Below are positions 1-31,639 of a stretch of DNA of 31,639 bases, in pieces. Position 1 is the stretch's first letter. Every line of letters begins with the position of its first letter. Position numbers and translations under genes: made by a program. The notes under the pieces were generated by a model, which was not told the DNA's origin, ran no database searches, and saw only the letters and a program-made list of their open reading frames with translations. This DNA is from a virus: the IMG/VR virus record IMGVR_UViG_3300009176_000922, positions 1 to 31,639 of that record. One strand, 5' to 3'.

Positions 1-155
1 GACCAGGTGGGCCCGTCCTCTGGGAGACGATGGTCTTCGGAGGCCGACTGGACCAGGACCAGGAGCGATGTTCCGGATCGCGCGAACAGGCTGAGGCGAT
101 GCACGCCCGGATGGTCGAGGCGGTGATGCGAGCGCAGGCAGGAGATCGGGTATGA
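1..155 (+). CDS. C-terminal part of a small phage protein (other part at the window's right end)
   Basis: The frame is open from the first base; whole codons begin at 3 and the stop TGA is at 153-155. The readable tail contains LWETMVFGG, then a D/C-rich stretch and AEAMHARMVEAV, a pattern I associate with a family of short phage proteins found in early regions of Gram-negative phages and which usually begins like the partial gene at 31585-31639. Joined end to end, the two pieces are in frame, but the product would lack roughly the central 40 residues expected from memory of the family. The function of the family is unknown to me. The next frame starts by an ATGA overlap at 152. Reading frame is certain; the link to the right-hand piece is inference. 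Confidence 0.7.
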   Translation, partial: PGGPVLWETMVFGGRLDQDQERCSGSREQAEAMHARMVEAVMRAQAGDRV

Positions 156-214
156 CTCCTGGGCAATTGGTTGGGCTCCTGACCGTTGTCGGCCGACCCT
201 TCATCACCCTATGA
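152..214 (+). CDS. 20-residue bridging mini-ORF
   Basis: ATG at 152 overlaps the preceding stop (ATGA), and its own stop at 212-214 overlaps the next ATG at 211. The product would be only 20 residues and resembles nothing known to me. Its exact fit between two genes by 4-base overlaps suggests it carries ribosomes across the gap (translational coupling), but chance cannot be excluded for so short a frame. Confidence 0.3.
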   Translation: MTPGQLVGLLTVVGRPFITL

Positions 215-363
215 CCACGATCGTCCTTCCCGGATGGCTTATCCTGTTCCTCGCGTTCAACGCTGCGGCATGGCTGGCCGTGCTCGCGCTCGAAGTCGTG
301 AGCATCAATCGCAACAATGCGATGAGGGCCCGCCTGGCTGAACTGGAGAAACGAGAATCATGA
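211..363 (+). CDS. Small single-pass membrane protein (50 aa)
   Basis: ATG at 211 opens a 50-residue protein with one hydrophobic segment (about residues 5-29, rich in L, A, V, F and W). A short charged C-terminal tail with Arg/Glu residues ends in LAELEKRES and could form a coiled coil. It ends in an ATGA overlap with the next gene. No family is recognised. The shape (N-terminal membrane anchor, short charged helix) would suit a small accessory lysis protein or a miniature spanin-like or holin-regulating peptide, but nothing in the sequence proves that. Its position at the end of the early operon, before the hairpin at 613-638, makes it one of the last genes of that transcript. Confidence 0.6.
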   Translation: MTTIVLPGWLILFLAFNAAAWLAVLALEVVSINRNNAMRARLAELEKRES

Positions 364-581
364 CCGTCCACCTCGAGGACATCATCAGCGACCGTGACCA
401 GGTCGCCTCGTGCGTCGGTTTAGTATGCGCGATGTGTTGGTCCTTTTTCTGTCTTCTTCGTTTGGTAGGAGCGCCCAAGCGTTTCGCCAAGGTCGCCACC
501 TTCATCTCCGGGACCATCGGGGCGGGCTTCCTCGCTTGGGTCATCTTGCCGATCATCAGGGTCGTCATCGTTTGGCATTGA
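360..581 (+). CDS. Small membrane protein with two predicted helices (73 aa), holin candidate
   Basis: ATG at 360 overlaps the upstream stop by four bases. The 73-residue product has a charged N-terminus (residues 1-14), a first hydrophobic helix (about 17-35, containing two Cys and several Phe/Leu), a basic loop (APKRFAK) and a second hydrophobic helix (about 45-70) ending at the C-terminus. Two helices joined by a basic turn match the size and layout of class II holins, so a holin role is possible. No holin family motif is recognised and no endolysin lies next to it. It is the last plus-strand gene before a non-coding stretch. Confidence 0.55.
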   Translation: MTVHLEDIISDRDQVASCVGLVCAMCWSFFCLLRLVGAPKRFAKVATFISGTIGAGFLAWVILPIIRVVIVWH

Positions 582-612
582 GGAACGGCGCTGTCGTCTA
601 GAAGTCGGATCG

Positions 613-638
613 GGTAGGGTCACCTTAATTCACCCTCC
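613..638 (+). terminator. Weak hairpin after the early operon
   Basis: GG-T-AGGGT (613-620) pairs with ACCCTCC (632-638) across an 11-base AT-rich loop, with one bulged T. It lies 32 bases after the last plus-strand early gene. There is no U-tract, so a Rho-independent terminator is only a possibility. The whole stretch 582-833 holds no convincing gene, only this hairpin and the one at 787-818. Confidence 0.35.
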
Positions 639-786
639 GCTCAGTCCAGTCCGTAGGGGCTCACGCCGGGAGTCTTAATCGGGCGGGCTGGGGTCCAACG
701 TGGTGAAGGCATACGTCGGCCTGCAATATGGCCATCGGACCCGCCCCGGTGTGCCGCGCGTGCAGCGTTGCAGCGGGTCAATCCTC

Positions 787-818
787 AGGGCTGCCTGGAG
801 TTCGCTTCGGGCAGCCCT
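787..818 (-). terminator. Hairpin downstream of the minus-strand lipoprotein gene
   Basis: AGGGCTGCC (787-795) and GGCAGCCCT (810-818) form a perfect nine-pair GC-rich stem with a 14-base loop. For the minus-strand gene that stops at 834 it begins 15 bases after the stop codon. No T-run follows on either strand, so it may be a terminator needing help from Rho, or a 3'-end stabilising structure. Confidence 0.5.
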
Positions 819-833
819 CCCGAGCAACCAACT

Positions 834-1388
834 TCAGCGCTTCACGGCTTCCAGCTTCTCCGTCCGCACCGTTCCGGTGACGGTGTTGGTCACGCACACT
901 GTGTCCTTTCGCACCCGGACGACCTCGTAGACGCGGGGCGTGGTGACCGGCACCGCGACCTCGGTAATCAGTGGGACCTCGATCACACTCTCCCCAGCCC
1001 AGAAGGGAGCCAGGGACGACCCCGATGCCGGGGTCCGCTCCACCGTGAAGTCGTCATGACAGATGCGGATGGGCGCCGAGACGTTATCGATCACGACCCA
1101 CTTGCGAATCCTCGCCACCCCGTTCGTCGTCGCCCGCTTCGCTACCGCGAAGTCCTCGGTCTTCAACTCGAAGGTCTGATCGCCGTCGCCCACTGTGCCT
1201 CCCCCGACAACCCCCGTGCCGGGAGGAGTCACCACACCCCCGTTCGGAGGCACAATAGCCGGGGGAGGCTGAGCGGGTAGCTGCGTTACGTGGTGACCGT
1301 GCCCATGACCAGGGCGCCCTCGGTACGAGCAGCAGCCGGAAGTCAACGACGCGACGAGAACCGGAAGGAGTAGGAGTTGGTGTTTCAT
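834..1388 (-). CDS. Secreted, probably lipid-anchored moron protein (184 aa)
   Basis: The start ATG (complement of 1386-1388) gives a classic export signal: MKHQ, a hydrophobic run of Leu/Val/Ala, then TSGCC near residues 16-20. The cysteine context (T-S-G-C) is an imperfect lipobox, so lipidation at Cys19 is likely but not certain. A His/Gly and then Pro/Gly-rich linker (about residues 25-70) leads to a folded domain with alternating hydrophobic residues. The gene lies alone on the minus strand between two plus-strand operons, has a hairpin after it and its own upstream control region: the layout of a moron that may be expressed in the lysogen. Possible roles are superinfection exclusion or host-surface change. 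No family is recognised. Confidence 0.7.
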   Translation of the reverse strand: MKHQLLLLPVLVASLTSGCCSYRGRPGHGHGHHVTQLPAQPPPAIVPPNGGVVTPPGTGVVGGGTVGDGDQTFELKTEDFAVAKRATTNGVARIRKWVVIDNVSAPIRICHDDFTVERTPASGSSLAPFWAGESVIEVPLITEVAVPVTTPRVYEVVRVRKDTVCVTNTVTGTVRTEKLEAVKR

Positions 1389-1604
1389 GTGACTCTGTTC
1401 CTATATCGTCCCCAGCGTATACCTATAGGAGCCGTGGGCGATACCAATAGCGTCCCCTGTGCCTATTGGGACCCCTCCCAGCCGGGGCGGCCCGACTTGG
1501 CGGTTGGGTCTCCGACCGAATTTTCATGAATTACGACACTCAACATTCTCGTCATTAAGGACTTGAGATTTATACCCTAGCGCCAGTATCGAGATTGGCC
1601 ACTC
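1389..1604. promoter_or_regulatory. Divergent control region between lipoprotein and terminase genes, repeat-rich; cos candidate
   Basis: This 216-base gap separates the minus-strand lipoprotein gene from the plus-strand terminase operon and must contain their promoters. TCCTATA (1399-1405) is mirrored by TATAGGA (1424-1430), and CCTATAGG (1422-1429) is itself a palindrome. CCAATAG (1444-1450) is mirrored by CTATTGG (1463-1469), so the words CTATA and CTATT recur four times in 70 bases, as expected of an operator. A GC-rich patch with CCGGGG follows at about 1481-1500, and then an AT-rich part at 1520-1580 that could hold the late promoter; no clear -35/-10 pair stands out. Phages with GpA-type terminases usually have cos just upstream of terS, so cos may also lie here (inference). 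Confidence 0.5.
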
Positions 1605-2063
1605 ATGCTCTGGACGACTAACAAAGCCTCGGTGGAATTTGGCGTTGATCGCCAGACCCTCGCTCGTCGCCTGCACGAGATGGGTTTGGAGGTGCCTGTT
1701 GGCAAAGCCGCGCGTAAGGCGTGGCTGACGACCAGGCAATGCACGGAGGCCGTCTTTGGCAGCCTGGACAAGGAGAAGACCCGCTTGGCGTCCGCCAATG
1801 CTGAGGCTCGGGAAATGGAGAACCGGATAGCCAGGGGCGAACTCGTCACCGTCGAATCGATGCGGGAATATATTCGCGATCACTACGGCCCATTGCGGGA
1901 GCGACTCCTGGCGGCACCTGTCCAACTCGCGCAACGGTGCAATCCCGCAGATCCCCCACACGCACACGCGGTGATCGTGGAATGGGTAGACGACATCCTG
2001 CGTCTGGGGCGGGGGGACAAACTGATATCAGCCGTGGTCAAGCCGAAGCCAGGGGCGAAATGA
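1605..2063 (+). CDS. Terminase small subunit, Nu1-like
   Basis: This 152-residue protein begins with a helix-turn-helix (about residues 6-30, including VDRQTLARRLHEMGLEVP) as in lambda Nu1, which binds cos DNA and starts packaging. A second helical segment follows (about 62-90), rich in Lys/Arg/Ala/Glu and containing the typical ARGELV motif that marks the start of the dimerisation and large-subunit-binding half of Nu1-like proteins. Its place directly upstream of the large subunit and the ATGA overlap (2060-2063) agree. The ATG at 1605 is chosen because the HTH begins only five residues later and the AT-rich control region lies just upstream. Length fits the family. Confidence 0.85.
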   Translation: MLWTTNKASVEFGVDRQTLARRLHEMGLEVPVGKAARKAWLTTRQCTEAVFGSLDKEKTRLASANAEAREMENRIARGELVTVESMREYIRDHYGPLRERLLAAPVQLAQRCNPADPPHAHAVIVEWVDDILRLGRGDKLISAVVKPKPGAK

Positions 2064-3928
2064 ACCTGCACCTGGTCGAAGCCGAGGTCGCCCGTTGGTT
2101 TACTCCACGGCCGAGTTTGTCCGCATCGATCTGGGCCTCGAAGCACGTGGTGCTTTCGGCGGTCGAGGAGCGAGGTCAGGGACCGCTTTCCTGGCGAGGT
2201 CGCGAGTATGCGGTAGAGATCGTGGATTGCATCAGCACGCCGTTCATTTCGGACGTTGCCTGTTGTCTGGGCAGCCAGATCGGAAAGACCGTCATGCTCA
2301 TGGCGATGGCCGGCTACTGCGTCGCCTGCGATCCGTCCGGCATCCTCTGGGTTCTGCCGACGGCCGACGTGGCGCGGGACTTCAGCAAGTCGCGCTGGGT
2401 CTCACTCATCACGGGCTCGCCTCCACTCGCGGAATTCGTTCCACGTGGAAAAGCGAGGCACGACTTCGCGGCAATGCGGCAGACCCTGGGCGGGAGCACC
2501 ATCAACTTCGCTGGGAGCAACTCGCCATCGCAGTTGGCAGGTCGCCCGAAGCGGAGGGTCTTCCTGGACGAGATGGAGAAATTCCCTCCGGAGTCCCGGG
2601 GCGGAGAGGCTGGCGCCATCAACCTCGCGTTGCAGAGGACGAAGGACGCGGCGCTTCCATTCCGCTTTCGCTGTTCCTCGCCGGCGCTCTCGGACGGGCC
2701 GGGCTGGAACGAATTCACGAAGGGCGACCAGAGGCGCTACACGGTGCCTTGCCCAGGCTGCTCGAAGGCAATCATCCTTGCCTGGGGAAAGTCGGGGCAT
2801 CTCGTTAAGACTGGCATTGAGGCCTACACGGTCTGGGACAAGGAATGCCTGCGGGATGACGGAAGCTACGACTTCGATCGGATCCACCGGTCCACCCGGT
2901 GCGAATGCCCGCATTGCGGGTTCCACGTCCAGGAGCATCACAAGACGGCGATGATCCGCGCCGGGTCCTGGATAGCGACGACCAGGAGCGCGTCGTCCTT
3001 TCGCTCGTACCATCTGCCCAGCCTCTATTCCTGTTCGCCCTCGACGACGCTGGGTGCCATGGCCGCAGAGTTCCTGGTTGCGCAATCCACACTTGAGGGC
3101 CTGCGCGGCTTCATCAACGGCAACCTGGCCGAGCCCTGGGACAGCGAGGGCGCCAGGGCCGAGCGGACCGAGATCATCCTGGCCAGCCAGCCGGCGGACT
3201 CTGGGGAGAAATGGGATCGGATCATGACGGTGGACGTGCAGCGCAAGAGTCCCGAATTCTGGATCGTGGTCCGGGACTGGCAGATCGGTGGGACTGGTAA
3301 CTCGAGGCTGGTGGCCGCCGAGACGTGCAACGGGGTCGAAAACCTGCGCTCGCGGCAGCGGTACCACGGCGTGCGCGACATGCGCCTTGGGATCGACGTG
3401 AAGGACGGTGTAAGACGCGAGGAGATCCTCTCGTGGATTGTGGGCAGCGGCGAGATCACGAACCGTCCCGGCGCGGCGCCCATCCATTGCGGCTGGGTTC
3501 CGATGGAAGGTTACGAGCGAGAGAAGCGGTGGAAGGACAAGGCCGGCCACGCGCGCATATACGGTTACGAGCCTTATCCGATCGCGCACGGCAACTTCGA
3601 GCTGCACAAGATCGAGTTCTCCGGCGACATGCTTCTGGACATCCTGGCCTTGCTGCGCCTCGGGCCCGCCAAGGCCCTGGGCATCCGGTGGGAGGTCCTG
3701 GCTAGCCTGGCGAATGAAACCTACTGGTCACACCTGGATGCAAAGATCAGGCGCGAGAAACGCGATCCGCAGACGGGGCGCAAGATCGAGGAGTGGGTGA
3801 TGCGGCGAAGTAAGGTCATCCAAGCCGATCACTGGCTCGACTGCGAGGTGATGCAGGTCGCCTTCGCCCTGGCGGCCAGGCTTCTGCCCTGGGCGAGCGC
3901 GCCCGTCAGGAAGGAGGCGCTGGTGTGA
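2060..3928 (+). CDS. Terminase large subunit, GpA family
   Basis: The 622-residue motor pumps DNA into the prohead and cuts concatemers. An ATPase domain carries the Walker A variant GSQIGKT (residues 71-77) and Walker B VFLDEME (167-173). A zinc-binding pair follows, CPGC (231-234) and CECPHC (281-286), typical of the lambda gpA family. The nuclease domain begins near IMTVDVQ, with Asp392 the likely first metal ligand. I start at ATG 2060, which overlaps the small-subunit stop; the frame is open further upstream to 1937 but there it only shadows the small-subunit gene. Length is normal for the family. A GpA-type enzyme implies cos-type packaging. Confidence 0.95.
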   Translation: MNLHLVEAEVARWFTPRPSLSASIWASKHVVLSAVEERGQGPLSWRGREYAVEIVDCISTPFISDVACCLGSQIGKTVMLMAMAGYCVACDPSGILWVLPTADVARDFSKSRWVSLITGSPPLAEFVPRGKARHDFAAMRQTLGGSTINFAGSNSPSQLAGRPKRRVFLDEMEKFPPESRGGEAGAINLALQRTKDAALPFRFRCSSPALSDGPGWNEFTKGDQRRYTVPCPGCSKAIILAWGKSGHLVKTGIEAYTVWDKECLRDDGSYDFDRIHRSTRCECPHCGFHVQEHHKTAMIRAGSWIATTRSASSFRSYHLPSLYSCSPSTTLGAMAAEFLVAQSTLEGLRGFINGNLAEPWDSEGARAERTEIILASQPADSGEKWDRIMTVDVQRKSPEFWIVVRDWQIGGTGNSRLVAAETCNGVENLRSRQRYHGVRDMRLGIDVKDGVRREEILSWIVGSGEITNRPGAAPIHCGWVPMEGYEREKRWKDKAGHARIYGYEPYPIAHGNFELHKIEFSGDMLLDILALLRLGPAKALGIRWEVLASLANETYWSHLDAKIRREKRDPQTGRKIEEWVMRRSKVIQADHWLDCEVMQVAFALAARLLPWASAPVRKEALV

Positions 3929-4061
3929 GACCGGGCGTGGTCTTGCCTTCGGAAGTGGAAAGCGCAACCTCCGCGCCAGTGCCATGAATATCTGGACCCT
4001 CATTCGCCATATGCTCCCGAGCGTTCGCCGGTGTGCTAGCGGGTGCCCTTGGTGTTCCTGA
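3925..4061 (+). other. Two chained mini-ORFs bridging terL to the next gene
   Basis: A GTG at 3925 overlaps the terL stop (GTGA) and opens 20 codons to TGA 3985-3987. An ATG at 3984 overlaps that stop and opens 25 codons to TGA 4059-4061, five bases before the ATG at 4066. The first peptide is bland. The second contains a WTLIRHML stretch and a C-x6-C-x2-C end but matches nothing I know. Either could be a real small protein; the arrangement more likely keeps ribosomes moving between genes. Confidence 0.3.
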
Positions 4062-4065
4062 TTCC

Positions 4066-4353
4066 ATGCTCCAACTGGTTCTGCTCTCGATGGTGTGCGC
4101 GTTCATCTCGACGACCGTCGCCGAGATGAAGGTCTTCGCCTGGCTTCGAAACATTCCCAAGGTGGGAATCCTGTTTAAATGCGGTTACTGCCTGGGCTTC
4201 TGGGTTGCCCTCGGCCTTGTCGCAGGGTTCCGCCCTTCTACTGGAATTTGGACCGGGCCGGTGGAGTTCATGCTCTCCTGGTTCCTTGTCGCCTGGTTCT
4301 CGGGCCTTCAGTACCTGCTGTCGCGTGCGCTGACCCGGGTGGGCAAGGTATGA
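4066..4353 (+). CDS. Membrane protein resembling DUF1360 phage proteins (95 aa)
   Basis: From ATG 4066 the 95-residue product has an N-terminal hydrophobic helix (MLQLVLLSMVCAFISTTVAE), a short amphipathic stretch, then CGYCLGFWVALGLVAGF, in which a CxxC pair sits at the mouth of a second helix, and a third helix near the C-terminus (FMLSWFLVAWFSGLQYLL). The C-x-Y-C-L-x-x-W motif ahead of a transmembrane helix is what I remember of DUF1360, small phage/prophage membrane proteins of unknown role. A GTG at 4033 could extend it by 11 residues, but the ATG begins exactly at the hydrophobic segment. It sits between terminase and portal genes, an odd place for a membrane protein. Confidence 0.65.
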   Translation: MLQLVLLSMVCAFISTTVAEMKVFAWLRNIPKVGILFKCGYCLGFWVALGLVAGFRPSTGIWTGPVEFMLSWFLVAWFSGLQYLLSRALTRVGKV

Positions 4354-4523
4354 ACCTGAGCCGAAAAGATGTCGCAGCACGGACTGGTTACAGCGTGCGA
4401 ACCATCAAGCGCCACGAAGAGAAACTTGGCCTTGCAGCGATTCGTGTGAAGGTCACCGGGCGGGTGGTGTATCCAGAACGCAAAGCTTTGCACGCACTGC
4501 GCGCCAGGGGCCTCGAGGCGTGA
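4350..4523 (+). CDS. Small helix-turn-helix DNA-binding protein (57 aa)
   Basis: ATG at 4350 overlaps the preceding stop. The 57-residue protein is almost entirely one MerR/excisionase-like helix-turn-helix: SRKDVAARTGYSVRTIKRHEEKLGL (about residues 4-28) has the 'VA..TG.S..TI..HE..LGL' spacing of such domains, followed by a basic beta-hairpin (RVKVTGRVVYPERKALHALRA) like the wing. It probably binds DNA as a dimer. In the middle of a head operon it could be a late-gene regulator, a packaging accessory factor or a remnant small-terminase-like domain; the sequence does not decide between these. Confidence 0.65.
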   Translation: MNLSRKDVAARTGYSVRTIKRHEEKLGLAAIRVKVTGRVVYPERKALHALRARGLEA

Positions 4524-4602
4524 CGGGTGTCGTTTTGTCATCGCTTGTCCCATTGGGTTGGTTCCTGCCGGTGATGCCTTCTGCGCAGTTTGACGGCCAG
4601 CA

Positions 4603-4977
4603 ATGGCCGGCCTGGAGGAAGATCAAAAGTGGCTCATCCTGACTGTCGCCTATAAGGAGGCGGTCAGCCAGGGCATCCCTTTTTGCCAGTACCTCCAGGA
4701 CAAGGCCGAGGGATCAATGGCAGGAGCCGGCTCGGTGGAAGGCCGGCGCATCGTTTCAACTTCCGACGGTGGCCAGAGCGTGAGCTACGGCAATCCGGGG
4801 GATGACCCGATTTCGGAATCGGCGATGTCCAGCTTCCTGCCCACTGCCGCACGGCGGTGCCAGGAGTGTCCCGGCACGGACGAGGAGAAACTCAATTGCC
4901 TTCTTGGGAGCGAGATCATGGTCGATCCCCGCTACAAGATAGCCACCTACCGGAGTCTCCGCGGGTGCGGATGCTGA
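4603..4977 (+). CDS. Small Cys-rich head-region protein of unknown function (124 aa)
   Basis: This 124-residue protein lies immediately upstream of the portal gene, the position of lambda gpW (head completion), but it is nearly twice gpW's length and shows no clear gpW motif. An N-terminal helical part (MAGLEEDQKWLILTVAYKEA) is followed by a Gly/Ser-rich linker (about 38-72) and a C-terminal part with Cys pairs: RRCQECPG near 85 and GCGC at the very end. Six Cys in 124 residues suggest metal binding or disulfides. An alternative overlapping frame (GTG 4520 to 4642) is less convincing. The start at 4603 is the first ATG after the gap; no strong ribosome site is seen. Confidence 0.6.
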   Translation: MAGLEEDQKWLILTVAYKEAVSQGIPFCQYLQDKAEGSMAGAGSVEGRRIVSTSDGGQSVSYGNPGDDPISESAMSSFLPTAARRCQECPGTDEEKLNCLLGSEIMVDPRYKIATYRSLRGCGC

Positions 4978-4986
4978 GAGAGCGCC

Positions 4987-6495
4987 ATGAAGCCAGGCTT
5001 TCTCACCCGGGTTCAGACGGCGGCCAGGCTGGGCGTCCAGGCGGTCAAATCCATCTTCGCCACTTACGAGGGCGCGAAGAACCAGCCTCATCGGTCCTGG
5101 ATTCCAGGCCGCCTCCAGTCGGCACGGCTCGATTACACCCCTCCCGTTCGGCGGGAATTGCAGCGCAAGTCGCGGTACTGGGAGCGGAATACGGCCCTCA
5201 TCCAGCGACTCGTCTACCTCTTCGAAGAGTACGTGGTTGGCGTGGGCATCGGCTTCTATCCCGCCTCGAGTGAGCCCCCCTGGAACACCCGCGCGCGGGA
5301 ACGGGTGATTGAATGGGAACCCACCGGCGACTTCTTCTCTGACCGGGGATTCAGCCCGTTGCAGGGGCTCGCGGCCAAAAGCTTTGTCATCGACGGCGAG
5401 GCATTCTTCGTCCTGACACACGACGACGAGGGCGAGCCCCAGGCGCAGATGATCGGGGCGGACCAGTGCGCGACGCCGCCTGACCGGCAGAAGGAGGAGG
5501 GGATCTCGATCGTTGACGGGGTCGCCATCGATTCCCATGGCCGGCCGACCGGGTACTGGATTGGGGAGGATATCCCCGGCTCTCCCGGCCAGAAATCGTG
5601 GCGACTCCTCCCCAAGGAATTCGTCGTTCACATCTTCGAACCTCACCAGCCGGGTGAGTACCGCGGGCGGCCGATGCTCCATGCCGTCCTCAATGACATC
5701 CACGACCTCGACGACCTCCAGTTGATGGAGAGCAAGGCGGCAAGGGACGGCGCGGAGATCACGAATGTCGTCAAGAACCAGAGCGGCACGGCCGACGTTG
5801 GCGAGTATCTGTCAGCCGGTGGCACTCCCGCCGGCTCGATGACGCAGGAGCAGAAGCGCACTTACTACGAGAGCACGATCGGTGGGCGCACGTTCTTCCT
5901 CCAGAGGGATGATTCCATTGAGCAACTGAAAGTGGATCGGCCTTCGGACGCTGCCCACAGGTTCTGGGTCCGGCTCGAGGAGAAGATCTGCGCCGGCATG
6001 GGAATCCCGCGGCAGCTTGTCTACTCGGAATCCATGCAGGGGACCGTGCAGCGCAGCGTCCTCGATATCGCCGCCGCGTGGTTCCGCATTCGTTCCGTCA
6101 CTTTCATCCGGGGCTTCGCCCGCATTTACCACTTCGTCCTCGAGCACGCCATCTCGACCAACCGCAACGGGCTGGCCGACCCGCCGGCAGACTGGAAGCG
6201 GTTCACCTGTCGACCGCCCCGCGCACCCAATGTCGATGTCGGGCGCAACTCCGCGGCGATGCTCGCCGAGCTGGCGGCCGGCACCACCAACTACCGGCGG
6301 ATTTTCGCGGAGATGGGCCTCGATTACGTCGAGGAACTCACCCAGCGCGCCGACGAGGTGGTCCTCCTGAAACGGCTCGCGGCAGAGCGCGACATCACTC
6401 CGGACCAGATCGCCGCCCAGACCCTTCCCTCGGCAGCAGCGGAACCGGAGCCGGACCCCGAGGACGAGGCAATGCCGCAGGACTCTTTAGCATGA
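4987..6495 (+). CDS. Portal protein, lambda gpB family
   Basis: This 502-residue protein is of the family that forms the dodecameric ring at the capsid vertex through which DNA passes. The N-terminal region (residues 40-110: basic, with ARLDYTPPVRRELQRKSRYW and multiple aromatic residues), the core with DGEAFFVL (about 135) and the 'RGRPML' motif (about 225) followed by the DLDDLQLMESKAARDGAE helix are typical of lambda-type portals, as is 'IPRQLVYSESMQGT' (about 337-350). Length is normal. The Pro/Glu/Asp-rich tail (last 25 residues) is probably disordered. GAGAGCG just before ATG 4987 can act as a ribosome site. The stop overlaps the protease start by ATGA. Confidence 0.93.
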   Translation: MKPGFLTRVQTAARLGVQAVKSIFATYEGAKNQPHRSWIPGRLQSARLDYTPPVRRELQRKSRYWERNTALIQRLVYLFEEYVVGVGIGFYPASSEPPWNTRARERVIEWEPTGDFFSDRGFSPLQGLAAKSFVIDGEAFFVLTHDDEGEPQAQMIGADQCATPPDRQKEEGISIVDGVAIDSHGRPTGYWIGEDIPGSPGQKSWRLLPKEFVVHIFEPHQPGEYRGRPMLHAVLNDIHDLDDLQLMESKAARDGAEITNVVKNQSGTADVGEYLSAGGTPAGSMTQEQKRTYYESTIGGRTFFLQRDDSIEQLKVDRPSDAAHRFWVRLEEKICAGMGIPRQLVYSESMQGTVQRSVLDIAAAWFRIRSVTFIRGFARIYHFVLEHAISTNRNGLADPPADWKRFTCRPPRAPNVDVGRNSAAMLAELAAGTTNYRRIFAEMGLDYVEELTQRADEVVLLKRLAAERDITPDQIAAQTLPSAAAEPEPDPEDEAMPQDSLA

Positions 6496-7589
6496 ACACC
6501 CCTCCCTCAACCCCTCAGTGGTACACGATCCGCGCCCAGGCAGAGGGCGCTGGTGCACCTGTCGAGATCTACGTTTATGACGCCATCTATGATTCTGGGT
6601 GTGACTTTTACGGCGGGGTCTGTCCTCCGGATTTCGTTGCGGCGACTTCTGCCTACCGGGATCGCCCCGTCACCCTGCGGATCAATTCCCCAGGAGGCAG
6701 CGTCTTTGCCGGCACCGCGATTGCGAATTACCTGCGCACCTTCTCGAACCTCTCATCCGTCGTCGACGGGCTCGCGGCAAGCGCGGCTTCGCTCGTCTTC
6801 CTGGCCGCGCCGAAGGAGCGCCGGTCAATAGCGACCGGCGCCTTCCTGATGGTTCACGAACCCAGCGGAATCTCCGTCGGCCCGGCTGCGGTCCATGAAA
6901 AGAACGCCGCCGACCTGCGAACAATCAGCGACGAGATGGCGAGCGTCTACGCCAAGGAGACCGGCCAATCGGTCGAACAGTTCAAGACGTGGATGGCCGC
7001 CGAGACGTGGTTCAACGGCGGCGCCGCCCAGCAAAGCGGATTCGTCGCCTCGATTTCGGCAACGCCCGCCGTCTTCGGCCAATTCGATCTCAGCAATTTC
7101 CGGCACCCGCCGGATGCACTTAGGAACCCGACCACTATGAACACACAATCCGTTACGGCCTGCGGGTGCAATTCCGCCGGTCGCACCAACCCGACCACTA
7201 ACACCCCACCCGCGGAGGATCTCGCATCCCTGCGCGCCGAGCGCGACGCCCTCAAGGCGGAGAACGAAAGACTCAAAGCGTCCGACAAGAGCACGCGCAA
7301 GACCCGCGCGCTCGCGGCAATCGATGCCGCCATCGGGACAGGCGCCCTGCCCGAGGCCCTGCGCGAAGTCATGCTCGCCCGCTATGAGGAGGACGAGGAA
7401 GGAACGGTCCAGGCCCTCGGCAAGTTGCGTCCGCCAGGGCCGGGAGTTGCACCCATCCGGATGCAGGGCAGCGCCGCCGGCGGTTCCGGCCTGAGCCTGC
7501 AGGACCGCATCAAGGCCGAGCCTGATCCCAAAAAGAGGACGGCACTCTACCGGGACAACTGGGCGGCACTAATGACATCGCCCACCTGA
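6492..7589 (+). CDS. Head maturation protease (ClpP/S49-like) fused to a scaffold-like C-terminus
   Basis: Residues 1-205 form a ClpP-fold protease: NSPGGSVFAG (65-74) is the oxyanion region, GLAASAAS (93-100) carries the likely nucleophile Ser97, and MVHEP (120-124) carries the likely general base His122. ETWFNGGAAQQSGFV near 172-186 matches the usual ETWF..EA...GF motif. Residues about 232-365 form a second part with a coiled coil (LASLRAERDALKAENERLKA), as expected of a scaffolding segment. This is the lambda gpC plan, in which the protease matures the prohead and the C-terminal half is scaffold. ATG 6492 overlaps the portal stop. The linker at 216-235 is Thr/Pro-rich with a CGC motif. Confidence 0.9.
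   Translation: MNTPPSTPQWYTIRAQAEGAGAPVEIYVYDAIYDSGCDFYGGVCPPDFVAATSAYRDRPVTLRINSPGGSVFAGTAIANYLRTFSNLSSVVDGLAASAASLVFLAAPKERRSIATGAFLMVHEPSGISVGPAAVHEKNAADLRTISDEMASVYAKETGQSVEQFKTWMAAETWFNGGAAQQSGFVASISATPAVFGQFDLSNFRHPPDALRNPTTMNTQSVTACGCNSAGRTNPTTNTPPAEDLASLRAERDALKAENERLKASDKSTRKTRALAAIDAAIGTGALPEALREVMLARYEEDEEGTVQALGKLRPPGPGVAPIRMQGSAAGGSGLSLQDRIKAEPDPKKRTALYRDNWAALMTSPT
7137..7589 (+). CDS. Possible separately initiated scaffold protein nested in the protease gene
   Basis: An in-frame ATG at 7137 (protease residue 216) is preceded by AGGAA at 7122-7126, giving a Shine-Dalgarno-like spacing of about 10 bases. Initiation here would release a 150-residue, coiled-coil scaffold without the protease domain, exactly the relation of lambda Nu3 to gpC. 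The start falls precisely at the linker between the two domains. This is inference from position and known families; the same residues are certainly made as part of the full-length protein. Confidence 0.4.
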   Translation: MNTQSVTACGCNSAGRTNPTTNTPPAEDLASLRAERDALKAENERLKASDKSTRKTRALAAIDAAIGTGALPEALREVMLARYEEDEEGTVQALGKLRPPGPGVAPIRMQGSAAGGSGLSLQDRIKAEPDPKKRTALYRDNWAALMTSPT

Positions 7590-7656
7590 ACCTCTTCCTC
7601 CTGTGAAAACAGCCAGACAAATCGAACCCCCATCAGAACCCCCAGCCCCCGCCCTT

Positions 7657-8544
7657 ATGGCTAACGTCTTTAATTCCGAGACCCTGTGCAACTACTGCTG
7701 CGAGGTTGTGCTGAACACCCTTTGCCAGATTCTCGGCCCGCTCGATAAGTTCGCCAGCGATTGCTCCGGCGATCCGATGGCACCCACCCGGCCTATCGTC
7801 GTGCCAGTGGCGACGACTACCAGCGCAGTCCAGGTGGTTACCCAGACCACCAACTTCACCACGGGCGCCGCCGCGGCCATGCGCGGGATCACGATTGTCC
7901 CCGAGCACCTGTCCATTCCGTACTCGATCTCGCAGTTTGAACTCAACCAGGGCTACCGGATCGAGCAACTGGTCAGGATCAACACGGAGAAACTTGCCGC
8001 CGCCATCTGGGGCAAGGTCCTGCCGATCATCGTAAATGACGCGACGACCCCGGCAGTTCCGCCCAACAAGTTTCCCAGCGGCAACAAGGTCGTTCAGGCG
8101 CTCGCGGGCTTCACCCCTGCGACGGTTGGCGATATGTACGGCAAGCTCCTCTGCGGGCCGAAGCATCTGCTGCTCGATCCACCTGCGGTGGCGAAACTGA
8201 TGTTTGTCGCGGGCGGTTGCTGCCAGCCCCTGGGCACCGGCGTGGGCGGGATGGGCTTCGCATCCATCAGCGAACACAGCCTGTGGACCGGCGGTCAGCC
8301 TAACCTGTACGGGTTCGCTTTCTGCCGGGACGCCATCGTCATCGCGAGCGGCATTCCTGCAACAGCCCCGGCCTGCGCCGGCCTGCTCGACCAGCGGACA
8401 GTCACGATCCCGGGTCTCGGCCTGACGGTTCAGATCAATACCTGGTGCGACCTGAATACGCGCAACGTCATTCAGACGCAGGACATCGTCTTTGGCGCGG
8501 CCCTCGGCGTGCCCTGCCAGGGAGTTACTCTGTTAAGCGCCTAG
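7657..8544 (+). CDS. Major capsid protein
   Basis: The gene follows the protease/scaffold, where the major capsid gene lies in lambda-type genomes. The ~295-residue product has an N-terminal helix region, then a body with features usual in HK97-fold shells: the YRIEQLVRINTEKLAAAIWGKVLPIIV helix (about 105-130), a GNKVVQALAGFTPATVGDMYGKL segment and 'KHLLLDPPAVAKL' (about 170-182), then a beta-rich end. It is remarkably rich in Cys (12), including CNYCC near the start and GGCCQ in the middle. ATG 7657 (MANVFNSETL) is favoured; an upstream in-frame GTG at 7603 would add a Pro-rich 18 residues. Neither start has a clear ribosome site. Confidence 0.8.
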   Translation: MANVFNSETLCNYCCEVVLNTLCQILGPLDKFASDCSGDPMAPTRPIVVPVATTTSAVQVVTQTTNFTTGAAAAMRGITIVPEHLSIPYSISQFELNQGYRIEQLVRINTEKLAAAIWGKVLPIIVNDATTPAVPPNKFPSGNKVVQALAGFTPATVGDMYGKLLCGPKHLLLDPPAVAKLMFVAGGCCQPLGTGVGGMGFASISEHSLWTGGQPNLYGFAFCRDAIVIASGIPATAPACAGLLDQRTVTIPGLGLTVQINTWCDLNTRNVIQTQDIVFGAALGVPCQGVTLLSA

Positions 8545-8591
8545 CACGCTCTTTAGCCCCAGCGGTTTCTATTGAGGTTTCTGCCGGGGCT

Positions 8592-8640
8592 GGCGCCCGT
8601 CCATGGGAATGGAACCACCGAGTTTCCCGTGGCGGGCGCC
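8592..8640 (+). terminator. Long hairpin directly after the capsid gene
   Basis: GGCGCCCG (8592-8599) pairs with CGGGCGCC (8633-8640), and after one unpaired T, CCATGGG (8601-8607) pairs with CCCGTGG (8626-8632, one G-U). The result is a 15-pair stem with one bulge and an 18-base loop. It begins 48 bases after the capsid stop, in the only sizeable gap of the head operon. There is no U-run, so it is more likely a partial terminator or a processing/stability element raising capsid output over downstream genes. Confidence 0.6.
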
Positions 8641-8659
8641 TTAGAGCACCGACCGCCCC

Positions 8660-8968
8660 ATGACCCAAGCGCGCCAGATGCTCGAGCACGGTCACTTGGT
8701 CCTGCAGGGCGAGTTCCCCGACACCTTCACGGTGGAGGGGGACCCGACTGTCCGGAACGGGCTGGTGCAGGACCTTGTCTACGGCAACGTCATGACCGAT
8801 AGCGGGCTGATCCAGAAGCGCGCGGCAACCCTCCTCTTTGCGTTCGCCACCTGGACCCCGTCGGTTGGAAAGCGTGTCGCCACGCGGGGGCTCACGTTCG
8901 TGGTCGATGCGATCGCGCCAACCCCGACCCGTTGGAGGGTCACCCTGGTCGAGTCGCACGTCCCCTGA
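8660..8968 (+). CDS. Putative head-tail connector protein (102 aa)
   Basis: This 102-residue protein has alternating short beta and helical segments (FTVEGDPTVRNGLVQDLVYG; FVVDAIAPTPTRWRVTLVE). It lies two genes after the capsid gene's position in the operon, between capsid and a gpZ-like gene, where lambda-type phages encode small joining proteins (FI/FII-like). The closing pattern 'GLTFVVDAI....RWRVTLVE' is the type seen in proteins of the neck. I cannot assign a named family. ATG 8660 is the first start after the hairpin; the downstream gene begins two bases after its stop. Confidence 0.6.
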   Translation: MTQARQMLEHGHLVLQGEFPDTFTVEGDPTVRNGLVQDLVYGNVMTDSGLIQKRAATLLFAFATWTPSVGKRVATRGLTFVVDAIAPTPTRWRVTLVESHVP

Positions 8969-8970
8969 CC

Positions 8971-9795
8971 ATGGCCCAGGTCACCTACAACGAGCAGGAG
9001 TTCCGAAGCGAGATGGGGCGCATCGCGGCCCTCAGCGGGAAGGCCCTTTCCCAGGTGATCGACGAGCAGGCCTCGCTCTTCACGCGGGACGCCACCGGCT
9101 TCACCCCGCCCTTCGGCAATGCGCCGAGCACGGAGAGCCCGACGAAAAAATTGCGCATCGGCAGGAAGGCCGTGCAGCGCGACGTGGACCGTGCCTTCTC
9201 CTCGGTGCGCGAACTGCGGATCTTCAAGACCCAGCGTGAAGGTGGTGGCGGCTCCCGCACCGGTATCTTCGAGGCGGCCTTCATCAAGTCATTGCAGCGC
9301 GCCGTCCGCACGAAGAACACGCTCCTGGTGGAGGAACTCCTGGGCAGGGCGTCGACCAGGTTCAAGGGCCGCAGGGTCGTCGAGTCGCCCACGCTCGAGC
9401 TGCACAACCAGATGCGCAACCGGCGCGGGGGCGTGACCAAGGCCAGGAGCATCTTTGTCCTGGGACCCCAGTCGGAGATCAACCGCTACACGCGCCGGAT
9501 GCAGGATCATCTCGGCCTGGGCAAAGGCGGTTGGAACAAGCCGCTGCGCGCCATGAAAGTCACGCCGCCCGACTGGGTGAACAAGCAGTCCAGGTCGGAT
9601 GGCATTTTCGAGCGCGTTGAAGGCGACACGCCATCCATCACGGTCGGCAACAAGGTGCCCTTCGTCCAGGACTCTGCGTCCCGGATCGAGCAAAGGGCGT
9701 GGAACAACCGGATGCGCAACGTCACCAAGCAGAGGGAGGCCCTCGAACGGTGGCAACGAAAGAAACTCCGCGAGGCTGGAATCGAAGCCTCCTGA
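8971..9795 (+). CDS. Putative minor tail/tail-completion protein, gpZ-like by position (274 aa)
   Basis: The 274-residue product is very basic, with many Arg/Lys and long helices at both ends (residues 8-45; 245-272, AWNNRMRNVTKQREALERWQRKKLREAG). The middle has GGGGS and a small folded part with FVLGPQSEINRYTRRMQDHLG. In lambda-type genomes a basic helical protein in this slot (gpZ) completes the tail-joining end. The order capsid, connector, this gene, tail genes supports the same role, but I see no diagnostic motif. ATG 8971 follows the upstream stop by two bases; the next gene starts three bases after its stop. Confidence 0.6.
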   Translation: MAQVTYNEQEFRSEMGRIAALSGKALSQVIDEQASLFTRDATGFTPPFGNAPSTESPTKKLRIGRKAVQRDVDRAFSSVRELRIFKTQREGGGGSRTGIFEAAFIKSLQRAVRTKNTLLVEELLGRASTRFKGRRVVESPTLELHNQMRNRRGGVTKARSIFVLGPQSEINRYTRRMQDHLGLGKGGWNKPLRAMKVTPPDWVNKQSRSDGIFERVEGDTPSITVGNKVPFVQDSASRIEQRAWNNRMRNVTKQREALERWQRKKLREAGIEAS

Positions 9796-9798
9796 CCC

Positions 9799-10311
9799 AT
9801 GGCCACCGTTGCAGGGGTTCTTCATCTTCAGTCAGGGCAGCCGGCGGCCAATGTCGGCCTGCGGTTCATCCTGTTAACCGCACCTGTCGATGCCGCCGGG
9901 ACGGTGGTTACCGGGCGGCCCATCCTGACCGAGACCGATGCGCTCGGTGTCTACTCGCAGGCCCTGGTTCCCGGAGATTACTGCGTGGACATACCGGCCA
10001 CGGATCCTTTCCAGATCACGGTGCCTCCCGGGACCGGTTCCTTTCCACTGGAGGAACTGGATTCCGAGGGTGGAACTGAACCGCCCCCGCCGCCCGTGGG
10101 CACTTATCCGGTTTTTATCCCGACGATTGCCGAGGCCCGCTCCGAAGTCATTCCCGCTGGCACCATCGAAGTGGACCTGGGCATGGACGACAACGGCGAT
10201 GCGGGGACGTTCAAGCGTGATCCTCTCTATGACACCACGCTTCGCACCGATGGAGTTGATTACTTCAGGGATTCATCCGGGGCAATTTTCAAACGGCTGC
10301 GTTTCCTATGA
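9799..10311 (+). CDS. Ig-like/adaptor protein preceding the tailspike (170 aa)
   Basis: Two parts are visible. Residues 1-90 look like a carboxypeptidase-regulatory-type Ig fold: strands separated by Pro/Gly turns, 'TDALGVYSQALVPGDYCVDIP' being the usual Y..AL..G.Y.v pattern. A polyproline linker (TEPPPPPVG, about 92-100) then joins a 65-residue module with TIAEARSEVIPAGTIEVDLG and D-N-G-D-A-G-T-F, ending G-A-I-F-K-R-L. That last pattern is like the short module found at the start of phage tailspikes, and a diverged version follows the signal peptide in the next gene. It probably connects the spike to the particle. The stop overlaps the tailspike start (ATGA). Confidence 0.6.
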   Translation: MATVAGVLHLQSGQPAANVGLRFILLTAPVDAAGTVVTGRPILTETDALGVYSQALVPGDYCVDIPATDPFQITVPPGTGSFPLEELDSEGGTEPPPPPVGTYPVFIPTIAEARSEVIPAGTIEVDLGMDDNGDAGTFKRDPLYDTTLRTDGVDYFRDSSGAIFKRLRFL

Positions 10312-13300
10312 AGAAGCTGTTTTTCTCCGCAGCCATCATGGCCTGCCTGCTCTCCCGGGCGTGGGGCGAAGCCTCGCCCGTCAATTCGTTCGCGAATCTC
10401 GGGGAGTTACTGGCCCACAAGCCGGTCAGCGGCGAAACCGCCGTTGTCCTGGGCCGGTACATTCCCTCGGACTGGGGACCGTCGCGCACCGCCAAGCACG
10501 TCCCCACTTCGACCCTGGCCACGAACCTGGGCAATGTGTTCATGGTCACCAATGGCATCGCGGGCCGGTGGGTGTTTGATGACAGGTTTGCTGGTTACCA
10601 GGACCCGCGCTGGTTCGGCGTGGTCATGGATCCGTTCATCGATTCCACGACGCCGCTGCAAGCCACTTACGATTACTGCACCAACAACGTCCGGATGAAT
10701 GCGGCCTATGGCACCATGCCGCGAGTTGAACTGCCCGACGGGGTGATCCGAATCACGAGGCCCATCAACTTCACCAGTCCCTTCCGGTTTGCCAGCGGGA
10801 TGCCCTCCGCGCAGAACGTATCATGGAGCATTGGCGGTCGGGGCATTTACCAGACCCAGATCCTGGTCGCTTTCACCGATCCGGCTGACACCAATTATCC
10901 TGCCATTGACATGAGTGGCTGGGCCAATTGCGAGATGGACGGGTTCACCATTTTTGCCCCCTCCAATTACTCCACCAACGCACCGAGGTGCGGGCTCTTG
11001 AATGCCCGGATCGGCAAGAATGAGACGAGCGGTTACAATAACTTCTCCCGTCTCCACATTGTCGGCAAGTATGGGACGGCCACCACCATCTCTATTTCGA
11101 GCGAGATCTGCAGCTGGAACGACTGCAAGTTTCTCCAGAATGGAGACACCAACGCGCAGTATGCATTCCTGGGCATTGGTTACTTCCTGAATGACCGGAT
11201 CAAATCCAAGTTTGTCACCCTCTACGACTCGGAGGGGGCAGGCAATGGGCTGAATGTTTTCAAGAACTGCATCTTCCGCAATGAGCGCGGGAATCCACTG
11301 CCCCGGGTGCGGGCCGAATTCGCCCAGCACTGGCTCTTCTTCAATCCATTCTTCTATGGCGGGACCGGCGGGATCTGCCTGCAGTTTGACCAGCGATGCG
11401 AGGGCGTGACGGTGATGAATGCCCAGCACGAGCACCACCCGGATGATCCGCCGGAACGGTTCATTGAGATCCTCACCCGGCCCTCCACTAACCTCTTCGC
11501 CGGCCAGGGGGCCTTCTCCGCGCTGACCGTGATGAACAGTAGCATCGGGAGCATCTACGCGACCAATGGCAGCATCCTCTCCCAGCTTAATTATTTCGGG
11601 AACCGTTCCTATTCCAGGGCATGGACCAACGTTAACGATGCCCTGTCCGAGGTTTTCCCGGCACTCGATGTCTACAACCTGTTAGATTCGCGGGTGGCCT
11701 ATGGCGCCACGATGACGAATTACGCCGAACCCTACCGGGCCACCTTCACGGTCAGGAATGAATCCCGGGACAATGTCTGGCAACTGGCCAGCAACTCGGT
11801 GGCCTTCATCGCCAAGGGCGGCAACAGGGATTATCCCAACAAGCGCAACCAGGACGTGATGCCGCTTTACAACCCGTACGAACTGGGAGGGCTGGACTTC
11901 GGCGCGGCCACGGATAATGCAACCCACATTGCCACTCCCCTTGTTGCCTCATCGCAGCCGGGAAGCGGTTCCTTCACGATCCAGGCAATCATCACCCTGC
12001 CGCCCATCCTGGGGGATGGATTCAGCCACGGCATCTGGAGCCTGGCCCCTTCCACCAACCTGTCCCTGATCGGCACCAATGGCGCGGCCATGATCCAGAG
12101 CCAGGGCTCGATCGCATTTGAAACCTACGGGACCACCCTGGCGGATGCGAACCGCTGGACAGTCACCGGCCTTGCAGACCAGTACGCAGGCAGGCGGGTG
12201 AAACTCACCTTTGTGCGTGATGCCGGCACCAATGAGGTGCGCACCTATATCAATGGCTACCTGCAGCAGGCGACCAACACCACCTCGGGTGTCCCGCCCC
12301 TGTGGTCGCAGAACCTCTTCGGGGCGCAGAACCTGAACCTGGGAGGCCTCCAGACCAGTGCGGTGGACAACTGCTTTAAAGGCACCTTCCACCGATTCAC
12401 GATGTGGAATACCGGCCTGATGGGTGATGAGGTGATGGACCTGGCCACCTATGGGATGAGGCCCACCGGCCCGCAGCCGGTGATCGACCTGGACTTCTCC
12501 GGAGCAGCCGGATCGGGAGGCACCCTGGATCTCTCTGGCCGTGGCCAGGCCGGCACCACTTACGGCAATCCCCGGTTCAAGGGCTTTTACCAGTCGGCAG
12601 GATCATCCTCGAGCGGGGGAATCCCCGAGGCACCGAATGACGGAGCGCCCTACATGAGGCAGTCCCTCGGCTGGACCAATGCCAATGCCAGGTTCTCGAA
12701 TTACGTCCCCCTCGCCGGCGGCCAGATGACTGGCTCACTCACCAACTCGCAGGCCGGGTCCCCTCCTCTCCTGGTCCTCGAACGCCCCGGGGTTTCCGAC
12801 ACCCGCTTCTCCCACGCGGCGGGTGTGCTGACCCTCGACACTGCCCAGGGTGTTCTTCAGTTGCAGAACACCAATGGACTGAACTTGAGCAAAATTGCCC
12901 GCATCCAGTCGGGCAACTACCTGGGCACCGGGCCTTCGGTGGCAATGATCCAGTCGGTCAACGGCAGCGGAAATAATGACGTGGACATTGGCGGCAACAC
13001 ATCCGCGGCCGCCGCCACCAGGATCAGGCTGTGGGTTGCCTCAGCCCTGGCCACGGCGGCCGGGACGGAAGCAGTCAGAATCCTCTCCGGCGGAATGTCC
13101 CTGGTGAATGGACTGCCATTCTTTTACACGGCGCCAACCAACACCCTCGGATGGATCACTGGATTTGACCTGGACCCGACCGGCACCACCGAGAGGCGGT
13201 CCAAGGTGACGACCCTGGCGAACCTGGCCAACCAACTCTCGCCCTTGATCACCAGCAGCGGGGCTCCCCTGAACAGTCCTGCCTTTACCGGGACGCCGAC

Positions 13301-14054
13301 GGTGCCCACTCCACCGGTCCGGGATGAAAGCACCACCATTCCGAATACCGCCTGGGTGGTGGGTGTGACCGGGGGCAAATCTGGATTCAGGAACTGGGAT
13401 GACCTTCTCAATCCCACCGCCCTTGCGGGTGATTGCGGCGCGGCAGGCTTGGTCAATGGCGGGACCATTACTTTCACGGCGACACCCGAGACGGGAAGGC
13501 CTGGGCTGCGGACCCTGCGGACGACCGCCGCGAATCAGTCTCCCCTCTTCGGGTGGTATTCCACGGGCGCAAATCCGACCTTCAAGGGGCCGAGCCTCGG
13601 CGGCGCGGACCAGTACATCTTCGAGGCCGCCGTCAAGACTCCAGCCGCCCTGGCCGGCGGGCCTGCTGACCAGTATGCCATCAGGGTCGGGTTCAATGTC
13701 CTGAGTACCACGACCAACAACCCAACCGATGGGATCTGGCTGGTTCACAGCACCAACTTTGTCGGTGGGACCACCTGGCACTTCCAGTGCGTCAGCAATT
13801 CCGTGGCTGCCACTGCGGTGGATACCGGGGTGAGCGTGGCCGCCAGTACCTGGTACAGGCTGCTTGTCTCTGTGGACGGCACGCAGGCCACTGCCTCCAT
13901 CAATGGAGCGGTCGTGGCGAACATAGCGGCCAATGGCGTCCCATGGGGCAGGAGCCTGAATGCGGTTGCCAAGTTTGATCGCTACGGGGGGACCACCACC
14001 ATGGACGCGGTCGTGGACTGGCTGGCCTTCGATTGGAAAGGAGCTGCGAGATGA
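10308..14054 (+). CDS. Large tailspike/adhesin-like protein with a Sec signal peptide (1248 aa)
   Basis: Domain order as read: residues 1-20, a signal peptide (MKK, hydrophobic LFFSAAIMACLLS, likely cut after AWG); about 24-90, an adaptor-like module; about 95-500, a pectate-lyase-like beta-helix region (PRWFGVVMDPFIDSTTPLQA start, many short Asn/Gly turns); about 545-715, a LamG/concanavalin-type domain (GSFTIQAII ... HRFTMWNTGLMGDEV); about 800-815, the fibre repeat LAGGQMTGSL; about 1024-1248, a second jelly-roll (YIFEAAVKTPAAL ... STWYRLLVSVDG). This is a receptor-binding or polysaccharide-degrading spike. A signal peptide is odd for a virion protein assembled in the cytoplasm. It may instead be a secreted lysogen adhesin. 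The ATG at 10308 overlaps the upstream stop and begins exactly at the signal. Confidence 0.8.
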   Translation: MKKLFFSAAIMACLLSRAWGEASPVNSFANLGELLAHKPVSGETAVVLGRYIPSDWGPSRTAKHVPTSTLATNLGNVFMVTNGIAGRWVFDDRFAGYQDPRWFGVVMDPFIDSTTPLQATYDYCTNNVRMNAAYGTMPRVELPDGVIRITRPINFTSPFRFASGMPSAQNVSWSIGGRGIYQTQILVAFTDPADTNYPAIDMSGWANCEMDGFTIFAPSNYSTNAPRCGLLNARIGKNETSGYNNFSRLHIVGKYGTATTISISSEICSWNDCKFLQNGDTNAQYAFLGIGYFLNDRIKSKFVTLYDSEGAGNGLNVFKNCIFRNERGNPLPRVRAEFAQHWLFFNPFFYGGTGGICLQFDQRCEGVTVMNAQHEHHPDDPPERFIEILTRPSTNLFAGQGAFSALTVMNSSIGSIYATNGSILSQLNYFGNRSYSRAWTNVNDALSEVFPALDVYNLLDSRVAYGATMTNYAEPYRATFTVRNESRDNVWQLASNSVAFIAKGGNRDYPNKRNQDVMPLYNPYELGGLDFGAATDNATHIATPLVASSQPGSGSFTIQAIITLPPILGDGFSHGIWSLAPSTNLSLIGTNGAAMIQSQGSIAFETYGTTLADANRWTVTGLADQYAGRRVKLTFVRDAGTNEVRTYINGYLQQATNTTSGVPPLWSQNLFGAQNLNLGGLQTSAVDNCFKGTFHRFTMWNTGLMGDEVMDLATYGMRPTGPQPVIDLDFSGAAGSGGTLDLSGRGQAGTTYGNPRFKGFYQSAGSSSSGGIPEAPNDGAPYMRQSLGWTNANARFSNYVPLAGGQMTGSLTNSQAGSPPLLVLERPGVSDTRFSHAAGVLTLDTAQGVLQLQNTNGLNLSKIARIQSGNYLGTGPSVAMIQSVNGSGNNDVDIGGNTSAAAATRIRLWVASALATAAGTEAVRILSGGMSLVNGLPFFYTAPTNTLGWITGFDLDPTGTTERRSKVTTLANLANQLSPLITSSGAPLNSPAFTGTPTVPTPPVRDESTTIPNTAWVVGVTGGKSGFRNWDDLLNPTALAGDCGAAGLVNGGTITFTATPETGRPGLRTLRTTAANQSPLFGWYSTGANPTFKGPSLGGADQYIFEAAVKTPAALAGGPADQYAIRVGFNVLSTTTNNPTDGIWLVHSTNFVGGTTWHFQCVSNSVAATAVDTGVSVAASTWYRLLVSVDGTQATASINGAVVANIAANGVPWGRSLNAVAKFDRYGGTTTMDAVVDWLAFDWKGAAR

Positions 14055-14191
14055 AATGGATTCCCATTCTCGCCTTGCTCCTCACTGGCTGCTGCCGTGG
14101 CGGGTGGACGATCCGCCACACCGAGACGATGAGCTTTGGCCGCACCTGCCAGTGCCCGCAGACAAACCCTGAACCCAAGGAACACCCATGA
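14051..14191 (+). CDS. Tiny lipoprotein (46 aa), outer-membrane spanin candidate
   Basis: ATG 14051 overlaps the tailspike stop, and its own stop overlaps the next ATG (14188). The 46-residue product has a charged start (MKW), a hydrophobic run (IPILALLL) and a perfect lipobox LTGC, so Cys14 would be lipidated. The mature peptide is about 33 residues, with a C-x-C pair and a Pro-rich end (NPEPKEHP). Short, Pro-rich lipoproteins like this are typical of o-spanins (lambda Rz1), which fuse inner and outer membranes at lysis. No inner-membrane partner is recognised next to it; the small membrane protein downstream is the nearest candidate. It was too short to be found by length filters. Confidence 0.6.
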   Translation: MKWIPILALLLTGCCRGGWTIRHTETMSFGRTCQCPQTNPEPKEHP

Positions 14192-14379
14192 GCCTTATTA
14201 CTCTCCTCATCGTCCTGATCGTCTTCGGTGTTTTTCTCTGGTGGTTCAACTCACTGCCGGTTGATCCCAAGGTGAAATGGATCATCAACGGCGTGGTGGT
14301 CCTGGTCCTCCTCATCCTGGTCCTCGCCGCCTTCGGAGTGTGGGATGAAGTCCGGGCCGTGAAGGTGCCCAAGCTATGA
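14188..14379 (+). CDS. Two-helix membrane protein resembling the Thivi_2564 family (63 aa), holin candidate
   Basis: The 63-residue product has an N-terminal helix (LITLLIVLIVFGVFLWWF), a short polar loop with PVDPKVKWIIN, and a second helix (GVVVLVLLILVLAAFGVW), ending in a short basic tail. The 'P-x-D-x-K-x-K-x-I-(I/L)-N' loop between two helices is what I recall of the Thivi_2564 family of small bacterial and phage membrane proteins. Two helices with a charged loop also fit a class II holin. Its direct coupling to a spanin-like lipoprotein (ATGA at 14188) makes a lysis role plausible, though no endolysin is near. Confidence 0.65.
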   Translation: MSLITLLIVLIVFGVFLWWFNSLPVDPKVKWIINGVVVLVLLILVLAAFGVWDEVRAVKVPKL

Positions 14380-14489
14380 ACCCCTTGAAGGCCGACCATC
14401 GGACTCCGTTGGCCCGGGGCCAACTGTTGTTAGCGCCCAGGGTCTACTCGACCGCGGAATACTCCGAACCGGCCTTCGCCAATCCATGA
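14376..14489 (+). CDS. 37-residue coupled mini-ORF
   Basis: ATG 14376 overlaps the previous stop by ATGA and its stop overlaps the ATG of the tail gene at 14486, again by ATGA. The 37-residue product (a Leu/Arg/Pro-rich, weakly polar sequence) matches nothing known to me. The double overlap argues that it is translated, whether or not the peptide has a function. Confidence 0.4.
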   Translation: MNPLKADHRTPLARGQLLLAPRVYSTAEYSEPAFANP

Positions 14490-15028
14490 GTATCCTCTGC
14501 CAGCGGCTGGAAAGCTCGATCCTGAAGTGGTTCCTTCAGGCCTCAACGCCTGAGACCGGGATCTCCAACCGCTTTGCCCTGGCCACTGAAGCCATCAACA
14601 TCCAGGCCACGAATTACGGGCTCACCTGGGATTCCGAGTATGGTTCCTTCGCTCTCAACTTCTACACCGGCCTCTCGCAGGTGGAGCAGGTTTTCCCGGC
14701 GGTCACCATCAGCTGCGTCGAGACCCAGGTTGAACCGGCGGCCCCCCAGGTGCGGACCTGCATGGCCAATATCTCCCTTCATTATCCGGCGGATGATTCC
14801 GTGGAGCTGGGCAGCATATCCCGGGCGATGCATGGGGTTGGCTCCTGGCTTGAGAGTGAGATTTACAGCCGGCCTGAATTCCGCGACGGGATCGAGAAGG
14901 CCGACCACACCCTCATCGTTTCGGGTGTTCTTCATGGATCAACCTCGAGGGGCTTGGACGAGGCCAGCCGCCGCCGGTGGATTCAGTACCAGGTAAGCGT
15001 CCAGGCAGCCCTGGGCCCATTCATTTAA
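14486..15028 (+). CDS. Putative tail terminator/minor tail protein (180 aa)
   Basis: First gene of the tail module proper, 180 residues: an N-terminal helix (CQRLESSILKWFLQAS), alternating strands with SFALNFYTGLSQVEQVFPAVTISC, then a helix with RAMHGVGSWLESEIYSRPEF and a closing strand (RRRWIQYQVSVQAALGP). Alpha/beta proteins of this size just before the tail-tube gene act as tail terminators (lambda gpU role): they cap the tube and join it to the head. The assignment rests on position, size and fold impression only. The start is set by the ATGA overlap. Confidence 0.55.
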   Translation: MSILCQRLESSILKWFLQASTPETGISNRFALATEAINIQATNYGLTWDSEYGSFALNFYTGLSQVEQVFPAVTISCVETQVEPAAPQVRTCMANISLHYPADDSVELGSISRAMHGVGSWLESEIYSRPEFRDGIEKADHTLIVSGVLHGSTSRGLDEASRRRWIQYQVSVQAALGPFI

Positions 15029-15048
15029 AAAAAGAAAGACGCACATCT

Positions 15049-15588
15049 ATGCCCTCAACCGACATCCAACAAGGTTCGCTCGCTCTGCTTTTTGGCGCCC
15101 CCTCCCTGACCATGGCCCTCAATGGCGGGGATTCCAACAGCGCCAACGGAGGCCAGACCCTGACCTTTGCGGGAATGGTCCTGACCGAGGTCGCGGCGAC
15201 GCGCACGGCCAAGACCATCGAGACCCAGAATGCAGGCGGCGTGACTGTAAACATCACCACCTATGATGCGGGCGATGAAGTCACCCTGACCATCAAGCCA
15301 GCCGGACCCAGCCGAGCCGGGGCCAAGGCCATCAACGATTATTTCCCCCGGCCGGGTGGATATGCCGCCCTGATTGATGCAGCCGACATCTCCTACCTGG
15401 ACAATGCAGGATGGACTCCCAGGAGGGGTGGCATCAGTGCGGCCACCACCGTGGGTCAGGTTCCCCCGGAAGGGCTGGCCTACGGAATCAAGGCCGCCAG
15501 CAAGGCGACCAGCTCCACCGGCAACGTGCTCTGGACCATCACCCTCATGCGGATGGAAGGGATCATCTCCTGGGTTCCCCTCGCGTGA
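15049..15588 (+). CDS. Major tail (tube) protein candidate (179 aa)
   Basis: The 179-residue product is beta-rich: LALLFGAPSLTMAL, then repeated T-x-T strands (VTVNITTYDAGDEVTLTIKP), a small helical insert (AKAINDYFP) and a final strand pair NVLWTITLMRMEGIISWVPL. Tube proteins of siphophages are of this size and fold and sit directly before the chaperone and tape-measure genes, as here. An AAAAAAAGAAAG stretch lies just upstream (15027-15038) and may serve as an A-rich translation enhancer; there is no strong Shine-Dalgarno. The next gene starts in a GTGA overlap. Confidence 0.6.
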   Translation: MPSTDIQQGSLALLFGAPSLTMALNGGDSNSANGGQTLTFAGMVLTEVAATRTAKTIETQNAGGVTVNITTYDAGDEVTLTIKPAGPSRAGAKAINDYFPRPGGYAALIDAADISYLDNAGWTPRRGGISAATTVGQVPPEGLAYGIKAASKATSSTGNVLWTITLMRMEGIISWVPLA

Positions 15589-16205
15589 CCGCCGCGGAGA
15601 TCCATGCACGAACCCTCGGTGTCATGCGGTTCCGGATTCTGGGTCTGGACCTCTTGCCCCTGACGCTCGGCCATCTCCGCATTCTGGAATCCCTGGATTG
15701 CTATGAGGCGCGCGACCCCGGGGAACTCGGGCTGGCCTGCATCGTCTGCTCGAGGCCGGCCGCACGGGTCTTGCCGTTTCTCAAGTCCCGGCTCCTCCCG
15801 TTCCGGCTTCTGGTCTGGCGACTAATTCTTGGACGGTGGGACTTCGCCGAAAAGCACCAGGCTTGGTCAGATTACCTGCGCTTCAACCAAGAGATCCCGG
15901 AGACCCTGCGGGAGATGGATGGCACCATGCCCGAGTGTCATGTCCCGGCCCACCAGATGATTCGCTCCCGGCTGATGTCCGACCTGAATGTGGATTACCG
16001 GGACATCGATAATTACCCGGTCCTGCAGGCCTTGTGGGATCTTCTGGCCACGGATGTCCGGCATCGCCGGGTGACAATGCTCGACAAGACGGCGAGTGAC
16101 ATCGAGGAGGAGATGAACCGGATCGACTGGGCGCGGGTGCAGAAAGTGGGCGAGGCCTTGTTTAACAAGCGGCAGCACGGAAGTCCGGATCCGCAGAAGC
16201 AATGA
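15585..16205 (+). CDS. Putative tail assembly chaperone (206 aa)
   Basis: GTG 15585 overlaps the tube-gene stop (GTGA); an ATG at 15624 is a fallback start. The 206-residue product is helical and charged, with a hydrophobic first half (ILGLDLLPLTLGHLRILESL, Cys/Arg-rich) and a second half with MDGTMPECHVPAHQM and DIEEEMNRIDWARVQ. It occupies the slot between tube and tape measure where chaperones (lambda gpG/gpGT) are encoded. Here it is a single frame: I see no sign of the programmed frameshift that usually makes a longer GT form. Function rests on position. Confidence 0.5.
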   Translation: MTAAEIHARTLGVMRFRILGLDLLPLTLGHLRILESLDCYEARDPGELGLACIVCSRPAARVLPFLKSRLLPFRLLVWRLILGRWDFAEKHQAWSDYLRFNQEIPETLREMDGTMPECHVPAHQMIRSRLMSDLNVDYRDIDNYPVLQALWDLLATDVRHRRVTMLDKTASDIEEEMNRIDWARVQKVGEALFNKRQHGSPDPQKQ

Positions 16206-17017
16206 TCAGCCTCATCTACAAAATCATGGGGGACATCAACCCCCTCAAGACGGCCCTCACCAAGGACGCGCCGGCCGCCGCGGCCAAGGGAGGATCAGAG
16301 ACGGGCAAGTTCTTCGGGGCGCAATTCAAGGGAGCTGTCCTGAAGTACATCGGAGCCGGCGCCATCCTGGGCACGATCACGAAGCTCGCCAGCGATGCCG
16401 CGCGGATCGTCAAGGACGCCGCGCAAGCGAATGTCGGAGTGGAGGCTGTTCAGGAGCTGCAAAAAGCCGCGGAGAAAACCGGCCTTTCCCTGGATGAGCT
16501 GAAAGAGAAAGCCATGGCAGCGCCGAAGGAATTTGCCGCGCTCATGAAGTCCATCCGCGAGGCCGGGGGCATCCTCAGCAAGGAGGACGTGGAGAATTTC
16601 GCCAAACTCGACGAGATGATGAGCAGGATCAAAAGCAAGGCCGCGAGCTTTTTTGTGTCCCTCTATAAGGCTGGGGAATTCATAAATTGGGGAAGGGACA
16701 TGGGCCCACGGGGAACGCCCGAAATGGAGCGCGTTTTTCGCCAACGGCAGGGCCTGCCGCCGGACGAAGGAGAAGAGGGTGCAAAGACCCCGGCGCAAGT
16801 CTTCAGGGATGCGGTTGCCCGCAGGGAAGCCGGGCGCAAAGCCTTAGCAGAGGACCTGAAGTCAGTTGCTGGTCTCGTGCAATTCGGGCTGGGCGTCGGC
16901 AAGGAGACCGCTACCGGCGCGGGACTCATTTCAAAATCTGCCGGGGGGGCCAAGTCCATCGACGACGTCGTGAAGGCCATTCAGGACGTCGACAAAACCT
17001 TAAAAAAAGAACTCTGA
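16202..17017 (+). CDS. Short tape-measure-like protein (271 aa)
   Basis: Almost wholly helical: Lys/Ala/Glu-rich stretches with no Pro breaks in the first 115 residues, a hydrophobic Gly/Ala segment at about 43-62 (GAVLKYIGAGAILGTITKLA), as tape measures often have, then helices through to a C-terminal KAIQDVDKTLKKEL. It occupies the tape-measure slot after the chaperone-like gene. At 271 residues it is far shorter than usual tape measures (commonly 600 or more). If it spans the tube as an extended helix (about 0.15 nm per residue), the tail would be only about 40 nm. It could instead be a podovirus-like ejection protein. Start set by ATGA overlap. Confidence 0.55.
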   Translation: MISLIYKIMGDINPLKTALTKDAPAAAAKGGSETGKFFGAQFKGAVLKYIGAGAILGTITKLASDAARIVKDAAQANVGVEAVQELQKAAEKTGLSLDELKEKAMAAPKEFAALMKSIREAGGILSKEDVENFAKLDEMMSRIKSKAASFFVSLYKAGEFINWGRDMGPRGTPEMERVFRQRQGLPPDEGEEGAKTPAQVFRDAVARREAGRKALAEDLKSVAGLVQFGLGVGKETATGAGLISKSAGGAKSIDDVVKAIQDVDKTLKKEL

Positions 17018-17023
17018 CTGGCG

Positions 17024-17818
17024 ATGATTGAACAGGGAACACGCGGCGACGCGAACAGGATCGTCTGGCAGGAACCGTCCTACGAATTGACCGCATCCGG
17101 CGGACTCAAGAAGACCATCACCGGCAGTGGCAATCATGCGGACTGCCAAGCCCTGATCGATCCCCTCGGGCAGGACGGATGGGATGTTACTGTCACGCCG
17201 ATAGCTGGCGGACCGAGATCGACCATCACGGCAAATATCATTTCGTGCATTGCCGCGATTGGGTCGACTCCGGGAATTGGCAGCGGAGGGAATCCCGAGA
17301 TCAGCATTCAGGTTACCTGGGAGGTGGATAACCAGTTCAGCTACGTCGACGCTGCTGACTCGACCGCGTTCAAGCGATATCTCAACAACTTCACGACCGG
17401 CACGGCGCAGATTGTTGTATCCCTCCGAATCCATGAGGCAGCGAAGGAGATGGCCACGAAGTTCACGCACGTTCTTTATGACGGCTTGCCCAATGCTACG
17501 GAGAAAGGCTTCGCGTATGACATCGCCGCGGGAGCGAGCGTTCTCCAGAACCAGCCAGTCTTGCGAAGGACTGCGGTCTATCCGCGAACTTCGACGACTC
17601 GTTACCCGGACTGGGATAATGCCGGCTACGTTTTTACCACCGCACAGCTGGACGCGTACACCGATGCGCCCAATGCCATCCTTGGGACGCTCCCAGCTGA
17701 TGCAACCTGGTTAATGATCCCAGATACGCTCGTTTACGAGTCCGACGGTCGTGTGACGATCTCAGGCCATTGGCTCTTTGGACTTTATCCGGTTCACCAA
17801 AACCCGCCCAAAATATGA
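17024..17818 (+). CDS. Tail protein of unknown function, distal-tail-like by position (264 aa)
   Basis: The 264-residue product opens with polar beta-type sequence (VWQEPSYELTASGGLKKTITGSG) and includes helical SLRIHEAAKEMATKF (about 124-146) and beta segments with many Thr and Tyr. It lies between the tape-measure candidate and the two last structural genes, where distal-tail or baseplate proteins are encoded. No family is recognised. It begins six bases after the upstream stop. Its own stop overlaps the ATG of the next small gene (17815). Confidence 0.55.
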   Translation: MIEQGTRGDANRIVWQEPSYELTASGGLKKTITGSGNHADCQALIDPLGQDGWDVTVTPIAGGPRSTITANIISCIAAIGSTPGIGSGGNPEISIQVTWEVDNQFSYVDAADSTAFKRYLNNFTTGTAQIVVSLRIHEAAKEMATKFTHVLYDGLPNATEKGFAYDIAAGASVLQNQPVLRRTAVYPRTSTTRYPDWDNAGYVFTTAQLDAYTDAPNAILGTLPADATWLMIPDTLVYESDGRVTISGHWLFGLYPVHQNPPKI

Positions 17819-18012
17819 TCGATCCTCCAATGCCGCCCGAAAGCCGCGGGACCGGACGCATTGCGCGTCAATTGCGCGCCCTGCGGCGCACTACCCGCCG
17901 AAACGCGCTCAATGGTCCCGGCGTCATACGCGGTCCGCTCGGCACTACGATTCGAGCGCCGCGCAGTAATCCATTCGCAGCTTCCGTGGGTGGCTCTGAC
18001 ACATGGGCCTGA
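17815..18012 (+). CDS. Small Arg-rich protein (65 aa)
   Basis: ATG 17815 overlaps the upstream stop. The 65-residue product is very basic, with GRIARQLRALRRTTRRNA near the middle and a Pro-Gly-Ile/Arg-rich second half. It overlaps the next gene by ten bases (18003). Tiny Arg-rich proteins just before a large tail protein occur in several siphophages but their role is unknown. The basic helix could bind DNA, RNA or an acidic tail partner. Real coding is supported by the two overlaps. Confidence 0.5.
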   Translation: MIDPPMPPESRGTGRIARQLRALRRTTRRNALNGPGVIRGPLGTTIRAPRSNPFAASVGGSDTWA

Positions 18013-21000
18013 CTGCATCGGTCCCCTTCATTGGGCGCGGCACCCAACCAACGGCCGCCGCCGTTGAAAGCCTGACCGCGGCGCTCGATGAGGTTCTCGC
18101 GCGGCGATTCAACCGCCGGACCTGGCTGGTGTTCTCGAGCGGAACTTCGCCGGATATTCCTCTCGGGACCGAGTTCCTCTTTGGCACCGCCTCGAATCTT
18201 CGAACCTCCGCCACCGCCTACGACTTCACCGACGAGACTCCGCCAGCGCCAGTCGGCGGCCAGGTGGTGAGCCATGACGAATCCACGAAAGTGGTCTGGG
18301 TCACTGGCTACGCCGCCATCCGAACACTGAACCGGCAGCACACCCTCTACACGCCCACTGGTGGCGTGGAGGCAGACTATTGGTTCGGCTATAGCCGGCC
18401 CGAACGGTGGGAGCCCCTCGCCCTGGCTGATATCCTGGTCGAGAATTACACCGAGACGGCCGAGACCACCCCGAGCAATACGGTATTCAACTTGAGGAAC
18501 ACCTGGGACCGGTTCGGGTGCGTGCGAATTCACAACGGGAACCGGTTCTCGCTCGATGTTTTTAATACCCGCAGTGGCGGCCCAACCGACCAGTGGACGA
18601 TTCCTCCCTACGGCGTTCTCACCGGGCGCCGCGACGCGCCGACCGGGCGATGGACCTTCGACCGGTACTACCTCCCGCACACGCATAGTGGCGACGAGAT
18701 GCGATACGGGGCACCAGCGCCAGGTCAGGCAGCGGCCAGCCTCGAGGTCTCCGAGTACCTGGTCCGGCAGATTGGCACGAACACCTGGGCCCGGGTTCGG
18801 CCATCCGTCGGGACTGATTCCAGCGAAGCGGACATGGCCTTCTACACCGGGCACCTGCCGGTCGACTCGGACAAATTCGTCGACTGGATGCTTCACCGCG
18901 GACAGCTTTTGTCCGTAGTCCTGGACAAGCGCGGAGCCGGGACCGTGACTATCACGCCGCTCCTCTGGCAGGGGATTGATAGCATCCCGGATCCGGCCTG
19001 GAGCGGGCAAGTGGACGTGACGATTGACGGTGGCTTTCTCGAGTTCACTTCAGCGGTCGCGCCCCCGGCCGGCGCCACGGACGCGGACTGGGAACATGAC
19101 CTGATCCCGGTCTCCTCCAACCTGACGCAGGGCATGGTCCTGGGACTCAGGCCGGGCATCTATGCGACTACCCTGTCCCTCTTTACTCCCCCCTTCTTGT
19201 CGGGCCCCATTCCACTCGGGGCGCTGGCGCCGGAATCCTCCGGTTCAGCTCATGGGTCGAGGCCCGATCTCGTAGGCGGCGGCGACGTCCTGTTCGCCTT
19301 CACGGTGCAGGGCATGGGGGCAAACGTCGGGAGCTGGGATAGCTGGACTGCAACGGTGGGAGCCACGCTTCCGAACGTCGCCGCGGGCGCAGGCTACGAC
19401 AGCCTGGTGCCGGTCTCATTCAAGACCCTGGGCGGCCTGGTCAAGAGCACTACCACGATCGTTGACCCGAACGATGCATGGGGGGTGGCCTCCTTCTCGT
19501 CGGATCTCCTCATCCGCGCCACCGTGGCAGGGACCAGTCCCCTCGAGTGGCTTCATGCCGAGGGCTTCAGTTACTCGGGCACCAGGCACGGCTGGGTGGC
19601 TCGCGTGCCCCGCCGACACATGCTCGGTGGCGCCTTGGCAGGCGGGGTCGCAGTCCATGACAACCATCCTTGGGACACGGCCACCCTGGGCACACCGGAC
19701 GGGCTCGGACTGGCTCTCGGCTGGACGCCTGGCACGATCGAAACTTCGGGCGTCCAGATCGAGGGCTCGGATGTCACGCCAAGCGACACGGCTCTCGGCC
19801 GGCCTGTCTACCTGCCCACTGACCCGCTCGATTACATCCTCGAGAACATCGCCACACCCGGCTGGTGGAAGGCCAACCGGGATGCGGCACTCGGAATGCC
19901 CGAGGCGGCCAAGCTTCGCTCGATGCGGCTGGCGCGCACCGCGGAGCATTACAACGATTTGGCGCAAGTCGTCTCCCTCGTGCAATGGGTCGCCCGTGTC
20001 GACATCCGCGACCTGCACAAGGACCCACTGCCTCCCAATCCCGAGTACCCGTTCAACTTCGCCGGCGAGGCGCCCTTCGCCGTTCCCCTGGGCTGGGCTT
20101 ACGGGCGCTACGATGGAGACGGTGCCCTCGCGGCCTGGTGCACCACGTGGGGCGTCACGCCTCAGTCGACCCTGCCGGCCCTGGCCTCACTGCGGGCGGT
20201 CACTCGGAATCGATGGGGGCAAGTCTGGGAGACTCGCCCGGGTGGAGGTTCCAATCCCATGCCGTGGGGCAAGGCCACATGGAAGGTCCTCCTCACCCCG
20301 TTCAGCGTGTTCTCACCGGGCGAGGCGATCACCACGGTCAACGGCTACCCGTTCTCGAGCTGGAAGGCCTTCAGGGCGTCGGAATCCAGGCTCCTCTTCG
20401 GCGGCGCCGGGGCCGACACGAATTATCGGTGGGTCGCCGCGACCATGTTACATAACACCTTCGATCTCCTCGGAGTCGACAGCCCGCCTGTCCCAGTCGG
20501 CGAACCGTTCGAGCCCAAGATCACAGACCCAGCCGACGGCCCGCCCATCATCGAGGGTGAGATTTTCGGCGCGGCTGAGAACGGCCGAGACGACCGTGGC
20601 GATGCCCAGCAGGCCTATAGGGACACAAACACCGGGGACGACTCCAATGCCTGGGTGCGGACCCTGCCGCAGTTTGGCGCCTTCCGCCTCCTGACCCCCA
20701 CGGGCACGGCTTCGATGCGGTTCGGCTCGTTAAACGAGATGACCGACCACACCACGACCGATCCCGAAGACTCGAGTTCCCAACTCCTGACCAACCAGGT
20801 CATGGTCTGGGAGATCAACGAAGGAGCCGGGGTTCCGCTCCTCGGGAAGTACTCGGCGCGCGGCAACCCACCGCTGGACGCCGATGGCGGAGTCCCGATC
20901 TGGCCCGAGGTGGCAGGCTTCAAGGCACCCTTCAAGGTCCTCGTGGTCGGCACCGGGATGCCGGCGCATTACGCCGTCTGGGACGACCGCGACCGACCCG

Positions 21001-21257
21001 GCCAACGCTCGGCCGACGATCCGACCAGGTGGCAGGAGCCCTACCATTTCACGGCGCCAGGCATCGTCGATGCGGGTCAACTCTTCACGACGGCGAACCC
21101 ATCGGCCATGCAGATGAGGACGGCCGTGGCCGCGGCCGGGACCGTGATCACCCCGGCGTGGTTGCAGGCGCAGGGCTGGCCCGTCTCAACCGCCTACCAC
21201 GTCCAGTGGATGCGCCTCGGGAATCAGAACGTGAGCGGGTTCCTCAACGATCTTTGA
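18003..21257 (+). CDS. Very large tail/virion protein of unknown family (1084 aa)
   Basis: The last gene of the structural operon, 1084 residues. Visible: an N-terminal helix (AVESLTAALDEVLARRFNRRTW), a long Thr/Ser/Gly/Pro-rich beta region with many W and Y (residues 50-600), a mixed middle with MRLARTAEHYNDLAQVVSLVQWVARV (about 644-670), and a C-terminal part with repeated Y/W and D-rich turns (VWDDRDRPGQR near 1000). Composition (Gly, Thr, Trp, Asp) fits an extracellular virion protein. It takes the place of the lambda gpJ-type host-specificity protein but I see no FN3 repeats or other known motif. It could be a tip, a spike or a hub. It ends 14 bases inside the convergent moron gene. Confidence 0.7.
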   Translation: MGLTASVPFIGRGTQPTAAAVESLTAALDEVLARRFNRRTWLVFSSGTSPDIPLGTEFLFGTASNLRTSATAYDFTDETPPAPVGGQVVSHDESTKVVWVTGYAAIRTLNRQHTLYTPTGGVEADYWFGYSRPERWEPLALADILVENYTETAETTPSNTVFNLRNTWDRFGCVRIHNGNRFSLDVFNTRSGGPTDQWTIPPYGVLTGRRDAPTGRWTFDRYYLPHTHSGDEMRYGAPAPGQAAASLEVSEYLVRQIGTNTWARVRPSVGTDSSEADMAFYTGHLPVDSDKFVDWMLHRGQLLSVVLDKRGAGTVTITPLLWQGIDSIPDPAWSGQVDVTIDGGFLEFTSAVAPPAGATDADWEHDLIPVSSNLTQGMVLGLRPGIYATTLSLFTPPFLSGPIPLGALAPESSGSAHGSRPDLVGGGDVLFAFTVQGMGANVGSWDSWTATVGATLPNVAAGAGYDSLVPVSFKTLGGLVKSTTTIVDPNDAWGVASFSSDLLIRATVAGTSPLEWLHAEGFSYSGTRHGWVARVPRRHMLGGALAGGVAVHDNHPWDTATLGTPDGLGLALGWTPGTIETSGVQIEGSDVTPSDTALGRPVYLPTDPLDYILENIATPGWWKANRDAALGMPEAAKLRSMRLARTAEHYNDLAQVVSLVQWVARVDIRDLHKDPLPPNPEYPFNFAGEAPFAVPLGWAYGRYDGDGALAAWCTTWGVTPQSTLPALASLRAVTRNRWGQVWETRPGGGSNPMPWGKATWKVLLTPFSVFSPGEAITTVNGYPFSSWKAFRASESRLLFGGAGADTNYRWVAATMLHNTFDLLGVDSPPVPVGEPFEPKITDPADGPPIIEGEIFGAAENGRDDRGDAQQAYRDTNTGDDSNAWVRTLPQFGAFRLLTPTGTASMRFGSLNEMTDHTTTDPEDSSSQLLTNQVMVWEINEGAGVPLLGKYSARGNPPLDADGGVPIWPEVAGFKAPFKVLVVGTGMPAHYAVWDDRDRPGQRSADDPTRWQEPYHFTAPGIVDAGQLFTTANPSAMQMRTAVAAAGTVITPAWLQAQGWPVSTAYHVQWMRLGNQNVSGFLNDL

Positions 21258-21987
21258 GGTCCATCTTCCTGGCCTCCTGCTCATCTCGAAATTGGCGGAT
21301 CGCCTGCTCGCGGCGTGCGGCGGCCTCGGCGCGTTTTGCCTCGGCGATTGTCGCGGCGGTTTCTGCAGTGATCGGGTCCCATGCGCTCCCGCGAAGGAAT
21401 TGCTCCTGCTCGTTTAGTTCCTTTTGGAGCGCAGCCCGTACGACCGAATCGGTGGCTGGCACGCCCGTCTCATACACACGCACGGTTTTCTTGGCGCCGA
21501 GGATTGTCGTGTACTCCTGCTTCTTGCCGGTGGAATGAGCCCAGCGGCAGAATTTGTCGCCGTCGATTTTGGTGTCCACAAATTGCACGCGGACGATCAG
21601 ATGCTGTTCCAAGTTTTTGTCGTAGACCAGAAGGACCCCGTCGGACATGACCTGCGTTACCTCTCCGTCGATCACGATCCAGCTCTGGTCCTCGGAAATC
21701 ACCGATGGTCGACCGTCGATAATGCGCACGGGGAATGCGGTTATGGTTCGGTTCGTCGACAAGTTCAGCGCCTCCCAATAGCCGTTGGTCCGGTAATACC
21801 ACGGCTTGTCGTTCGGCCAGGTCCGAACGAGCGGCTGAGTTTTTGGACGGTCGCCGGTTGTCCCCGCCCACCGCAAAGCCGGATCCGGCCGCGGGGTGGG
21901 CGTCGTGGGGATTGTGAAGCGGTGTACCCCTGCTGCTGAGATGAAGCTGAGGAGGCAAACCGCGGCGCCCAGGATCGTGCGTTTCAT
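21244..21987 (-). CDS. Secreted moron protein with C-terminal coiled coil (247 aa)
   Basis: The start (complement of 21985-21987) gives a Sec-type leader: MKR, then ILGAAVCLLSFISAAG, with a likely cut near AAG. A Pro/Thr-rich stretch follows (residues 24-60), then a beta-rich domain with repeated I/V-strand pairs (SWIVIDGEVTQVMSDGVLLVYD at about 100-122), and a helical C-terminus rich in Ala/Glu/Arg (about 195-247, coiled-coil-like). The gene is antisense to the structural operon and its end overlaps the large tail gene by 14 bases. As a lone minus-strand secreted gene between tail and attP it looks like a lysogenic-conversion gene. No family is recognised. Confidence 0.7.
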   Translation of the reverse strand: MKRTILGAAVCLLSFISAAGVHRFTIPTTPTPRPDPALRWAGTTGDRPKTQPLVRTWPNDKPWYYRTNGYWEALNLSTNRTITAFPVRIIDGRPSVISEDQSWIVIDGEVTQVMSDGVLLVYDKNLEQHLIVRVQFVDTKIDGDKFCRWAHSTGKKQEYTTILGAKKTVRVYETGVPATDSVVRAALQKELNEQEQFLRGSAWDPITAETAATIAEAKRAEAAARREQAIRQFRDEQEARKMDLKDR

Positions 21988-22381
21988 TGAGCGGGCAGAC
22001 TGCCACCGCTCACTGCTTCACGGAACTCGGGCAATCGCCTCGATCTTTTGTAGGGTGTTCACCTGACGCCGGGCCAGCTGCTGGTCCGAGGAATTCAGTG
22101 GACTATCCAGTGGACTAAAACCGGTTTGACCGCTTCTCATGAATCGTCGTAAGTCGTTGTAGTTGTTGGCGCGCCCGGCGTGACTCGAACACGCGACCGG
22201 CTGCTTAGAAGGCACATTTGGCCGTGTTGCGCCTGCGGCCAAAAAGGGACAAGTCACTACAAGTCCGTCACTTGTGAGTTTCTCGTCCGCGACCGTCCGC
22301 ATGCGTTTAGTCCACTTACTGGACTATGTAGTGGACTATGACCGACCGGCTGCTTCAGCAAGCATCTGGTCGATTCCCGTT
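21988..22381. other. attP region with arm-type repeats on both sides
   Basis: This non-coding gap holds the phage attachment site. Left arm: AGTGGACTA at 22097-22105 and 22109-22117. Core: 22167-22214. Right arm: TAGTCCACT (inverted) at 22308-22316, ACTGGACTA (one mismatch) at 22318-22326 and AGTGGACTA at 22330-22338. The paired repeats on both sides start 12 bases apart. Also present are direct repeats CGTCCGC at 22284-22290 and 22294-22300 (10 bases, one helical turn, apart), as expected of an excisionase site, and an 8-pair hairpin TTTGGCCG/CGGCCAAA (22217-22224, 22236-22243) beside the core. Integrase and Xis-like genes lie just to the right. Arms on both sides mean a whole attP, not attL or attR. 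Confidence 0.85.
22167..22214 (-). other. att core: 3' part of a tRNA-Arg(UCU) gene
   Basis: Read on the minus strand, this 48-base stretch is the 3' half of a tRNA: loop CTTCTAA with anticodon TCT, stem side GCAGC, a 5-base variable loop, T-stem GCGTG, loop TTCGAGT, T-stem CACGC, acceptor strand CGGGCGC, discriminator G and CCA. There is no matching 5' half (the anticodon stem already fails two bases further upstream), so it is not a functional tRNA gene. It is a copy carried by the phage so that integration restores the host's tRNA-Arg gene. Confidence 0.9.
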
Positions 22382-22846
22382 TCATTGAGGCAATCCCGGC
22401 CATTGGAGAGGCGGGCGGTCGCACAGGGCGGCGTAGGAATCCCAGGCGTGGACGGCCGCCAGCATCCGCGTCTGCCAGCCCGCCTCAGCGAAGTGGAACT
22501 GCACCGGGGCAGGCTCACCGGGCCCGCTCGGGAGGACTTGCTGGTTGAAGGCGTAATCCAAGATGAACGACGCCTGCGAGTAATGGCGGCTGGCCGTCAT
22601 CAGCATCCAGCCGTTGTCGTCCGGGTCGGGCTGGTTGCGGTGAAAGGAGAGGAAGGCCGGGGTCGGGCCTTTACGCCCATCCGCGAGAATCACGCGGGAT
22701 GTTCCATCGCGGTGCATTTCCTCGGTGGCCATCGAAAATAACGACGCGATGAAGGCTCCCGCGTGGTCCCGTTTGTCTCCGTCGAGGTCGATGAGTTGCA
22801 GGATGCTCCCATCGGGAAAGTGATGAGTTCGGTTGTGGTCCTTCAT
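22382..22846 (-). CDS. Protein of unknown function in the integration operon (154 aa)
   Basis: ATG (complement of 22844-22846) overlaps the stop of the Xis-like gene by ATGA, so it is translated with it. The 154-residue protein has an opening His/Asp-rich part (MKDHNRTHHFPDGSILQLID), a helix AGAFIASLFSMATEEMHRD, the charged turn DGRKGPTPAFLSFH, and aromatic-rich C-terminal helices (QTRMLAAVHAWDSYAAL). No signal, no transmembrane part, and no family recognised. As the last gene of the integration operon it ends at the edge of attP. It might modulate integration or lysogeny. Confidence 0.6.
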   Translation of the reverse strand: MKDHNRTHHFPDGSILQLIDLDGDKRDHAGAFIASLFSMATEEMHRDGTSRVILADGRKGPTPAFLSFHRNQPDPDDNGWMLMTASRHYSQASFILDYAFNQQVLPSGPGEPAPVQFHFAEAGWQTRMLAAVHAWDSYAALCDRPPLQWPGLPQ

Positions 22847-23121
22847 CTCCCTGTCTTCAGGTTGGTGAGTTCACTGCCGGGGACTGCCCTTGGGTTCCGG
22901 ATTCCCCTCTCGATGTACCGCCGAACGCTGGCGACGTTAACCAGGACAAAATCGTGTTTGGCTCCCGGCCTGCGATGGCGGCTCAAGGTGATCGTGCCGT
23001 CCTCACCAAGCTCGTATTGTTTGGCGCGAGAAATTCCAAACGCCCTTTCAATGCGGGTCGTCCGTGTCCATTCGATGCCCACAAGCGAATCGTTCCCGCC
23101 ATGATCTTTCTTCTGATTCAC
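22843..23121 (-). CDS. Excisionase-like small DNA-binding protein (92 aa)
   Basis: GTG start (complement of 23119-23121) overlaps the integrase stop by GTGA, giving 92 residues. The core TTRIERAFGISRAKQYELGE (about 20-39) and the following RHRRPGAKHDFVLVNVASVRRYIERG is the pattern of phage helix-turn-helix excisionases: a helix-turn-helix, a basic RRPG hairpin and a closing V-A-S-V-R-x-Y helix. Its place directly after int and next to attP agrees. An earlier in-frame opening inside int is only a shadow. The direct repeats CGTCCGC in attP are candidate binding sites. Confidence 0.7.
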   Translation of the reverse strand: MNQKKDHGGNDSLVGIEWTRTTRIERAFGISRAKQYELGEDGTITLSRHRRPGAKHDFVLVNVASVRRYIERGIRNPRAVPGSELTNLKTGR

Positions 23122-24494
23122 TTGCGGTCCTCCCAGAAGGCCGGGTTGCCGTCGGTGGGCCGCCAGACGAGATCCGGCCCGCCCCGCCAACCGGGCGGCA
23201 CCTGGCCGTACGTCGTCGCAATGAGAGAGGCGGTCTTGTCGCCGATCTCGGCCGCGATCTGACCTTCGCTGATCCCCATGCTGCGGCGAACCGTCACGAA
23301 GTAGGCGCGCAGTCCGTGGGCCGTCCGGTCTCCCACCCCGATGGCATCCGAAATGCGGGCCAGCGCATGGGTCAAGCTCGTCAGGTCGACCGGCTGCCGC
23401 GGGTCTGCGGGGCTGGGAAAGTACCAGGGCGACTTTTGGAGTTCGGGGCGCGAGGCCTTCCACCGGCGATGTCCCTCGATACACTCGCGAAGGTCTTTGT
23501 GTAGCACGACGAACGGGTTGACACCGCTCTTGCTACGCTCAATCCAAAGCCAATCCCCCTCGATGAACCCTGCCTTCCGCGAGCCAGCATCCACCCGCAT
23601 TCGGAGGATTTCATTTGTCCGGCAGCCCGTCAGCGCGGAGAAGAGAAGTTGCCATGCCAGTACCTCGCCGCGCGATTCCTCGGCGAGAGTCCGCGCCAGG
23701 AGGTGGAGTTCGTTGCCCGAAGCCGGCGCGCAGTCTCGTGCGTGGCGGGCCTGCGAGATCCGGTAATACCGTGGCCGACCGTGCTGGATCGGGTTCCCCC
23801 GGATCATGCCGCAGCGTCTCGCGTAGTTGAGGGCGTTGGAGAGCGTCTGAATCTCGCGGTCGACAGTGCGGGCACCGTCGCGACCGCCCTCGGACAATTC
23901 CGCGCGTCGCTGGTCGGCATAGCGGTCCAGTGTCCCAGCCTCGAGATGCTCCGTCGCCACGGTGCCGATGAGTCGATTCAGGTCGCCCGTATGGCGTTCC
24001 TCCCCGGCCCTTGCCTTCCCGGATCGCGAGACACGGTGCCGATCCGGGTATCCCGCTTGCGCGTAGGCGTCCAGAACTTCGCCCAGCGTCTGTCCCCCGG
24101 CGTATGGGTTCTTCGCCAGGCCAAGCGTGCTCCGCGCCTGGTCGCTTCGCCGGGAAGCTAGCTCTTCCCGCGCTTCCTTTTGCGTCCTGGCTCCGAGCTT
24201 GCGCCAGGTGCGTCTTCCCCCGACCCAGGGGCGTTCGTACCAAGCGCCGGTTGTATTGTTTTTGTAGAGGCCCCCTCCGACGGATTCGAAGACGGGAATG
24301 GTATCTCGAGCACCCTTCTGCGCTTGGTCTCCGCGATCCCGACCCGAATCATCCAGTTTGCGACCTTGGTCTCGTCCAGAAAGCTCTCTGCCGCCATTCG
24401 GGTCAGCTCCTTTGCCAAGTCTGGTTGAATTCGGATTTGCATCACCGGCGATCTCCGCCGGGCATTCTGTGTATTTCTCCTCACAACTTCTCAC
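23118..24494 (-). CDS. int: Tyrosine-type integrase (start unclear)
   Basis: The catalytic domain has the Arg of TGCRTNEIL (codon at 23619-23621), HGLR (about 23302-23320) and the nucleophile Tyr of TTYGQV (23208-23210). The usual second His is replaced by Asp (EIGDKT), a variant seen in some integrases. A core-binding helical domain (TLGEVLDAYAQAGY onward) and an N-terminal arm-binding-like domain (GGGLYKNNTTGAWYERPWVGG) precede it. The frame is open to a GTG at 24494, but between that and the first recognisable integrase residues (about 24300) there is no ATG, GTG or TTG, and that upstream stretch overlaps an RHH gene in another frame. The true start is therefore unknown; see findings. It recombines the attP core with the host tRNA-Arg gene. 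Confidence 0.85.
   Translation of the reverse strand: MRSCEEKYTECPAEIAGDANPNSTRLGKGADPNGGRELSGRDQGRKLDDSGRDRGDQAQKGARDTIPVFESVGGGLYKNNTTGAWYERPWVGGRRTWRKLGARTQKEAREELASRRSDQARSTLGLAKNPYAGGQTLGEVLDAYAQAGYPDRHRVSRSGKARAGEERHTGDLNRLIGTVATEHLEAGTLDRYADQRRAELSEGGRDGARTVDREIQTLSNALNYARRCGMIRGNPIQHGRPRYYRISQARHARDCAPASGNELHLLARTLAEESRGEVLAWQLLFSALTGCRTNEILRMRVDAGSRKAGFIEGDWLWIERSKSGVNPFVVLHKDLRECIEGHRRWKASRPELQKSPWYFPSPADPRQPVDLTSLTHALARISDAIGVGDRTAHGLRAYFVTVRRSMGISEGQIAAEIGDKTASLIATTYGQVPPGWRGGPDLVWRPTDGNPAFWEDRK
24158..24442 (-). CDS. Ribbon-helix-helix protein overlapping the integrase 5' end (94 aa)
   Basis: From ATG (complement of 24440-24442): MQIRIQPDLAKELTRMAAES and the following FLDETKVANWMIRVGIAETK show the beta-strand/helix/helix plan of Arc/MetJ-type DNA-binding domains (residues 1-40). 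After residue 50 the sequence becomes Ser/Pro/Gly-rich and ends GRKRKRGKS; this part overlaps the integrase frame and may simply follow its GC pattern. An upstream GTG (24484) could add 14 residues. A dimer probably binds an operator in the adjacent divergent region and controls the integration operon. It is also possible that the RHH domain is joined to integrase by a -1 frameshift at a G5 run (24271-24275 complement). Confidence 0.6.
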   Translation of the reverse strand: MQIRIQPDLAKELTRMAAESFLDETKVANWMIRVGIAETKRRRVLEIPFPSSNPSEGASTKTIQPALGTNAPGSGEDAPGASSEPGRKRKRGKS

Positions 24495-24541
24495 GTGTTT
24501 CTTGTTGCCCGTTTTTTCACCAATTTGCTAATTAAATTTTT
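24443..24541. promoter_or_regulatory. Divergent promoter/operator region of the lysogeny/early switch
   Basis: About 100 bases between the minus-strand RHH/integrase operon and the plus-strand early operon, both headed by RHH genes. The plus-strand side is AT-rich: CTAATTAAATTTTT lies directly before ATG 24542, with TTGTTG/TTGCCC some 17 bases upstream as a possible -35. If TAATTA is the -10, transcription would start within a few bases of the ATG and the message would be leaderless. No textbook operator palindrome stands out; CACGTG at 24493-24498 is one short palindrome. Confidence 0.5.
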
Positions 24542-24805
24542 ATGAAGCCCCAAGGAGGCTCGGGAGTCGCCGGCCCGCGTAAGGAGTGGAAGGGCGACAA
24601 ATGGCTAAACATCAGGGTCAGCGAGGAATTCAAGATTGGCTTTGAGGAGATCGCCCATTCGGGCGGCGTTTCGGTCTCCGACCTCGGCCGTCATGCGTGC
24701 GAGGACCTTATTAGGAGGGGAAAGGAAGATGGGAAACTCCAGGTGCGGATGGGAAAAGGGACGCTGACGATTGACATGGGAAAGCCCAACGGAAAGGCCG
24801 CATGA
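24542..24805 (+). CDS. Ribbon-helix-helix-like early regulator (87 aa)
   Basis: First gene of the early operon. After a Gly/Lys-rich N-tail, KWLNIRVSEEFKIGFEEIA and the following SVSDLGRHACEDLIRR give a beta-strand followed by two helices, as in RHH repressors and antitoxins. The C-terminus (KLQVRMGKGTLTIDMG) is beta-like and may mediate assembly. Lying back-to-back with another RHH gene across a 100-base control region, it is a good candidate for the lytic-side switch protein (Cro-like role) or an autoregulator. No Shine-Dalgarno precedes ATG 24542. The next gene overlaps by ATGA (24802). Confidence 0.65.
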   Translation: MKPQGGSGVAGPRKEWKGDKWLNIRVSEEFKIGFEEIAHSGGVSVSDLGRHACEDLIRRGKEDGKLQVRMGKGTLTIDMGKPNGKAA

Positions 24806-25038
24806 ACGATTCGCCTTCCCCCTGGATGACGGTGAGCGAGGCCGCTGCATACCTGCGCTGTTCAGTGAGGGAGATTCACCGGCGGATGGGCGAGGGCCGG
24901 CTGCAGCGGCATTACGACGGCACCCGGCTGCTGGTCCTGCGCGAGCAGATTGCCGCCTGCGTCCAGGTCGCCAGTGCGCCCAAGCGCAAGCGCGGTCGCC
25001 CCATCACCCGCCGTGAACCTGTGATCCTGCTCTCATGA
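24802..25038 (+). CDS. Excisionase-type helix-turn-helix protein (78 aa)
   Basis: MTVSEAAAYLRCSVREIHRRMGEGRLQ (about residues 9-36) is the classic helix_turn_helix_17/excisionase domain, followed by DGTRLLVLREQI, its second strand and helix. The C-terminal tail is basic (KRKRGRPITRR, AT-hook-like GRP), useful for DNA contacts. It probably acts as a regulator of early genes or as a second directionality factor. The Xis-like protein of the integration operon is a different branch. Start and stop are fixed by ATGA overlaps on both sides (24802-24805, 25035-25038). Confidence 0.7.
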   Translation: MNDSPSPWMTVSEAAAYLRCSVREIHRRMGEGRLQRHYDGTRLLVLREQIAACVQVASAPKRKRGRPITRREPVILLS

Positions 25039-25274
25039 CTCCCGAGCAGAGGTCGAGAATAGCCGAGGCCGCCAGGGCGCGCTGGTCCTTGCGCGCCGGT
25101 CGCGGTCGCCGTCGCCGCATCCCGCCTGCCGGCGGCCGGGGCGCCGATGGAAAGCCGTTCCACATCGGATCCAAGCCGCCGGCGCCCATTGATTCTGCCG
25201 GGGATGATTCCGGGCGCTCCGCACCGCCTGCCCCGACACGTCCTCCCACTGGTTCGCCTGACGGCCCCCAATAA
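25035..25274 (+). CDS. Small basic protein with disordered tail (79 aa)
   Basis: ATG 25035 overlaps the previous stop. The first 25 residues (MTPEQRSRIAEAARARWSLR) form a basic helix of the 'TPEQRARIAEAARxRW' kind, common at the N-terminus of small phage and bacterial DNA-binding proteins. The rest is Arg/Pro/Gly/Ser-rich and probably disordered. Function unknown; nucleic-acid binding is likely from charge. The compositional bias means the C-terminal half should be viewed with caution. Confidence 0.5.
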   Translation: MTPEQRSRIAEAARARWSLRAGRGRRRRIPPAGGRGADGKPFHIGSKPPAPIDSAGDDSGRSAPPAPTRPPTGSPDGPQ

Positions 25275-25339
25275 AGGACGGCCCAGTTGCGGCTGGCGGG
25301 AGGACGACACCCCCGACCTTCGGAAAACAGAAAACCTCT

Positions 25340-25651
25340 ATGTCTCTCGAACCGATTCGCGCCGGTGGGCTGGGCTGGTACGTGGAGCAGATTTCCCGGA
25401 CCGAGTCCCGCGGTTTGTTCAATGTCAGCGGTCTCCGCGCCTCGATTGTCTCGATGAGCGTCGAGGTGGTGTTCCGCTCAAACGATAACCGCAACATCGA
25501 GGTCAGCTTTTCGAAGGGTGGTTGGACCCCCGGATCCGAGTTCCCAGCCGCCATGTGGCTCTCCGCTCTCGAAGTGGCCCACGAACTCATTGAACGGATC
25601 GCACCCATGCGGGGAGTCGCCGCGCCAACCTCACAACCGAAATCCCAATGA
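25340..25651 (+). CDS. Early protein of unknown function (103 aa)
   Basis: This 103-residue protein has strands (GLGWYVEQIS; SIVSMSVEVVFRSN; NIEVSFSKGG) followed by a helix (AMWLSALEVAHELIERIAP). Its order beta-beta-beta-alpha is compact but not one I can name. It lies immediately upstream of bet and overlaps it by ATGA (25648-25651), so it is made together with the recombinase and may assist it. Confidence 0.55.
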   Translation: MSLEPIRAGGLGWYVEQISRTESRGLFNVSGLRASIVSMSVEVVFRSNDNRNIEVSFSKGGWTPGSEFPAAMWLSALEVAHELIERIAPMRGVAAPTSQPKSQ

Positions 25652-26490
25652 CCTCCATCGAACCTCCCAAGCGAACCACTGCGGTCACTCCACCCAAGGC
25701 CAAGCCATCGGTCCTCGACCTCATGGCCTCCCAGTACAACGTCGACCGCGCCAAGCTCCTCGAGACGCTCAAGGAGACGGCCTTCAAGGGTGCAACTGAG
25801 CCGCAGCTCATTGCCCTCTGCGTCGTCGCGGGCCAGTACAACCTCAACCCATTCCTCAAGGAGATCTACGCTTTCCCCGCGAAGGGTGGCGGCATCGTGC
25901 CCGTCGTCGGCGTGGACGGCTGGATAAAGATGACGAATGCCGCGCCGGGGTTCGACGGCATCACCTTCGCGTTCGCCGGCGAGGGTGACGACCTCGAGTG
26001 CACTGCAACAATCCACATAAAGGGCCGGAGTCACCCGGTACAGGTGACCGAGTACCTTTCCGAGTGCCACCGCAACACCGACCCGTGGAACACCTGCCCG
26101 AGGCGGATGCTCAGGCACAAGGCGCTCATCCAATGTGCCCGTGTCGCCTTCGGCTTCTCCGGAATCCACGACCCCGATGAAGCGGGAGAGATTGTCGACA
26201 TCCAGGCCGAAGTGACGCCCGTGCCTGAGAAGAGGCCGGCTGCCTTGCCCGCGAAAGTGGATCCTGACATCGAGCCAGCGACTCCCCAGCAGGCCCTGGC
26301 CGGACTCATCCTTAGCAACGGCTTCGATTTCGAAACGTTCCGCGAGTGGGGTCGGCAGAGTGGGAACCTCAAGGACGCGGACTCCCTGGGTTCCTTTGAC
26401 GACCTGTCCCCCGACGATGCCAAGCGGTGGCAGATCGCAGGCAAAGGGTTGCTCCTCCAACTCAAGAACATCACCGCCGCACGCGCATGA
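25648..26490 (+). CDS. bet: Phage recombination protein Bet (RecT/Red-beta type single-strand annealing protein)
   Basis: The 280-residue protein anneals complementary single strands during phage recombination and replication. After a Lys/Pro-rich start, ATEPQLIALCVVAGQYNLNP (residues 49-68), FLKEIYAFPAKGGGIVPVVG and VDGWIKM (to 95) are the hallmark stretch of the Bet/RecT family. A further family-like part, TDPWNTCPRRMLRHKALIQC (about 147-166) and the following ARVAFGF, completes the core, and the C-terminal 80 residues are a variable, Ala/Pro-rich tail with a helical end that may bind partners. Start set by ATGA; the stop overlaps the next gene by ATGA. No recognisable exonuclease partner lies nearby. 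Confidence 0.92.
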   Translation: MTSIEPPKRTTAVTPPKAKPSVLDLMASQYNVDRAKLLETLKETAFKGATEPQLIALCVVAGQYNLNPFLKEIYAFPAKGGGIVPVVGVDGWIKMTNAAPGFDGITFAFAGEGDDLECTATIHIKGRSHPVQVTEYLSECHRNTDPWNTCPRRMLRHKALIQCARVAFGFSGIHDPDEAGEIVDIQAEVTPVPEKRPAALPAKVDPDIEPATPQQALAGLILSNGFDFETFREWGRQSGNLKDADSLGSFDDLSPDDAKRWQIAGKGLLLQLKNITAARA

Positions 26491-27353
26491 ACACCGACAT
26501 TGTTCCATTCCGGGTCGCCGGGGAAATGGTCGAGATCCACCCGGACGCAGAGGCACTTCGCGACTGGGCGCTTACCGTTGGCGCCCTCATCGGGAGGGTC
26601 AGCGACGAGGCCTCCAATGCCGAGGCGACTGAAGCCATGCGCGGCATCAAGGAGGTCCTGAATTCCGCCGAGGCGGCTCGCAAAAAGATCAAGGAGCCCA
26701 TCCTTGACCTCGGGCGAAGGGTCGATGCGGCCGCGAAGAAGTTCAGCGAACCTCTGGATGCCGAATTCAAGCGCCTCCAGCGCATCACCGCGGACTATCA
26801 GACGGAGCAGATCGCGAGGATGCGGGAGATCGAGGACGCCCGGCGCCGCGAGGCCGAGCGCCTCGAACGCGAACGCCAGGAAGCCGAGCGCAAACTGCGC
26901 GAGGAGGAGGAACGCAAGCTCGCCGAGGCCCGCAGGAAGGCCGAGGAGGAGATGCGGGCTGCCAGGACGGAGGCCGCACGCAAGGCTGCCGAGGAACGTG
27001 CCAGGGCAGAGAAGGAACGCATCGAGCGCGAGGCTGCGGAGCGGTTGAAGGTCGAGGCCGAGCGTGCCGAGCAGGCGCAGCAGATGCTCCCTCCGCCGGC
27101 GGCGCCGGTGCGAGCCGAAGGGCAGACCGCGAAGGCTGTCTGGAAGTTCGAGGTCGTTAACCCGTTCGACCTGGTCCGCGTGAATCCAGGATTCGTCGAG
27201 ATCACTCCGCGCAGGGACGAGATCAACCGCGCGATCGCGGCCATCGTCGCCACCGGCGCCGAACCGAAGATTCCGGGATTGCGGATCTGGGAAGAGGTCG
27301 CCGTCAGCGTGCGCGCCGGCCGCATCGGCAGTGGGAAACTGATCGAAGTCTAA
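26487..27353 (+). CDS. Coiled-coil protein coupled to Bet (288 aa)
   Basis: Three parts: residues 1-105, a helical domain (SAEAARKKIKEPILDLGRRV and the following DAAAKKF is typical of a group of phage proteins next to recombinases); about 110-205, an unbroken Glu/Arg/Ala coiled coil with heptad-like repeats; about 215-288, a compact C-terminal domain (VWKFEVVNPFDLVR, then PGFVEI and IPGLRIWEEVAV). The same C-terminal signature, around K-I-P-G-(L/V)-R-I, recurs in phage proteins beside ssDNA-annealing recombinases. Role unknown; it probably scaffolds or protects DNA ends together with Bet. The length and strong coiled coil make it a dimer. ATGA overlap with bet. Confidence 0.7.
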   Translation: MNTDIVPFRVAGEMVEIHPDAEALRDWALTVGALIGRVSDEASNAEATEAMRGIKEVLNSAEAARKKIKEPILDLGRRVDAAAKKFSEPLDAEFKRLQRITADYQTEQIARMREIEDARRREAERLERERQEAERKLREEEERKLAEARRKAEEEMRAARTEAARKAAEERARAEKERIEREAAERLKVEAERAEQAQQMLPPPAAPVRAEGQTAKAVWKFEVVNPFDLVRVNPGFVEITPRRDEINRAIAAIVATGAEPKIPGLRIWEEVAVSVRAGRIGSGKLIEV

Positions 27354-27366
27354 CCCCCAACACGCC

Positions 27367-27603
27367 GTGCATTTGAAAGTGAGAATCAATCCTTTCGCCT
27401 CGGCCAAGCCCAGGACTCCGGCCGAGTGGCAGGAGTGCGTGGACGAATCCATCGAGGTCCTCCGGCTGCAACTCGCCTACAAGTGGCGCCTCGTCGACCA
27501 CAAGGGCCGGCCGAACGTCGAGCGGTGCGAGAAGCTCATCGACGAGGCCAAGCAGCGTTTCGGAATCACGCCGCGCAACGCCGGTGGAAGGAAAGGAAGA
27601 TAA
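27367..27603 (+). CDS. Small early protein of unknown function (78 aa)
   Basis: GTG 27367 is the first start (an alternative GTG lies at 27379). The 78-residue product is helical and charged, with WQECVDESIEVLRLQLAYKW, then NVERCEKLIDEAKQRFGITP and a Gly/Lys/Arg tail. No family is recognised. Its stop TAA (27601-27603) is followed at once by ATG in TAATG, leading into a 17-codon frame. Confidence 0.55.
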   Translation: MHLKVRINPFASAKPRTPAEWQECVDESIEVLRLQLAYKWRLVDHKGRPNVERCEKLIDEAKQRFGITPRNAGGRKGR

Positions 27604-27656
27604 TGAAGAGTGAATTGGAAACCCTCTTCGCTGGCTACGCGGCGATAACGACATGA
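27603..27656 (+). other. 17-codon bridging mini-ORF
   Basis: ATG 27603 overlaps the preceding TAA (TAATG) and its TGA (27654-27656) overlaps the ATG of the zinc-finger gene (27653). It probably transfers ribosomes across a 50-base gap. Product (17 residues) unlike anything known. Confidence 0.3.
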
Positions 27657-27988
27657 ACCCTGACCTCCAAGCGATCCTCATGAACCCCGACCTCAAAGCG
27701 AAATGGGATGAAGCCGCACGCACGGGCAACGCAATTCCGGTCGGCGACGTGGTTGTCTGTGACGTCTGCAATGCCGATTACACCGAGAGCCAGGCAACCG
27801 GCGGATTCATCTTTGGTTCCTACGCCTATTGTCCTCGGTGCGCGCGGAGTCATCTGGAGAAAATTCGCGAGTACGGCGAGGAGCATCTAATCCGCGCCCG
27901 CGCTGAACCTGGCGAGGCATTCGCTGATTTCGTGCGCCGGTACCGTGGCCCGCATGCCTTCATCCGAATTCACGGAGAGCATCGATGA
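27653..27988 (+). CDS. Small zinc-finger-like protein (111 aa)
   Basis: CDVC (Cys36, Cys39) and CPRC (Cys60, Cys63) with about 20 residues between are a zinc ribbon. The N-terminal part (MNPDLQAILMNPDLKAKWDE) contains the repeated word MNPDL, and the end (EPGEAFADFVRRYRGPHAFI) is helical. Zinc ribbons of this size in early phage operons bind nucleic acid or a protein partner, but no specific family is recognised. ATGA overlap at both ends. Confidence 0.6.
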   Translation: MNPDLQAILMNPDLKAKWDEAARTGNAIPVGDVVVCDVCNADYTESQATGGFIFGSYAYCPRCARSHLEKIREYGEEHLIRARAEPGEAFADFVRRYRGPHAFIRIHGEHR

Positions 27989-28281
27989 GCCGGGGTGCTG
28001 CAGGCAGACAATCCGTCGGGGACGTGACGACGATCCCTACTTCCTGGTGCCCCGTCTGCGAATACAAGATGGACAGGGCGACTCATTCGGGCAAGGAGCC
28101 GGCGGAACCCAGTCCCGGTGACCTTTCGATCTGCATCAACTGCGGTGCTGTTCTTTCCTTCAATGACATTCTGGTGTTGCAACGCGCGTCTGGAGATGTG
28201 CTGGCCAAACTCGACAACGACGCGCGCAAACGATTGTTCCTGTCCGTCGTCTTCATTCGTGAGCGGGGGCGCTTGCAATGA
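27985..28281 (+). CDS. Second small zinc-ribbon protein (98 aa)
   Basis: ATG 27985 overlaps the previous stop. WCPVCEYKMD (Cys22, Cys25) and ICINCGAVL (Cys50, Cys53) form a zinc ribbon. A helical C-terminus (VLAKLDNDARKRLFLSVVFI) follows, which often serves for dimerisation. Two adjacent zinc-ribbon genes suggest a related or paired role; the sequences are not obviously duplicates of each other. After its stop a 10-codon frame (ATG 28278) fills the gap before the next gene. Confidence 0.6.
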   Translation: MSRGAAGRQSVGDVTTIPTSWCPVCEYKMDRATHSGKEPAEPSPGDLSICINCGAVLSFNDILVLQRASGDVLAKLDNDARKRLFLSVVFIRERGRLQ

Positions 28282-28313
28282 ATGAACCCGAAGCGACCAG
28301 CCGCGATTGACCC

Positions 28314-28691
28314 ATGAGGCCGGAGCCGAACAAGAGACTCGACCAGTATCGGCGGTCCCATCCGGACTATCCGGACACTGCCGCCGGCGTGAATCACGGA
28401 ATCTTCCGCATCGGGGATCTCAAGGTGATCTCCTCCGGCACCAACCCCGGGGGGCCGTTATACGGCGAGGAAATCTGGCAGTGGGAGCACGTCTCGGTAT
28501 CTGCCCGGCACCGGTGCCCCACCTTGGAAGAGATGTGCAAGGTCAAGGACTTGTTCTGGGGCGAGGAGGAGACCGTGGTCCAATTCCACCCGGCCAAGAG
28601 TAAGTACGTCAACCACCACCCGCATTGCCTGCATCTGTGGAAACAGGTCGGCCTAGAAATGAATCTACCGCCGAAGGAGACGCTCGCATGA
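28314..28691 (+). CDS. DUF7694-like phage protein (125 aa)
   Basis: WEHVSVS, RCPTLEEMCKVKDLFW and EEETVVQFHPAKSKYVNHHP with CLHLW (about residues 60-110) are the diagnostic run of a widespread phage protein family that I recall as DUF7694. Its function is unknown; it is often found in early/replication regions of phages and prophages. The length (125 aa) is within the family range. The first 55 residues hold a family-like G-x-FRI.DLKVI and then a polar stretch. Coupled downstream by ATGA (28688). Confidence 0.75.
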   Translation: MRPEPNKRLDQYRRSHPDYPDTAAGVNHGIFRIGDLKVISSGTNPGGPLYGEEIWQWEHVSVSARHRCPTLEEMCKVKDLFWGEEETVVQFHPAKSKYVNHHPHCLHLWKQVGLEMNLPPKETLA

Positions 28692-28918
28692 ACGCTTCCG
28701 AATTCGGCATCCAAGCCCAGGTCACTTGCGTGCGGCGTGAGTTATCTTACCGCCGCTTCGTTTATCCCAAGCGCATCGCTGCCGGGAAGACCACGACAAC
28801 GGAGGCCGAACGCGAAATCGCCTGCATGGAGGCGATCCTCGTTACACTCACAAAGCTTCTTACCGAGGAAAAGACACGCCAGGAACTGCCCTTATTTGGT
28901 GACCTCAAACAGCCATGA
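28688..28918 (+). CDS. Small conserved-type phage protein (76 aa)
   Basis: The 76-residue product has QAQVTCVRRELSYRRFVYPK followed by an EAEREIACMEAILVTL helix. This 'VRRE....RR.VYP..I..G....AE.EIA.ME..L.TL' pattern is a familiar small phage protein of unknown role, found next to DUF7694-type genes. ATG 28688 overlaps the previous stop; a longer upstream opening in this frame is a shadow of the DUF7694 gene. Confidence 0.65.
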   Translation: MNASEFGIQAQVTCVRRELSYRRFVYPKRIAAGKTTTTEAEREIACMEAILVTLTKLLTEEKTRQELPLFGDLKQP

Positions 28919-29247
28919 AAAAGAACGAACACGAGAAGCTCGTCGAAGTTGCCGTTGAGCACTTCATCGCGCTGATGCGCGAGAGCCGGGAAAAGATCGA
29001 CACGGCGATTGAAAGCATCCTGGACGAAGCGGCTGCCCACGAAACCGATCCCACGCTCAAGGTGGGCTTCTCAATCTCCCTGGACCTCGACAAGCACCAG
29101 GCGGAATTCACGCTGGCTTTTGGCCTTCGCCACAAGCTCACCAGCGATGCCGAAATCCCCGACCCGGACCAGGGCGAACTTGTCGGCATCGATGGCGAGA
29201 GCGTCACGGGCAAGCTCAAGCCGAAGCGCCGCGCCGCGAACAACTGA
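28915..29247 (+). CDS. Early protein of unknown function (110 aa)
   Basis: The 110-residue protein begins with helices (EHEKLVEVAVEHFIALMRES), a second helix REKIDTAIESILDEAA, then a beta part (LKVGFSISLDLDKHQAEFTL) and a basic end (KPKRRAANN). No family is recognised. The pattern helix-helix-beta hairpin with a basic tail could bind nucleic acid. ATGA overlap sets the start. Confidence 0.6.
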   Translation: MKKNEHEKLVEVAVEHFIALMRESREKIDTAIESILDEAAAHETDPTLKVGFSISLDLDKHQAEFTLAFGLRHKLTSDAEIPDPDQGELVGIDGESVTGKLKPKRRAANN

Positions 29248-29251
29248 GCCT

Positions 29252-29752
29252 GTGTTCCTCAAAAACTACACCAGCGAGGTTCCGGCCCTCCGTTCTGTCG
29301 CGCGAATGGAGGAAATCCTCATTAAAGCCGGGGTGCAGTCGATCGTGAAGGAGTACGGTCCCGCGGCCGAGGTCGCGGCGATCATGTTCCGCATCGACCT
29401 GAACGGCCGCGCCATCACGGTACGGCTCCCGGCCGACAAAGCGCGTTGCCAGGATGCCCTGTGGAAGGATTACGTTGGTAAAGACCGGGTCAGTCACGAC
29501 GGGCAATACGTCCTCAATCATCGCAAGCCCAAGCGCCGCGCGGCCTTTGCCGAACAGGCGGAGCGCACGGCGTGGAAGCTTGTCCTCGATTGGGTGGAAG
29601 TGCAGATCTCCATGATTGCCCTGCAACAGGCCGAAATAACCCAGGTCTTCCTCCCCTATATCTGGGACGAATCCCGACGGGTTACCTTCTTTGACCAGGT
29701 CAAAGCGGAACGTTTCGCCGCCCTGCCGGCACCGGAAGCGGTTCCGGCCTGA
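29252..29752 (+). CDS. Conserved-type early phage protein (166 aa)
   Basis: The GTG start at 29252 is chosen because the family-like opening is (M)FLKNYTSEVPALRSVARMEE followed by ILIKAG. The rest includes VAAIMFRIDLNGRAITVRLP (about 46-65), and the helix EQAERTAWKLVLDWVEVQIS and MIALQQAEITQVFLPYIW (about 101-140). Sequences with 'V.F.I......I..RLP' then 'QAER.AWR...DWV.AQ.....' occur in many phages beside replication genes; their function is unknown to me. It starts four bases after the upstream stop. Confidence 0.65.
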   Translation: MFLKNYTSEVPALRSVARMEEILIKAGVQSIVKEYGPAAEVAAIMFRIDLNGRAITVRLPADKARCQDALWKDYVGKDRVSHDGQYVLNHRKPKRRAAFAEQAERTAWKLVLDWVEVQISMIALQQAEITQVFLPYIWDESRRVTFFDQVKAERFAALPAPEAVPA

Positions 29753-29778
29753 TAAACTCAACTGAAACCTATCTCCCC

Positions 29779-30072
29779 ATGTCCCTGAAGCTTCCCTATC
29801 TCGAGCCTACTGGCGGTCCTTTGTACTGGATGAACGAACAGGGCCCACTCAAGGCCGCCGTCCAGCGATACCTGAAACAAGAAGAACTGCGCCCGGGCGA
29901 ATTCGACCTGGTGCGCGATTACTGCGTTTACTGGGCGAAGGCGCCGGCGTGGCGCGTCCCGGATTCTGACAAATACCAGGAGGCCGTTCAGAATCTTGAG
30001 CAGGCAACCACGCTGGAGGCCCTGGAGAAGTCAATTCGTTGGCTCCTCGACTTTGGGATCGATCCTTTCTGA
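29779..30072 (+). CDS. Early protein of unknown function (97 aa)
   Basis: The 97-residue product contains LYWMNEQGPLKAAVQRYLKQ, FDLVRDYCVYWAKAPAWRVP and a helical end (LEQATTLEALEKSIRWLLDF). It is compact, with many aromatic residues and no signal or membrane part. No family assignment. It lies directly before the RusA gene and is separated from the previous gene by 26 bases. Confidence 0.55.
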   Translation: MSLKLPYLEPTGGPLYWMNEQGPLKAAVQRYLKQEELRPGEFDLVRDYCVYWAKAPAWRVPDSDKYQEAVQNLEQATTLEALEKSIRWLLDFGIDPF

Positions 30073-30084
30073 CACCTGCCTGCA

Positions 30085-30594
30085 ATGCCCGAGCCGGTCG
30101 TCAGCTTCTGGGTTCCGGGGCGCGCGAAAACACAGGGGAGCAAGACAGCAGGGCTGGTGCGCACACGCGATGGCAGGGTCATACCCACCATGCGCGAAAG
30201 CGGCGGCGCCGAATGGCGTGCTTGGCGATCGCAGGTTCGCGACGCTGCGATCGCCGCCTTCGGTGATTTCCGCGCCCCGCTCGACGGGCCGATCTCGATT
30301 GCCCTGACCTTTTTCTTCGTTCGGCCGAAGGGGCACTTCGGCACGGGCTGCAATTCCGAACGACTGAAGGCCGACGCCCCCACCCATCCCTGGGGTTGCC
30401 GGGACGACATCGACAAGCTCGCCCGCGCAGTCAACGACAGCCTGGCAACGGTCGTCTTTGGCGACGACGGGCAGATCGTGAGCGCCTACCTGGCGAAGCG
30501 GTTCGGCCCGACCTACGGCCTCCAGATCCAGGTCTTCGCCGAACCGGAGGCCGTGCTTGCGCTGCCAGATGCCAAACAGCTCGCCTTGCTGTGA
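30085..30594 (+). CDS. rusA: RusA-family Holliday junction resolvase (169 aa)
   Basis: RusA enzymes resolve four-way junctions formed during phage recombination. The family pattern is clear: FWVPGRAKTQGSK at the N-terminus (residues 8-20), the acidic metal-binding core RDDIDKLARAVNDSL (106-120, with Asp107/108/110), and VVFGDDGQIV (123-132, Asp127/128). Length (169) is slightly above E. coli RusA owing to a short insert around residues 83-100. Placement with Bet and an O-like initiator fits a recombination-dependent replication module. The stop overlaps the next gene's GTG. Confidence 0.88.
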   Translation: MPEPVVSFWVPGRAKTQGSKTAGLVRTRDGRVIPTMRESGGAEWRAWRSQVRDAAIAAFGDFRAPLDGPISIALTFFFVRPKGHFGTGCNSERLKADAPTHPWGCRDDIDKLARAVNDSLATVVFGDDGQIVSAYLAKRFGPTYGLQIQVFAEPEAVLALPDAKQLALL

Positions 30595-31349
30595 GCCAGC
30601 CTCTCACTGGAATCGTCCGACGACGCTGGTCCGATCTTCCTAGGACCGAGTACGCGCTCATCCTATCCCTGGCGGACATGGTCGATTCGAGCACGCGGCA
30701 ATGGCGCACGACGTGGGAGGATTTATCCCGGCGATCCCGATGGCCACTGCGTACAGTAACTCACGCAGGGTACCGACTCAGAGATGCTCGCTGGATCCAA
30801 ATCCAGTCTACAGGCAGAGGAATCGTCATAACGCTTACCCCCGAATCAGGGGTTTCCATTAAGCAGTCTGGTCGGCAACCCATTGCCGATCAGAAAGGCA
30901 ACCCATTGCCGACCAGATCGGCAACCCGCGGCCTACCAGATCGGCAACCCACTGCCGATATTGACAGCCCCCCTCATACTCCCCCTCGGGCGAACGCCCC
31001 TTCACGCCCTTTCTCCGGTAACGCGAAGGGTAAAATGTGTGTGAGCACACCTAACCTGGGCAATGGGCCGGGCACACACACACCGGCCGTGCCGGAGGGG
31101 AAAAAGCGAATACCCGCCGTTCTCGAAGTCCCGACCTTTGAACCGCTCGACACCCGCATGGCTCCCAGGCTCCGACGGCGTTATGCCGACCAGGTCGAGG
31201 CCATCCTCAAATCCAAGCTCGTCGCCATCGATAACCACGTTCTTCGCAATGGCGGGGACAGCGCCTTGTCAGAAGCCGCCTCGACAGCCATTCGGGAGCA
31301 CCTCGCAGCCGTGAAGGCCTGGGCCGTTGGCATCCGACCCAAGGCGTGA
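30591..31349 (+). CDS. O-like replication initiator carrying the origin iterons (252 aa)
   Basis: GTG 30591 overlaps the rusA stop (GTGA); the longer upstream opening is a shadow of rusA. Residues 1-85 are a winged helix-turn-helix (RTEYALILSLADMVDSSTRQ, then TWEDLSRRSRWPLRTVTHAG and the wing RLRDARWIQIQSTGRGIVIT). Residues 94-123 are encoded by four tandem DNA repeats. A low-complexity linker follows, and then a helical C-terminal domain (RMAPRLRRRYADQVEAILKS onwards, about 185-250). This plan, DNA-binding N-domain, iterons inside the gene, C-domain for helicase loading, is that of lambda O. The protein is not recognisably similar to O in sequence, so the function is inferred. Confidence 0.65.
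   Translation: MSQPLTGIVRRRWSDLPRTEYALILSLADMVDSSTRQWRTTWEDLSRRSRWPLRTVTHAGYRLRDARWIQIQSTGRGIVITLTPESGVSIKQSGRQPIADQKGNPLPTRSATRGLPDRQPTADIDSPPHTPPRANAPSRPFSGNAKGKMCVSTPNLGNGPGTHTPAVPEGKKRIPAVLEVPTFEPLDTRMAPRLRRRYADQVEAILKSKLVAIDNHVLRNGGDSALSEAASTAIREHLAAVKAWAVGIRPKA
30870..30959. repeat. Four tandem palindromic iterons, probable replication origin
   Basis: Units at 30870-30893, 30894-30916, 30917-30939 and 30940-30959 (the last lacks its tail). The consensus is close to TCGGCAACCCATTGCCGA followed by (T/C)CAG; the core is a palindrome (TCGGCAA, 4-base spacer, TTGCCGA), perfect in unit 1. Unit 3 is the most diverged. The period of 23 bases is not a multiple of three, so the encoded peptide does not repeat: the DNA, not the protein, is conserved. 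Confidence 0.8.
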
Positions 31350-31381
31350 CGTTATCCCGGCCTGCCCCAATACAATCACCC

Positions 31382-31588
31382 ATGCCTAAAGCACCCAAAG
31401 AATACCTTGGCGACAGCGTCTACGTCTCGTTCGACGGGATGGTGTACACGCTCACCACCGACGACGGTCTCGGCCCCACGAACACGATTCATCTCGAGCC
31501 GGCGATCGTGAACGCCTTCCTCGATTTCAAGCAGCGCATGGAGGCGCAGCAAGGCGAAGCCCCGAATGAACCGCCGGATCCGTCATGA
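31382..31588 (+). CDS. Small protein of unknown function (68 aa)
   Basis: ATG 31382 (MPKAPKEYLGDSVYVSFDGM) gives 68 residues; an upstream in-frame start at 31346 overlapping the previous stop is less likely. The sequence YLGDSVYVSFDGMVYTLTTD followed by IHLEPAIVNAFLDF is the pattern of small phage proteins that often lie before genes of the type at 31585, with an acidic beta part and a short helix. Function unknown. The stop overlaps the next ATG (ATGA). Confidence 0.65.
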   Translation: MPKAPKEYLGDSVYVSFDGMVYTLTTDDGLGPTNTIHLEPAIVNAFLDFKQRMEAQQGEAPNEPPDPS

Positions 31589-31639
31589 ACGCGCGGTATA
31601 TCCTGAATGCGGACGGCAAACCCGTCTCCGAGCCTGACC
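31585..31639 (+). CDS. N-terminal part of the small phage protein whose C-terminus is at 1-155
   Basis: ATG 31585 overlaps the preceding stop and is open to the window's end, giving 18 residues: MNARYILNADGKPVSEPD. This opening is typical, from memory, of a phage protein family whose C-terminus contains LWETMVFGG, the sequence found in the first 155 bases here. The two pieces are therefore probably one gene broken by the arbitrary ends of a circular sequence. Confidence 0.65.
   Translation, partial: MNARYILNADGKPVSEPD

Follow-up and report, generated by a model that had tools for sequence, protein, structure and literature searches.

Replication origins inside initiator genes

Phage lambda has its replication origin midway along gene O; its iterons are imperfect inverted repeats, each bound by the O protein, and an AT-rich tract is required for unwinding (PMC7466680). 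A second case is SPP1, where gp38 binds to oriL inside gene 38 (PMC6316719), and the authors of work on the staphylococcal phage 80alpha remarked that ORF20 may carry an origin in its own gene, as its homologue in SPP1 does and as does lambda O, to which it is unrelated (PMC5499656). SPP1 oriL/G38P and 80alpha ORF20 thus represent a direct-repeat origin inside the gene of an initiator that is unrelated to lambda O (PMC6316719, PMC5499656). With intragenic origins published in initiators as different as lambda O and SPP1 G38P (PMC5499656, PMC6316719), the design is already established. An earlier note on the DNA described here had proposed an independent version of the same design, which is the right idea but, given lambda O and SPP1 G38P, not a new one.

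A palindromic array in an early phage gene

The window, by which we mean the whole stretch of 31,639 nucleotides analysed (positions 1 to 31,639 of IMG/VR virus record IMGVR_UViG_3300009176_000922), is a temperate phage, with genes for a terminase, portal, head protease, minus-strand integrase, excisionase-like product, RecT/Bet, a coiled-coil protein, RusA and the repeat-bearing protein. Its last ORF (MNARYILNADGKPVSEPD, 31584-31639) and its first ORF (PGGPVLWETMVFGG..., GGPVLWETMVFGG..., 1-155) are two ends of one gene, which is intact in ten viral contigs where ~40 residues separate the two parts; the record, filed as linear, would therefore be a circle or a circular permutation that lacks ~0.12 kb. 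Among the 40 window proteins neither Pfam nor PHROGs recognised a helicase, a helicase loader (P or DnaC type) or a primase, and no other replication genes were recognised among the 40 proteins of this nearly complete circle, which leaves the repeat-bearing gene as the sole visible initiator candidate. The window may hold a short or unfamiliar helicase loader; judging from the missing matches, the initiator presumably relies on the host helicase. The genes that matter here are as follows.

25648..26490, + strand: RecT/Bet-type single-strand annealing protein, in the same early block (PF03837, E 5e-24; phrog_252, E 1e-65)
30085..30594, + strand: RusA-like resolvase (PF05866, E 3e-10; phrog_140, E 6e-17)
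30591..31349, + strand: putative O-like replication initiator, 252 aa, GTG start (from ORF and position; no family match)
31346..31588, + strand: 80-aa gene directly 3′ of the initiator gene (phrog_11545, E 0.001)

The initiator gene and the RusA gene share 4 bp, at the start of the former and the stop codon of the latter. Beside RecT, the coiled-coil protein (26427-27350) shows a part-length likeness to phrog_10477 (named exonuclease), and relatives of it are present in the RecT contigs L005, L006 and L007.

Direct-repeat and tandem-repeat searches both found four 23-bp direct repeats spanning 30872-30958, which cover codons ~94-123 of the 252-aa gene; the tandem-repeat score of this array is 118, and that of every other array in the window is at most 39. 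The placement of the repeats inside a long early gene was as first described; that gene lies downstream of RecT and RusA. The array and its 5′ flank are made up as follows.

30770..30870, no strand: candidate unwinding stretch 5′ of the array (nearest-neighbour stability; least stable part of the gene)
30872..30894, + strand: iteron 1, perfect 18-bp palindrome TCGGCAACCCATTGCCGA, then TCAGA
30895..30917, + strand: iteron 2, palindrome with 2 mismatches, AAGGCAACCCATTGCCGA
30918..30940, + strand: iteron 3, degenerate right arm, 3 mismatches, TCGGCAACCCGCGGCCTA
30941..30958, + strand: iteron 4, palindrome with 1 mismatch, TCGGCAACCCACTGCCGA

The earlier note had listed four tandem palindromic repeats of 23-24 bp at 30870-30959. 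Copy number and palindromic core stand; the period, however, is exactly 23 bp, and the 18-bp palindrome TCGGCAA-N4-TTGCCGA (0, 2, 3 and 1 mismatches in copies 1-4) is perfect only in copy 1, where the arms extend to 12 bp with one mismatch (TCTGGTCGGCAA-CCCA-TTGCCGATCAGA). In the consensus, the arms are paired at 7/7 positions (p = 0.004). Elsewhere in the window the palindrome occurs at four places, each with 3 mismatches, which look like background; a count of eight matches was reached in none of 100 shuffles. Just 5′ of the array, inside the weak stretch, lies a small inverted repeat (ACCCCCGAATCAGGGGTT, 30837-30855), a possible extra element.

Because the gene has to encode its protein, the null model chosen was synonymous-codon randomisation of the same protein. 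The tandem z of the array was 9.8 against a null maximum of 6.7 (300 synonymous-codon randomisations), and its variable-spacing score was 13 against a maximum of 7 (200 codon-preserving randomisations); the corresponding variable-spacing values for lambda gene O were 11 and 5. The features that define the class are at least three similar tandem sites in an initiator gene, here a putative one, in excess of codon constraint, and sites that are palindromes or imperfect inverted repeats; both were found.

As the period of 23 is not a multiple of 3, each copy shifts the reading frame, and the peptide encoded by the array is indeed non-periodic. The frame shift by itself does not justify the further claim that selection must act on DNA, since three added units amount to 69 bp and stay in frame, so that slippage duplication could equally build such an array. 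Conservation of the arms among the copies is also unsupported, because inter-copy differences hit the palindrome arms as often as other positions. The case for the array is carried by the palindrome and by comparative evidence, not by the frame-shift argument.

The single-sequence AlphaFold2 model of the 252-aa protein has a mean pLDDT of 57.7, a low confidence at which it is informative on the order of helices and strands only. It shows helix and strand elements at aa 18-84, disorder at aa 93-175 and a two-helix hairpin at aa 192-245. On this low-confidence model the array falls within a predicted disordered linker, between a putative N-terminal winged helix (about aa 14-84) and a putative C-terminal helical hairpin. 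The domain arrangement proposed before, with the repeats between a winged helix and a C-terminal domain, is suggested by the ordered parts that the model shows around the linker; the winged helix itself, likely from its helix and strand pattern, has no fold match, Foldseek with two models (whole protein; N-terminus alone) having returned no significant match. Pfam gave no match for the whole protein at E 1 or for the N-terminus at E 10, and hence neither PF04492 nor DUF1376 (PF07120), and PHROGs gave no family match.

No homologue of the protein was found in the collections searched, namely viral contigs, genome contigs, phages, plasmids and a sample of 229 whole genomes. Matches in the whole genomes (E 0.002-0.009, 27-35% identity) look like chance, and a candidate in L004 was a chance 8-residue match within a phage structural gene. 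The iteron DNA pattern was absent from the viral contigs searched, and a pattern scan with RusA and the 97-aa neighbour as anchors gave no relatives.

Comparison with lambda and other intragenic arrays

Lambda, like the Stx phages 933W and P27 (PF04492), has four 18-bp palindromic iterons ~20-24 bp apart in its initiator gene, which bears out the parallel with gene O drawn in the earlier note. The unit is 18 bp in both lambda and the window, and the spacing is 20, 24, 23 in lambda and 23, 23, 23 in the window. In lambda, codon 116, where iteron 1 starts, directly follows the Pfam domain, whose last residue is aa 115; in the window the array starts at codon 94, ~10 residues past the last strand of the putative domain. 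In both genes the iterons are out of codon register. The window differs from lambda in that its repeat sequence is unrelated, its protein has no PF04492 match and no P-like loader was recognised; moreover, lambda has its AT-rich stretch after the last iteron, whereas the weak stretch of the window comes before the first. An hhalign profile alignment to 13 Phage_rep_O members maps aa 14-78 to the DNA-binding domain of lambda type in a plausible register, but it is not better than shuffled sequence (79 of 100 shuffles reached the score). At sequence level protein and iterons are unlike those of lambda, as had been stated; a distant homology of the protein to lambda O may still exist.

The lambda layout recurs within its own family. 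Our survey of Phage_rep_O took 18 matches, 14 of them above the family cut-off, and applied the variable-spacing array score. Significant in-gene arrays, scoring above every randomisation, were found in 8 of the 14 genes, 2-29 aa past the domain, mostly with 19-24-bp spacing and with differing palindromic units (e.g. TTACCCGAATCAGGTAA, TTACCGGAAACGGTAA, TCCCCGAAATCAGGGA). Two of the 14, L064 and L065, carry identical arrays, and L058 has irregular spacing. Palindromic arrays also lie in the Phage_rep_O genes of L020 and L021, viral contigs that share RecT. The PF04492 gene of L062 has a sub-threshold array with exactly the spacing of lambda (20, 24, 23); here the score probably missed lambda-type iterons that have diverged.

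Among DUF1376 (PF07120) genes, 5 of 35 exceeded their own codon null, strongly (z >5) in L081 and L098; there was no detectable array in the other 30, nor in any of 6 phages fetched separately. Members such as L081 and L098 have palindromic linker arrays with a period of 22 or 23, like the window, and differ from it in N-terminal family. In several phages the DUF1376 gene precedes a helicase or helicase loader, and the arrays in L081 and L098 suggest that the family includes origin-binding initiators. Two candidates were rejected: the array in L007, a further DUF1376 example, is not above its own codon null, and the repeat in L013, which encodes an in-frame peptide repeat, was not taken as support.

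The array score also singled out an orphan gene (2-937) in L106 (IMGVR_UViG_3300005334_000138), which carries five near-perfect palindromes GTTCCCGATTTGGGAAC in an array at 401-507 and about two further copies downstream. Spaced 19-24 bp apart, these palindromes follow a helix-turn-helix-like stretch in an initiator-like gene, as in the window, and the L106 phage has the split neighbouring gene of the window together with a GpA-like terminase. The repeat differs, however, there is no detectable protein similarity, and the L106 peptide is partly repetitive; the orphan protein had no match in Pfam or phage records. SPP1 G38P is likened to the window protein by layout, not by sequence, and SPP1 differs from the window in having a second origin (oriR), a loader and a helicase of its own and an AT-rich unwinding element (PMC6316719).

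The array as a candidate origin

The array is best read as an intragenic iteron origin, since its layout, position and statistics closely resemble those of lambda gene O and since unrelated initiator genes show the same layout. We infer binding and origin activity from this likeness, and consider it probable that the array is a phage replication origin inside its own initiator gene. The N-terminal domain of the initiator would bind the 18-bp palindromes one by one, probably as dimers in which each subunit contacts one 7-bp arm. With all four sites occupied, ~2.2 helical turns apart, the resulting nucleoprotein complex would put strain on the DNA, and a weak stretch close by, probably the one 5′ of the array, would open. 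The C-terminal helical domain would recruit the host helicase, either by itself or by way of a partner that was not recognised. Lambda-like working of this kind is suggested by layout and comparison.

The flanks of the array bear on where melting would occur. The stretch 30770-30870 is among roughly the weakest 1% of the window, a rank that is not significant alone. Within the gene, the 60 bp 5′ of the array have a stability rank of 0.05, and the 60 bp 3′ of it, which are GC-rich, are not a weak stretch (rank 0.66). For 9 of the 12 genes compared, gene O of lambda among them, the 60 bp that follow the array belong to the least stable 5% of the gene. With no weak 3′ flank, either melting takes place on the other side, or the element lies elsewhere, or the array is no origin. 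That the protein founds a new initiator family, which came independently to the lambda layout, without a recognisable phage loader and with melting on the side of the array opposite to that in lambda, is a tentative proposal that we find somewhat doubtful. A GC-skew switch, suggested before as a check, turned out uninformative: the raw cumulative skew has its minimum at the window end, near the gene, but the detrended minimum lies away from it, at 15.8 kb.

Tandem palindromes to which winged-helix proteins bind are also typical of operators, and the better Foldseek neighbours of the single-sequence model include transcription factors (AphA-like, PadR), none of them significant. The palindromes might accordingly be sites at which the protein or another phage regulator represses or times transcription through the gene, with no role as an origin. 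Operators usually sit at a promoter, however, not 280 bp into a gene, no promoter-like site was found in 30400-31639 (sigma-70 consensus only), and the position and spacing of the array fit initiator genes, so that we regard operator function as unlikely. We consider very unlikely a functionless array in which slippage copied a 23-bp segment three times (69 bp, in frame) within a tolerant linker: the predicted disorder of the linker and the divergence of the copies, arms included, would suit such an origin by duplication, but the palindromic nature of the 18-bp unit (p 0.004) speaks against it, and slippage alone would not be expected to put like arrays in the same place in initiator genes that are unrelated. 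A role as RNA, with hairpins of the early transcript controlling translation, stability or antitermination, is highly improbable, since DNA palindromes automatically give the strong folding seen in the predicted array transcript (z -6.7 against shuffles), the predicted fold gives copy 3 no separate hairpin, no Rfam family matches the array, and lambda iterons are inverted repeats too, yet protein-bound as DNA (PMC7466680).

Read as an intragenic origin, the array belongs to a layout that is itself well known, and the window is a clean further example of it rather than a surprise; its novelty lies in a protein for which no relative was found, in the repeat that the gene carries and in the lack of an AT-rich stretch on the 3′ side. 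Scoring arrays against synonymous-codon randomisation, which brought out the L106 orphan gene, offers a simple finder of origins and initiators where replication proteins have no recognisable relatives. If the reading is true, one gene of 0.76 kb would be a complete initiator-plus-origin module that is movable as a unit, and the set of phages whose origin is concealed in the initiator gene would gain one with an unrelated protein. If the protein also proved to be a new initiator family, it would show, alongside PF04492, some DUF1376 members and the L106 orphan, that the palindromic origin in the initiator linker is a repeated evolutionary solution, by which initiator and origin would be co-inherited as one exchangeable module.
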